From the NCBI GenBank assembly GCA_947646735.1, contig CANTFK010000362.1, positions 33,443 to 97,442 on the forward strand: a stretch of 64,000 nt of DNA, written 5' to 3'. The stretch is from Peronospora farinosa (Eukaryota; Oomycota; Peronosporomycetes; Peronosporales; Peronosporaceae). The notes below the pieces were generated by a model. It saw nothing but the letters and a program-made list of their open reading frames with translations. It was not told the origin of the DNA and ran no database searches. Position numbers and translations under genes: made by a program. Position 1 is the first letter of the stretch. Each line of letters begins with the position of its first letter. Of the stretch, positions 1 to 64,000 are shown piece by piece.

Positions 1-398
1 GAGAGTGCGAGGCGCAGAATTTGAACGTAGTCATTTCAAGAACAGAAACAATTATTGTTTGTTGTTCTAAATGTTCTTACATGTATGATTGGCAGTGGTT
101 GTTGTACGGACGCCAAGTATACCGAACGGGAAAATCTCCTAACTTCGACAAGCCAAAGGCCTGAAAGGTGAACAAGTGGGCACGACCAGAAGTTCATGCA
201 CGTAACATCCTTCTAATGTACGTGAGTACCTTAACAGAGTTAGAAATAAGATATTTTCTTGCTTAGTTTACAACAGTTCTTGTTTCGGTGTGTAGACTGC
301 TAAATAATAAACCCATACGTGTCATGATCAGACTTAGACGACGAGACGACGACAGTAGATGACAGAAAACTGCGGAGTGTAGTGGAGGATACCTTGAT

Positions 399-1037
399 TT
401 AAAATTGGATCCGTGAGGGTGGCAATTGATTCGCAGAACACTCTTGCTGCCACTGCTGTTGCTGTTGTTGCTGCTCGCATACAAATTGTTCACACTCTTG
501 CTTGACTTGGGCCTGCAGCCGTCGCTGCTGGGTCCCGAGGTCCATGTCCATCTCGTGCTCTTCAAATAACGGTTGATCCTCTTCAGCTGCGCATCTCCTT
601 TCCTCTGCTCGCTGTTGAGCAAACTGTCCTACAAGCTGCGCGAGCTGTTGGGTCTCGGCGGCAGCGCTGTTCACTTGCACCTGCATGACATTAACCATGG
701 CCTGGAGCTCGTGAACCTGCTTGCGCGAAGCCTTCTTAGAATGGTGCATATGTGCCCGGGGAGACGCACTATCAGTAGCACGGCTACACTTAATTGTGCC
801 TCGTGGTGTGGCCATGCAGCTGCTAACGGGTACGCACTCAGCCGGTTCAGCAAACAACATGACTGGTGCGTTGGTCGCCAGTACAGGCCCGAGTACATCT
901 AGTGCGTCGAGACTGGCGTGGAGCTGGCGGCTTTCAAAGTCGGTAAAGCCGATTCGTGGTAGAGGGCGATCGACGCTCGCTGGTAGTGCAAAAGCAGCCC
1001 ATTCAGACTCAAAAATGGTATTACTGCCGTGGTTCAT
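399..1037 (-). CDS. Hypothetical Gln-rich coiled-coil protein
   Basis: This is a 212-residue open frame that starts at an ATG and ends at a stop, with no intron needed. I do not recognise the family. The N-terminal half (about residues 1-95) is unstructured-looking. Residues about 97-150 contain a basic stretch (HHSKKASRKQ) followed by a hydrophobic repeat (LQAMVNVMQVQV... LAQLVGQF) that could form a coiled coil. The C-terminal third is acidic and then Gln-rich, with a run of seven glutamines near residue 195. A basic patch followed by heptads suggests a bZIP-like layout, but the family's Asn and Arg signature is not visible, so that is only a possibility. It stands alone at the window edge. 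It could be a host gene, or part of a mobile element that is otherwise unrecognised. Confidence 0.4.
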   Translation of the reverse strand: MNHGSNTIFESEWAAFALPASVDRPLPRIGFTDFESRQLHASLDALDVLGPVLATNAPVMLFAEPAECVPVSSCMATPRGTIKCSRATDSASPRAHMHHSKKASRKQVHELQAMVNVMQVQVNSAAAETQQLAQLVGQFAQQRAEERRCAAEEDQPLFEEHEMDMDLGTQQRRLQAQVKQECEQFVCEQQQQQQQWQQECSANQLPPSRIQF

Positions 1038-3440
1038 GGTCGGAGGGGGTGTTCCTTGAAGGGAGCGGATTGTATTGTGACGGAAAACGACGTTTCGTTT
1101 GCGGCTGGCTACTGATTGGATGGGTGAGAGTGGGACGCGTGAACAAATTTACTGTTACGGCAAAAGCTTCGTGTCGGAAAAGCAACAGCTGCAGTGAGTT
1201 CCTCAAGTATAAAGAAGAAATAGCGGACCACATTCTACAGCAGAGAGGGGGGGGACACTGACTGGCTGGCGTCACTGACCGTTCCACTTTGGGCAATGTT
1301 GATCGAGTACACGCAATCACCTGGAAACGGAAGGTCGGTCGTGCTCACGACGGCTTTGTATCTTGTATACAATGTAGAAATGTTGGTGCTTTTGGTCGGT
1401 CGGTCGGCTAGCACGTTACAGAAGGAGGCCGTTGCAAACAAAGGTCGGTCGTTTTGGTCGGGTGAATACGTCAACGAGTTTGTATGTCCCCTTGCTTCAT
1501 TGTGCAATAATTTAACAGACGACGTCGGCCCAAGCAGCAAAAATCCGTAACGGCAGTAGAGTCCAGCCCGACGGCGAGAGGTCTAGCGTACGATGACCTA
1601 ATCGCCTCCATCTGGCTCTTCTGTTGGCATACTCGATGAAATAGATGAGCGCCTTACGGCGCTGATATCGAAGCTGCTCGTTGCCTCTTGTCATTTATGT
1701 CAACACTTTTTCCAATTTTTATTGTTCGGACAAGAAGAAAATCGATCTTGTTTCGGGGTATAGCACCACGCCACGTCCATTTTCGGTGGCGCGTAGACCC
1801 TTTTTAAAATAGTGAAAATTGGCACAGAAATCGCACTTTTGATACATCTATTCCCGTTATTTAGATTTACATATGGGGCGGGATGTGAGATGCGTCAGAA
1901 GAAGCTGGCCGTATCACACTTGTGCAGTCACGTTACTATAATTTAAAATGCTAACGTCAACGAGGATCAGACTACCATCTTACTCGAGTAGATCTCCCTT
2001 CCAAGCCATGCAAAAATGATATAGCTTAGCTTTTTTCTGCGCTAACTTTCTATTTTGACTCCCACCCATGAGTCAAGAAGTACACAAGACGGCCTAAGAG
2101 TCGTGGTGAGATGTCCGGCACGTATCTGAATCACTTGATAATGCTCGGACTTGTCGTCAGCACGGCTGGAAACACATAAATTTGCTGACGTATTCCATAT
2201 ATAACGAGACCTATCCCCTTATTTACGGCCCTCCCAAAATTAATACATTAGAGATTTAGCAATCGAAAAAAGTCAAAAACCTCGATAAGAGATTTCCTTA
2301 CCATAAAAGTTGGCCTACAAAAAGAACTTTCCAGGTTGCTTCTTTGAGCTTAGCTAGGACCATTTCTAAATTATATGAGAGCTAACTTATATTTCCATTT
2401 ACTTCCAGTTATCTCTCTGTACTTCATACCACAACGGTAAGTCCTGCTCGCGTTTTTGGACAAGCCGTGCATTGTGTGGTCAGAAGGACGCCTGGGTAGT
2501 AGCCGACCATAATAATATCATTAGGAAATTTACAAGAATTTGCATATGTTCGAGAGATCAAACTGCTGTTATTGTGAATAGACTTGCGTTCCAGATAAAT
2601 TCTTCGCTTGGTGGCTAAAAAGTGTTGGTCACATCGGCACGACCTTCCACCAAGTTTTTGTCTTCACCATTATAACAAATCTCTTCTCGACTGGCATCGG
2701 TAAGGGCCAGCAGCGCAAATGCCAGGCGGCCTTATTTTCCTGACACTTTTTTTGGTATGACAGCTTTTGCTCTTAACGAAATACTGAGTGGTATACAAGA
2801 TTAAGACAAGCACGTCTTATGATACGCATTAAGCGCTCACTAGTCTCATCAGTGAAATAAACAAAAGTAGAATTAGTTTTCAATGACGTATAAAGAATAC
2901 GAGTCTCTCCATAAATGCTGCCGGCAGTACCTAGTTGCATCAAACGAAGTCGTGCTGCTACTATCCATAAAGTAAAAAAGTCGTGCTTTGACTCCCCCGT
3001 GGCCCTGTACGTTAAAACAAGTCGTCCCAGCACTATTGTCCCATCTTCTGAGGCCGTGAACGAGACGCAAATAGCGCCAACTCGTTAAGTGTTACGTTGC
3101 ACCTTATCGCTCTTGTCAGCACCACAATCATAATTGTATCACAAAGCCAATATCTCGGTTTCACTACATGGCACTTATGCAAAACGTAATTGCAAGTATA
3201 GTGACACACGTTATCCCTATTACGCCACCGAGAAATCGGGTCCGATGGATGTTGAGCCCTCATACTAACTCTTGGCTAATCGCGGGTATTTCGTCAACCT
3301 ACTCGGTTGCTTGTCTTGGCGACTATCGATATCTTTAACAGCTCAAGAGAAGTATTCTTTTATAAGCATTTACATAGCGTTCCAGTCCTAATTAATCACT
3401 TTAACCCTAAGCATCGATTTTGAAAGGCGCTGATGACAGT
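1038..3440. other. Region without recognisable genes
   Basis: Only short open frames occur here. None shows a motif, and none is supported by splice sites that extend it. The minus frame at 1512-1694 (about 60 codons, Arg-rich) is the least random-looking, but I cannot assign it. An eight-G run lies at about 1248-1255. The composition is moderately AT-rich from 1700 onward. Confidence 0.5.
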
Positions 3441-3876
3441 TGTGACGAGGTGAGTACGTTACATAACATTGGCACAAACACTAAGTGCCACTGAGGATAT
3501 TATCTTAATTAGAATTACTTAACATTGTTGCCTTTTAAGATAAGATTGTCGTCGCATCTCCTTGCAGTTGGAGATGCCCTTCTTACTAGTCAATATAGAC
3601 CATGATATCAGCCAATCAACCAACGCGCTGGACAATAAAGTACGGAAACACGCAATGAGTGGAGGGCACGAAGGCAACATACATGTTTGTTGATACAAGA
3701 TAGTTATGACAAGATTATAACAGAATAAGTTTGATTAGATAATTAATTATATCAAATACAGTTCTCTTTCTTTTACTTCTAAGCTTGTCGTGTAGAGGTA
3801 ACATGCTTCCTCTATAACCTCACACAGTGTAAGTAGATTATACTGTGTTAGTATAATCAGAGGGTACCTCGTTACA
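3441..3876 (+). repeat. Solo LTR, family H, copy 1
   Basis: The block begins TGTGACGAGG and ends CCTCGTTACA, which are nearly perfect inverted ends of LTR type (TG...CA). Internal stretches match the reverse complement of 16330-16705 by eye, including AGTTCTCTTTC followed by CTTCTAAGC, a GGAGATGCC segment and CAATGAGTGGAGGGC. Two copies with unrelated flanks support a dispersed LTR. The flanking five bases (ACAGT and TCTGG) do not match, so a target-site duplication is not visible. No coding sequence is attached. Confidence 0.65.
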
Positions 3877-4079
3877 TCTGGTAATACTTCATAGCCCTTT
3901 TGTCGACCAACGACTCATTCGCTACGGAACTAGAGGATATATAAGATCAACACGCAACGTGTGATGCCTTCTGCCATTCGAATGGTCTCGAATGGTAGGC
4001 AGTACAGCGCATGACTGAAATCGTCAGCAATGCTCTGGTGAAGTGCTTTACTAAATTGTGAAGAACCTAGGGGCCAGTT

Positions 4080-4985
4080 GGATTGAAGGGACAAGGGGCG
4101 ATGGACCAGGGAGAATGGAACATGCGCCAGAGAGAAGGGACCGGAAAGAAAGTTGACCTCGGAGTGAAGCGATCATTGGCTAAGAATGTGAAAGACAAAC
4201 AAAGGAGAGGTATTGCCAGGTTACTGTTTAACCGGTACCGAAGGGAGTAAACCATGGACCCTTTTAAAGGCCCGGTCCCTCACTGGTTGATCGGTTCCCT
4301 CATTGGTCGACCCAGTTCCTCGTTGGTAGACCTGGGTCCCTCGGAAAAAAGCCACTCCTGGCCAGTTAACACAAGGATCAGACTAGTCGACGCAAGGAAT
4401 CAGAGCTTCAGGCAAGGATAGAGTAAAGTAGTTAAAAGGATAGGACTATATTAAATACTACTCAATTTGCGATCTACGTGGCACGACTCCGTCACCCAAG
4501 AAGGACTTGTTCTAAGGTACTCACTGTTCCGGGAAGGGATATATTTTGGCCCCGTTGAAGACAGTTGTGTAGCGAAGTTCAAGTGCGAATAGAGCTCCAA
4601 GATATATTTGGCCTGTGAGCTCGCTCGAGTAGCAAAACCCCCCATAACCGCTATCGGAAGCGGTCTCCCTCACCTCACCGTCCGGGAGCAAAGAAAAGGT
4701 AAGGTGGTTGATACCCCTGAAACAAGAAGGAAAAGGCCTCCCTGAAGAATTGGGCCCTAAGCCCACTCTCGACAAGGTCGATCGAGTGGCCACCTACCGA
4801 CCCACCGAGTGAAGCATATCCACTCGAAGCCTCCCAGGTCTATTTCCTGTAAGGCAGACGTCTACATCCTCACCAATTCCTCCGAAGAGTGCAACCCGCC
4901 AGCCGACGGGTACACAAGATGAGAGAAGGTTCATACGCGGCATCGGGGTACCCCCTCCGACAGTCGGCAGTCCGGCACAGTGAGT
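4080..4985 (+). repeat. LTR-like region of element E
   Basis: This stretch lies directly upstream of a plus-strand gag frame. It matches the reverse complement of 9920-10640, which in turn lies upstream of a minus-strand gag frame. Shared landmarks are the segment around 4530-4590 (compare 10290-10350) and the GGGGTACC-rich segment at 4940-4990 (compare 9925-9960). Position before gag and duplication argue for an LTR plus leader. Exact ends are not defined. Confidence 0.5.
4272..4345 (+). repeat. Short tandem repeat in the element E LTR
   Basis: About three to four degenerate copies of a 20-21 bp unit of the form GGTTCCCTCATTGGTCGACC occur in a row. The copies differ by a few substitutions. 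Confidence 0.55.
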
Positions 4986-5011
4986 GGTTTGGATTCTCAT
5001 CATACAATTTT

Positions 5012-5404
5012 ATGAACCCACTCCACCACAATGCCGCCGTCGGTGCCATGCTGCTCTCTCTGAGTGTGGACGAGCAGCATGCCATTATCGCCAAGTTCAT
5101 TCAACATGGACTTGACGAAGCGATAAAGATTTCACCTTGCTGTAGAAACAAGGTTCTCAACAGGATGACCTGTTGAGAAAGCAGCAGGCTAGTGCTACTG
5201 ATACCGGGTCGTCGGATATATGTCGACCCGAGCCCTTGACCGTTCACGTCTCCAAGTACAAGGCAGTCATAATTAACTCCTTGTTGAGATGGTTCGTCGA
5301 GCTTGACGATGCCATTGAGGCTCTTCGCATCGATGGCGATGCGATGATGGTCAAGCTAGCCATATAGAACTTGGATGGACGTGCTAAAGCTTTGAATTAG
5401 GCCT
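5012..5404 (+). pseudogene. Gag fragment of element E
   Basis: An ATG at 5012 opens a frame that is soon broken. The diagnostic part is about 5220-5395 and reads as a Ty3-type Gag: LLRWFVELDDAIEA, then a segment ending in a GRAK-like motif. It resembles Gag of the C element, where [14 protein letters not shown] and [11 protein letters not shown] occupy the same order. The frame contains a TAG near 5365 and a stop at 5398. It ends abruptly at about 5405, where minus-strand element G begins, and the E coding sequence resumes near 6790. The split is therefore best explained by insertion of G. Confidence 0.6.
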
Positions 5405-5413
5405 CCAGAGTCA

Positions 5414-5806
5414 TTACCCATACGTTTTCTCAATGTATGAAGTATTAAGGCTCGACTCAAATAGACGTTTAAAACGCATCGCGCCAAATTCAAGGCTCCA
5501 GCTGAGCTCTTGGATGATGACCGAGTCAGGCTTTAGTTGCGTAAAGCGAAAGTGGGCTACTATGGTCCCACCGCTAGCCACCTCTTGTCCTATGGTTTCA
5601 AACACCGTAGTCGTTTGTGGAAACACCTTGTATCCGTGTTTCACGCTAGCGTCCACAAAAGACCTATTGACAAAACTTCTTGTGGCGCCCGTGTCCAGCA
5701 GCGCTCTAAATTGGCTCTTACCACTCCGTAGATGAGCTCTTATGCGAAGCGAAGCGTTGCTGTTGTTATCTTCGGTGTATGTTGATCTAGTCCAATAAGC
5801 TTGCAC
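5414..5806 (-). pseudogene. Retropepsin-like protease fragment of element G
   Basis: The frame encodes about 130 residues with the aspartic protease active-site signature LLDTGATRSFV at about residues 36-46, followed by the expected hydrophobic strand-turn pattern. Retroviral-type proteases act as dimers and cleave the Gag-Pol polyprotein. The frame overlaps the preceding gag frame (5740-6142) by about 65 bp in a different phase, as expected for a frameshifted Gag-Pol or for decay. There is no downstream RT. The frame ends at the junction with element E at about 5405, so the element is truncated here. Confidence 0.6.
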
Positions 5807-6495
5807 TCTTTGTCACTTCCTAAGTCTTCTTCCTTAAATATCATTGAGTATTCATTTTCTGTAAAATGTTTACTCAATTTGCGTGTGCTCCTCCTTTTGC
5901 TTTTTGAGAGCAAAACAAACGCTAGTAGTATGCGGTCGTTTCTTGTGATGGGAGCACCACTTATCTTCTTCGTACTTCGCCAGGTGATTTGTCCCTTTCT
6001 TCTTGTTGCTGGGATAGTAGGTGCTCTTGTGATCACTCGATTTTGCGTCACGCGCGTGTTCCTTGTTGCGACTGCCTTGGTATCCACGGCCTTCTTGTGA
6101 AGATGGCCCCTTGTGTAATCTCTCTTGTCTATCAAGGCGCAAAAAAAACGTTCTATCTCGTTGAGCGTATCAGGAAATACCTGCCGCTGCTAGCTTATCT
6201 TGCCGTGATATCGGCATACCACGCTTAGATTAGAGACGCATTTTCACATCTGGCATCACTTCTGCGTTCTGAGGAAGTTAGCGAATAAACGAACGTTTTC
6301 ACGAAAACGCTGGGAGAACTTCAGCACAATTTCATCCCGTCTCTTGTATGTTCCATAATTTGCTGTCCAGATCTTCGCTGACATCTTTTGGTACAGAGAG
6401 CAATCCATCGGCGGTAAAATTACGGTGCAAAGCCCAATTATTGGTTCTTGCTTCGACCACCAAAAGTTCCACGTCGTACGCGAGGTACCCCTCAA
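5740..6495 (-). pseudogene. Gag fragment of element G
   Basis: Two minus-strand pieces (6256-6495 and 5740-6142) read as one broken Gag. The upstream piece has a helical segment containing FSQRFRENVRLFANFL. The downstream piece is Lys/Arg/His-rich with a WCSHHKKRPHTTSVC segment, which has the spacing of an unusual Cys/His knuckle. A break around 6150-6250 separates them. The copy at 55920-56530 keeps the same order, so the arrangement belongs to the element rather than to chance. Confidence 0.55.
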
Positions 6496-6789
6496 TCAGA
6501 GCTATAAGATGACGGCTCTTTTTCTCATCAATCTACCCTTTCTTCTTGGCAAGGCTTTGGAACTCACAACTAATATTAAGATAGTCCCGCGGACTTCCCA
6601 CTTTGAAACTTTTATTTTAACTTGCATGGTGTTTTTCCTTCTTGGGTGGCGAGATCACCACCGTATAAGTAGTGAAGTCGTTCTCGTCGTATCTGCCCAT
6701 GATAATGCTCTGATTCACACGGGGTTGATTCTCTTGCGTCCGATTTAAATTTAAATTTTAATATTTAATCTAGCCTGCATCAGGCTCAT

Positions 6790-8570
6790 GTCCACTCGGG
6801 ATCCTGACGTCCACCAAGACGACAGGAGGGCGGAGGCCCAGACCCGACGTAACACTGGGAGTGACGACCGTCCGTCTGCCAGAAAGGTCTAAAGATGTGA
6901 GTCTTACGCTGCTGCAAAATCGCAACAACGAGATGGACCATCAAAACGGTCGGGGTCAGTAGGGGCGGAGCGCCCTACCGATCCAGCAACGTCAAGAGAG
7001 TTTGCGGGACTCTTGATGAAGGTTGCTCCCAACACACAGTCACTGTGTGTTGCCGCTCCCAGTGATGAGGTATCCCTCATCACATTGAAGATAGAAGGAC
7101 AATTGCCATGTCTCTTCGCGCCCTAGTTGACTGTGAGGTTTCGAACAATTTTGTCCGACGCCAATCTCTAGATGATGGTAGGCTCAATATCTTGAGCGCA
7201 AGACCCCCCCCCCCCCACGAGGATGATGGTGTGCCTTGCAGTTGGCCTACCGTAACAGTAACGAAACGTGTAGTGGGAATTCACTACACGCTTTAAGGCA
7301 AAAAGTACGATGATGATTTCATCGTACTTGATCTGGATGACAAATTTGATGTCATCCTAGGATTACCATGGCTCAGAAGGTATGAGCCATGGGTCAGCTG
7401 GCAGCATCGAACCGTGAAGATGCCTGCCGCTTGTTCATCAGATGGCCATCTGATGAACGTCTTGGAGCGTTCATAAGCGTGTGAATGTACTACGAGTGAG
7501 TGTGATGGCCTCACTTGTGGTTCGGTCGTTAGTACGACTGCACAAGAACTCAATATGATAGACAATCATACTGTGGAGCAAGATGCCGGCGGCTGTGCAG
7601 AAGCACAGGCAGTGCCAAGCCCACACGTTGAACCGGGACATGAATGTTCTCCTAGAGAGTGGCATTTACAAAAGAGGAAGCCGGTAGACCGGAAGCTGTA
7701 TTACGTTGATTTTAGATCAACTGGAGAGTCGATCGTAGAGTATCTCGCTATGGTTGCGCTACCAGAGATAAGGGGGGTTGAGGGAATAAGTCCCCAGTGC
7801 CCTGAGAAAATAAGTCCTTAGAAAGTAAACGAGACGTTAGAAGTCGTGTTTAATGACGAATTAAGCGTAGGCGCTTGTACTCTTGATCTGGTAGCACCTC
7901 CGAAGGTAGCAACGGAGATCACTCAATTGCCACGCCAGAACCTAAATTTCATGCTCAATCTGCCAAGTGGAAAAGTCAAGCAGATCTAATTAATCATCGC
8001 GGAGGATGAGTACGCAACCAATTAGATCGGCAATGGTATTTGCTGAGAAAAAACGGGTTCTCAGTAGCTCATCATCGGACGGGGGGGGGGGTCTTTTAAT
8101 AAGAAGACTTGAATGAGTAATACACATCTCAATTCCGAGAGTCGCTTAAGTCAAAACCATTGTATAACTATTTAATAGAATTCAAGTATAAATTTCCTGT
8201 CTCAGTTCCGTGAGAGCTTCCGAAGATATAGGTACTCGACATGAGATCGGCCTCGTTTCAGGCACAGTTCATTGTGTTATGAAGCAGTGGCCACTGACTC
8301 GGTAACTGGTCGAGGCGATCGACAAGTTTCTTTGCCGATCGTCTAGCTGCAGGTCATGTTTAAGAAAGGCGATCGTGTTTATTGTCTAAATAAGGTCTAA
8401 AGGATTCAGCAGCTACTAATCTAGGCGCGAGTAAACTCGCGCCACGCTTCATCAGTCCATTTAAAGTTCTGAAGGCAATTTTCGACGCTTATACACTCGA
8501 TGTTCCCTCATCATTTCGACTCCACCTGAAGTTCTTTATCGGGCGGATAAAAGAATATGTTCCGGCTAAG
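6790..8570 (+). pseudogene. Element E protease, RT and INT remnants
   Basis: The plus strand carries degenerate pol. At 7108-7296 a protease-like LRALVDCEVSNNFV appears; the catalytic Asp is kept but the following Ser/Thr-Gly is lost. A segment at 7310-7400 reads FDVILGLPWLRRYEPW, typical of the end of the protease domain. RT survives only as its N-terminal block at about 8230-8370 (RHEIGLVSGT, then KQWPLTR). From about 8420 the sequence jumps to the integrase C-terminal GPF/Y-type module (NLGASKLAPRFISPFKVLKA), which matches element C closely. The RT core, RNase H and catalytic integrase are deleted, with the junction near 8395-8420. Homopolymer runs at 7204-7217 (C) and 8082-8093 (G) add frameshifts. 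Confidence 0.65.
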
Positions 8571-8984
8571 CTTCACGGCTTTGCTTCGATGCAGGCTCCA
8601 GGGATCCGTAAGGCGATCGGCCTTCCTGTCGTGCTCGACGCGCCGATGACATTGAGTGCGGTTTCGATGCCGTCTGTACACGTCCAAGCACCTGGCGCTC
8701 CAGAACCCTCACCCGTTCTAGCAGTTTACGGCTCGACTGCCGGGTCTCAGGGTCATCGTGACCCAGAATATGGTCTACAATCCAGCGCACCTGTCTCGCT
8801 GCATCAACAAGCGGAGGTGGGCCTTCGCGATGTCAATGCTGGTGTCCTGGTTGCCCAGGACGATGTTGATCAAGCCGAGAACAAAGCTGCCGATGCTCAG
8901 CTGGAGGCTGAGGCTGCCAGTGAGCGCGATGCCCAGGCGGAGTATACTACAAGCTCCCCGATTAGTGCTACAGTCGCCTCATGA
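8571..8984 (+). pseudogene. Inverted spacer block of element E carrying an antisense-ORF remnant
   Basis: Read on the minus strand, this block encodes PPPLVDA followed by RWIVDHILGHDDPE. These match the segment just before the chromodomain of element C (PPPLVDASGARRWIVD). The integrase tail before it and the chromodomain after it are both plus strand, so the block is inverted relative to its own element. Its plus strand therefore carries the strand that is antisense in C. It is open for 132 codons (8589-8984) with a segment RDPEYGLQSSAPVSLHQ aligning in frame with RDRKSGRQSSVAHPMHR of the C antisense ORF, then an Ala/Glu-rich coiled-coil-like stretch. Confidence 0.55.
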
Positions 8985-9213
8985 AAAGCGCGCGGTTCCA
9001 TCCGCGCGCAGGTACCGAGTACGCTGTCTTGGATTTCCTCCCATGCAGGAGACATGGGGAAATGCGTTCTCTCTCGTTCATGACATTCCAGATGTTTTTC
9101 AGTCGTACGAAACCACGGAGTCGAGCTATTTAGATGCGCGCGAACGCAAATGCTCTCGAGATAAAGAAAACGGTGAGGAGACCACGCCGTCGAGAACGAG
9201 AACGATGATGTGA
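8985..9213 (+). pseudogene. Chromodomain fragment of element E
   Basis: About 76 codons on the plus strand contain YRVRCLGFPPMQETW followed by a helix (VHDIPDVFQSYE). The order matches the C chromodomain (YRVRWLGYSPADDTW ... VPDVVEDYE). Chromodomains at the integrase C-terminus of chromoviruses bind histone marks and steer integration. The usual WLGY is changed to CLGF, so the aromatic cage is damaged. It ends at a stop at 9211-9213. No 3' LTR is evident downstream. Confidence 0.65.
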
Positions 9214-9261
9214 TAGAGAACGTCGTGGTGAATACATTTCACTACGATCACGAGGCGAGAA

Positions 9262-9918
9262 ATGCGCAACAATACGGTCAGGCGAACTTGTTGCTGCCCT
9301 GCCTTAACTATTCAGCGGAGATTGTATCCGCTGTCACGAGTGGTGCTGCCAACGAGGCGCACCATGAATAACTGCGCTTCTACGTTCGACCAAACCTCGC
9401 TCATACTTTGCAATCCAACTTTGTTAGCATTAGCTGGGTGGACACTGAGCGATGTGTCGTCGCCATTCGTCATGAGCTGGGCGTGGCGTCGAGTAACAAG
9501 ATTGGCACCCTTCATTGACATGAAAGAAGAAGAGGCATTCTCATTTCAAGTATCATCATACTAGCGCGACAATGGAATGAATATTGTATCCGATTCCATC
9601 TAGAATCTTTTCACGCATTTTTCGAAAACGCCGGAAGTAGTCCCGCATCGTTTTCAGTGAGTCCGGACCGCGAGCTCCGGATAAGTTATACAGCGTTTAA
9701 GGTGTGAGTTGTTGCGCCATGATGCTGGTAGTTTCAATCTTGCTGATGGTGCTTGGGAGTGCTGCAGTGCTGCGTGTCGTGTGGTCGATAATCGCTTGTT
9801 CGTTTGTAAAGTTTAAAGTTTCAACAGTTAAGCACTCACGGTTGGTGAGTGCTGTCTTGAGAAGGGAGTAATGTGTGGTGGAGTGGATTCTCAAACAACG
9901 TGAGAGAACCACAAACAC
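9262..9918 (-). pseudogene. Gag fragment F, inverted relative to element E
   Basis: Minus-strand frames at 9697-9918 and 9312-9521 and the sequence between them read as a decayed Gag. The segment near 9600-9680 gives LKTMRDYFRRFRK, comparable to the [10 protein letters not shown] region of the C Gag. Position relative to the LTR-like block at 9920-10640 matches the gag/LTR order of element E in opposite orientation. No protease or RT follows below 9262 on this strand. Confidence 0.4.
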
Positions 9919-9919
9919 A

Positions 9920-10640
9920 CACAGCGCCGGACTGCCGACTTACGGAGGGGGTACCCCGACACCGTGTAGCGTCAACCTTGGGTCTCACCTTGTGTACCCG
10001 TCGGCTTGGCTGGTCTTGCTCCTCGTTAGACGCAGAAGACTAATAGACTTGGTCCTTGTATGGAGGGACTAGGGGGCCCACGAGTGGATATGCTTCACTT
10101 GGGACCGGGGTTTCATGGGCTCAGTCGACTGGGTCGAGAGTAGTGCACCTGGTACTATACACTCCTTCGGTGGCTAACGGTTTCTTGTTCTTTCAACCCC
10201 TTTTCTTGTTCCCCGTAGGGAAACCGCTTCCTATAGCGGATCTTGAATGGATACGAACCCACAGGCCAAAAAACTTCCTGGGGTTCGAGCTTGAATCTTA
10301 CCACACGACTGTCCTCAACGGGGGGGGGGGGGGCCAAAATTATTCCCTTCCCCGGAACAGGTGGATAGATCGAAACAAGCTCGCACTTGAGTCTTGACAC
10401 TTACTTGACACCTCAGGCCAACTATCCTGAGGTTTAACTTGCGTAGCTTGAGCCGTTTAACACCTGTTCACGTCGGGGGGACAAAGGGTATCCCGCCCTG
10501 AATAGGTGAGGTGACGGAGAAGAGCTTGGGGAAGAGCGCTTAGAGCTGCCACGTGTAATGCAATTCGAGTGTGTTTATATATCTTATACTTTGTATGCTT
10601 TTCTTGCCTAACCTAAACCCTTTGCTCTGGATAGTGCCAT
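9920..10640 (-). repeat. LTR-like block F, inverted relative of the element E LTR
   Basis: This block aligns by eye with the reverse complement of about 4400-5040. Shared landmarks include GGACTGCCGAC...GGAGGGGGTACCCCGA, TTGTGTACCCGTCGGC, a run of G (14 bases at about 10320-10333) inside ACGACTGTCCTCAACGG...CCAAAAT, and GGTGACGGAG. Ends are not defined. Confidence 0.5.
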
Positions 10641-10734
10641 GTGTCGACTTTGAGAGGAAGATCTGGCTCCTTGGTACCTGTACTTTCTGTAACCTTCGGG
10701 GTTCCGTCTACTGTTTTACACCCTCGGGCATTGG

Positions 10735-10860
10735 GACTTGGGTCCTGTACCCTGTACCCTGGCCCCTGAACTCAGTACCCTGTACGCTGTACCCTGAGCC
10801 ATGCACCCTGTAACCTGGGTCCTGGGCGCTGTACTGGCTCTGCACGTCTGGGTCCTTATA
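10735..10860 (+). repeat. GTACCCTG-type short tandem repeat
   Basis: Degenerate copies of a 7-15 bp unit based on CCTGTACCCTG run through this stretch. A shorter tract of the same motif (CTGTACCCGGGCCTGTACCCTGGG) lies at 13375-13425. The two tracts bracket the antisense ORF of element A. Confidence 0.6.
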
Positions 10861-11140
10861 TTCTTAATGAGTCTGGGGCCTGGTGGGAGGTTATGGATCT
10901 GCGAGGCCGTGTTGTGGTCACTCCCCCGGGGGAGTGACCGGACGTTCTCTTGCCCCCTGTTCCTATATCCTTTATGCTCTGATTTCCTTGGCACTTCACC
11001 ACAGCTGTCCCCTGCGCGCTGGTCTTCTGAACTGCGGCAAGACCCCGTGCACCATTGTCCTCATTCTTTATAGTAACAGTAAGTGGCCCTGTGTCGGTTG
11101 GGTGGTTGCGTTCACCAACTCACAAGTCTTGTATCCGTAA

Positions 11141-13079
11141 GTGACTTCTCGTAATCCTTTCAAAGGGTCCCAAGCACCTGACCGTTGGCCTTTTCCCGCG
11201 CTTCTTGGACCTGACCCTGACGAGGTCGCTCCGACCGTAGACCTTACTGGGGAACCCCCCAATTATCTGGAGGTCACTCAAGCTTGGGAAGTCCTAAGTG
11301 TTGCGGTGGTACGGGCCCAGTCCATGGAGGCCCTCGCTGAGGAACACAGGGTCCTCCAACGGGCCTACCAGGTGGAAGATAGCCGGACCAAGAAGTTACA
11401 ACGCCGCGTAGACGACATCATGGAATTCGAGATGACCCATGCGCCCAAGATACGGTCTTGAATCAGGAATCTGGTCCGCAAACATGAAGTAGACCAGTTG
11501 TATATCGCCGAGTACCGTTATGCACTCTCCCAACGGTTGGACAACTCCCAGGAAGTGGAAGAGTCCCAATTCCAGATCAAGTACTAGAAGGTTCAGTACA
11601 ACGAGCCTGTGGAAATTTCCGCGGCCGAGATTAAGTCGCTGGAGCCCAAGTTAAACGCACTTCACAGTTCCTAACCACTGTCGAAACAAGTGTCGGTATT
11701 ACAGAGAGAGGTTTCCAACTACAAGAGTCGCGTAAAAACCCTCCTCCGGAAACGAGACCAGCTGAAGAAACAGCTGACGGTGGCTCAAGGTACTGCGGCG
11801 AAATCGACTCCGTCCACGACCGGAGCCCGGATCTCCAGAACGATGAAAAGATCGTGTTCGCCTTCAGCCGAGGTTCGGGCCCCTCCTAAGTCGAAGAAGC
11901 GGAAAGTCAACCATCCTCCGGGGTCATATAATACAGAGTATATCTATCAGTAGTGACGACTCGTTATTCGCCGCAATGGCCAGGTCGCGAGCCTCCAGTC
12001 GTCTCTCCGGCCCCGTACCCTCTACTGCAAAATTCGGCACAGAGGTCATAGATTTGTCAAACAAGACCAAGTCTAAGACTTCCATTCGATCCTCGAAGTC
12101 TCCGTCACCTCATACCTCCCACGAAGCTTCTCGTTCGTCAAAGAAAAAGGGGGCTCGTACAGCGTACTCAGACGAGTTCTTGGAAATGTTCGGTCCGGAC
12201 GTAGAGACTGAGAGCGAAGAGTCGAGCAACGCCAAGAGGAAGCCACCGGCCAAAGGTCCAGCTAGCAAGGGTAATACTTCGGCGCCTAAAGGTCCTTGCC
12301 GCAAGGGTCCCTCCGGCAAGGGTTCCGCACCAACATCCAAGGGTCCCAGTAGCAAGGGTCCAGCCGGAAAGGGTCCTGCACCGACATATGAGGGTCCCAG
12401 CAGCAAGGGCCTATCCAGCAAGGGTCCTGCATCAACATCCAAGGGTCCCAGCAACAAGGATCCTGCACCAACATTCGAGGGTCCCAGCTACAAGGATCCC
12501 GCCCGTGAGGGTACTCCAAACCATAACATTCAGGGCTCCTCCATTCCTGATTATGCGACACCCAGCACGTTCGCCGCGGAAGACGTTGCCCCCTGGTCGA
12601 TTTCCCAGGTAGGGGCCCTCATAATCACCCAGCTGACTCCATAGGATCTTTGGTCCAAGGCATTGCTTCCACTGTCTTGATCGGGTGCTTCTGATGACCA
12701 GAAGTCCCGAAGTCCCCCAATCTGGAGCGAAGCCCTCATGAAGGACTCTCAACTTTACCTTTTGATGAACTCGCGTCCTTGGGCCCAGGGGGTCGTAACC
12801 GTAACCCCTATTTCTTTCTCAGTGTCCGGCTGGTTCAGTGACCTCGTGAAGCTCCATGATACTTACGTCGACGCGTCACGCCAGAGTCTATGGGAAGACC
12901 GACACCAACTTCCTCTCTCTGCTGAACTGCGTACAAAGAGCCAATACTCCTCTCGCATTTTCAATGCGAGGAAGAAACAGCGGGCCAAGGCTGCGAGGGC
13001 TTGGCTGGAAGTGCTTGAAAAGATCTTGGAGGGGATGAAGGCCGGTCACTGTGACCTGGACGTTCTTCTTGATCCCTAA
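11141..13079 (+). pseudogene. Antisense ORF of element A (coiled coil, NLS, Gly-Pro-Lys repeats)
   Basis: Four plus-strand pieces form one interrupted frame opposite to the A gag-pol direction. From 11141 to 11953 a single phase reads a long charged coiled coil (LAEEHRVLQRAYQ ... VLQREVSNYKSRVKTLLRK) broken by stops at about 11460, 11588 and 11672. It ends in a basic APPKSKKRKV, which is a classic monopartite NLS pattern. The phase then changes near 11960. The next part (11976-12644) is Ser/Lys-rich, with about ten copies of a Gly-Pro-(Ser)-X-Lys-Gly unit at 12254-12500. The last part (12738-13079) is helical, with an RKKQRAKAARAWLEVLEKIL segment. There is no ATG at the very start: the first codon of the open stretch is GTG, and the first in-frame ATG is near 11324. 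It resembles no domain I know. Confidence 0.5.
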
Positions 13080-13374
13080 TTCCAGCCCATGATTCCGAAC
13101 CGTGAGCTGACCGTTTGGTACTCGTTTGTCACCAAGGAGGATCCTCAGTTGGAGTTTGTTGGAGGTTTTGCAGACAGCAGACGACACTGCACTTTGGCGC
13201 GTGCTCTATGCAAGAACATTCAGGAAAACCTCGCCTTCCAGGTCTCTCGTCTCTCTGGCAAATTTCGCACGACCAACGATACGCAAAATACTTAGCCAGT
13301 CAGCTTCCCATGTATCCGTAATAGTTGTTCTGATCCAATGCTTTTCCCCGTAACTTCACACTCCTTTTCTTTGA

Positions 13375-13425
13375 GCCTGTACCCGGGCCTGTACCCTGGG
13401 CCCAGGGCCCTGGGCCCTCGGCGTT
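13375..13425 (+). repeat. GTACCCTG-type repeat, second tract
   Basis: A short Pro-codon-like run (CTGTACCCGGGCCTGTACCCTGGGCCCAGGGCCCTGGG) repeats the unit seen at 10735-10860. Confidence 0.5.
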
Positions 13426-13639
13426 CGGGGTCTTACAATACTTCGCAATCTCTTTTGTGCTGCCGAAATCTTGAATATAATAACTTGATCCTTTTTGTAA
13501 ATGTATAACAAATACCGCCTCCTTCTTGCATCATCTTGGCATTCTTAAGATGAACTCTCTCCACTACTCTTCATGACTCTGCATTGCCTCGAACCGGTTC
13601 CGAGTAGCCTGCCTGCGCTCATAGCCCTAAGCAATCCTC

Positions 13640-13940
13640 CGCAGTTGAGGTCCACCTCATCCACCCATGACGGGTCAGGATAGCATTTCCATTGTACCAG
13701 GTATTCACACTAGATCCGTCCGTAGCGAGTTTTCCTTCCCATACGTCTGTCTAGAATTTTTTCCACTTCGTATTCGTCATCTTCCAGTTCCGCAACCTAA
13801 CTGTCTTTTGGCAATAGAGCCTCATCAAAATCCACCCGGCCCGCCTCGTCTACCACCAATGCCGTATCTGGTCTATCTGGGTATTGCCGGAACCGCTTCA
13901 ACTTTAAAATTTGTACCAACGGGTATATACGGTAGTCTGT
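13640..13940 (-). pseudogene. Chromodomain of element A
   Basis: Downstream of the integrase frame on the minus strand, the translation at about 13800-13640 gives DEYEVEKILDRRMGRKTRYG, one stop, then CEYLVQWKCYPDPSWV and DLNCGGLL. This is the layout of a chromodomain fused to a Ty3/gypsy integrase: an EYEVEKIL strand, a YLV.WK.Y strand and a SWV helix entry. The stop at about 13730 and the phase relative to 13941-14462 show decay. The element E and C chromodomains have a different sequence, so A is a separate lineage. Confidence 0.65.
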
Positions 13941-15399
13941 TCAAAGAATGTCTAAACGAATGGCATAGTCACCCACCATTTCTCTCACTCGGAACGGTCC
14001 ATGATATAGATGTGCCAGCTTTCGAGCATAGCCATCCTTGGTCCGATCTAAGTATAACCAGACTTGGGACTTTACCTCAATATGACCATCAACCACCTCG
14101 TCATTGTGGGCCTGGGCTAGACTTTCCATCGCAGATCGTAACAATTCGTTGGCTTCTTCTCTCTCTCTGCGATACTGACGTTGCACGCTATATCTCCATC
14201 GGCGGGGCTCACATTCACGCCGCTTCGTGCTGCCTAACGGTAAGGTGGCTTCTAGAGTACTTCGGGCGTCCCAGCCATGTACCAAGAAAAATGGCGTTTT
14301 CTTTCGGATCCGGTCCTGGGCCGTATTCAACGCGAAACTGAGCCTTTCTGCATCGGCATACCAGTCCTTCTGATCTACCTCTGACACATACATTTTTATG
14401 GACCGTGTAAAAGTCTGTACCATTCTCTCTGCTGTGCCATTGGCCTGTGGTCGATACGCCATAGTAGCCCGCTATTTCTGCCTAATCATTAGGCTGAAAG
14501 CACGAAAGAAATCTGACATGAAACTGGGTTCTCTGTCGTGCCTGATCGCCTCACTGGCTTCGAACCGTCGGAACACGCACTCTTCATATCCTACTGCCAC
14601 AGTTTGGGCCAACCTCGACGAGCTAGCCTTGGCAATCACATATCCCGTAAAAAGATCCATCCAAATCAACAGCTCCGTGTTACCCTTAAATGACTTAGGT
14701 AAAGACGGGATGTGATCCATAGCGATAACTTGGAACGGGTAGGTAGCTTGAATGTTTCCTGGGGTAGTATCTCGCAAGGTGGAGCCACCTTTGCCAGTCT
14801 CACAGTCCACGCAAGTGCCAACATAGCGCTTAACACTCCGAATAAGTCTTTCCAATAAAAAAATTTCGGAACCGTTGGTATGTACGGACAATCCCCTGGT
14901 GTACTCCTTCTAGACTCGTATGGTAGTGTTGTAGAATGTCTTGTTGTAAACTTTCAGGTATAACTAGCCGAATCAATCCATCACGGTCCTCGTCTGCTGT
15001 TCCCTGGTAAGGGCAGTACAGAAGAAGATCGTCATCATTCAAATCGTAGCTCATCTCAATCTTTCCACACGTAAATGACACCTCTGCCGACAAACTACTC
15101 CTATTACCCAGTAAGTAAATCTACAAATCACGTATCCACATCTCTCCATCTTGGACTGCTGCAAATCGTTTGATCCTTACCCGTTGCACTACTTCCTCCT
15201 GAAAGACTTCCGTCGACATTCTGGCTAGGGCCCGGGGCCTCGTAATGGCTGCAGCTCGCAGTGCGGTCCTTGGGTACCAAAAGCTCATGTAGAAGGTTAA
15301 TTGCTTCGAGGTCCTTAAACCTTTCTTCCGATACCATAACGACACCCTGTTGCTGGTGCAAGGCTGCATTAGCAAGTCGGTCTGCACTTTGATTTCCAT
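13941..15399 (-). pseudogene. Integrase of element A
   Basis: Several minus-strand frames together cover an integrase. At 14830-15093 the HHCC zinc-binding N-domain begins (HYHTSLEGVHQG), and its Cys pair follows in the next frame (CVDCETGKG) at about 14800. The catalytic core at 14472-14891 has the first Asp in IAMDHIPSLP, with the middle acidic motif altered around RHDREPSF. At 13941-14462 the third motif appears as a PQANGTAERM-like segment, where the Glu is the last catalytic residue, followed by a C-terminal SH3-like GPF module (YHGPFRVREMVGDYAI). The phases differ between pieces, so the gene is broken in at least two places. The 15121-15399 piece is the linker from RNase H. Confidence 0.65.
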
Positions 15400-15682
15400 T
15401 CGCGCTTCATGTGTAGGAGCTCATGAACGGGCCAGGGCCTTCGCCCGTCGTGCTGTCAGGCCCTGCGCCTTATACTCGAATTCTCATCGCATTTATCGCA
15501 CGACTAGGTTAAAATCTCCATACGCCTACGCTCCAAGTTCTTCAGTAGAAGGAAGCATAACGATAGGCCTTCATACTCTGCATCATTTACTGTTGCTTCA
15601 GTCATATGTCGGGAAGCAGCGGCGACCACAGTCTATCCTGAGAGTTGCCACACAATAGCACTGCAGGTCCCTCCTCAACGCT

Positions 15683-16225
15683 TTACTCGTGCAGACACAT
15701 TGAAACCGACCACATAGAGGCTTTCATCGGGCTCAACCGAAGGGGAACCACCGTGATAGTTTGGCGTGGGTGTTTCCTAGGGGCAATCGAGGACAAGATG
15801 GAGTTTAAATTTTCGCGAGGAGTTATGCTGGCTGCCAATTTCCCCAGTATTTTATCCTCGCCGCGCTTATACTTGAACACTTCTAACGTCCATTGAAACA
15901 GGAGTAGGGCCCAATTTCCAAGGCGGTCCTGAAGGCCTGGTGAACGGACAAACCAAGCTAACGTGAAATGTCGAGTGAGGACCTTAATTAGACGGGTAAC
16001 TATCAATGTATAGCAGAGGCCCAATAGTCGCAATAACGCTAGCACTTCCTTCTCCACCAAGACATAGTGATTCTCATTCGGCTTCAATTTATGACTCGAG
16101 AAAGTCACTGGCATATATACACCCTCATACTCCTGTAAAAGAGTCGCTGAGATGGCCCACTCGCTAGCATAGACGGTGGGTGACAGGTTTCCGGTCTGGA
16201 TCGTAATAGCGGAGGATTGGGGCAA
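15683..16225 (-). pseudogene. RNase H region of element A
   Basis: The minus-strand frame encodes the Ty3-type RNase H: YASEWAISATLLQ at the start (position of the first catalytic Asp in other elements, here Glu/Ser around it), VTFSSHKLKPNENHY and EKEVLALLRLL in the middle, then a tether segment ending with LGNWALLLFQWTLEVFKYKRG. RNase H degrades the RNA of the RNA-DNA hybrid during reverse transcription. The frame is separated from RT by a family H solo LTR. The sequence between 16225 and 16330 still reads as RT-connection residues in another phase. Confidence 0.6.
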
Positions 16226-16329
16226 TAACGATCTTATTCTTTAACATAGCAAATACCACCTGCACCCGGGCCCATCTGTAATGGGGCACCACTGATAACA
16301 GTATAGTCTACCCTCACTGATTCCAGTGA

Positions 16330-16705
16330 AATCAGGTGCCTCAAAACCTATCTTAGACAAGAGAAAGAGGAAGCTTTACTTCTAAACGACACGCTTAGAA
16401 GTTGAGGAAAAGAGAACTGCATTTAATATAGTTAACTATCTAATAAAACTAATCTGTTATAACCTATGTTAACTATATTAAACTACAACTATGTATGTTG
16501 ACAACTTGCCCTCCACTCATTGCAGCGCGGTGGTTGATATGATGGCCCATATCAACCAATTAGAAGGCATCTCCGACTTCAAGGAGATTTAGGGACAATA
16601 TTATAAGAAAAGATAATATTGTCAAATATTATTATTTATAATAATATTTTTAGTGACACTTCATATAAGTGTCAATATTATGTAATGGGCTCACCCCGTT
16701 AACCA
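16330..16705 (-). repeat. Solo LTR, family H, copy 2, inserted in element A
   Basis: This block aligns by eye with the reverse complement of 3441-3876 over most of its length. It sits between the RT and RNase H coding parts of element A, which are otherwise collinear. It contains a cluster of AT-rich inverted repeats at about 16600-16680 (ATAATATTGTC/GACAATAT and TATTATTATTTATAATAATA). The ends are eroded. Confidence 0.6.
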
Positions 16706-16719
16706 TCGGTCCTCCTCCT

Positions 16720-17979
16720 AATCATTTTCCTGTATGTCCCCAGTCCTACTTATTCGGTTTCGTAATACGTTATAATCTACTTCCCTTAGTTCTTACAAGA
16801 TGGTCGCATAAAAGGTGTAGTCTTCTAAGAATCGACTGTAGTAGTTGAGACTCCCGAGAAACTACTGCATAGCTTTTAGGGTGGTGGGCAACGATAAATC
16901 CACCAAGGACTGGAGGTCCTTACGGTGGACTTTCAACACTTCCGCCGATACTTGGTGGCCAAGGTAATCTACATTTAAACATCCCCATTAGCTCTTGACC
17001 GCGCTGATCGATAAGTTCCAATTGTCACACACCTCCAAAACTCATTCCATTTTTACGCATAAGCCATGCCATGACTCTGAGGTCACCAATTTGTCGTCGA
17101 TATAGGACCTACGTCCTAATATAGACTTTTTGAGGTCCACCTCGGGATGGCGTATCTCGAACAGGTCCTCGATTTGTCAGAGCCGGGCGCTGAATATTCG
17201 TAATAAATCCATATATAGCATTATACCACAGCCGCTGATAGATCTGCGGCGCATTCTTTAGTCCGAACGGCATTCTTTTTCACTCGAATTATCCAAATGA
17301 AGTCACAAATGCTGTAACAAACGAGCCCTCTCAGGCGTACTAACTACCCAATATTCATGGCCATGTCCAGCTAGCAATACCATATGGCTTTGTCCAAATC
17401 TTTAAGCAATTCGTTAACAAGAGGTATAGGGTACACCATGAGGCGTGTCAGCTCGTTCACCATCCGATTAACGATGCACAGCCTTATATCCACTCCATTA
17501 GTCTTGACGATGATCACAATTGAGCTGGCCCATGAGGAGGTAGAATTCTGGATAATCTTAGACGATAACAGGCCCTTGATTAGGTCCGACAGCTTCTCCC
17601 TAAACTGAGAGGTCACTTTCCGTACACGTTGGGCGATAGGCCGTGCATTTCCCACATCGATGTCGCACACCACTCCTCGGGCTGCCGAGGGTAACGCGTT
17701 GCCTTTTACCATTAACAGATTTCGTTTCTGCCAAATGATTTGACGGAGACGGTCCACTTGTTCCTTTGGAGCTACACCAGGGCCTGGAATTTGGATATCT
17801 TCCATCGTGACTTCGTCTTTAGAAGGGGCGACCTCAGGGATAATCGACCAGTTTTTGTCAATATCTTCTGCGCATAACTCTCCACTCTCTTGGACACAGA
17901 CCTGGTCGTCGGATATATTTGCCTCGGCTCCATTATCTTGTTGGCCCCTCCGTGATTGAGCCTCCTCGATTCCGATCAC
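16720..17979 (-). pseudogene. Reverse transcriptase of element A
   Basis: The intact N-terminal part (17371-17979) contains a linker and the first RT motifs: PIAQRVRKV, LSDLIKGLL and SSWASSIVIIVKTNG, then DIRLCIVNRMVNELT and YPIPLVNELLKDL. The palm motif with the catalytic pair is at about 17100 in another phase, SYIDDKLV, preceded by GRR. The thumb region follows around 16860-16920 with a FLGSLNYYSRFL-like connection segment. Reading needs two or more frame changes plus stops, so the enzyme is inactive. The gene ends at the family H LTR. Confidence 0.65.
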
Positions 17980-18156
17980 GTCAACTCTTGGGGCTTCTTT
18001 GCTCAGGCTGACTTTTGCTGGTTAATTATCGTCACAAGTGTCTTCTCCTACCTCCGATCCAGGCGGTGCTGAATCGCGGCCTCTCACATGAACACCCCGC
18101 ACTGTAGTAACCACTGAGGCTTAGGCCCCTGTTCGTGACAATATTTTTCTGGGGTC

Positions 18157-18931
18157 CTATACTGGGGGTTTTCGACCATGGGGCCTTGGTATCCTTCTTC
18201 TTAAAAAAGTTTCGGAGTCTTCTTCGTCAGTGGTAGCTTGGTAGTCCAGATTCTGCCATTCAGCATACCTCCTGGAACCTACTGACACAAAATCCTTAAG
18301 ATCGAGGAACTCGGTCCTTGATTTGCCGAATATCCAGTTTATTGTCTTCATGCGGAACTAAATACTTTTCACTAATATTAGTGACCCTTAAACACTGACG
18401 TCGTCCATACCCATGTACCATTGTACTCACTCATCGTTCTCCACGGGTAATTCATAATTTCCACTGGTCTGATACAGATCTCTCTACTGGAACTTTCACG
18501 TACTTAGTCACTGACAGATTCACATACTGGCTCAATTTCACTTCCGAAATATGTCCGCTATAGAAGGTCTTGCGACCTTCCAGATGGATTTGCACTTCAT
18601 CTGGTAAGCATATAGTTCCATCTGACATGTACAATCGTATTCTGGCTATCACCATATAATCCATTTTCAAAAGTGCATCCTGACCAATAAGGGACCAGCC
18701 CATTCATAGTAAAAATATATATTAGTACTCCATTAAGCGTAATCTTCACCTTTGTCCGTCCTTCCGTGGTATATAACACTTCTTTAATACATACACACTC
18801 TTGTCTCTCGCTCGTATCGATTTGGCAGCCTACCTTAAGAGCAAAGGCATTTTCCAAAATCGATACCTCGGCACCGGAATCGAAGAGCAGATTCGCGTGA
18901 GTATTTGTTGACCTTCCCAGAGGCCTTGGCC
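18157..18931 (-). pseudogene. Aspartic protease region of element A
   Basis: At the upstream end the minus strand reads THANLLFDSGAEVSILE, the active site of a retropepsin with the catalytic Asp-Ser-Gly. It continues into the flap-like segment of frame 18597-18857 (TEGRTKVKITLNGVLIYIF). Frames at 18452-18703 and 18157-18351 continue toward RT in other phases. The sequence upstream of the protease is cut at 18931, where integrase of element B begins. A misleading open frame (18835-19191) runs across that junction. Confidence 0.6.
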
Positions 18932-19627
18932 TGATCCAGAAACAAGAGGGCAGCCTCTTTTCCTGAGATCTTGGTGCTACATGGTGCCAAATGCCCCATC
19001 TTGCTCAGTCTGTCTACAAAGACGACGAGCCCCGTCCTGCCTTTATGGTCCGGAGGTAAGCCAAACATGAAGTACAAACTGACCGACTTCCAACAATCCG
19101 TTGGAATCGACAGTGGCTTCAGTGGCGCACTGTTCGAAGGTGCAGGCTTTATGCGCTGACACTCTTCGCAAGAGCGAATATAGTTGGCCACTCACCGATA
19201 TAGGTGGATCCACCAAAATTCCTCTGATACTCGTAAGAATGTCTTTTCACGGCCCCGATGCCCACTAGATGGCGCATCATGGCACTCGTGAAGTATCATC
19301 AGCTTGAGATCTGTGTCATGAGGGACATAGATTCTCAAGGGATCACAGGGTGACAGTTGATGCCATAACAGGCCATCACTGTAACTAAAGCGATTCAACT
19401 TCGCTTTGAGGTGCGACGGAAGGGTAACCTTTCGTCCACCAAAATGATCCAACAGCAGGCGACAATGTTCGTCCTGACTGTAACACTCCTTTACGGGCCA
19501 TTGAGCTTGTCACATGGTAGGCCTTCATGGCTGCCAATGTTGACGACTCAACTTGTGCTTTCGCACGAGACACACATTCCTGGTGTCTTGCCTCGAAGTC
19601 TGGTCTGCGCGATAACGCGTCAGCCAA
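18932..19627 (-). pseudogene. Integrase of element B (N-terminal and partial core)
   Basis: The frame 19192-19452 gives the HHCC first half (HECHDAPSSGHRG). A TGA at 19192-19194 interrupts before the Cys pair (RSCEECQRIKP). The core begins with a conserved-looking segment in which the first catalytic Asp position reads LYFMFGLPPDHKG, so Asp is not seen (element D has LDLMFG). It then continues VFVDRLSKMGHLAP up to the truncation. Upstream, 19385-19627 carries the [11 protein letters not shown] tether that joins RNase H to integrase. The same TGA is present in element D. Confidence 0.7.
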
Positions 19628-19718
19628 GACATTCGACTTACCCGGCTTATATTCAAGCTTTAAAATTAAATTCAGAGAATAATGTTAGCCATCTCGCCAT
19701 TCTCGGCGAGACGTGCGG

Positions 19719-20637
19719 TCAATTTATAACGGTCCGCAGTGATGCTTGATCCGTATAAACCACAAAAGGTTCGGTGCCCAAGAGGTGCACCCGAAACTTC
19801 ACAAGGGCATACTTAATTGAAAGTAGCTCCTTGTCATGCACAGGGTAATTCAGCTCGGCAGCTTTTAAAAGCCGAGACTGATACGAAATGACACGGTCAA
19901 CGCCGTTGTCATCCTTCTGCATGAGCGCGCTGCCGATTGCAAAATTGCTTGCATCGCAGACGACGCTAAAGGGCTTATCCGCGTCTGGCAATGCCAAGAC
20001 CGGTGCCTCAACAAGAGATTGCTTCACTGATGTGAACGCATCTTCTTGTTCCTTTGACCAAGTCCATTCTGTATCCTTTTTCAAAGATCAGACAATGGCT
20101 TGGTCTGCTCCGCATAATTCTTGCTGTACTTATGCAAGTAATGTAGCAATCCCAAGGAATTGGCGCAGATCCTTCACGTGTCGTGGGACTGGCCATTCCT
20201 TGATAGCCTTCACCTTTTCTGGGTCTGCTCGTACACCATGTGCACCTACGATGCAGTCCAGTACAGGTATCTCGAGGACCCCTTTGACGCACTTTTGCAA
20301 GTTCACGTATAATTGGGCGTCGCCCAGAGTCATGCAACACAGCGTCTAAATGACGCTTGTGCGACTCTATCGCGCTCAGACCGTCCTTCGCCCTACTATG
20401 CATGAATACATCGTCAAAGTAATGGGTCGCGTAGGCACGGTGCTGACGCATCACGTGAGCCACCACTCGGTTGAATTTTGCCGAAGCATGTTGCAACGCT
20501 TGTGGCATCACAAGCCACTCCCACAGCATACCGCTTGGGGTGCTTACTGCCGTTTTGGCTACATCGGTATTTCTCATGAGAACTTGACAGTAGCCATCCT
20601 TCAGATCCAACGCGTAAAAGATAGTTGACTTCCCCAT
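19719..20637 (-). pseudogene. RT palm and RNase H of element B
   Basis: The RT palm (20637 to about 20330) reads FYALDLKDGYCQVLM (first catalytic Asp), SGMLWEWLVMP and THYFDDVFMHS (catalytic FDD). The frame then shifts, continuing at 20130-20333 with NLQKCVKGVLEIPVLDCIVG. RNase H (19719-20084) has VCDASNFAIGSALMQ (first Asp), DKELLSIKYAL (Glu) and YTDQASLRT. It ends in a TGA at 19719-19721 shared with D. There is at least one frameshift at about 20340 and degraded sequence around 20085-20130. Confidence 0.75.
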
Positions 20638-20643
20638 GGAGTT

Positions 20644-21318
20644 TCACAAAACAACTTTTCGCGGGATCGGCGTTTGAGCTGGAATGGTGGCCGTGTTCAG
20701 CTTATTATAAGCATGAACCACGCGCCATCCACCTGCTGCTTTACGCACACAGAAGGTCGGGCTGCAGTGAGGCGACTTGCTCTCACGTACATGTCCCGCT
20801 TTGGCTCGCTTGTCGAAGAACTCATCGATGTAATCGACTTGTTCCTTCGGCAACGGCTATTGCCTGGTCACACAATACTTGGTGCCAGGCGCCAGGTCAA
20901 TTTCGTGCCTGATGCCCCTATCGGCCGGTAGGTGGCTCGGCACTTCTGCTGGAAACACATCACGGTGTTTCCACAGAACATCATAGAACGGGCTGTCCTT
21001 CAAGGCTTCCCAGCCTTGAGCAGCAAACCGTTTCTTTTTGTCGGTTTCCAAGACGCTCTCGTCCATTGTGTACGACGAGCAACAGTCCACCACGTTCTTT
21101 TCTGGAACTGGTGCGACTATCTCGCGGATCTTTCCTTCCTTTAGTTCGGACAGGAACAGATTCCACGTCATCTCCGAGAGATTTACTATCTCCTCGGCAG
21201 ATGCCAAGACAAGTTGGAGCACCTCAACTGAGGATGCCTCCGGCATTTTGTCTTCGACGGCCTCGAACAACTCGTTCGTAGGTCCGTCCTCTTGGACCGA
21301 GACTGATCCAAGGGTCAC
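20644..21318 (-). pseudogene. Linker and RT N-terminus of element B
   Basis: Frame 20857-21318 covers the protease-RT linker and the start of RT (RHEIDLAPGTKYCVTRQ). Frame 20644-20853 continues with the fingers: SPHCSPTFCVRKAAGGWRVV and NKLNTATIPAQTPIPRK. A TGA at 20644-20646 follows directly, before the palm motif, and is also present in D. A frame change near 20855 separates the two frames in B only. Confidence 0.7.
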
Positions 21319-22160
21319 TCATTTAGACGTGCCTTTGATCGTCTTAATACGTCTGGTCCTCGTTCTTCGAGTCACCACGACCTTTGACCTGGAAGAAGGT
21401 GTCGTTGCCATCTCAGCTAACGCACTCCTTCCAACCGCACCAGGCTCTTGGCTCTGTGCCGGTTCTTGTGGCGCTTGACTTGCTGTCAGCCCACCATCAA
21501 CTGCCACAGGCTCTCGGCTCTGTGTAGGACTATTGGACACATGACTACTTGTCATCGCCCCATTCACTACACCAGTCTTTTCGACCTGGGTAGGAATATG
21601 TGTCACCTGGCTTTCCGCCAGTGCACTCACAACTACACCACTCCATTCGAGCTGGGTAGTACCTGATTTCGATTGACATACCGTCATGGCACCCTCTACT
21701 TTGTTGTACACAGCACTAATCTCATGAGACTATCGCAAGAGCACATCCTTTCCGGTGTCTTGCGTAGAGCTAGCGACTGTGCGTGTACGCCAGTCTATCC
21801 ATAATTGGTGTTTAGCCAACCAAGGCATGCCTAGGATGAGGTCATACGGACTCTCCATACCTAGCACTGTTAACTTCTCTTTACGAGAAAAGTCACTGAA
21901 ACTGAAGGCGAGTTCAACTTAAGCTCCCTCTAATTTTACGAACGTGCCGTTCGCTAAACGAACGATCGACTCTTCTCGCTTGCCATCCTGGCAAAGCGGC
22001 TCATAACTCGCCGGACTCTTTTAAGAGCCGCGAGTTTTACAAAGTTTTGTGATGCACCCGAATCCACGAGAAGGGTAATAGCCTCGTACTCGATCTCTAT
22101 AGACCAAAAGGGTTGAGGTCCGACCTTTCGGAACCTCAGGGACTATGCTACCCATTTGTT
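21319..22160 (-). pseudogene. Protease region of element B
   Basis: By comparison with D, the minus strand from about 22150 down to 21720 covers the retropepsin: a STLLVYS segment and a DSGASQNFVKL active site at about 22060-22040, with a frame break around 22025. The GMPWLAKHQLWIDW segment follows at about 21820-21790. Frame 21319-21711 is a Ser/Thr/Gln/Glu-rich linker. The break near the active site shows the protease is dead. Confidence 0.65.
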
Positions 22161-22217
22161 CGATCACTCTGAACTTAGGGGTAGCATTAGAGTCCGCGAA
22201 AATAGGGCATCCCGCCC

Positions 22218-22399
22218 CTACTGCGCTCCCGCATTTTCCGACTTGACGGAGATAGCATCAGAACCCGTGCGACGTGCACGGTTCTTCGAACCACCCTTCG
22301 GGTTGGGAGACTTCTTGCTGGCTGCCTTAGCACCAGCAGCAAGTTTGGCATAGCAGCGAGCCATCATATGGCCTCGCTTGCCGCACTTATAGCAGATAA
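22218..22399 (-). pseudogene. Gag zinc knuckle of element B, cut by element C
   Basis: The minus strand encodes a CCHC zinc knuckle, CYKCGKRGHMMARC (C-X2-C-X4-H-X4-C), followed by a Lys/Ala-rich tail. Such knuckles in Gag bind the genomic RNA. The frame upstream is cut by the C-element LTR at 22400; the rest of gag resumes at 30028 on the other side of C. The open frame extends a few codons into the LTR, giving a chance start codon there. Confidence 0.8.
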
Positions 22400-22708
22400 T
22401 GTAACGGGCCAAGGATCTTACACTAAAAGGGCGTTGAGGAAGCGCTCTTAATTTACTCGTAAATATAACTCTGTTTTATTTTTGTTTTAGTTTTAATTCG
22501 CAGTAAGTGCGAATATGTTCCCTAGCTCATGGGAATTACTCAATATGGAAGTCAATTTATTATTGGCTAATTATTGGGTATGGCACCCCAATAATAAACC
22601 AATAATAAAATGACGCGCAGTATCCGCTAATCGGATACTGCCCTATGCCTACTTATGTAATTATGTATTAATCCTATAACTACGTATGTAATAGGTAGAC
22701 TCATTACA
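22400..22708 (-). repeat. 3' LTR of element C
   Basis: This 309-bp block has TG...CA ends and matches 29709-30027 almost exactly. A ten-base indel near the terminus and about five substitutions are visible. It borders element B sequence on the left, where GATAA precedes it. On the right, as read on the minus strand, a purine tract directly precedes it. Confidence 0.9.
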
Positions 22709-22725
22709 TCACCCCCCTCTTTAAG
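22709..22725 (-). promoter_or_regulatory. Polypurine tract of element C
   Basis: Read on the minus strand, the bases next to the 3' LTR are AAAGAGGGGGGTGA. This is the position and composition of the plus-strand primer used in LTR element replication. Confidence 0.7.
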
Positions 22726-22783
22726 TTGCGCTTACCTCAACGTAAGGGAATATTTCTTCTCGACCAACGGCGTAACTCCGAAC

Positions 22784-22809
22784 CTGCTCAGTTAGACTTA
22801 ACTGAGCAG
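22784..22809 (+). promoter_or_regulatory. Perfect palindrome just upstream of the C antisense ORF
   Basis: Arms of ten bases (CTGCTCAGTT and AACTGAGCAG) flank a six-base loop, and the ATG at 22811 follows one base later. The left arm contains CTGCTCAGT, which also occurs just before the ATG of the antisense ORF in element D (48414-48422). The function is unknown: a hairpin in the 5' leader, a protein-binding site or a transcription start element are all possible. Confidence 0.5.
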
Positions 22810-22810
22810 C

Positions 22811-24205
22811 ATGGACACTAGACGCCCACGAAACAATGTCTCTGACAGCCAGAACTGGGAACACCAAGCGACAATCCGTAGAGAGCAGGCGCCGCAGGTC
22901 ATGGATGGGGACTTGAAACCGTGGCGCTTGTATGGTCTTGAAGGAGCTGTCGAACCCGAGCCACTGGAGGTCATGAAGGACCTTTTCACGCGATACCGTA
23001 CAGTGAGAGGCAAGGTGACGAACAACGCATATACCGACGATGCGTTGCAGAGGTCTTGGTGTGCCTTCATCAGGCGCTGGAACGCGAGCCGACGTGAAGG
23101 AACGTCCTCACGTCCAGGTTAGACGGTCGCGAGGGAACGCGATATTGGCGACCTGCGCCGGCGCATCTGTCGTATGACTTGTGACGAGTTTCACCTTTGT
23201 TACGTCCACATTCGTGAGGGATGTCTAACGTGCAACGTGGGCGGGTCGCGACCGGTCCGGCAGGAATGGGACGACTTAGTGTGTGCGCGAGGCATGCCCG
23301 ACCATATTCGTCCATGGATTGCCCGTTATGAGAGAAGCCTTTCGGAGCTCCAGGTGTCCGAGCTACGGCGAGTGAGAACGCGTCCTTACGATCGCCGACG
23401 GCATTCACGTAGCCGAGATCGTCAACCGTATCATCCATATGCTCTCGAGCCTCGTAATAGGTCTCGGTCTCGGATTCGCTCGGGAGGTCGTTGCGGTTTC
23501 GTTGCTCGCGAGCATTACGGCTCGCGAGATCGGGGATGTAACCGTCAGCGTCGGTCGCGACCACCGTCTTTCTACGGGACTCATAGTCCTCGACCACGTC
23601 CGGGACATCTTGGGACAGCGTACTCGATGGCTCCCATGTATCGTCCGCCGGGGAATATCCCAACCAGCGAACCCTGTAATGTTTCTCGACACGCTTCTTC
23701 ATGGGCGCCGAGTTATTACTCGGCGCCTGGGACTTGTGATCCTCGTGATCGGAAATCCGGTCGACAATCCAGCGTCGCGCACCCGATGCATCGACTAATG
23801 GAGGAGGAGCATCACGACGGAAGGCCTCTGGCGATGAGCGCCGATTCTCGTAATCGGGCGCCTGTACAGTCGAATGATGAGCTGCGCCTACTCCGCGCTG
23901 AAGCTGAGGAGTCGAAGAATGCCCTACTTGATGCTCGCGAGATGGCTGAGAGAGCTCAAGATCGTGCGGATGCTGCGACTGAGGCTGCTGAGCGGACTCG
24001 ACGTGAGCAGCTGGTTTTAGTTGAGCGCCTACGTCAACTTGAGACGACTGCGTTCGGAGGGCCCCAGCAGATCGAGTCTGCACGCGTTCGGGCAGGACTT
24101 GGTCCCAGTCGTTGTCAACGTCGTCGTCAAGGGATGTCGGATCTCGAGCCGGCACAGAAGAGCGGGGAAGATTCGAGGGGAGATCCGCCGGCAGGTAAGC
24201 CTTGA
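22811..24205 (+). CDS. Antisense ORF of element C (Arg/Ser-rich, coiled coil)
   Basis: On the strand opposite to gag-pol, a single phase of 465 codons runs from an ATG at 22811 to a stop at 24205, interrupted only by a TAG at 23120-23122. Residues 1-103 contain an acidic helix and a Trp-rich segment (SWCAFIRRWN). After the TAG come a short bridge and a second ATG at 23174. In the second part, residues about 65-131 are rich in Arg with RS and RD dipeptides (RRRHSRSRDR, RNRSRSRIR). Residues about 235-290 form a predicted coiled coil (ELRLLRAEAEESKNALLDA...). The gene begins 103 bp from the 3' LTR and ends inside the opposite-strand integrase C-terminus. I know no family for it. An RNA-binding or nuclear role is suggested only by composition. 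The TAG may be a recent mutation or be read through. Confidence 0.6.
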
Positions 24206-24404
24206 GGCGCCCGACGTAGAACGTCGGGTGCAAACGCATAGATGTAGGTATGTCTAGCGTGTAAGCGTCACCATGCACCTTAACAACCCGAAATGGGCCA
24301 ATATATCTTGGCGCTAACTTATTAGCGCCCAAAGTCGTCACTGAGGTGTTTGGTAATCCACTTGTTGATAACAATACTCTGTCACCTACTCGAAATATCA
24401 ACAC
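23070..24404 (-). CDS. Integrase C-terminus and chromodomain of element C
   Basis: This 444-codon frame is open throughout. Residues 25-70 are the GPF/Y module (LAPRYIGPFRVVKVHGDAYTL ends near residue 50, then HPTFYVGRLKAYLP). Residues about 90-200 are a low-complexity spacer rich in Ser, Gln and Pro. Residues about 210-276 (nucleotides 23577-23777) are a chromodomain: RWIVDRISDHE, then KHYRVRWLGYSPADDTWEP, then a VPDVVEDYE helix. It belongs to pol and is separated from the catalytic integrase by an in-frame stop at 24453. It probably never functions alone. About 1 kb overlaps the antisense ORF on the other strand. Confidence 0.75.
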   Translation of the reverse strand: MLIFRVGDRVLLSTSGLPNTSVTTLGANKLAPRYIGPFRVVKVHGDAYTLDIPTSMRLHPTFYVGRLKAYLPADLPSNLPRSSVPARDPTSLDDDVDNDWDQVLPERVQTRSAGALRTQSSQVDVGAQLKPAAHVESAQQPQSQHPHDLELSQPSREHQVGHSSTPQLQRGVGAAHHSTVQAPDYENRRSSPEAFRRDAPPPLVDASGARRWIVDRISDHEDHKSQAPSNNSAPMKKRVEKHYRVRWLGYSPADDTWEPSSTLSQDVPDVVEDYESRRKTVVATDADGYIPDLASRNAREQRNRNDLPSESETETYYEAREHMDDTVDDLGYVNAVGDRKDAFSLAVARTPGAPKGFSHNGQSMDEYGRACLAHTLSRPIPAGPVATRPRCTLDIPHECGRNKGETRHKSYDRCAGAGRQYRVPSRPSNLDVRTFLHVGSRSSA

Positions 24405-24452
24405 ATTCTTTCGACCTCTTCTGTCTGCATTCTCCTTTTGCTTGTCGACTGC

Positions 24453-25764
24453 CTATTTGAATGCATCACGCACAAAACGCGTGATTCCTTGTCGTAATAG
24501 TAGGAATTCGGTTACTGCAGCCGAACTTACAGGCGACGTATTCTCCTTTGGAGCAAAATTGGCAACGGAAGACGCGATGGAAAGCATCGCGTCAGGAGTC
24601 GATATGTCGTTGTACACGAAATTACCAGTATTAGGTGCATCGGCAGCAATCTTATGCGCATCGTAATCAATCATCAATAGTTTCGGCGCAATTCCATCCG
24701 TAGATACTCCCCCACCAAGCTTGTAGACAGGGTGTTCTGAAGCTGAGAGAGCAAGCAGCGCCGGAACGCAAGAATGCCTCGCGTTGTTAACGAAAAAGGG
24801 CGTCAACCCGGTTGACGCGTGGACAGCATTGTTTATTGCAAACTCTGCAAGTGGAAGAAATGAACTCCATGATGAGAACTATGTTGCATAACTGCGCAAG
24901 ACATCTTCGAGCACTCTGTTCACACGCTCCGTTTGCCCATCCGTCTCTGGATGGGCCGCCGTAGACATAAGCAACCGCGTGCCTAGTAGCTGGAATAATT
25001 CGGCCCAGAAAGCCGAAGTGAAACGCGGGTCACGGTCCGAAACAATAGATTCTGGCAAGCCGTGATGCCTAAAGATAAGATCAATGACGATCTTCGCTGT
25101 CGTCTCCGCCGTAATGTTGGCGGAGACCGGAGCAAAATGCACCATTTTGCTGAATCGATCCACTAGAACCAATACGCCCGTGCGTTTCTGTTCATCCGGT
25201 GGAAGGCCAAAGATAAAATCCATGCTGACCGAGCGCCAGGCTTCCGTAGCAATCGGAAGCGGACGAAATGGGGCTTGTGAAGACGGCGCAGGCTTCACAC
25301 GCTGACAGGTTTCACAGGAGCGCACCCATTTCTGGATGTATTTATACATTCGCGGCCAGAAGAATACGCGAGAAATAGTTGCAAACGTCTTCTCGCGACC
25401 CAGGTGTCCGCCAGCTGGGCTGTCGTGAAATTCATGAACCAATCGGGCTCGAAGGTCGTCATCAGCAGGGATGACGACACGCGGGGAATCAAAGACGTCC
25501 ATCGTGTACGTCAGCAACGGACCACCAAGCGCGTAACGCTTGATGTTTGTCGCGTGTTGGTTTCGTCAACTTCGCGAGTAATTTTTCGCTCGGGTCCCTG
25601 AGATAGTTGATGATTCCTGCATAGAAGGAATCATTCGCGTAGGATTCAGCGATCTGAGTTTGGATCGATAGCACGGGGGTCGAAATCATCGCATTAAGCC
25701 CCAGCCCAATACAACACGCACAGGTATCTTCGTCGTCATCAACATACTCCGTTTGATGACCCAT
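24453..25764 (-). pseudogene. Integrase catalytic region of element C
   Basis: Three frames cover this region. 25489-25764 is the RNase H-integrase tether. 24879-25517 holds the zinc-binding HHCC (HEFHDSPAGGHLG ... CETCQRVKP) and the DDE core: MDFIFGLPPD for the first Asp, VSDRDPRF for the second, and TDGQTERVNRV for the Glu, so the catalytic triad is complete. 24453-24806 continues the core C-terminus. Breaks are a frameshift near 25530, a TAG at 24879-24881 and a stop at 24453. The domain is recognisable and full length, but it is not expressed as one product. Confidence 0.85.
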
Positions 25765-25833
25765 ATCACGCCGAGGATCGTAATCAGGACGACGAGAAAG
25801 CGCGTCAGCGAGAATGTTATTCTTGCCAGGCTT

Positions 25834-27584
25834 TTAATGCACCACAAAATTATACTCGGCAAAAAATGACAACCACCGTGCCATACGCTGGGACAAGTGA
25901 GGACTCTTGACGGCGATACGCAATGATGCGTGATCTATGTAGATAGAAAACATCTTTTCGCCGAGCAAATATACTCTAAACTTGATTAGCGCGTAACGCA
26001 TAGCCAAAAGTTCCTTATCGTGTACCGGATAATTTTTCTCGGCAGGTTTCATTTGTCGTGATTGAAAACTCACGACGCGCTCTCGACCCTCGTCATCAAA
26101 TTGCATGAGAGCACATCCTATAGCGAAATTGCTCGCGTCGCACACGACGTGGAATGACTTAGAGTCATCAGGTAACATCAGCACCGGTTCCTCGGACAAG
26201 CTCTTCTTTACGGAGTCGAAGGCAGATTGATGTTCTGCCGTCCATAACCATACTGAATCTTTCTTGAGCAAAGTCGATAATGGCTGAATTAGCTCAGCAT
26301 AGTTCTTCGTATACTTATGCAAGTAATTCGCCAGACCGAGCCATTGACGTAATTCAGTTTGGTTTCTGGGCGTTGGCCAGGAACAGATCGATGAGATCTT
26401 CTCAGGATCAGTGCGGACACCTTCCTTGCTGACGTAGCAACCGAGTACTGGAATCTCGGGAGCGCAGAAGACACATTTCTTCAAATTCGCATACAATTTA
26501 TTCTCGCGCATAACTTGAAACACCTGCTTCAAGTGTCGAAGGTGTACCTCCGTAGCGCTGAGCTTTTGCTCAGCGCGGCTGTGAACGAAAATGTCGTCAA
26601 AGTAGCTCGGTTCAAAGTCGCGAAGTGGGCGAAGTACTTGTGTCACCATCCGATTGAACGTAGCTGGAGCATTCTTAAGGCCTTGTGGCATGACTAACCA
26701 CTCCCAAAGCATCCCGCTTGGGGTGCTGACCGCAGTGAACGGAATGTCACTGTCCCTCATGAGGATCTGATAGAAACCGTCTGTCAATCTACGGCGCTGT
26801 AGATCTCGCTCCCGGACATGGTTTTTAATACCATGTCTTTTCGAGGAATAGGCGTTTGAGCCGGGATCGTGGCGTCATTCAGCTTGTTGAAGGCGTGCAC
26901 AATGCGCCAACCGCCGGTGGCTTTCTTCACACAGAAAGTCGGACTCGAATGTGGCGAGATACTCTCGCGGACATGGCCAGCCTTGCGGCGACCCTCGAAA
27001 AAATCATCAATAGCGATGACTTGGTCGCGCGGTAACGGCCACTGCCGCGTCACGCAATATTTCGATCCTGGCACGAGATCTATCTCGTGCCGCACACCAC
27101 GATCGGCCGAAGAGCTCAGCTGGACTTGTCTCCGGAAAAAAGTCGGCGTTCTCACGGCGATATCGTATACAGGGTTGCCCGAAGCACGAAGAGCATCCCA
27201 AGACTGTGCCGCGAAGCGTTCTTCGCGCGCTGATTTAGGCTCGGCGCTCTTCGGGCGAGCCTCCAGAACTTCTTCATTGGCTGCTTCGGTGGCTAAAACG
27301 ATGCACACTTGCTCGATGTCGCCGTCCTTGAGGTCATGAAGGAAGTCTTGCCATGTAAGGTCTGGCAGAGATGTGATATCTGCAGCAGTGCACGGTGGAC
27401 TCGCTACCTCAATGTAGCGGCCACGATGTGGGGATCCCTCCACATATTCAAGCGCGCATACGGATTCCGTCACTACGGAATCAAATGTATCAGCATCTTG
27501 ACGTGAATTTCGTCGTCTCGGTGATCGGCGTGCTCCTTTCTTGCGTTTTCTCTTGCGTCTCGAGCCCCTTCTCGATACTGGCAC
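25834..27584 (-). pseudogene. Reverse transcriptase and RNase H of element C
   Basis: Frame 26784-27584 holds a basic linker (RRKRKRKKGARR), then the RT fingers: RHEIDLVPGSKYCVTRQWPL and SPHSSPTFCVKKATGGW. The second frame, 25834-26787, has TDGFYQILMRD, SGMLWEWLVMPQGLKNAPATF and the catalytic PSYFDDIFVH. The RNase H follows with VCDASNFAIGCALMQ, DKELLAMRYALIKF and YIDHASLRIAV. The junction at about 26786 lacks one base, which separates the first catalytic Asp from its downstream Thr/Asp-Gly. A stop at 25834 ends the RNase H early, before the tether. All motifs are otherwise well preserved, so the inactivation looks recent. Confidence 0.9.
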
Positions 27585-27602
27585 GTCGCTATCACAAGAA
27601 AA

Positions 27603-28145
27603 TTATGTACCCCCCTCTAGACGTGGGAGCTCTGTCTCCACCACGTCGGTCTCATGCGGATCCGTAGTCCGCCCATTCTCGTCAATCAAAAGCGGGAGCT
27701 CGTCTTCGACCGCTCCACTTGTTTGAGGGAGTCCCTGCTCGACCGCCTCGATATTTATCGGGAGCCTCTGCTCGTCCGATGTGCTTGTATGCGGGAGCCC
27801 CTGCTCGACCGCCTCATTGAGAATCGGGAACCCCCGTTCGACCGATGTCTGTGTGTGCGGGAACCGCTGTTCAGCCGCCTCGTTGTGAATCGGGAACCCC
27901 TGTTCGACCGATGTCTGTGTATGCGGGAACCGCTGTCCGACCGCCTCGTTGTGCATCGGGAACCACTGTTCGACCGATGTCTGTGTATGCGGGAACCTCT
28001 GTTTGACCGCCTCGTTCTGTGGCTCCGTCAGTGTAACGGAACATACTGCGCACAGAGAGCCATCGATCTCTCTGTGTTGACTACTAGTCGTGGCGAGTTC
28101 GTTCACGACCCTGATGTGAGGCCAATCGGATGAAGCGACCAACAA
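27603..28145 (-). pseudogene. Protease-RT linker of element C with 22-residue repeats
   Basis: The frame continues from the protease region in another phase. It contains five tandem copies of a 22-residue unit (66 bp, 27687-28016) of the form NEAVEQRFPHTQTSVEQGFP, the last two more diverged. The unit is acidic and Gln/Thr-rich, with no known function. Elements B and D have a Ser/Thr/Gln-rich linker with shorter repeats in the same position, so a repetitive tether between protease and RT may be usual in this group. Confidence 0.7.
27687..28016 (-). repeat. 66-bp tandem repeats in the element C linker
   Basis: Five head-to-tail copies, in frame, so each encodes 22 residues. The first three copies are nearly identical and the last two are diverged. 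Confidence 0.8.
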
Positions 28146-28642
28146 ATGAGTAACACTTCACTGACGTCATAACCGCTTCGTCTTTTGACGGAACGAGATA
28201 GCCAATCTATCTTCGGCTGATACCGTGACAGCCACGGTATCCCAAGTATGCAATCAAATGCATAGTTCATCTCGTACACCAAAAATTCGTCGTTGCTCTG
28301 GAAACCGTCGAAAGTGTACGGTAAAACCACTGTTTTACGCGAGACACGTTTTGATTGTCCATCGGCAAGTTTGACAACGATTTTACCTGGACCTTCTCGA
28401 ACCGTGACAGTCGACGGGAGAAGGGACAAACAGGATACACGAAAGAAGTTGTTGGAAGCGCCAGAATCCAACAACGCTCTAATTGTTCGCTTCACTCCAG
28501 CGACGATGAGACTGATAATAATCAGTCTCGAATCATCGCGCATGGTGGTGGCATTGAAGTGGGTATGAATCAATTTGGGGCTAGGAGCCCGAGCTGCCAC
28601 TTGAGTACTCGGGGCTCCATTTCTGCCGGTAGGGCGCCCCAA
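28103..28642 (-). CDS. Aspartic protease of element C
   Basis: This 179-codon frame contains the retropepsin active site LLDSGASNNFF near residue 59, a hydrophobic core (KIVVKLADGQSKRV) and the second conserved region CILGIPWLSRYQPKIDW near residue 132, as in other Ty3 proteases. Retropepsins mature the Gag-Pol polyprotein as dimers. The frame overlaps no part of gag: gag ends at 28645 with a stop directly before it. The two are in different phases or separated by a stop, so translation would need recoding or the element is broken here. Confidence 0.75.
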   Translation of the reverse strand: MGRPTGRNGAPSTQVAARAPSPKLIHTHFNATTMRDDSRLIIISLIVAGVKRTIRALLDSGASNNFFRVSCLSLLPSTVTVREGPGKIVVKLADGQSKRVSRKTVVLPYTFDGFQSNDEFLVYEMNYAFDCILGIPWLSRYQPKIDWLSRSVKRRSGYDVSEVLLICWSLHPIGLTSGS

Positions 28643-28644
28643 GC

Positions 28645-29690
28645 CTACTGGAACCGCTCGTTTTTTGGCGGGACCACCGACGACACAGCGTCTCCTCGTG
28701 AGACAGCTGTGTTCATCGTCACCGGCGCAGGTGCACGACAGACAGCCGCACGATGGCCTGTTCTACCACAACGAAAACACTTCATCGTGTTAGGATTGCG
28801 AATGTCGCGGCTTAATGATTTGCCACGACCACGAGAGGAATCAATTGCATTAATTTCCATGGGCTCTGGGCCAGACGTCCGGGGATGTTGTGACGCTGCG
28901 TGCAGGTACGACGACGCGACAGTGTAATCCTCACGAAGCGCGAGGGCAAATGCCTCCTCGAGGGACTTTGGCTCAGCACGTGTGAGGCAGTAACGCGTCA
29001 TGCCCTCTTGCATTCCAAAAATAAAGACATGGACTTGTGAAGCCATGTCAATTGGCTGCGTGGTAATGCACGAAGCAAGATGACGTGTCTTCTGCACGTA
29101 GTCACGCATCGACAGCTTGCCCTGTCGGAGTGAGAAGAAATCTGCACGCAAGCGAGATTCATCTTGAGGAGGCTCGAAAGCCAGTCGTAAGTCACGCTGA
29201 ATATCGTCCAGCGTAGGAAACGCCGACTCATCTACGACGAGCTTTCCGAGAGCCCATTCCTTGGCTTTGCCGGCAAGACGAGACAACAGGAAATTGACCT
29301 TGGCCGTCGGAGTGTCAATTAATCTTGACGCTATTGCAATATCCACCTCGCGAAACCAGCGATTGAGGGGGAGACGATCCGGACCATCACCGGAGTACGT
29401 TGACGTCTCCATCTTGATAGCGACATGGTGCGAAGTGCGCGAGGGAGTCAATACTCGCCGATTCGCTTCGGCAAGCTCGCGCACCATATAGTCTTGGATG
29501 GTGGCACGTTGATCACAGGCGTCGCTGTGCTCAGCAGCGACGTCACAATAGTTTCACCAGACACCGCCGCGAGGCGATGTAGTGCCTGCCACTCTACCGA
29601 GGTGAGATGTGGAAAATCAGAATGCTCCAGCGAGACCGCTGGAGCCACCGAAGACGCCCATGTTCATCTCGAATCTGGTCATTGAAAGGA
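28645..29690 (-). pseudogene. Gag of element C
   Basis: The main frame (28645-29487, 280 codons from an ATG at 29487) contains a Ty3-type capsid region: [32 protein letters not shown] and [17 protein letters not shown], ending with [14 protein letters not shown] zinc knuckle [14 protein letters not shown] follows at about residue 237. Upstream to about 29690 the reading continues in other phases (MNMGVFGG..., then [19 protein letters not shown]), so the N-terminus is frameshifted. The capsid and knuckle themselves look intact. Confidence 0.8.
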
Positions 29691-29706
29691 CTACGAAGTG
29701 CTACCA
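29691..29706 (-). promoter_or_regulatory. Primer-binding site of element C
   Basis: Read on the minus strand, two bases after the 5' LTR comes TGGTAGCACTTCGTAG. The TGG start and position fit a tRNA primer-binding site. The first eight bases agree with an initiator-Met acceptor of TGCTACCA type, but the rest is not checked. Elements B (TGGCAGCACTCGTAG) and D (TGGTAGCACTAGTAG) share it. Confidence 0.6.
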
Positions 29707-29708
29707 GG

Positions 29709-30027
29709 TGTAACGGGCTAAGGACCCGTTACCGTCTTACACTAAAAGGGCGTTGAGGAAGCGCTCTTAATTTACTCGTAAATATAACTCTGTTTTATTT
29801 TTGTTTTAGTTTTAATTCGCAGTAAGTGCGAATATGTTCCCTAGCTCATGGGAACCACTCAATATGGAAGTCAATTTATTATTGGCTAATTATTGGGTAT
29901 GGCACCCCAATAATAAACCAATAATAAAATGACGCGCAGTATCCGCTAATCAAATACTGCCCTATGCCTACTTATGTAATTATGTATTAATCCTATAACT
30001 ACTTATGTAATAGGTAGACCCATTACA
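29709..30027 (-). repeat. 5' LTR of element C
   Basis: This 319-bp block with TG...CA ends matches the 3' LTR at 22400-22708, apart from an extra CCGTTACCGT-like ten-base insert and a few substitutions. It borders element B gag at 30028. Confidence 0.9.
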
Positions 30028-30602
30028 GATGACATCTGCATTGCCTAACTCCATAGGAATGGCATCAGACTTCTCGGACGCGGCCTGTAATAGGCTGTTG
30101 CCGAGGCGCTGTTGTAGGATTGCTCCTCAACTAAGGCAATGTCAATTGCCTCTTCAATAGTCGCTGGCATCTTTCTAAAAAGAGCCTGATGCGATGGGCA
30201 GTGCCTCAGTCCATTCATGAACGTGGCCACCTTGATACGCTCTGGTATCGGTTCCCCATTTTGGACGCCGACAGCGAACGCATCTCCTGCACAAATTCTT
30301 GCAGAGAGCGTTTCGCCTGTCGTGCTCCAAAGAAGCGCGCCTTAAGCAACACTTCGGTGTTAGGCTGCTGATACATGGCGCGAATCTTTGCCTTAAAGAT
30401 CGCCCATGATGGAAATGCATCAGCGTTTGCCGTAAACGCAGAGCAAGCCCACTCTGACGCCCTACCACGCAAATCTAAAATGGCATACGACACCATTCTG
30501 GTGTCGTCTTCGATGAGCTGCGCCATACCGCATTGCTCCTCGGCTATAGGCCAGAGGACAATCGTATGAGGGGCAGTCCCATTAAACTTCGGAGGGTCCA
30601 TC
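30028..30602 (-). pseudogene. Gag middle part of element B
   Basis: The minus strand aligns with D gag (54300-54870). It reads MDPPKFNGTAPHTIV, RMVSYAILDLRGRASEWA, FPSWAIFKAKIRAMYQ and then AKRSLQEFVQEMRSL: the Ty3 capsid order. A frame change near 30230 leads to FRKMPATIEEAIDIALVEE. The segment is bounded on one side by element C (TSD base 30028) and on the other by the solo LTR (30603). It joins to the knuckle at 22218-22399 once C is disregarded. Confidence 0.75.
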
Positions 30603-30910
30603 TGTAATGGGTCTACCTAGTTATAGGATTAATACATAATTACAAAAGTAGGCATAGGGCAGTACCCGATTAGCGGATACTGCGCGTCATTTTATTATTG
30701 GTTTATTATTGGGGTGCCATACCCAATAATTAGCCAATAATAAATTGACTTCCATATTGAGTAATTCCCATGAGCTAGGGAACATATTCGCACTTACTGC
30801 GAATTAAAACTAAAACAAAAATAAAACAGAGTTATATTTACGAGTAAATTAAGAGCGCTTCCTCAACGCCCTTTTAGTGTAAGACGGTAACGGGTCCTTA
30901 GCCCGTTACA
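30603..30910 (+). repeat. Solo LTR of the element C family in element B gag
   Basis: The 308-bp block has TG...CA ends and is the reverse complement of the C LTRs as written, with a deletion of about 14-16 bp near the left end. It is flanked by a perfect 5-bp duplication CCATC (30598-30602 and 30911-30915). Element D keeps the empty site around 54865 (GGTCCATCCGAATGG). LTR-LTR recombination after insertion explains the loss of the interior. Confidence 0.9.
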
Positions 30911-31332
30911 CCATCCGAATGGGCCTCGGTTGAGTAGGCCTGGTAGAGAGCGTCTCAACAGTTCTGTTGAGCGCCTCATTACGTGCCTGCTCAAGCCTAA
31001 GCTTATCCTGAGTCTTATTGATGGACTCAGCGGTGGCTTGGCTGTTTACCTCGGACGCGTTTCTACGCTTTCCGAGCAGAAACGCCTCGAATTTTCCCAA
31101 CTGAGCAACATGTAGTTCAGGAGGACAATGCAAGATGCTGTCCAGGGCTTTTTCACCAAGTCCCTGCGCCAAATGCTCTGCCAACTCCCTATGATGTTGG
31201 GAGAGGTGAGGGAAGTCTCCCCGCTCCCAACACCATAGGGAGTTGGCAGAGCATTATCATATTGAGGGCCATTCGTAGCCATACGCACGCTCAGAGATAC
31301 GGGTCGTGGTAAGGACTACGAGTGCTGCCAAG
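30911..31332 (-). pseudogene. Gag N-terminus and leader of element B
   Basis: The minus strand reads an N-terminal Gag segment shared with D: SLTSPNIIGSWQSIW, ILHCPPELHVAQL, RRNASEVNSQATAESI and a coiled-coil-like LRLEQARNEALNRTVETL. The phase changes between frames 31046-31288 and 30906-31184. A primer-binding site (minus TGGCAGCACTCGTAG) lies at about 31316-31330, next to the LTR. Confidence 0.7.
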
Positions 31333-31829
31333 TGTAGACAGGCGAGATGAGCTGCCGCGTACTACGCGAACACACACCCTCGAGCAGCGCGAGGAAGCGG
31401 TATGACCGTCTTACCTCCGCGTGCGGTGGTGGTTTCGTTGGTCGGCGGTAAACTGCAAGACCAACAAATTGCCGATCGTTTTAAGCGAGCCGCGCAACGA
31501 ACTTCTAAGACAAGAGCTACGCTTACGACACGCAGAAGCTTATTTAGCTTCTCGTGCGCAGTGTACAATGTTAAGCAAAGTAAATATTATATCTAAAATA
31601 ATTAAACATAAATTTAGTTACTTATTAATCAAATAATAACAACATACGCGTCTCCTTCGATGCGTATCCTTACGTGCGAGCTTAAAACATATATTTGCTC
31701 GCTGATGACGTCTGTTTAAAGCATCACCATGACGCATAGTCCCAACTGGCGTCATCCTCTTTTCATATGAATCCATCCATGGATATTATATTCACGAGAG
31801 TGGGTCACATTGATATGCCTCACCCAAGT
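31333..31829 (-). repeat. Partial 5' LTR of element B
   Basis: It starts TGTAGACAGGCG and follows the D LTR (55235 onward) with moderate divergence, including the shared segments AGCGAGGAAGCGG, CGCAGAAGCTT and ATCCATCCATGGATATTATATTCACGAG. Homology stops at about 31829, short of the expected end, so about 110 bp are missing. Confidence 0.75.
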
Positions 31830-32504
31830 GGCAGGCCGCGGCGTTCCAACAGTTGCAGGAGCAACGATTTCTCAGCAATATGTTGAGGCATACGGATGGA
31901 AGGAGGCACGACCGCGATGACCTTGCCTTCGAAGTTTTTTTAAAAAAATCAGACATCGCAACCCGCGTGTCACTTGGGTGCGTGCATACCAAAAAAACGG
32001 GCGGCGACGGAAGTACAATATCTCCCATCTATCATGCTGCAAGCGTCATCTCCTCAAGTGGTATAATTGGATGCACAGCATCATCCACCTTATCGATCCA
32101 AGGTCTCGAAGCTGTGCGACTAGTAAAGCACTCGGTCTTGCAACCTACCGACCTCCGCCGGAGTCGAGGCGTTGCGGTCGACGAGGCCACTTTTGTCATT
32201 ATAGCTGTTAGGCTCGCCGGGGTCGTTTCTGCACCGGGGTCCGTTAGGTACGCTGGGGTCGATACATTCGTTGGCGTCGATGTGGTGGCTGAAACCGTTG
32301 ATCGCAGCCGCGAGCAAGACCCGACCAGCTGCCGTTGGCCCAGAACCAAGCACGTATTTCCACTTCATTTGAGCATCCTAGCTCCCAGATTGTGAGGGAG
32401 CATCGCCCAGCGGCAAATTGCCGTCATTAACTAATCATGGGTAAAAAGGGTGGGGGGAAGTGAAAGAGTTTAGGGTTTTTTTGTTTAGTTTATGGGGGTG
32501 GGTT
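31830..32504. other. Unassigned region with open frames on both strands
   Basis: A plus frame (31853-32395) and a minus frame (32032-32349) are both open, but neither shows a motif I recognise. Which, if either, is coding cannot be told. The region begins where the B LTR is cut and ends at the G-rich tract. Confidence 0.35.
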
Positions 32505-32523
32505 GGGGGGGGGGGGTTGGAGG

Positions 32524-32578
<55 letters not shown>
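32505..32578 (+). repeat. Poly-G tract
   Basis: Twelve G (32505-32516), a short interruption, then an uninterrupted run of 52 G (32527-32578). An apparent ORF that reads poly-Gly through it (32460-33020) is not credible. It may be a sequencing or gap artefact. Confidence 0.9.
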
Positions 32579-32579
<1 letters not shown>

Positions 32580-32993
32580 AAGGCTCTCTTCACTTGCCAA
32601 GTTAATTCGCCTGCGTACTTAGCCGCAAATTACGAAGTGGCAAGCTACTCGAAGTGTCGCACGAGCATTTCATGTCATGGGAAACTTGACAAGAGCAACG
32701 AGGGCGAATTTATTGAGACACTCAAGTCGCAGTTTCTTGACGCCGCAGTTGCATCAGCAACGCAGCTTGGAAGCAGTACACTGGTGGTATCATGTCGAGC
32801 TGTACATAAAGCACGCTGTGCTTCATTTGAACTTCGACGACATCACTTTCAAGGACTAGAATTTGCGGGTAAGATCGAGAGCGAAACTGGCTGCGTCCGA
32901 TTACAGCATTTCATTCAGCTAGGGCAATTTTGCTTATGTCTCGTCCGAAAAAGTAAGAAGTATTACTTGCAAAGACTAAACTACTATACTAGC
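32579..32993 (+). other. Unassigned region, possible broken coding remnant
   Basis: Plus-strand translations in two phases look partly protein-like (EGEFIETLKSQFLDAAVASA in one; VHWWYHVELYIKHAVLHLNFDD in another), which suggests a broken coding remnant. I cannot name a family. Confidence 0.3.
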
Positions 32994-33726
32994 TGTAACG
33001 GGGTTACACGGCGGTTGTAACATCATTCCGAAAGTTTACAGTTGAAATGTTATTTTTATTGCATATAATGCATTTTGATACTTCTCTTTAGAGAGGTATT
33101 AAGTAAAAGCGTTATAATACGGTATTCGGTAATACCGTATCTTATCGATTGAGATTCGATAAATCACTAAGGCTGTATTAAGTACATCATACACAGATGT
33201 TTAGACGATACGTCGTCCAATAGCAAAGTCTGCATATAATAATTACTATTATAGTAATTAATCTAGTGTAGTGTACTTAGAGTAGGACTATTCATAAAAT
33301 CTTAAAGCATCAATAAAATTAGTTCTCATTTTGAGTTTAAGATAAAAAGTCGTTCTGACTTGTTCTCTTGTGCACTTCGTGCGTTGGTTCTCTGAACCTT
33401 TAAGCTTCTAGCTTGTTCTTGCACTCTGTGCGTTGGTTCTCTGAACCTCTAAGCTCTAGCTTGTTCTTACACTCTGTGCGTTGGTTCTCTGAACCTTAAG
33501 CTTATTGCTTGCTGACTAAAAGTCTCTCCTACTTCCTTAGAACAGGGTGACTTTAAAGTCGTTTAATTATTTCCTTAGAGCTAAGTGGCTTTTAGCCGAA
33601 ACTTTGACTAGTTCTCTAGAACTAAGAGGCTTTAAGCCTAAAGTCTTCCTCTGGCTAAAGAGATGTGCAGCTTCGCTACACTAGCGCACGAGACATACAT
33701 TAATTGTGTTGACGACAGGTATTACA
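32994..33726 (+). repeat. LTR-like block with internal tandem repeats
   Basis: The block begins TGTAACGGGGTTACA and ends near GGTATTACA, giving TG...CA ends at 733 bp. It is AT-rich and non-coding, with several small inverted repeats (ATACGGTATTCGGTAATACCGTAT; TCTTATCGATTGAGATTCGATAAATC). No target duplication was found at these ends, so the limits are tentative. The family differs from C, D and H. Confidence 0.4.
33359..33507 (+). repeat. 48-53 bp tandem repeat, three copies
   Basis: Three copies start at 33359, 33412 and 33460, each containing TTGTTCT, TGTGCGTTGGTTCTCTGAACC and TAAGCT. The inner GGTTCTCTGAACC is itself nearly palindromic. The first copy has a five-base insertion. Confidence 0.8.
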
Positions 33727-34213
33727 GTATGGGTTGCAGTATGTGAAACCTTTATTCGAAGCAGCTAAGGTGACAGTCTGTAGCAGCAAGTTGTCGTCGT
33801 GATGCATTTCGGTAGCGACTAGTAGTCTTGGCTCTTGGCGGAGATGTCATTAAGTAAATGTAACCTTCGATGTTATAAACAGAAGAATAGCCTGACATTA
33901 ATACGAAGTATCCCTGCTTGGCTGAACAACTTTCACATTTTCCGGTCGTGCCGGATGGCATCGCACATTGTTCATGTCGTCGGCTTTATTGCAGATCATA
34001 TTGACTGCACCATGTAGTCAGCGGTCTTGTTATCAAGCGCACGCGAACAGCGTCAAAGTCTTCCCATACAACGCTGCTTTTGTCGTCACTTACATATATT
34101 TATCAAATGCAAGGACAACAATTCAAAGGATCTTGCTACCTATTCAAGCACATGTCAATAGCGCATGCATGCAAAAGACGTCGTAGATAGAAATACATAC
34201 TGGATCACCAAGG
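33727..34213. other. Intergenic region 3' of the PWWP gene
   Basis: I see no supported gene. Short frames on both strands lack motifs. Confidence 0.4.
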
Positions 34214-36945
34214 TTATTGAAATCCGAAGGATTTCGGGTACAAGTCTCGATACCACTGGTTCATCGAGAAGTTATCGTCCACGCTGAAGCCAAAGGTGCT
34301 GTGATCTGCTGGTGGGGGGCCAGGCAATACACTACATGTAGACAAATCCTGCGATCCATCGAAACTTGCTTCGGATTTGAGGTTGTATCGCCATGAACGA
34401 TCGAGTTGTTGGCTTGATGGTCGCTGTGATGGCCTTCGCGCTGACTGTCCTGTCACCGAGAGAGATTTTGAATATCGGGGCTTTTTTACTTCCTCCAGTG
34501 CGCAGCCAAAGTTGCCATTTGATAGCGTTGATCTCCCACGGAAAGAAATCCCTGCAATAGAAGCCATAATTGCGTAAGAGATCCTTTGGCGTGCACTGAA
34601 AAGGTTTTGCTTACCTGTAGGTGCTGGTGCAACCCTTCCGTAGCTAGGATATTCCATTCGGTTAATGGCAGCTTGTACTTCCGGAGAGCGCAGCAACTCG
34701 GCTTTGATCGCCTCCAGTTCTGCAGCTATTAACACATGCAGGCAAGAACAAGGTCAGGAATCTTACTATTTGGTGCGGTAGATATTGCACCAGTAACGTA
34801 CGAGTTGTAGTAGCATTCAAGTTGTAGCCCTGCTGCTTCAAAATTACATTATCCAGCGCCAACGCCAACCTTCGGGTAGCATACGTAGGCTGTAATGACC
34901 TCCTCGCGAATGTTGGCGCTTTTAAAGCCATGAAACTATCATAGGAGTTACTTCCGAGTGGTAATGCCTCTTGAATAACGCCTTGAGTTTCGCTGGCGAC
35001 ATCAGGTGTGAGCGAGCGCACCTGACTATCACTCCTGTCTTTTTGCTGAAAACCGGATGTACGAGAGTTAACCCGTATGGCTAAACACAACAATGTGGTG
35101 TTAGAAAGCCAATTTTGAGCAAGATGAGACCTCAATGGTCGACAAAAGTCGAATAAAATCGTCATCGACTTACGCAAAGCAGCGCATTTCTTCCGAATCT
35201 CTTCCGCCTCTGCAGCCTTCTCAGTAAGTTGAGCTAGCTTGCCCGACAATCCCGTTTTCGTGTTACGCGGCTTCTCATCAGCTTGCAAAGTAGCATTCGC
35301 TAATGGAGCACGACGTTTCATTGAGCTCACACTTTCGTCGCTAGGTTTTGATTCACACGCCAGTACTCTTCTCACAGCCGCATTTGGCTGCTGCAGATGT
35401 CGGTCAGAAGCAAGCAAAACTTTGTCCGGTCCACCTGTCTGAAGGCCTGGAAAAGTAAGACCGTGAAAGTAAGACCGTTAGCGCATGTCATCTTAAGATG
35501 ATTAGAGATCGACATAGTATCGGCTAGAGCGTTACCGTTCTCCACACGTGGTCGGGATTGAGTAGCATGACGGGTGTGAGAGGGAGAAGCGGTGTGCTCC
35601 TCGTCACGAGGCTCCGCCCTAGGAAGAAGCCGAGCGTAGGGCGGACTGTATGGTGGTAGCTTAGAAGCCGATCTTCTCGCTGTCTTGAGTTTCTTGGGAG
35701 TTTTCCCGTATCTTTGTGGCATAATATGGAGCTCTTTGGTAACGGTGCATTGTTTTGATGCTTTTTCATCCTTCTTTTCTTCTCGATACTTGACATTCAC
35801 GGAATTAGGACCTTGACTTTGCTTCGTAAATTCATTTGGCGTTTGTGTACGAGATGACGTCACATCTCCAGCACGCCTGGAATCCGTACGATCTGAAATA
35901 GCATCTTCCGCATTCGATCTCTCTCGCTTTCTCGCATTCGTAGGCTCTTGTGTCGTCACTTTGTTCGTCACAAGCACAGTTGGAGCGACGGTGGCTTTCT
36001 TGTTCGTGCTCACTGTGCTCACTATCTCTACATCCAGTAAAGGAGAACTCTGGTTTTCTTGCTTCTGTGACATATTTGGAGCTCCTTCTGCACTTGCATC
36101 AGTGGTCTTGTCTACGAAATTCGAGAGTTCAATGTTAGATTTACCACTTCCAGCAACCACTGGTGTATAAGCATGCGTTGCTGCATGATTGATCCTGTTC
36201 TCAACAAAGCCGCGCATCCACTTTTCTTCTCCTATTTCTTTCCTCACTTCTTCAATTGACCTTGTAACATTGTGTTCAAACTGCACCGGTAAAGTCCCTT
36301 GTACAAACTTGGGGAGATTTTCTTGTCCGTCACATTTGGTCAATAATTTCATGGCGAAAGCCAAGTTCTTGGATCGTGCTTCCCCTTTAAATCCCCTCAT
36401 CTTTAATTTTGTTTGTCGCATTCTTGTTACTTTGTCCGACTGATATCCCACAATATTACTTTTCTTTACCCAGCACCTAGAAGATAAGATAACATAAAAC
36501 AATATAAATCAAAAAATACCCCCAAATAAGAATAAAGCACAAGATCTACCTAAAACGTTTTGAAAACTCGGCTTTATCCAGAAAATCTACCAGCAAATTC
36601 TCTTCGAGTCTCAAGTTCTGTGCGCCCATGCTGGTCCCTGGGGCTCGTATGGTAAGCAGTGCTGGCCACCAGGGCCACGTAGTCAGCTTTGCCCAGCACT
36701 TGACAGCCCACGTGTGCGTATGATAGGGGGCAATACGGTCACTATCTCGCCTCAGCTCTTCGTTATATGCGTCTCCCCAACAGTCATACGTAATGATGAC
36801 CGTCTCAGCAGTCGGCAGTTGTAACACTTGCGCTACGTTCCAGATCCCGTCGCTATCAATGACGTCTACGAGACAGAATATTACATCAGAGAGAGATTCA
36901 ACTGCCTTAGAGTATTGTGTATAGACTTTTGTTTGTTACATTACC
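34214..36945 (-). CDS. Tudor-like/PWWP domain chromatin protein
   Basis: The gene reads on the minus strand with several introns. Exons inferred from GT-AG sites that keep phase are: up to 36945 (end of an upstream exon reading EVPAFQVGDWL), 36865-36550, 36476-35476, 35446-35174, 35080-34802, 34725-34615 and 34551-34214. The second has DVIDSDGIWNVAQVLQLP and YDCWGDAYNEE, resembling a Tudor-knot/chromo-barrel fold. It is followed by a PWWP domain: VKCWAKLTTWPWWPALL, VDFLDKAEFSKRF and, across an intron, WVKKSNIVGY. PWWP domains bind methylated histone tails and DNA. The rest is Ser/Thr/Lys-rich, with coiled-coil segments (LAQLTEKAAEAEEIRKKCAAL; AELEAIKAELLRSPE). One predicted intron is only 29 nt (35447-35475) and is doubtful. 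The start exon is unresolved. Confidence 0.75.
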
Positions 36946-37934
36946 TAACCAATCACCCACTTGGAATGCGGGTACTTCCGCATTCATTTGCTTTGTTTCC
37001 CACGGATTGTTGACTTGATCTTTGTAGACGAATCAGATTTGAATCGGTATCGTACTTAGTTCGAACATTTATGGGCTGTAATGTAGCTATGTAATGAGAC
37101 ATGGCTGCCGGCGTCCCTTTGTACTGATAGTACAACAAGCCCGCAGTTATTTCTGACAAAGACATTAGTAAGCGTGTAAATACGAACGCCATTTGGGTCG
37201 TTGTAGCAGAAGTTGTCGACGTGGCCGACTTTATACGGAAGCACAGTCTCCTTGAGATTGCAAACGACTATTCTGCAATAAAAATCCATCAAGCGATATT
37301 CGTACAGCGCCATGGGCCAACGCACAGCTGCAGGAATTCAACCTCACCTGAAAAAAAGCGCAAGACTTGCCGCTGGCCAAGTTTGTACCGAACAAGCGAT
37401 GGAGAAGAAACACATGGAAGCGGAATATGGAGCGAGAAGAAAAACCATCCGTTGAGTCCTAGGCCAGCCTGGGTCTGGCAAGCCGTCTATCTTCCGCGTT
37501 CTAGCCGGTCAATTCTTCATTAGCGAGAGCGACACGATCAAAAGCGACATTTTGTAACGGACACACATAGACTTTGTCTACTTCTCTTCATTGGCGGTTG
37601 GGGGGAAACACTTGAGTTTGCACACGATTTCTGTGGTGGAGGTCTTCCTGATGATGGAAAGAATGGTTTTTGGTGGCAACCCACGAGGTCCGAGGAAGAC
37701 AAAGTGATTCGGTTGTAAATCGCCACAGACGAAGATACACTTGCTGTGAGCATCATGAATCGTAGTAGGTGCTCTCGCTGTCAAGTAGTTAAATGATATT
37801 GACGGAAGTGAATATTGGGTCGCATCTATTGGTCTCAGAAGTTGAGCCGACCAAAATCTTGATGACAGACTTCGTACATAATATGCGTATATTTGACGTT
37901 TGACTTTGCGAGTCATAGGCGCAGTATGAGTCAA
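36946..37934 (-). other. Possible upstream exons of the PWWP gene, unresolved
   Basis: The minus strand holds protein-like frames. 37056-37325 reads VGHVDNFCYNDPNGVRIYTLTNVF. 37578-37934 reads CIFVCGDLQPNHFVFLGPRGLPPKTILSI. The exon ending at 36945 begins after a possible acceptor near 37025. I could not find splice sites joining these in phase, and they may belong to the PWWP gene or to a neighbour. Confidence 0.3.
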
Positions 37935-38581
37935 ACAGTGCTCATCAGCGTGTTGGCTACCTGGGAAACTAGCGGTTATACGTAGTGAGCACAGTCACCG
38001 GTCTTTGGACCACTGCATCAACTTCCGGTTACTGACAAATGTCAGACGTCAGTACCTGATGTTTGACGCAAAATAACGTCACAAGAACGAGCCTTAAATG
38101 ATCGAGCTCAGGACATAACTCGGCAAATTGCTGCAAATAACTAGAAGTACCTGACGCATTCGGATAGTATCTTTCTTTACGTTGTATGAAGTGTCCGATT
38201 TACAAGCTTTTTGACTGACACCCATATTATGGACCGTCTATTTCTGATGTTAAATTTATCTGCAGTAGTAGAATGAAAAAGGAATTGCAAAATGACTTTA
38301 TCCGAATATCGAATGTTGCTCGAATTGCATGTTGCAGGAAAATATTACACGAGACGATATTAGATAGTATTCTAATCTTGAGCACTATTACTATTTTGTA
38401 ATATGAAAGGCATCTGCTGTCAATTCAAATCTCAGTAAAAAAAGTATCGAATGCAAGTAGTCAGACCTTCATAATGCAAATATTCAGATGATTCATTGAT
38501 CAAATCGTTGATTTTGACAATATTGTTTACTCATTTTATCTACAAAACATATTCTCAGAAATCGTAAAGTCGATCGGCATC
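37935..38581. other. Intergenic region between divergent genes
   Basis: No gene seen. The region separates the minus-strand frames from the plus-strand transporter, so it should contain promoters for both directions. AT-rich sequence at 38200-38560 precedes the transporter ATG. Confidence 0.4.
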
Positions 38582-40064
38582 ATGATGGCGTTCGGGGACG
38601 ACCTTGACGACGGTATGGCGGAGCGTCTGATGAACGGGACTACCGACGCAAATAACTCTTCTTCCTCAGCTCCATTTGTCGACGACTTCGATCTTATCTC
38701 GGAACGTGAGACGCTCGTATTTGAGGAAGATTTCTTTCGTCAGCAAAAGCGACTTGGCAAACGTGGAGGTTTCTTCCAGACGTATTTATTCGAGAAAATT
38801 CAACCAGGATCAGGTATAGACATCTCTTTTATGTAGACTTATCTAATTGTTGTGCTAATGCTCTGACTATATAGTGAAAGGCTCCATGTTCACAATGACA
38901 GTCGCAATTGTCGGTGCTGGTGTATTGGCGCTTCCCTACGCCGTACAACAGGCGGGACTAATTTTGGGCATCTCACTTATTGCTTTGGGTGCGATAGCTA
39001 CAAATTTTACTCTAAGACTGCTACTAGAGTGCTCGGATCTTGGTCAGGCGCGTTCGTATATGGACTTGGCCATGGCTACAGGAGGACACAAGCTGGCAGG
39101 TTTTACACAGCTAGTTGTGTGCATCAACCTCTTTGGAACGTCGATTGGCTACCTTGTGGGTAGTACCGAGTTGGTCCAACTTGCGTTGCGGACGTTCCTG
39201 GGGAGAACGAGCCAGAGCATCTTTCTGGACCGACAGACGTTAGTCCTGATACTTACAGGGTTTCTCGTGCTGCCGTTGTCGCTACTACAAAGTCTGGAGT
39301 CACTGAGATTTTCATCGCTGTTTTCGATTGTCTGCATCGTGTTCATGGCGTTGGTGATCGTGATCAAGTACTTTCAGTTTGTGCATGAAGGTCTGGCTCC
39401 AACAATCGAGTTTCAGATCAAGCATTTGCGGCTGTTTGACTGGCGTCTTAGCCACTTGCTACGTGCGATTCCACTCGTCGTGTTCTCCTTCACGTGCCAT
39501 CCGAACGTACTTCCTATCTATTTGGTACTCAAGCGTCGATCCAGCACAAGAATGTACAAGGTTATGAACCGCAGTATCGGCATTGCGACGGTCGTGTATT
39601 CGCTCTGTGGGTTCTTTGTTGTTCTCACATTTGGCGAGGCGACCCAGTCTAATTTTCTCAGAAACAATTACCACGGCGATGGTGCTGTGATCGCTGGGTC
39701 TTTGGGTTTCGGCATCGCACTTATTTTGACCGTCCCACTGTTCGTCCACACGTTACGTGACAACATCCGCGAGGCTCTATTGGATAACCGTTCACTCGAT
39801 TTGGTACGTCATGCTTTTTTGTCAGTGTTTCTAGTATTGGCTGCAGTTTTAGTAGCCTTGGGATCCGGCGACATTGCGTCTGTACTCGGTGTGCTTGGTG
39901 CCACAACCAATCCGACGATCTGCTTCATACTGCCGGCATTTTTCGTCGTTCGACTGGGCAGCAAACACCATCGCTCCAGTCAGATCACTGCCGTGGCAAT
40001 AGCCGTCATTATGACTGTCGTGAGCGCATTGAGTTTACTACAACAGATGCACATTATCGCTTAA
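38582..40064 (+). CDS. Amino-acid/auxin permease-type transporter (AAAP)
   Basis: Two exons (38582-38813 and 38875-40064) joined by a 61-nt GT-AG intron give 473 residues. The first 75 residues are hydrophilic and acidic, with a cytosolic N-terminal tail (DDLDDGM..., FVDDFDLISERETLVFEEDFF). After KGSMFTMTVAIVGAGVLALPYAV, the signature first helix of the AAAP family with the Gly-x-Gly break, about ten more hydrophobic segments follow to the end (...ALSLLQQMHIIA). The length and helix count fit the family of proton-coupled amino-acid transporters in plasma or vacuolar membranes. The motif HPNVLPIY in the middle is typical of SLC38-like members. Substrate cannot be read from the sequence. A second ATG follows at 38585. 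The gene appears intact. Confidence 0.85.
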
Positions 40065-40218
40065 ATTTCAGGATAAAGTGCATGACAAAAGTTGTTGTCT
40101 TTCGATCCCATTATTTTATTGGTAGAAAATCTTTAGCTTGATTCTTATGTTTTCATTCGTCAAAATAAATAAAGCGACGTAAACGTCGAATTGAACCGTG
40201 ACAATCACTCTTGACCGC

Positions 40219-43200
40219 ATGGCGAGCGACGTCGAGGCGCTCACACGTGCGCTCGGAGAGCTCTCCGTGTCTTTGCGTCGACGCCGCCGAAGCTGTCAAA
40301 GCAACGCCGAGAAATACCGTGTCTTGAAATGGCTACATAGCTTAAAGAGCGAAGAATTGGCGTCTCTGTGCTGTGTGGAGGACGTGGCCTTTGTCAAGAC
40401 GCTGCTGCACATGGCGGCGCGTTCCAGAGGCAATAAGCCGCTTATACAGGAGTTTCAGCTCTTGCCACAGTCTATCAGTGGCTCTACTGTGGCCCAGAAC
40501 AAACGCTCAATAACCAAGACGCCGCTAAAAGCCGCTCCAAGGTGAGGAAGGTGTTCAAAAACTATTTTTTATCAGGTTTCTGACGTACTTGTTGGTTTTA
40601 TTAGAGAATTTGTAAAACGTCCACTTGTTAAAACAATCGATGGAGATGTGGTGACGAGTTTTCACACTCGAGAGTATGAGGAATGCTGTTTAAAGCTGAT
40701 GAAAGGCATGAGAGTTCTTAACGCACTGCAGTCTTGCGACACGGTGGCACTGTCGATGGATTTTTTTCGTCCTGTGGGAAAAGGATGTGGTACATTTGCT
40801 GGGGACTTTTTTCACTTAATGAATGTGATATCATGTGGTGATTTTCTCATGGATTGTCCGTCGGATACGACGTTGAAACATCGTATATGGGCCGAGACAA
40901 AAGTACGGAACTGTGTGTGGCAACGGAAGGAGATTTGGCGAGAGTGTGACGTCTTGTATTGTTGGTCATGTCTTGTATGTGGCTTCATGTAGTGGCTAAA
41001 GGAACAAGGTTATTATTCGCTGCAAGCGCTCTTCGTGAATCAGATTGTGTGTATTTGCAACAACATCTATATATTTGGTTATCGTACTTGCACGATACGC
41101 TGGTTGCGTAAATCTGACATTGTACGATGTTGCGTGCAACTCGATAGGAGCTTAATATATGGGCGTCCTGGAAGCAACACAAGAAAGACGTGACTACAAA
41201 AATACCACTTCAAGGCCTCGCATCGAAAACTTACTTGGTGCACGAATGGGAAACAGCAAACATTGATCAGAAGGATGCAGTATTAAGGGTGCTTCGTTCC
41301 AAGACGATAGGGCATCTTCGTGATCTCACGGAGCCGGTACCTGTCCAAGCGGCTGGGGCAGCGAAATTTCAGGCTGCACGCTTGTCGTTGGAGTCGCTTT
41401 TGTGTATACTGACTGTGCATCAACAAGCAAGGCAGCAGGCTAATCATGGAATATCAGTGGATACCTGTTTTACGTGTGCATTTGAAGAAGCAGTGATTTA
41501 TCCTCAAGCAGCAGTGATAAAGCTATTGCTTGCAGAGCATCTTCAGGAGCAATGCTCGCTTTTGCTTTGCGAAAGGTTGACGAAAGAAGAAGAGATAGCT
41601 GCTGCTTCGAGCATGTCGGTAAGTGTGACTTTTAGCGACAAAGTTGGTACTATGGATGATGGTACCAAAGTCAAGGCAAAATGTGCCAACCACTCCCAAC
41701 GACGGCGTGCAAGCCGAAAGAGAATGCTTAAACTGCGACGCCGCGAAGGCGAAAATCGTGCTATTCTACGGGAACGTTTTAGTTGTGTGTTGCGTGAGCT
41801 TCGCGAACATTGCTGTCGGAAGCAGGAAGAAGCTATGGCGTGCGTGGATAAGGTACAACTTGATGTTATTGATACCGTTGTTGGCGGTAACCAGCTAATA
41901 TCAGATGGGTGGAGCATTTGTACCGAACGCTGCATCAAAAACAATGGTCGACCTAGACAAAAACGAAAAGATAAGAAAACGAGGAAAAAGGCGGGTACTG
42001 CGAAAGTGGCAGCGGGGCTGGGGAGCAGCAGCATGGGCGAAAAAACGTTGTTAGTGACCTTGCCCCAACCCGTCAAAGTGCTAGACAAGCCGCACTCGCG
42101 CCGACCAAGTGGGGAAGATGATGCTAGTGAACGCAGTGCTGCGACCGCCGGCTCGGATTCTTCACTGTCTCAGCGTGATAAGCCGCTAGCTGGTTGTGAT
42201 ATGGAAAGCGGAAGTACGCATGACGACGGCCCAAGCTTGAGTTTTTTCTCCAATGTTGGGTCGACTGGAATACCAACATCGTCGATTTCGTCAGCGTCTG
42301 CGCTACCATTACCGACGTTTGGCTCCCAGCAGCTTTACTCGTCGTCGGCAACGACACCTTTTTATCTATCGTTGACACCTCGGGACCCATATGAACAATC
42401 ATCTCCAGTTTCTCGTCGAGGCATCGAAGACGATGACGATAGTAATAGACGAAATGAAACGTGTCCAGCAGGATCGGAAAGCACTTCTCATGAAGTACCA
42501 GTGACTTCTGAGACGTCAAATTTTGAGTGGTTCATGCCATCCGTCTTTTCGTTCCAGGCCTCTGCGCAACGAAAATATTCTCTAACGCCTGGCCTCGATT
42601 GGCATTTTAATCACTGGCAATTTAAGGCTCCGGATGGGAATGTTTTGGATAAGGAGGCGTCACCTTCTACGACCAGAGGTGCTGGGTTGGACCCTTCGCC
42701 ACCACCGTCGTCATCGTCATCAGGTTCCTCAGCTTCGTCACGTTTCGCAAACGCGAGGATATCGGGATTAACGAAAAAGTATTCGTTGGCATCATTCTCC
42801 GAGATAGATGGGATGGATTCAAGTCGACGAGGGTCTGCCAACGTGGATCCTGACAACCCAAGTTTAACGGTCACATCGATTCGAGAAAATGGCGACGGCG
42901 CTTCAGTTACTGTAGATAGCGATAACAAGTCTGACTTCTTGTACCGCGAAGGGGGATTTTTTGATCGCCAGCGCGCTCTTAAGCGTCGACGACGCCCATG
43001 GCCATATAGCTACGCTCAAGAAGAGAGCGATTCTGCTGATGAACATGATTCTCGCAAAGATGGGCGCTCAAATATGTACGGAAATTTGAAGCGGTGCATT
43101 GACGCAAGTCAGAAGGGTGATACGTGGACAGATTGTGTTCACTGCTGTAAATGTGCATGCCACCACGGCACCACTGCTCGCCTCCGAAATAAGCGTATGG

Positions 43201-45819
43201 AGTACACCGAAGATAGCGATGCCGACAGCGGCATCAACAATGAAATCAATGATTGTAAAGATCAACATTTCACTGCGCCGTCAAGTTTTTCGATGAAGGT
43301 CTTTCAAAATGGACTTGACGTCAAGGTTACAATGGCTTTAGAGCGCATGACATTGCTGGAAGAAAAACTGGTCGAGACAACGAAGGTATTTGCTTGTTTT
43401 GGACGAAAATGGAATATTCTGCATTGCGTGCTCATCAGTATGTTACTGGTACCTATAGGTCATGGAAGAGCATACTGTTAGTGCGTCTTCTGAGATAGCT
43501 ACACTAAAGCAAACGATGGCAATGCTAACCGCCCAGCTTCACAACACCGAGAACGATATCCAAGAATTTCAACTTCAGCAGTCTGTCCCTGCTAATACGA
43601 GTGGATTGGATGATATGTCCATGGGCCATGTGAGCTCCTGTAACTCGCCGCCAGCTCCGTTTTCACCAGCCCCTTCGTCCCTAAACCAGCAAGCCGAAAG
43701 CACACAAACTACAGTACCTACCTTTCCGGAAGCATACGCACCAACAAATTCTGTGATGGGACCATTCGTATCAGTCCCATTGTCGGTGCTTCCTCCACGA
43801 AGTAAGTTACACTGGGACTTGTGTGAATTTGCAGCACAGCTTCAAGTTGACAGTGATTCACGCCTTCCTGCTCAGCTTGCTGCTCAACGGTTGTGTATGG
43901 CGACAGTGCAATCGCTATGGCCGCGTGCTCAGGTACGACCGTACGGCTCACATGTATCGCGGCTGGTACTTCCGTCAAGCGACGTTGATCTCGTAATCTG
44001 CTTGCCAAAGGTGCGTCGTGACGCGCCAGCTGACGCAGCTGGTATGTTGGAAGGTCGAAACGCTATTAAGGAGACGTGGCAACAGAATCTTGCCCGCAAA
44101 CTAAAGCAAGAGCCTTGGGTTGTGCGTGACTCGGTAAAAACGTTACCGCATGCTGCTGTCCCGATTATCACACTCCTTACTGCCCCTCCATACAATGTAA
44201 GACTCGACATTTCGTTTGAAGGCCCCGGTCACAACGGTTTAGCTACCAATGAAGTCGTTCTTGCACTGCTTCACGAATTCCCGCCTCTAGCGCCGATGAT
44301 GCTTATTTTAAAAAGTTTTGCGATCGATCGGGGTTTGGCGGTAGCTTATTCGGGCGGACTGTCGTCGTACGCATTGCTGCTGCTTGTGACGCGCTATCTC
44401 CAGGAACACAGCGACACAATGCCCAATGGTTTTGCAAACGCTTCTCGAGCTGTCCAGCACAGTCTGTCAACGGTACAGGCGGGCGTGGCAGACTTCGGTC
44501 TGATGCTTATGGGATTTTTGGATTTTTACGGAAACCGGTTTGATCCGCGCACTACGGGAATTAGTGTAGCCTCGCGCTGCTTTCTAAATCGTGAGAGCAC
44601 TTTCATGGCGGGGCCCGGAACTCCAGGAATGGGTGACCCTCATCATGTCCCACATCAATATCAGCAGCAATACGCAGCTGACGATGCCGCCGTGGACGAT
44701 CGCACGAGCCAATACGGCTATGGTCAACATTGGCAGGTACCTGCGCAGCCTCACATGCAGACGCTTCCACCACATTCCGAAGCAGCTTCTGCTCAGGGCT
44801 CCCGGCGGTATGGCTACCGTTCCTCGCTGGACCTGCCAGCATCCCGAGAACTAGATGGAATGAGCGCCGCGACAGGCCTTCTGGACTATCAGCAGCTGCA
44901 ACAGCAAACGTATGATCCGCACAAGTTCGACCCGGTGTTTATTGAGGATCCGTTATGCCCGAGCAACAATGTGGGCAGAAATTGTTTCCGTGTCATGCAG
45001 ATCCGCCGCGCTTTCTCAGCAGCTCACCTTGCATTGCTTACTGCATCGCGAGATCCTGCAGTATTTGCAGACAATCGGATTGGTTTAGTAGCTGGTGTTG
45101 CACTCCACCCGGACAATATTCTACGTGCCATCTTGGGCGCAGGTGCTCCAGTGAATGCGAAGCCTGATGCTGCTACATCTGCGGCGGTCGGAGTAAATTC
45201 GTACACGGGTGCAGAGCATCCTTACGCATTTCACTCTTACAACCAGCAGCAAAACCAGCAACGATATGGGTACCATCACCACCATCATCAGCCGCCACAA
45301 CCGTCATATGATCACACCGGGGTTCCGCCGCCGCGCAGTATGAGTGCGCATCGCAATGAGCCAACATCGCGAAGGCACAGTGAAAGCGAAAGCGAGAAGC
45401 TGACGACGGGTTCGGCAACCTCGACAGCGAGTCGTAATGATCGCACAAGGAAGGGGCACATGGGTAGTCCGGGGCTTATTCCCCAGAGCGACAATGGCAA
45501 TGATCCTTCCCAAGTGCAAGTACACTTGCTTCGTCCAGTCTCTACAGATCACGGGCGTCAGCCACGCCGACTGGCATCTCTGAAGCAGATTAACAACCAA
45601 CAGACAACCAATGTTCTAAGCCGCAAGAACAGTGAACGTTCTTTAAGCTTTGCGGACGTCGTGCGCGATGGTGGGGGGACAAATGCTGCAAGTGTGACTA
45701 TGTCAAAGACGCCACTTCTGGCTATTGCTCGGCCTCCACGTTTTTCACGCGATGACATGGCGCTGGAGGAAAGCATTAACGAACGGCGGGAAACCAAGGA
45801 TGACTCAGAGCTTAAGTGA
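40219..45819 (+). CDS. TRF4/TENT4-like non-canonical poly(A) polymerase, large
   Basis: Secure exons are 40219-40541, 40605 to about 40840, 41148-43385 and 43459-45819. Introns at 40542-40604 and 43386-43458 keep phase. Between 40840 and 41147 the reading phase changes and splicing is not resolved. The 3' exon holds the nucleotidyltransferase: VRPYGSHVSRLVLPSSDVDLVICLP has the GS and the first two catalytic Asp (DVD), and VRLDISFEG gives the third. LKSFAIDRGLAVAYSGGLSSYALLLLV is the PAP-associated central domain. TRF4/TENT4-type enzymes add short A or mixed tails for RNA surveillance. The 750-codon exon before it is charged, Ser/Pro-rich and ends in a coiled coil (ALERMTLLEEKLVETT) that runs into the next exon (SSEIATLKQTMAMLTAQL). 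A long low-complexity insertion (His/Gln/Tyr-rich) interrupts the C-terminal domain. The ATG at 40219 is assumed; the small N-terminal exons could instead be a separate gene. Confidence 0.7.
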
Positions 45820-45991
45820 AAGACCAGCATCTGCAGATGAAACTTTGTCTCCGCGTCACGCGAAAAGAGTTTCCGAAAACGCATCATTTGATTAAATTAC
45901 GGCGGGCGCGCTGTGTAAGACGTAGCAAAAAGGCCTCATCTATTGCCAGGTCAACTTAGCACCGCGCTTTAGCACTCCGTCGACGCAAGCT

Positions 45992-46944
45992 TTAGTTCGA
46001 GGGGCCAAAGCTGTAGACGAAGCCCTGTTCGTAGTAAATCACGACAGCAAAGGTGAGTTCCAAGACAAAGTCGTGGCGTATACAGCACATCGTACCGATT
46101 TTTCGCGCTTGCGCTCGATAATGTCAAGTTTCATGAGCGTCTGCAAAATCTCTTTGCATCGAATCACAGGCAATCCACTATGCTTTACGAGGTCCGAGAT
46201 AGAACTATTACAATATCCTTCGTCGTCTTAGCAACGACAAGCACAACCATGACACTTGACTCTGACAGAAAAAGAATTTCGACGTACATGGCGCAGTGAC
46301 GGTTCTTGAGATAAAGCACAATATTTTCGAGCTTTTTTAGCTCAGCTGGACTCTGATACTTGCGTGGAATTTTTTCTCGAACATCTACAACCACAACAAC
46401 AATTAAATTCAATCATTTATCATCTTAAAACTCACATCAGCAACGTACGACGTTCCCACGTCCAAGCTGATTGTATTGTCTTAGTCGTCTGTGTCTTTCG
46501 TTTCTTGATCCGTGTATTGCTGGGTCCATGAGGTGCAACTTTTCCGTGTCTTTTGATGCCCTTGACAGCAATTGCCATCTGTTGTTTGGTCTTTAACAGC
46601 TGTTTGTCTCCATTAGGAGCCTCAGTCATGTTCTTGTTCTTGTTTGTACCTCCTAATGACTCCTCCTGCTTCTTCTGGATATCATTATCATTAGGCGACA
46701 CACTTGATTGTGGCTTCCCCGTCCCTGGAGACACCTCCTTGTCTCGAAAACCTCGAGTTGAAGGAACCGTCTTGGGATACGAAAGACACGACGCGTGTAA
46801 CGCCATGGCCCCTTGAAAGGCGCCAAATGCCGAATTAAAGTCGTCTACTGCGTCATATACGCGCGACAACTGCTCGACCTGATCTCGAAGATCGTGAAGA
46901 GTACCACAGAGTTCCGCAAACGGACCGAGGAGAGGGTCCGCCAT
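45992..46944 (-). CDS. DAM1-like kinetochore protein with predicted winged-helix tail
   Basis: Four exons fit in phase: 46944-46449, 46384-46288, 46204-46096 and 46024-45992, with introns of 64, 83 and 71 nt. They give 244 residues from the ATG at 46944. Residues 5-60 (LGPFAELCGTLHDLRDQVEQ..., then DFNSAFGAFQGAMALHASCLSYP) match the pattern of DAM1, a DASH-complex subunit that couples kinetochores to microtubule ends: paired helices with an F-N-x-x-F-x-x-F core ending in a C-x-x-x-P motif. Residues about 75-160 are Lys/Ser-rich and disordered. The C-terminal 75 residues (KKLENIVLYLKNRHCAI, SDLVKHSGLPVIRCKEILQT, LDIIERK) look like a winged-helix fold, which I do not know from fungal DAM1. It ends GFVYSFGPSN. 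The gene is convergent with the TENT4-like gene, about 170 bp apart. DAM1 assignment is by pattern only. Confidence 0.55.
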
Positions 46945-47711
46945 GGTCTTAATTCAAAATGCGGCACGGAAGCAAGAGATGTTTGCGATTGGGCGAAAAT
47001 ATGATACTTTATGTGCGCTCCATCATACCTAACGGCGACTATGTAAAAATGCGCGTAGCCTCACATCGGACGACCCAATTTTTTTACTATTCGCTCTTGC
47101 AGCAGTAAGTGTCTAAATTATCTACGGCATCATTTTCTTCTGCTGGTACAGGAGTGTATTTGACGACACAATTGGTAAACTTGCGTATCTTGCTCTTTAC
47201 CATCATTCTCCTTAATACATTGAAAGAAAGGCCTCTTGTTTCAACGTGTTTTTAGAATGATTGTCTCATCCAGCAATCCAGACGTGTTTGCAATTGACAG
47301 ATGTAATAAATTTAACATCATAATTTTCATAAAAGTGGCATAACTTTCTTCGCATCTCGAGTTTTTTATATATAAATAAGCACTAGAGCTTGTTACTAAA
47401 ACCGAAAAAGTCAGCAACATTATTTGTACAATCCAATCAATTTGACCCGTAGTTTTCATTCGAATTGGCACATTGTGTTGGTAAAAGCGCTGCGAGGCGA
47501 GGCAAGGCAAGTGACAAAATGCAAAGTGATTGATTAAGCTTTAGCTCGGCAGCATGTGTGAATGCATGCAGCCTATGTCTAAGCTCACAGCCACAAAAGC
47601 TCTCAATGACCGGAGCTACACAGCTTTAAGGGCAGAAAAGAACTCAAAGGCTAAAAGCTTCTTAGTTCTATAGTACTAATTAAAATTGACGGTTCAAAGA
47701 CATTTAGTTTT
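46945..47711. other. Intergenic region between DAM1-like gene and element D
   Basis: No supported gene. Short frames (47241-47510 minus, 46813-47004 plus) have no motif. The segment nearest 46945 should hold the promoter of the minus-strand gene. Confidence 0.4.
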
Positions 47712-48320
47712 TGTAGACGGGCACTTCTACGAAGTTGCCTCGTACTACTTAGCACACACCTTATGCACAAGCGAGGAAGCGGTTAGACCGTCTTACCTTC
47801 GCGTGCGAGGGTGGTTGGGAGGTTGGTCGACTGCTTAAGCAGTCGTACCACCAGTTGCCTCTCGCTTAAGCGAGAGCGCAACGAACTTCTTAACAAGAAG
47901 GCACCGACGTCACGCAGAAGCTTTTCAACTTCTCGTGCGTGGTGTGTCTGTTTAAGGAAATTCAAGACTGAGATATATTTAATTAATTATAACTAAATAT
48001 ATGTTTAACTACTGATTGGCTATATATATATATGTATATATATAGATCGGATACGCGACTCTTTAGAAGCGTATCCTGTCGCATGATTTTAAATCTAGAT
48101 TTAAGATCGCAACTGACGTCCTTCTGAGACGTCGTGATGCCTAGCTTCAACTAGTGTCATCCCTTCTCATTTGAATCCATCAATGGATATTACATTCACG
48201 AGGGTGGATCACATTTGTGTGTCGCACCCAAGTGACTGGTCAAAAGTTATCATGGATACTTTTAGACCAAACATTAAGTATATTACTTAATGTTTACGTG
48301 TAACTAGATGCCCTGTTACA
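47712..48320 (-). repeat. 3' LTR of element D
   Basis: This 609-bp block, TGTAGACGGG...CCCTGTTACA, matches 55235-55840 almost throughout, with roughly a dozen differences by eye. An AT dinucleotide run (TATATATATATGTATATATATA) lies near 48020. A CGCTTAAGCGAG inverted repeat occurs at about 47863-47876. Confidence 0.9.
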
Positions 48321-48393
48321 CCATCCCCCGTTTTAGAACGATTTTTATATTTTGTAAAACATCGCCTAGGAGACAGAGAGACTGGCGAGCCGT

Positions 48394-48422
48394 TATAAAC
48401 GCGCCGCTTTAGTCTGCTCAGT
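48394..48422 (+). promoter_or_regulatory. Candidate antisense promoter in element D
   Basis: TATAAA at 48394-48399 is followed about 15 bases later by CTGCTCAGT (48414-48422), and the ATG of the plus-strand ORF is at 48427. TATA-to-motif spacing is close to a core promoter's, with the Inr-like TCAGT. Element C has CTGCTCAGT in the same position but no clear TATA. Confidence 0.45.
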
Positions 48423-48426
48423 ACTC

Positions 48427-50025
48427 ATGCCACCGAAACGTGGTAAGGCTGATGGGGCGCCTGCAAAGGCACCCATGCAGTCCAGCACTAAGCGCACGCG
48501 CCTCGATTTATCGCAGCCGTCGCAAAGTGCGTCAGGCACTGGGGTGAATCTTCCATCTCACGATAATGTGGATGAAGATACATCTCTCATTGTAGACTAC
48601 AATGAGATCACACCACTGCCATCACCCCAAAGTGGCGATGAGCATAGTGCATTGATGGGACATATGTCCCAATCATTTTGAGGCACCCGTCCTTGAGGGA
48701 GCATCTATGCTTCCTACAAGCGAAGGTAAAACCTCGTCGTCTGCGCCTACGAGCTCAGCGACTAAGACTGAGCACGCTACTTCGAAAGGAGTAGTCGCGA
48801 CTCAGTCAGATGTAACTTCTCAAGCTGATGTCTTGACAATCCATAATGGAGAGTCAGACTCAGGTGAGTGTGAGCTTAAAGCTCCACCAAGTACACCGTC
48901 GGCCTCACTAGCCCGCCGTCACAAGAGCGGCTACGTGAGTGGTGGCTTGCCACCAATGCCACCTCCATCTGAGTGGATGAACTCGGATGGGTCTAGCGCA
49001 GCGCTTTTGCAGCGTGCCACTATAGACGCTCATAGATTCTATAGCGTCTTTCCTTTGTGGAAAAAGCAGGGCAAAGCACTTGGTCGTTCTTTCCCAATTC
49101 CAGTCGTGCTGCGTTCTAACGAAACAGCCGACGAATATGAAGCTGAACTTCGGCGCCGTGTTACCTTGCATGTAGATGCAACGAAGCAACGGTCGCAGCG
49201 ACTCAGCTTCATCTTGAAGCGTGCGCATGAAATCTTGGGTGGTAAGCGACCCCCAATTGATTCTCGCCACGCTTCTTCTACTAGTTCATTCGGACCTAGC
49301 AGAAAGACGACAGCTGGTTCTGCTTCACATAAGCAGCCACAAGCCCAGGCACGTCAACGCGCAAAGCGTGCACAGTCTCCCACGAGTCAAAGCTCGTTGG
49401 GTAACCCTTCCACTGGACAAGGATTTGGAGCTTTCGCTTCACAAACCGGTGGGCCAACACCTTCCAACAAGGAAGCGCGTGTTCCCATCCGTGTCCACCA
49501 ACACAGGTGGCGCCCGATAGGAGTGGCGATTACGCACACCTAATCGCGGCTGCCTACCCTGCTGTTGTTCAGTCGCAGGCTGAGTCTGCTGCGCTGAAGA
49601 GACAGGTGTCAGATCTCGAGAGTCAAGTCTCGCGACTGACTTCGGATCTGCGCGATATGAGGACGAGGGACCGTCAGGGGTATGACCGCCTGAAGACTCG
49701 TTTGGACATTTTAGAGAGACTGGTGATGAGAGACCCGCGTCAATCGCGTAGTCTCTCCGTCCTCGATCGCCGATTCCTCTATCGCCTCGTTCGTATACGG
49801 GGAGCCTATCGGCTTCCTCGTCGCCTGATCGGTCGCGACACTCGACTTACAGTCGACGTCACCATCGGTCTCGTTAGACCGATGTGGATATGTGATCTCT
49901 TCTGGATCAACATATCGTTTCAGGCGACCCACGTAAAATACGGGGTGCGTCTTCATATACGGTGGGAGAGTGAGCCTATAGTTGAGGGGTCCAACTTCCT
50001 CAACCACTGTAAAGGGCTCAATTAA
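48427..50025 (+). pseudogene. Antisense ORF of element D (two frame changes)
   Basis: Three plus-strand frames follow one another: 48427-48681, 48707-49543 and 49507-50025. The phase changes near 48690 and in the 37-bp overlap at 49507-49543, so they probably derive from one ORF of about 530 codons starting at the ATG at 48427. The first part is MPPKRGKADG with Ser/Thr-rich sequence. The second has a helical domain (FYSVFPLWKKQGKALGRSF and EYEAELRRRVTLHVDA), then a Gln/Arg-rich stretch (QPQAQARQRAKRAQ). The third has a clear coiled coil (ESAALKRQVSDLESQVSRLTSDLRD) followed by an Arg-rich tail. It starts 107 bp from the 3' LTR and its end overlaps the opposite-strand integrase tail (49711-50073). 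The order (N-terminal helical part, basic part, coiled coil) resembles that in element C, though sequence similarity is not obvious. Confidence 0.5.
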
Positions 50026-50073
50026 TCGGGGCAATAGCTTAGTAAGTACCACCAGGTAGTACAGAAATTGCAT
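49711..50073 (-). pseudogene. Integrase C-terminal GPF/Y module of element D
   Basis: The frame reads KLLPRLIEPFTVVEEVGPLNY, then LTLPPYMKTHPVFYVGRLKRYV, the usual integrase C-terminal module. A tail of about 55 residues follows without a chromodomain. It is out of phase with the integrase core, which stops at 50128. The intervening 50 bp read with stops. Confidence 0.7.
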
Positions 50074-50127
50074 GTTTAGGTAGGGTATCAGTACTTAATA
50101 GCACTTTGGTCCCCCACACTAAAGTGT

Positions 50128-51630
50128 TCATTGTCTTTTGCGACCATGCTGGTCTGCATATTGTTTTTGCTTGTCCTGTGCGCTTGCCATCGCGTCACGG
50201 AATTTACGTGTGATGGCTAATCGCTCATCCACAAAGCACTGAGCTTCGCTCACGCTTTTCGCATCCAGCTCGCCTATGGCGCCTCCAAGAGGTCGTTCAT
50301 GGGTCGACGCTGTTGATAACACTATAGTGTCATCATCAAGGAGCACAGGCATTTCTTGCCGTGCCTCCTCTGTGACACCTATAGGTGACGTGACCACTGC
50401 TACATTAGCAGTGTCACTAGGGCAACCTTGGCCCTTTTTGGCATTCGCACCGAGCGAAGTGAGGAGCCCTCCACCACTAAGGCTCGGGCTGCGTACAAAC
50501 GAGACTGGCGTTCGAGGATGACGCAGTCCGTTAATGTAAAACGGTGTTTCACCCGTACTGTCGTGAACACAATAATTAATAGCGAACTCCACGAATGGCA
50601 ATTGCTTGCTCCATTCTTTGGGAGTCGCTATTGTACGCAACACATCCGCCACGACTCGATTGACCCGTTCTGTTTGGCCATCAGTTTTGGGATGATCAGC
50701 GGTTGACATGTGGAGCTTGTTACCTAGCAACTCAGACACATGTCGCCAAAAACCCGACGTAAAACGCGGATCCCGGGCCGATACTATGAACTCGGGCTTC
50801 CCGTGTAGTCGATACACGTGATCCAGAAACAAGAGGGCAGCCTCTTTTCCTGAGATCTTGGAGATACATGGTGCCAAATGCCCCATCTTGCTCAGTCTGT
50901 CTACAAAGACGACGAGCCCCGTCCTGCCTTTATGGTCAGGCGGTAAGCCAAACATTAAGTCCAAACTGAACGACTTCCAACAATCAGTTGGAATCGGCAG
51001 TGGCTTCAGTGGCGCACTGTTTGAAGATGCAGGCTTTATGCGCTGACACTCTTCACAAGAGCGAATATAGTTGGCCACTCACCGATATAGGTGGGTCCAC
51101 CAAAATTCCTCTGATACTCGTAAGAATGTCTTTTCACGGCCCCGATGCCCACTAGATGGCGCATCATGGCACTCGTGAAGTATCATCAGCTTGAGATCTG
51201 TGTCATGAGGGACATAGATTCTCAAGGGATCACAGGGTGCCATAACAGGCCATCACTGTAACTAAAGCGATTTAATTTCGCTTTGCGGTGCGACGGAAGG
51301 GTAAACTTTCGTCCACCAAAATGATCCAACAGCAGGCGGCAATGTTCGTCCTGACTGTAACACTCCTTGATATCGGAGGCCATTGAGCTCGTCACATGGT
51401 AGGCCTTCATGGCTGCCAATGTGACGACTCAACTTGTTCTTTCGCACGAAACACACTATCTTGGTGTCTTGCCTCGAAGTCTGGTCTGCGCGATAACGCG
51501 TCAGCCAAGACATTCGACTTACCCGGCTTATATTCAACTTTGAAATTAAATTCAGAGAATAATGTTAGCCATCTCGCCATTCTCGGCGAGAGGTGCGGTC
51601 AATTTATAGCGGTCCGCAGTGATGCGTGAT
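50128..51630 (-). pseudogene. Integrase of element D
   Basis: After the ADALSRR-type tether (about 51520), frame 51222-51537 includes the linker and the start of the zinc domain, with the HHCC His pair at about 51170-51200 in another phase. A TGA at 51079-51081 precedes the Cys pair (CEECQRIKP). The core from 51078 holds SLDLMFGLPPD with the first Asp, but the second motif reads VSARDPRF: the expected catalytic Asp is Ala at 50776-50778. The third is TDGQTERVNRVV with its Glu. The frame continues with an unusually long acidic segment (VLLDDDTIVLS...) up to a stop at 50128. The enzyme is inactive on two counts. Confidence 0.8.
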
Positions 51631-53191
51631 CCGTATAAACCACAAAAGGTTCGGTGCCCAAGAGGTGCACCCGAAACTTCACAAGGGCATACTTAATTGA
51701 AAGTAGCTCCTTGTCATGCACAGGGTAATTCAGCTCGGCAGCTTTTAAAAGCCGAGACTGATAAGAAATGACACGGTCAACACCGTCGTCATCCTTCTGC
51801 ATGAGCGCGCTGTCGATTGCAAAATTGCTTGCATCGCAGACGACGCTAAAGGGCTTATCCGCGTCTGGCAATGCCAAGACCGGTGCCTCAACAAGAGATT
51901 GCTTCACCGAAGTGAACGCATCTTCTTGTTCCTTTGACCAAGTCCATTCTGTATCCTTTTTTAAAAGGTCAGACAATGGCTTGGTCTGCTTCGCATAATT
52001 CTTGCTGTACTTATGCAAGTAATTAGCGAGCCCAAGGAATTGGCGCAGATCCTTCACGAGTCGTGGGACTGGCCATTCCTTGATAGCCTTTACCTTTTCT
52101 GGGTCTGCTCGTACACCATGTGCACCTACGATGCAGTCCAGTACAGGTATCTCGGGGACCCCTATTACGCACTTTTGCAAGTTAACGTATCATTGGGCGT
52201 CACCCAGAGTCTGCAACACAGCGTCTAAATGACGCTTGTGCGACTCTATTGCACTCAGACCGTCCTCCGCCTTACTATGCACGAATACATCGTCAAAGTA
52301 ATGGGTCGCGTAGGCACGGTGCTGACGCATCACGTGAGCCACTACTCGGTTGAATGTTGCCGGAGCATTTTTCAACCCTTGTGGCATCACAAGCCACTTC
52401 CACAGCATACCGCTTGGGGTGCTTACTGCCGTTTTGGCTACATCGGTATCTCTCATAAGAACTTGACAGTAGCCATCCTTCAGATCCAACGCGTAAAAGA
52501 TAGTTAACTTCCCCATGGAGTTTCACAAGACAACTTTTCGCGGGATCGGCGTTTGAGCTGGAATGGTGGCCGTGTTCAGCTTATTATAAGCGTGAACCAC
52601 GCGCCATCCACCTGTTGCTTTACGCACACAGAAGGTCGGGCTGCAGTGAGGCGACTTGCTCTCACGTACATGTCCCGCCTTGGATCGCTTGTCGAAGAAC
52701 TCATCGATGTAATCGACTTGTTCCTTCGGAAACGGCCATTGCCTGGTCACACAATACTTGGTGCCAGGCTCCAGGTTAATTTCGTTCCTGATGTCCCTAT
52801 CGGCCGGTAGGCGGCTCGGCACTTCTGCTGGAAACACATCACGGTGTTTCCACAGAACATCATAGAACGGGCTGTCCTTCAAGGCATCCCAGCCTTGAGC
52901 AGCGAACCGTTTCTTTTTGTCGGTATCCAAGACGCTCTCATCCATTGTTGATGAAGAGCAACAGTCCACCACGTTCTCTTCTGGAACTGGTGCGACTATC
53001 TCGTGGATCTTTCCTTCCTTTAGTTCGGACAGGAACAGATCCCACGTCATCTCCGAGAGATTTACTATCTCCTCGGCAGATGCCAAGACAAGTTGGAGCA
53101 CCTCACACTGAGGATGCCTCCGGCATTTTGTCTTCGACGGCCTCGAACAACTCGTTCGTAGGTCCGTCCTCTTGGACCGAGACTGATCCAA
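51599..53191 (-). pseudogene. Reverse transcriptase and RNase H of element D
   Basis: Frame 52523-53191 covers linker and RT fingers (GTKYCVTRQWPF, SPHCSPTFCVRKATGGW). TGA at 52523-52525 interrupts. Frame 52190-52516 has the palm: FYALDLKDGYCQVLMRD, GLKNAPATFNRVV and THYFDDVFVHS. A second TGA at 52190-52192 follows, absent from B. Frame 51599-52180 has the thumb (RQFLGLANYLHKYSK) and RNase H (VCDASNFAIDSALMQ, DKELLSIKYALVKF, YTDHASLR). It ends in a TGA at 51599-51601 that B shares. Motifs are otherwise well preserved. Confidence 0.85.
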
Positions 53192-53198
53192 GGGTCAC

Positions 53199-54059
53199 TC
53201 ATTTAGACGTGCCTTTGATCGTCTTAATACGTCTGGTGCTCGTTCTTCGAGTCACCACGACCTTTGACCTGGAAGAAGGTGTCGTTGCCATCTCAGCTAA
53301 CGCACTCCTTCCAACCGCACCAGGCTCTTGGCTCTGTGCCGGTTCTTGTGGCGCTTGACTTCCTGTCAGCCCACCATCAACTGCCACAGGCTCTCGGCTC
53401 TGTGTAGGACTATTGGACACATGACTACTTGTCATCGCCCCATTCACTACACCAGTCTTTTCGACCTGGGTAGGAATATGTGTCACCTGGCTTTCCGCCA
53501 GTGCACTCACAACTACACCACTCCATTCGAGCTGGGTAGTACCTGATTTCGATTGACATACCGTCATCGCACCCTCGACTGTGTTGGACACAGCATCAGT
53601 CACATAAGCCTCTCGCAAGAGCACATCCTTTCCGGTGTCTTGCGTAGAGCTAGCGACTGTGCGTGTACGCCAGTCTATCCATGGTTGGTGTTTAGCCAAC
53701 CAAGGCATGCCTAGGATGAGGTCGTACGGACTCTCCATACCTAGCACTGTTAACTTCTCTTTACAAGAGTAGTCACTGAAACTGAAGGCGAGTTCAACTT
53801 GAACTCCCTCCTATTTGACGAGCGCGCCGTTCACTAAACGAACGATCGCCTCTTCTCGCTTGCCATCCTGGCAAAGCGACTCATAACTCGCCGGACTCTT
53901 TTTCAGAGCCTCGAGTTTCACAAAGTTTTGTGATGCACCCGAATCCACGAGAAGGGTCATCACTTGGTCATAGCCTCGTACTCGAGCGCTATAGACCAAA
54001 AGGGTTGAGGTCCGACCTTTCGGAACCTCAGGGACTATGCTACCCATTTGTTCGATCAC
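53199..54059 (-). pseudogene. Aspartic protease and linker of element D
   Basis: Frame 53811-54059 has the retropepsin active site LLVDSGASQNFVKL. A TAG at 53811-53813 cuts it. Frame 53199-53747 resumes with SPYDLILGMPWLAKHQPWIDW, the second conserved protease region, then a Ser/Thr/Gln/Glu-rich linker with short repeats (VNGAMTSSHVSNSPTQSREP and VDGGLTGSQAPQEPAQSQEP). A repetitive linker also occurs in element C. Confidence 0.75.
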
Positions 54060-54109
54060 TCTGAACTTAGGGGTAGCTTCAGAGTCCGCGACAGTAGGGC
54101 ATCCCGCCC

Positions 54110-55234
54110 CTACTGCGCTCCCGCATTTCCCGACCCATCTTGGGCAGGTGCTGAACCCGTGCGTCGTGCACGCTGGTTTTTCGCACCTCCCTTCGGGTTG
54201 GGAGACTTTTTGCTGGCTGCCTTAGCACCAGCAGCTACTTTGGCACAGCAGCGAGCCATCATATGGCCTCGATTGCCGCACTTGTAGCAGATCACATCTG
54301 CATTGCCTAACTCCATAGGAGTGGCATCAGACTTCTCGGACGACGGCCTGTAATATGCTGTTGCCGAGGCGCTGTTGTAGGATTGCTCCTCAACTAAGGC
54401 AATGTCAATTGCCTCTTCCATAGTCGCTGGCATCTTTCTAAAAAGGGCCTGACGCGATGGGCCGTGCCTAGTCCATTCATGAACGTGGCCACCTTGATAC
54501 GCTCTGGTATCGGTTCCCCATTATTGGACGCCGACAGCGAACAAATCTCCTGCACGAATTCTTGCAGAGAGCCTTTCGCCTGTCGTGCTCCAAAGAAGCG
54601 CGCCATAAGCAACACTTCGTTGTTTAGGCGGCTGATACATGACGCTAATCTTTGCCTTAAAGATCGCCCATGATGGAAATGCATCAGCATTACCCATCAG
54701 CGCAGAGTATGCCCACTCTGACGCTTTGCCACGCAAGTTGGACATGGCATACGACACAATTCTGGTGTCGTCTTCGATGAGCTGCGCCACTCCACATTGC
54801 TCCACTGCTAATAGCCAGTGAACAATCGTGTGAGGGCTAGTTCCATCGAACTTCGGAGGGTCCATCCGAATGGGCTCGGTTGAGCAGGCCGGGCAGAGAG
54901 CGTCTCAACAGCCCTGTTGAGCGCCTCGTTACGTGCCTGCTCAAGCCTAAGCTCATCCTGAATCTTAGTGATGGACTCAGCGGTGGCTTGGCTGTTTACC
55001 TCGGACGCGTTTCTACGCTGTCCGAGCACAAACGACTCAAATTGCTCCAACTCAGCAACATGTTGCTCAGGAGGACAATGCAAGATATTGACCAGGGCTT
55101 GTTCACCAAGTCCCTGAGACCATATGCTCTGCCAACTCCCTATGATGTTGGGAGAGGTGAGGGAAGTCACTCCAGTCCATGTTAAGGGCCATCTTAACCA
55201 CACGTGGGTGGGAAGGACTACTAGTGCTACCAAG
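54110..55234 (-). pseudogene. Gag of element D
   Basis: The order on the minus strand is: N-terminal helices with TSPNIIGSWQSIW and a coiled coil (LRLEQARNEALNRAVE) in 54808-55290; capsid (MDPPKFDGTSPHTIVHW, RIVSYAMSNLRGKASEWAYSA, FPSWAIFKAKISVMYQ) in 54521-54865; then FGARQAKGSLQEFVQEICSL (54394-54690) and KMPATMEEAIDIALVEEQ. Last comes a CCHC knuckle CYKCGNRGHMMARC at about 54270-54300. Frames overlap in different phases near 54860, 54620 and 54430, so gag is broken in at least three places. It keeps the empty sites for both insertions present in element B. Confidence 0.8.
55218..55232 (-). promoter_or_regulatory. Primer-binding site of element D
   Basis: Minus strand TGGTAGCACTAGTAG lies two bases from the 5' LTR. 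It corresponds to the site of element C with one or two differences. Confidence 0.6.
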
Positions 55235-55840
55235 TGTAGACGGGCACTTCTATGAAGTTGCCTCGTACTACGAGCACACACCTTATGCACAAGCGAGGAA
55301 GCGGTTATACCGTCTTACCTTCGCGTGCGAGGGTGGTTGGGAGGTTGGTCGACTTCTTAAGCAGTCGTACCACCAGTTGCCTCTCGCTTAAGCGAGAGCG
55401 CAACGAACTTCTTAACAAGAAGGCACCGACGTCACGCAGAAGCTTTTCAACTTCTCGTGCGTGGTGTGTCTGTTTAAGGAAATTCAAGACTGAGACATAT
55501 TTAATTAATTATAACTAAATATATGTTTAACTACTGATTGGCTATATATATATGTATATATATAGATCGGATACGCGACTCTTTAGAAGCGTATCCTGTC
55601 GCATGATTTTAAATCTAGATTTAAGATCGCAACTGACGTCCTTCTGAGACGTCGTGATGCCTAGCTTCAACTAGTGTCATCCCTTCTCATTTGAATCCAT
55701 CAATGTATATCACATTCACGAGGGTGGATCACATTTGTGTGTCGCACCCAAGTGACTGGTCAAAAGTAATCATGGATACTTTTAGACCAAACATTAAGTA
55801 TATTACTTAATGTTTACGTGTAACTAGGTACCCTGTTACA
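55235..55840 (-). repeat. 5' LTR of element D
   Basis: TG...CA ends; 606 bp; about 98 percent identical by eye to 47712-48320. Its outer edge (55840) abuts element G copy 2 sequence. Confidence 0.9.
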
Positions 55841-56850
55841 GATGTGAAGCGAAGCGGTGCTGTTGTTATCTTCGGTGTATGTTTAGCTAGTCCAATAAGC
55901 TTGCACTCTTCGTCACTTCCTAAGTCTTAAATATCATTGAGTATTCATTTTCTGTAAAATGTTTACTCAATTTGCGTGGGCTCCTCCTTTTGCTTTTTGA
56001 GATCAATACAAACGCTAGTAGTATGCGGTCGTTTCTTGTGATGGGAGCACCACTTATCTTCTTCGTACTTCGCCAGTTGATTTGTCCCTTTCTTCTTGTT
56101 GCTGGGATGGTAGGTGCTCTTGTGCTCACTCGATTTTGCGTCACGCGCGTGTTCCTTGTTGCGACTGCCTTGGTATCCACGGCCTTCTTGTGAAGATGGC
56201 CCCTTGTGTAATCTCTCTTGTCTATCAAGGCGCAAAAATAAAGTATCATCTCGTTGAGCGTATCAGGAAATACCTGCCGCTGCTAGCATATATTGCCGTG
56301 ATATCGGCATACCACGCTTAGATTAGAGACGCATTTTCACATCTGGCATCACTTCTGCGTTCTGAGGAAGTTAGCGAATAAACGAACGTTTTCACGAAAA
56401 CTCTGGGAGAACTGCAGCACAATTTCATCCCGTCGCTCTGTCATGTTCCATAATTTGCTGTCCAGATCTTCGCTGACATCTTTAGTACAGAGAGCAATCC
56501 ATCGGCGGTAAAGAAACGGTGCAAAGCCCAATTATTGGATCTTGCTTGGACCACCAGGAGGTTCACGTCGTATGCGAGGTACCCCTTAATCTGAGCTATA
56601 AGATGACGGCTCTTTTGCTCATCATTCTACCCTAGGCTTTGGAAGTCACAACTATACTTGAGATAGTCCCGCGGACTTCCCCCTATAAACTTGTTCATTT
56701 AAATTGCATGGTATCAGCCAAGATTCCGTATGGGTTGGTGAGATCACCAACGTATAAGAGACGTAGTCTTTCTCATCGTATCTGCCCATGATAAGATTGT
56801 TTTTCTTACGAGTTTTACTCTCTTTCGCTCAAATTTGAAATTTAAAAATG
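55841..56850 (-). mobile_element. Retroelement G, copy 2 (partial)
   Basis: The minus strand matches 5750-6770 closely: the WCSHHKKRPHTTSVC knuckle at about 55990-56040, the upstream gag segment (FSQSFRENVRLFANFL) at 56349-56531, and the AT-rich right end near 56835. The protease found in copy 1 is absent because element D borders at 55841. There are frame breaks in gag (56240-56340) similar to copy 1. Confidence 0.6.
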
Positions 56851-57266
56851 ACACAATCGTGGCTGGCAGAGGGGCAATCGGCTACGAGAGCTTGCTGGAG
56901 AGGCTTCTGGAGATGTAGATAAAAATGAGAATGAATTAATCAAACAACCATAAGTCCTATCGTGCTTAGCCTAGCTCGCTGTCATTACCTGTCAACTGTG
57001 GCATGTCAGATACTCTCCTCAACTGTTTCATGTCATAAACTGTCTGTCATACCAACTGGCATGTCAAGACACCCAAGTGCAATATTAAAATCTCAACCGT
57101 AATGTACTTTCGGTATGATGTTATAACTGTCGTGTAACTCCTTTACAGGCAGCATCAAAAAGCTGCACACAGGCAAAAGTAGCTCAAAAGCTGTTTGACA
57201 CATAAAGAGAAAACAACATTCGGTCTTTTATGCATATCAAAATCAATATTTCTGGTCCTCGCGCAC

Positions 57267-57374
57267 CATGTCCGTCGGAACGACGGGTACAGACTCTTGT
57301 GAAGCGCTGCGTTTAAATATGCCTATATATACTATTGGCGTAAACTTTGCACGCATGTCCGTTGGAACGACGGG
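57267..57374 (+). repeat. Pair of 21-bp direct repeats
   Basis: CATGTCCGTCGGAACGACGG at 57267 and CATGTCCGTTGGAACGACGG at 57354 differ by one base and start 87 bp apart. Each contains a small inverted repeat (CCGTCGGAACGACGG). Confidence 0.75.
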
Positions 57375-57389
57375 CGAACACCCTAGTAA

Positions 57390-57515
57390 TACAAAATTAG
57401 ATTAGGCGTAGGGCTGTATCCGATTAGCGGATACGGTGCCGTATTTTGTTATTGGGTGTCCCAATAACAAGCCAATGATAAATCGACGTCCCTTTGGGTG
57501 GTTTCCATACCTAAA
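57390..57515 (+). repeat. Diverged relic of the element C family LTR
   Basis: The stretch ACAAAATTAGATTAGGCGTAGGGCTGTATCCGATTAGCGG and what follows (TATTTTGTTATTGGGTGTCCCAATAACAAGCCAATGATAAAT) parallels 30640-30760 of the solo LTR with substitutions and a deletion. It ends near TGGTTTCCATACC. It lies about 100 bp upstream of the glycosyltransferase ATG. Confidence 0.6.
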
Positions 57516-57610
57516 CAATACAACTTGACGGCTGATATCCACGTGCAGTCAACCTTTTTTTCTATCATCTTGTCCTGTCAAATAGCTTTGGGTCACCAAG
57601 TAATAGTAAA

Positions 57611-59251
57611 ATGAAGCCTGTTTCCTTCCTCTATCTGCTATTCGGCATCCTAGTGGCTTTTTTACTTTGCACACTGGTCTTTGAGCTCTCACTACTTACG
57701 TCGGACACGTCAGTCGATGAGATTCCAAACTTCCAGCGCTTACTAAATGCGGCAGCTGCTCCTGGAGCCGGAGACACGGCCTCAGTCGCCGACATGCTTA
57801 CTTTTTATCCCGATGGGGTATATGACATTGACTGGAGTCAAAAGATCAATGAGAGCGACTTCTTGCATGAAGCGGCGCTCCATCGCGCATGTGTCAAGTA
57901 CCAAGAAAATATCATTTCGTATGAGGTTGGGAGGGCAGAGCAGGATGAAGCACAATATATAGTAAATGAGACTGATCCGCAATTGCTCGAAAAACTCAAG
58001 CAATGCCCTGATTTTGACGTGTATATACCCAGTAATAGACGAGGCTTTGGATACTGTGAAGACGCAGCGGCGTATACCAAGTGTACGTCACTCTAACACT
58101 GGAACTTGTACTTTTTTCTCTAAGATAACGACATTGATCCTTTTTTGAGTGACAATGTAGTTTTGAAGGCACGGATGTTGCCACGATGGGTTTTGAATTC
58201 CAAATTTCAAGACAACTCAAGGAAACGAACTGTCACGTATCATGAATTGTGCCCAAATACGCCTATGATCTTTTTCAATCACTATTGGGATGGAGTACCG
58301 GACGCTCTGGATTGGCCAACAGATAAACCTTTGTACTTGATGCCTAATATGGAAATGTTCGAGATCAGTAGCGAGCACTTTTGGCGAGCGGATGTGGTTT
58401 TGTGCAAGACGGCGCTATGTGCAAGGTATGTAAGGCTGTGGTTTAAACAGGAGGGCAATCCAAAAGGAACGCGGGTGCTGTACACACGCCACATTACGTC
58501 GAACTTGCCGCTGACGGTCAAGAACCAATTCACTGAGAGTGAATCACAAGTGAGATCTGAGAAGAATTTTTCGCATGTGTCGATCTTGCATACACCAGGC
58601 AATAGTGGCTGGAAAGGAACACGGCAAGTGCTGGAATGCTGGTTGTCGAGACCAGATCTGCCGCTACTCGAGCTGTACACAACCCATAAGTCGTTCCCTG
58701 GGAAGTATGCGAAAAGGATCGCTACGAGCAAGAACGTCATACTGCACAACGAACGGCTGGATCCTGCAGTCTTTGGGCGTCTCATTACTGATGCGACGTA
58801 CGTTATGTGTTCGAGTGTCATGGAGGGCTATGGTCACTACATTAACCAGGCGCGAGCTTCTCGCGCGTTAATCTTCACGACTGATGTTGCGCCTATGAAT
58901 GAGTTGATCACTTCACAGTCTGGTGTACTGATCAAGGCTAAAGAAAAATCGTATAAACGACAATTTTTAGGTGGCGAATCTTCGGCGACCCACGCACTGC
59001 GTGGTGTCCCTGGTTTTGTTGCTGACTTTAACGATACCGCAGTCTGCGATGCAGTGACGGACATGTTGAACAACACCACCATTGAAGAGCGTGAAATGCG
59101 AGCTAATAAGGCTTTGCAGCAGTACTATTTTGACGTGGTCTTCTTCGTGCAGAAAATGCAGGAGCTGCGCAAGTTTGCTCGTGCACAGAGCAATACGAGT
59201 TGGTTTCGTGCGCCGAGGGTCGAACATTTTGTCGATACCTTAGTGAAGTAA
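57611..59251 (+). CDS. Membrane-anchored glycosyltransferase, GT4-like
   Basis: Exons 57611-58082 and 58125-59251 are joined by a 42-nt GTACGT...TAAG intron and give 532 residues. Residues about 5-28 are a single hydrophobic segment (LYLLFGILVAFLLCTLVFEL) after a short N-terminus, which fits a type II signal anchor of Golgi or ER enzymes. The lumenal part contains FFNHYWDGVPD and a Rossmann-like C-terminal half. SSVMEGYGHYINQARASRAL then TTDVAPMNEL resemble the nucleotide-sugar binding region of GT4-type transferases (E-G-x-G-x7-E pattern, here with Asn-Gln instead of the second Glu). N-glycosylation sequons (NTS, NDT, NNT) are present. Acceptor and donor are unknown. The gene is intact and its start is the first ATG in an open context. 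Confidence 0.7.
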
Positions 59252-60260
59252 TTAGGATACTATAACTAGAATGCTGAGTCGTGAAGTGGAACGGCTAAGA
59301 CGTTACGCTTAGTGTTGAAATATTAAAGTAGATCCTGCTACATTTCGCCGCTGATGCCTGTACTGTTGCTGGCTTTGTACAACGTAGATATGCAAGCTAT
59401 TGCATCATATTTTCGTATTTCGTTTCAAAAAGAATTGATTTTCGTTCATGCGCTACTTTCAGCATCTCAAAGCTCCACATCATCACGCTAAGCGAACATG
59501 CTCTAGAAATCAAGTTTTTATTGAGCGTGAAGTCTCTTCGACCATTACTCGGACAGCGAAGTGGCTAAAGGCAAACCGCTTAACTTTATGTCAATACTAA
59601 TTTGATGGTCAACCTATCGCTGGCGCATCATTGATGTAAGACCCACTTTACTACGACAAAGTCTCGCTGAATGCCGAGAGCGACAACAAATTCAATACCA
59701 GATTTGCTTTTCTTGGTATCACGAACAACACCAGATTTTTCTCGGGTTTCCACGAAGGATACGTCTTCAAATCCGGTCGTGTTCGCTCGACAATGTCTGA
59801 AGGAGGAACATATTGGAGCTAACACCCTTTCAGCTCTATAAACATCCACGCGCAGGAACGAGTTTGTGGAAAGACAACAGATGATGCCTGGTTGCCTTAC
59901 GACAGCTTGTACAATCTTATATTCTTACCGTCACACCAGCGCAACTGAACTGCTATCGTATTGCTGTCCACTTGAGCATGATTTCAAACAGGTTAGCAGT
60001 GAAATCGGCTTTTTCTTAATATGGCTGAGTCGAAGAGAAAATTACATACATCCGAAGGAGTCATTATCACCATTGGCGCCCACTCGATAAACGACTTAAT
60101 GGTCTCGGATAGAATGGGTGTACTCGTGCTGACGAGATCTCCATGATATGAACACATTATCTAGTGGGGAAGTAAAAAAAGGGATGTAACGGGCTAAAAG
60201 CTACACGATTCGTTAAGTATCGAATACTAAACGGGCAGGCCTAAATGGGTACGAGGTACC
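59252..60260. other. Intergenic region
   Basis: No supported gene. Frames at 59628-59849 (minus, ending VALGIQRDFVVVKWVL) and 59866-60090 (plus) have no recognisable motif. A TGTAACGGGC at about 60185 recalls LTR starts seen elsewhere in the window, without further homology. Confidence 0.35.
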
Positions 60261-60270
60261 TTAGGCAGGG

Positions 60271-62675
60271 ATGACTACTTCCGATCCACTAAGTCGGGAG
60301 CTAGTCAAGGGGGCAAAGCGTACTTGTTATCATTCGGACACTCCACGTCTCACCTTTGTTTTGCCTGACCAGGTGGCTGCGGCGAGCTGGTATGCAAACT
60401 TAATTTCGTTTCGTGATACTCGCCTTCAACTATTGAGTCCAGCAACCATGGAGAGGATGACATCGCTACTTCATTGACATCCAGTACTACTTCACTCCGC
60501 AACATTCTGCAGTATCAAGTGAGAATTTTGGTTAATGGCGTGGCCGCGAGCACTGTTCAAGCTATCCTCTCGTCGAGTGTGTCATGCTCGGTGACGTAGG
60601 TGATTCGGGGGTGTCTGAATGGGACTGAGGTGTACGATTCCGAATTCTTTGTTGCTACTTTTAATATCGTTTCATGCCTCGAAGAGATAAGTCGGTACGA
60701 CTCCCGACACGACACTGTTTATCCATCATCACCGTCATTTCCAACGGATCCCCTGTTTTCTTGTTACTCGCCGCATCACTTATATTCAAAATTCGCGCCC
60801 AGAAGAGGCGGTTTCTTATTTGAACATCACCGCGGGTTCATCGGTACGCGCCATGTTGCGAAAGAGTCAGCGTCTTGACTTTTCAGCACCTCGACGTGAA
60901 CAGGCGCCTGCAGCATGTAGCCGGACTGGCAGATAAATTACAGGCAACTACGGCCAATCTGAATGATAAAGCTTGCAAGGTACCAATGTTAACCAAGATC
61001 TCCCAGCCTTTTTCGAGAGACTGTCCATCCTACGACTGTCAGGTGTTTTGACCCAAACGCGAACAAAAAAAGCGGGCCTCGCGTCCCAACGCGGCTTTAT
61101 CTACTCTAGCGGCGACTTCTAATGCTACACCACTACGACGTTCACGGTCAAAACCAGCCGAGGGGACCAGCAAGTCGCCGACTCAGGGGTCAGCGACTTT
61201 CGCCAAGCAGAGCACGACGAACTCGGTTAAAGTTTCTACGAAACCGCTTTCAATGACTAAGGCAACATTGCCCACGAAAGGAAGAGCACCCGCGGTCACA
61301 CCTTCCGTGACATCAGCTGCTGCTGCCAAGGCTGATAAGTAGCGTGCACAGGTGGTTGCTGAACTGGACTACCTGATCGGAGGTGATCGTAAGGCATCCA
61401 CGGTATATCAAGCAACGGACACGATTGCAGTTCCCGCTACGTCTGCAAATTCATCCAAGGTTACGACTTTAGTCGTGACTCAATCTCAAATGGCAGACGC
61501 ACAATGTACAGTCAAACTACTGACTTCAATCGCTGCAAAGAAGAAGTTCAATGCCAAAAATAAGAAAGTTTGCTATCTGGAGGCTCACGCTCACGCGTTG
61601 GTATTGCTATTGATCGAGAATCTACAGGCCTCGACTTTAATACTGTTCTCGACGATGCGAATGGAGACTTGCCTACGTTGGAGTACGAATATTGCACCGC
61701 TGGTGCAGATGCGAACAGAGCGGAGACAGCAGCAGAAACTGTCACGAATAAACTACAAAAATCGAAGCGCCGCTTGGCAAAATTTATACCGAAAGAAACG
61801 GCCAAGATCGAGGTTGCGATTTAGTGCGTTGTCACACTGCCGAGCAAAATGCCTGCTGCGACGGCAGAGAAGGGGTCGCTCGACAATTCAGCGAATGTTG
61901 TCGTCTTAGGTTCGCCGCAAACGGGGAATGCCAGGTGTGACAACCAAGGCAGTACCGGGTGAGGTATCGCCTGGGGCTGGATCACCTGATCCGGCTCCAT
62001 CAAAAAATTTGCCGACATGCCCCAGGACCCGGACACCATGGAATCCCATGATATCTATATAAGTATGGCGGAAACACATTTACATTTGGAAATACCATGC
62101 GCATGAATGATCTTGGTGGAGGGGCCGTAACGCCCCCCCCCCCATGCGCCACCAGTATTCCTATACCAGCGAAGCTAGCTCAAGATATTGAAGACGAGCT
62201 TAAACCCTCCTCAGGAACCATAGCTGTCCCAGACATGGGAGCGTATCATCTGTTGACACGACCCATTGGCTCTGATGAGGTATCGAGTACACAGGTAGAA
62301 TTTAGAATCCCCGATGGATCTAATTCGCACTCAAGGTACTCACGGTCAGACGCTAAGCGCAACAAGAGTGCGCAAGGTGCCTGGCACCGCATCGGCTGCT
62401 GTAGCGGCCGCCGCAGTGCCGGAGGGCAAAAACCCGTTTCGGCGATCACTGCTGTGATTCGTAGATGGTTTTCCCAGCGCAAAGTGGTGACCGCGGTATA
62501 TGATACACTGCCAGTTGGTTCAAAGGGCCAATCCGCATGGATTAAAGCGTGTGCGTTAAGATTGGCGGCACTTGTCAATGAATTGCCGCACTTCATTGCT
62601 TACCTCGCCTTGATGCCGAGGGGACCCCTTCAAGCTTTGGACATTCTATTAACATCGATTCTCAACTGTCTGTAA
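60271..62675 (+). pseudogene. Decayed ORF1-like region, probably of a LINE
   Basis: Plus-strand frames at 60271-60477, 60600-60878, 61352-61909 and 62097-62675, with an open Ser/Thr/Lys-rich stretch at about 61080-61340, lie upstream of a LINE-type endonuclease on the same strand. They contain low-complexity basic sequence (KSPTQGSATFAKQSTT; KKKFNAKNKKV) and a helical domain at 62400-62670. No RRM or CCHC knuckle was seen, so the ORF1 assignment rests on position. Frame breaks occur near 60480, 61340 and 61910. Confidence 0.35.
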
Positions 62676-63442
62676 TACGCCAATGTACCACACACACCGA
62701 TGAGAAGTTTCTGGAGCTGTGTACGGGTTGAGCTGCAACGGAGACGGTCAATCTGACCAAATTCGATGGAAGATGACCAACAACATAAAGCGCTGAGAAA
62801 TAGTTAGCAAACTACAGCCGGAGTTGCTATGCGCCACTGTCGTGAAACCGCTTACGGACTTGGATAAATGGGGCGTCTTCAGTGTCTTTTGTGTATTGCT
62901 ACCTCAGCTTGCACCTGTCGGTGGTGATTCCACATATCAAAGCTGTAGTATATTAACTCTCCAAATAGGTGCGCGCGGAAGTCTTCAGCATTAAATGCAA
63001 ACCTGACAGCTGGCAGCCGGCGAGTTACCTTATTGCCCGTGATGGTCAACTGCTGGCCTTCAGTACTGAGGGCACATTTGCTGCGCAAGGCGCTGATTTG
63101 TCAGGAGGGGAACTTATCCCAGTCCCTCTTTTCCATATTCTGTAGGGCGACTTGGGTCGCTAGACAGGGTTGAGTCTTCTTCTGTTCATCTTCCAAGGGA
63201 AGATACACTCCGACGTCGTCGTCGGGGCATGTTAAAGACTTCTCAAAGGCCACGCGAAAACATCATCAGTCTGCACTCGCAAAACGTCGCGGAGCATCCG
63301 GAACGCTGTGAAGAATGGTTTGGCCACTTTAGGCAGCGCAAATCACGAGGAGCTATCGCCTTGGTCCTATCATAAGAAACGCGGGTCTCTGTTGGTGAAG
63401 CAGCAAATCTGAACAAGTTGCACAACATCACATGGGGCTTCG
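62676..63442. other. Region between ORF1-like and ORF2 fragments
   Basis: No frame of note. A minus frame (63243-63773) overlaps the endonuclease on the other strand and looks like a shadow. A plus reading near 62960-63080 (RCARKSSALNANLTAGSRR) may continue the ORF1-like part. Confidence 0.3.
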
Positions 63443-64000
63443 TGGACAATCCCGGACGCACTCGATGAACCGAGTCCGAAGCAGCGCGTGGAGGGGCTGC
63501 GATGTTACTGAATCTGTACTTGTCGATTACTGAAATGGAACCGTGGCATGAGACACAATGGACACCGCACTGGATAGATGTTCGAACTACTATTCGACCG
63601 TTTTTGTTGTCAACGTATATGCCCCGAGTGGTAAGACTGAACAGGAGGCGTTTTTCGAGATACTTCGACATCACTTGCTGGGACACGACGGACCCTTGTT
63701 CGTGAGCGGGGATTTCAACTGCGCATTGATGCCTCGACTTGACCGATATTTTGTCTCGCCGCCCGGCAGACATGATTTAGGCGCTGAGACGGCTTTTAGG
63801 TCGGCGAAGTTTTTCGATGTTCTCTATGATGACATGGAGCGAGCGGAAGTAGAGAGGTCCATATCAGCCTTTCATGCGGTGGCGCACACATATTGCTACA
63901 CTTTGCCTGGCGATAGGTCAGTCAGCTCTCGACTTGATCGTTGGTACGTAAATGCTCTTCATGATGATAAGATCGAGACGTCGATCTGCTTATCCCTGGC
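63443..64000 (+). pseudogene. LINE ORF2 apurinic-endonuclease domain, partial
   Basis: The plus strand encodes an endonuclease/exonuclease/phosphatase fold. From about 63480 it reads ARGGAAMLLNLYLSITEMEPWHETQWTPHW. After a one-base phase change near 63580 come VFVVNVYAPSGKTEQEAFFE and PLFVSGDFNCALMPRLDR, with the GDFN-type catalytic motif. It continues to the window end with SAFHAVAHTYCYT and a SSRLDRWYV segment where SRLDR corresponds to the S-R-I-D motif. APE endonucleases of non-LTR elements nick target DNA for target-primed reverse transcription. The RT would lie beyond 64000. A stop at about 63460 also breaks the N-terminus. Confidence 0.75.

Follow-up and report, generated by a model that had tools for sequence, protein, structure and literature searches.

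A long antisense open reading frame under purifying selection opposite the end of pol in a Ty3/gypsy element of Peronospora farinosa

Plant and fungal LTR elements, as well as a few retroviruses, are known to carry antisense accessory genes, and to our knowledge selection on long opposite-strand overlaps has rarely been demonstrated. The plant genes of this kind, termed aORF-3R, include gene23 of maize Grande and those of rice RIRE2 and of Retand (TRP28); according to the accessible parts of PMC7264820 and PMC11963269, they are present in most copies of their elements, and a nuclear or DNA-binding role is suspected. Among oomycete elements, the accessible part of PMC5348765 describes Chronos as having a second, archaeal-type RNase H, and Chronos is also mentioned in the accessible part of PMC12477816. 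The word “antisense” is absent from the main text of the Chronos paper (PMC5348765), as far as that text is accessible, and a literature search covering titles and the beginnings of abstracts, with subscription papers mostly outside it, returned no description of an antisense open reading frame (ORF) in an oomycete retrotransposon.

The window analyzed here is a stretch of 64,000 nucleotides from Peronospora farinosa (assembly GCA_947646735.1, contig CANTFK010000362.1). Element C lies on its minus strand between a 5′ LTR (29709-30027) and a 3′ LTR (22400-22708), which both have TG...CA ends and are 98% identical over 293 nt; the element is flanked by GATAA and GATGA, an imperfect target-site duplication. 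Pfam recognizes a gag piece (28645-29487; Retrotrans_gag, with a zf-CCHC match slightly under the cut-off), an aspartic protease piece (28103-28642; RVP_2), a reverse transcriptase and RNase H piece (25834-26787), and the zinc-binding and core domains of the integrase (24879-25517), scattered over several minus-strand ORFs in different frames. Pfam searches of 26787-27584 and 27606-28145 gave no match, and a tandem repeat with a 66-nt unit in 4.3 copies lies between the protease and reverse transcriptase pieces (27692-28016). In the pol pieces searched, which cover the bases of this broken copy in part, only RT_RNaseH families were matched and no archaeal-type second RNase H was found. The end of pol is read from an open sense frame (24452 to 23073, minus strand) that holds the C-terminal part of the integrase with an SH3_Tf2-1 domain (24195-24386, minus strand, converted from residues 7-70; E 9.1e-14), a linker, a predicted chromodomain (23574-23771, minus strand, converted from residues 212-277; Pfam Chromo, E 5.5e-11), and a C-tail. 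The Pfam match marks element C as chromodomain-bearing and, at most, as a putative chromovirus. Elsewhere in the window are a run of 85 bases, mostly G (32494-32578), two ordinary-looking host genes on the plus strand, for an amino-acid transporter (38874-40061; Aa_trans) and a Cid1/MTPAP-like poly(A) polymerase (43462-45816), and, beside the latter, an open frame of 777 codons that lacks a Pfam match (41148-43478).

Opposite this end of pol, a plus-strand ORF runs from an ATG to a TGA at 22811-24205. A sequence-only reading of the window had described it as one phase of 465 codons interrupted by a single TAG, and translation bears this out: the TAG, placed by translation and alignment, is at 23120-23122, and the longest stop-free stretch (23123-24202) has 360 codons. 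Direct reading of another copy in the genome, L002, gives 468 codons and no stop; alignment to L002 shows 12 bases missing from the window copy near the TAG, which is flanked by small gaps. The ATG is 102 nt from the 3′ LTR, the presumed source of an antisense promoter, and an oomycete initiator consensus was not found upstream of it. In 59 of 63 well-aligned copies, the pol frame ends with a stop at antisense position 343; the ORF accordingly has about 340 nt that are antisense only and shares about 1060 nt with pol. In the window copy, bases are missing near this position and the pol frame continues past it, so that the right edge of the antisense-only part (22811-23141, plus strand; delimited by the pol-frame stop and by the selection tests described later) is approximate owing to alignment gaps. 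Because the sense frame is open from 24452 to 23073 and contains SH3_Tf2-1 and Chromo matches, the rest of the ORF faces the pol C-tail, chromodomain, and linker as far as the SH3 domain. That domain is nearly all outside the ORF, and its end approximately coincides with the ORF end. The location between integrase and 3′ LTR given by the sequence-only reading is therefore imprecise, as it holds for the first quarter of the ORF. The structural class aORF-3R, defined by a position opposite gag-pol and between pol and the 3′ LTR, likewise applies in part, as about three quarters of the ORF overlaps pol. The two frames are staggered such that antisense position 2 faces pol position 3 and antisense position 3 faces pol position 2.

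A search of the same genome (46.85 Mb in 274 contigs) with the antisense protein gave 124 matches, with 118 of 676 candidates scored. Seventy loci were used, comprising the best 30 by search and 40 picked for coverage and divergence; because the antisense protein itself served as the query, copies lacking the ORF would be missed. The whole 468-codon frame, with the same ATG and stop, is present in seven of the first 30 copies (L002, L003, L005, L007, L011, L012, and L017), the ATG is retained in 56 of 62 copies, and 69 of 70 have a stop codon at the corresponding end position. The idea that the antisense ORF is better preserved than gag-pol did not survive this comparison: over the shared stretch, the 70 copies have 4.43 stops per 1000 codons in the antisense frame versus 3.76 in the sense frame, 24 and 26 copies, respectively, are free of stops, and in the window copy the sense frame is open across the shared stretch.

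We conclude that the ORF is almost certainly a protein-coding gene under selection. Its predicted product has an N-terminal domain with four cysteines, retained in 28/29, 26/31, 29/32, and 27/32 ungapped rows of a 33-row alignment, a middle part with a net charge of +3 to +33, and an Ala/Leu-rich C-terminal part. RS/SR dipeptides exceed the expectation from composition in 10 of the 11 members tested, P0002 being the exception. Reading from sequence, the four-cysteine domain may bind zinc, and the C-terminal part is read as a probable helix. No Pfam family was above the cut-off in six members, and neither the Transposase 28 domain (PF04195; Retand/TRP28) nor the bZIP domain of HBZ gave a Pfam match at E 1 in these six. 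PHROGs gave no match for two members, the best PDB hits (E 0.18 by sequence and 0.48 by profile) are not convincing relatives, and pattern-based scans of viral and prokaryotic contigs gave no relative.

These features would suit a nuclear nucleic-acid-binding regulator, to which we give an even chance. A promoter within the 3′ LTR would transcribe the gene; the protein would enter the nucleus through its basic, RS-rich middle, could self-associate through the C-terminal helix, and may bind nucleic acid through the four-cysteine domain and the basic region. Its target might then be the RNA or LTR of the element itself, with transcription, splicing, or export as the affected step; Rev, HBZ, and plant gene23 act in this way or are thought to. 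The explanation that we favor as a whole, by a slight margin over an even chance, is that of a coding accessory gene of a chromodomain-bearing Ty3/gypsy lineage in Peronosporaceae whose product would be a nuclear regulator. The alternative that survives best keeps the selected protein and makes it structural, that is, a particle component, nucleocapsid-like, or a component of the preintegration complex, acting together with gag or the chromodomain integrase. Four cysteines and a basic middle would also be apt for a nucleic-acid chaperone, the identities of the antisense N-terminal domain and of the pol SH3 domain are correlated (Mantel rho 0.49, p=0.02, for 10 pairs that we chose ourselves), which speaks for the accessory gene of the favored explanation as well, and the zinc knuckle match in the gag of the window copy falls slightly under the cut-off. 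Against this, gag-pol is translated from a message other than the antisense one, and RS repeats are commoner in nuclear RNA factors; we consider a structural role unlikely, if worth keeping in mind.

Relatives in other species were sought in two protein searches, with 8000 candidates scored in each. These yielded 39 distinct public relatives, all gene predictions. Ten Peronospora and Phytophthora species are named as sources (Peronospora destructor and Phytophthora fragariae, rubi, capsici, megakarya, ramorum, idaei, cactorum, infestans, and nicotianae), and two of the relatives are unnamed. Working with proteins only, we asked whether each antisense protein can be encoded opposite a pol protein in the expected stagger, using a panel of 120 pol proteins listed among 1110 matches. 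With a cut-off score of 50, which was chosen after the scores had been seen, 27 of the 39 are compatible with some pol protein; these 27 are not independent, many being close relatives with a common partner, as among the P. idaei and P. cactorum entries. Some of the partners belong to another species. For the P. fragariae proteins P0003 and P0056, 95.1% of 326 residues are compatible versus a background of 27%, and the pair scores 262, whereas 200 shuffles of P0056 never exceeded 14. For P0143 and P0116, both from P. idaei, 100% of 245 residues are compatible. The other 12 proteins, including those of P. destructor and P. infestans, had no pol partner reaching a score of 50 among the 120 tried. 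For the first 13 proteins all three staggers were allowed; of the 169 pairs reported, 156 fell in the expected stagger, 12 in the second (P0011 with P0056 scoring 129 there), and one in the third. The first 105 residues of P. fragariae P0003 lie beyond the end of the fitting pol protein and contain the best conserved stretch, around LQRSWCAFIRRWN, which is outside pol in the family of element C as well. With high confidence, the overlap is conserved within Peronosporaceae. The same relatives bear on the idea of a host gene that was captured by the element and still does a host-type job. The definite domain plan of the protein would agree with such an origin, as would its lack of relatives in PHROGs and in the viral and prokaryotic contig scans, but no relative among the 39, which come from Peronosporaceae or are unnamed, bears the name of a host gene, and 27 fit antisense to a pol protein, which makes a captured host gene improbable.

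A second family was found in the same genome with a P. capsici relative as query (105 matches at 40-54% identity, with 92 of 751 candidates scored); by eye, 24 match rows span more than 400 residues without a stop. In eight loci of this family, L071-L078, most of the overlap again pairs the antisense frame with a sense frame at that stagger; the antisense frame of L078 is broken by a stop. Pfam finds a chromodomain in the pol piece of L072 (P0017), and the pol piece of this family is 86% identical to a P. effusa protein. Between the families, L002 and L071 differ outside pol with pS 0.76 and pN 0.46 over 113 codons, the silent sites being saturated, and dN/dS is 0.60 from residue 180 on; within family 2, the single pair L071 and L074 gives a dN/dS of 0.57 over 199 codons outside pol, which indicates no strong constraint. 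In L071 and L075, the two family-2 loci inspected, the ATG lies 12-13 nt from the inferred LTR edge, and the mRNA leader would therefore come from the LTR, the one observation here in favor of the expression from the 3′ side that the sequence-only reading proposed.

Selection on the two frames was assessed by comparing variants shared among copies with singletons. On the assumption that a copy, once inserted, decays without constraint, singletons provide the neutral reference and shared variants the filtered set. Shared variants were those in at least five copies, among the 64 copies left after removal of the near-duplicates L010, L014, L034, L040, L056, and L066; the Fisher tests are one-sided, carry no correction for multiple testing, and assume independent sites, although sites are linked in related copies. 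In the antisense-only part, the odds ratio (OR) is 0.15 for the antisense frame (p=3.7e-6) and 2.23 for the pol frame. Relative to singletons, the shared variants of this part are enriched for antisense-silent changes. The pol tail behaves similarly (antisense OR 0.30, p=3.7e-4; sense OR 1.23), and in the chromodomain it is the sense frame that is constrained (sense OR 0.23, p=7.8e-4; antisense OR 0.99). The chromodomain-side linker has an antisense OR of 0.24 (p=0.0014) and a sense OR of 0.53 (p=0.11), and changes that replace residues in both frames drop there from 71 of 135 among singletons to 2 of 27 among shared variants. The SH3-side half of the linker showed no significant constraint in either frame among these 64 copies. 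An integrase-only control region gave a sense OR of 0.30 (p=2.1e-5) and an antisense OR of 1.98.

With cut-offs of three and four copies, the picture was alike and weaker (pol tail, p 0.04 and 0.021), a run on all 70 copies also supports selection on the antisense frame, and an early pairwise phase table for 30 copies pointed in the same direction. Counts by codon position gave, at cut-offs of 3, 4, and 5, p values of 0.0089, 0.058, and 0.00034 in the antisense-only part and 0.028, 0.3, and 0.0028 in the pol tail; on the LTR side, they revealed no bias (0.98, 0.32, and 0.45). The antisense ORF is thus under purifying selection, and the burden is split, with the antisense protein constrained in its own part, the pol tail, and the chromodomain-side linker, and pol constrained in the chromodomain and probably in the chromodomain-side linker as well. 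As a separate observation, the SH3-side half of the linker, at L002 antisense positions 1230-1404 (window approximately 24029-24203), has an excess of shared sites at codon position 1 (11/2/5, p=0.02); this is position 1 of both frames, and neither explains the excess. That the antisense transcript acts as RNA, in double-stranded or small form or by interfering with pol, and that the ORF is incidental to it, has been raised for plant elements in the accessible part of PMC7264820, and the accessible part of PMC10186651 notes that retroviral antisense RNAs can act both ways; codon-position-specific selection on the antisense frame, however, is unexpected for an RNA-level role alone, and we judge such a role very improbable as the whole account.

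A codon-phase null that accounts for the overlapping sense frame, of the kind that the sequence-only reading had proposed for dN/dS, was obtained by permuting synonymous pol codons over the overlap (2000 shuffles) in one copy per family, L002 and L072. The expectation is 6.3+-2.0 antisense stops in L002 and 6.5+-1.9 in L072, versus none observed in either, and 0 of 2000 shuffles were stop-free in each of the two families, so that the openness of the antisense frame exceeds the null. Conversely, the antisense frame does not explain the pol frame, which was recovered open in 4 of 2000 (L002) and 0 of 2000 (L072) reverse permutations. Most of the result is carried by the pol tail, where 10 of 2000 shuffles were free of antisense stops; in the linker, the antisense frame is often open anyway (863 of 2000 shuffles on the chromodomain side and 717 of 2000 on the SH3 side), and in the chromodomain the shuffles have a mean of 0.2 antisense stops, 1659 of 2000 being stop-free. 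In L002, about 130 codons are open in the one sense frame whose wobble position coincides with that of the antisense frame, and the antisense-only part has the same bias in it; the family-2 copies L071 and L074, however, have this frame closed. A mirror frame, that is, an accident of pol codon usage with no protein made or selected, would suit the chromodomain, where sense codons predict few antisense stops and the antisense frame is unconstrained, but it can hardly be reconciled with the whole-overlap shuffles in two families, with constraint beyond the pol end, with the closed wobble-sharing frame of the two family-2 copies, or with the first 105 residues of P0003, and was rejected. The shuffles, the shared and singleton variants, the divergence between the two families, and the relatives in other species together support the separately selected accessory gene suggested by the sequence-only reading.

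The sequence-only reading had also placed ORFs in the same layout in two other elements of the window. In element A, whose pol is on the plus strand, tblastn with P0012, P0013, and P0017 identifies a minus-strand remnant that is homologous to the ORF of element C (8569-9771); in this element, a segment of approximately 200 nt in the pol linker and antisense ORF (about 8748-8954) lies inverted at its original position. In element D, a plus-strand antisense ORF in two frames (48707-49543 and 49507-50025; 48707-50025 overall) lies opposite the end of pol in another Ty3/gypsy family. It is at the same place and lacks detectable similarity to that of element C, homology having found no support from BLASTP or hhalign. 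Genome-wide, it has 139 matches (139 of 1057 candidates scored), with open frames of up to 537 codons, and its second part has weak coiled-coil-type Pfam matches under the cut-off. A broader reading, to which we would give even odds, is that a dual-coded gene pair over approximately 1 kb of the integrase tail predates the Phytophthora/Peronospora split, with constraint handed between the frames, and that the lineage of element D acquired, at the corresponding site, a second antisense gene unrelated to the first; because of the latter, antisense accessory genes would be recurrent in these elements, as well as selected and comparable to HBZ and ASP.

Here one genome offers numerous copies from two families, and the stagger keeps the wobble positions apart, so that selection can be read per frame and per region. 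A set of unnamed proteins from Phytophthora and Peronospora is also explained, as being encoded by elements, and annotators of oomycete genomes gain a reason to inspect the antisense strand.

Among described genes, the plant aORF-3R genes and brtn come closest to the antisense gene of element C. It resembles the plant genes in being a gene against gag-pol near the 3′ LTR that lacks clear relatives (PMC7264820 and PMC11963269, accessible parts), and it differs from that of Retand in that its protein has no TRP28 match. Like brtn, the antisense gene of Boty in Botrytis (PMC7264820 and PMC8365987, accessible parts), it is an extra antisense gene in an LTR element outside plants; the host of Boty is a fungus and that of element C an oomycete. 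Element C shares with Chronos a chromodomain at the end of pol beside the integrase and hosts in the Peronosporales, as far as the accessible part of PMC5348765 describes that element. In retroviruses, HBZ of HTLV-1 and ASP of HIV-1 are antisense genes under a 3′-LTR promoter (PMC10186651 and PMC8781085, accessible parts). The product of element C differs from HBZ in having no bZIP match by Pfam. The likeness to ASP lies in the overlap with a sense gene, and codon-permutation logic has also been used for ASP (same sources and parts); ASP overlaps env and is held there to be recent, whereas the antisense gene of element C spans genera. The antisense gene of element C is thus of a known kind, and it is unusual in its long, selected overlap with a chromodomain.
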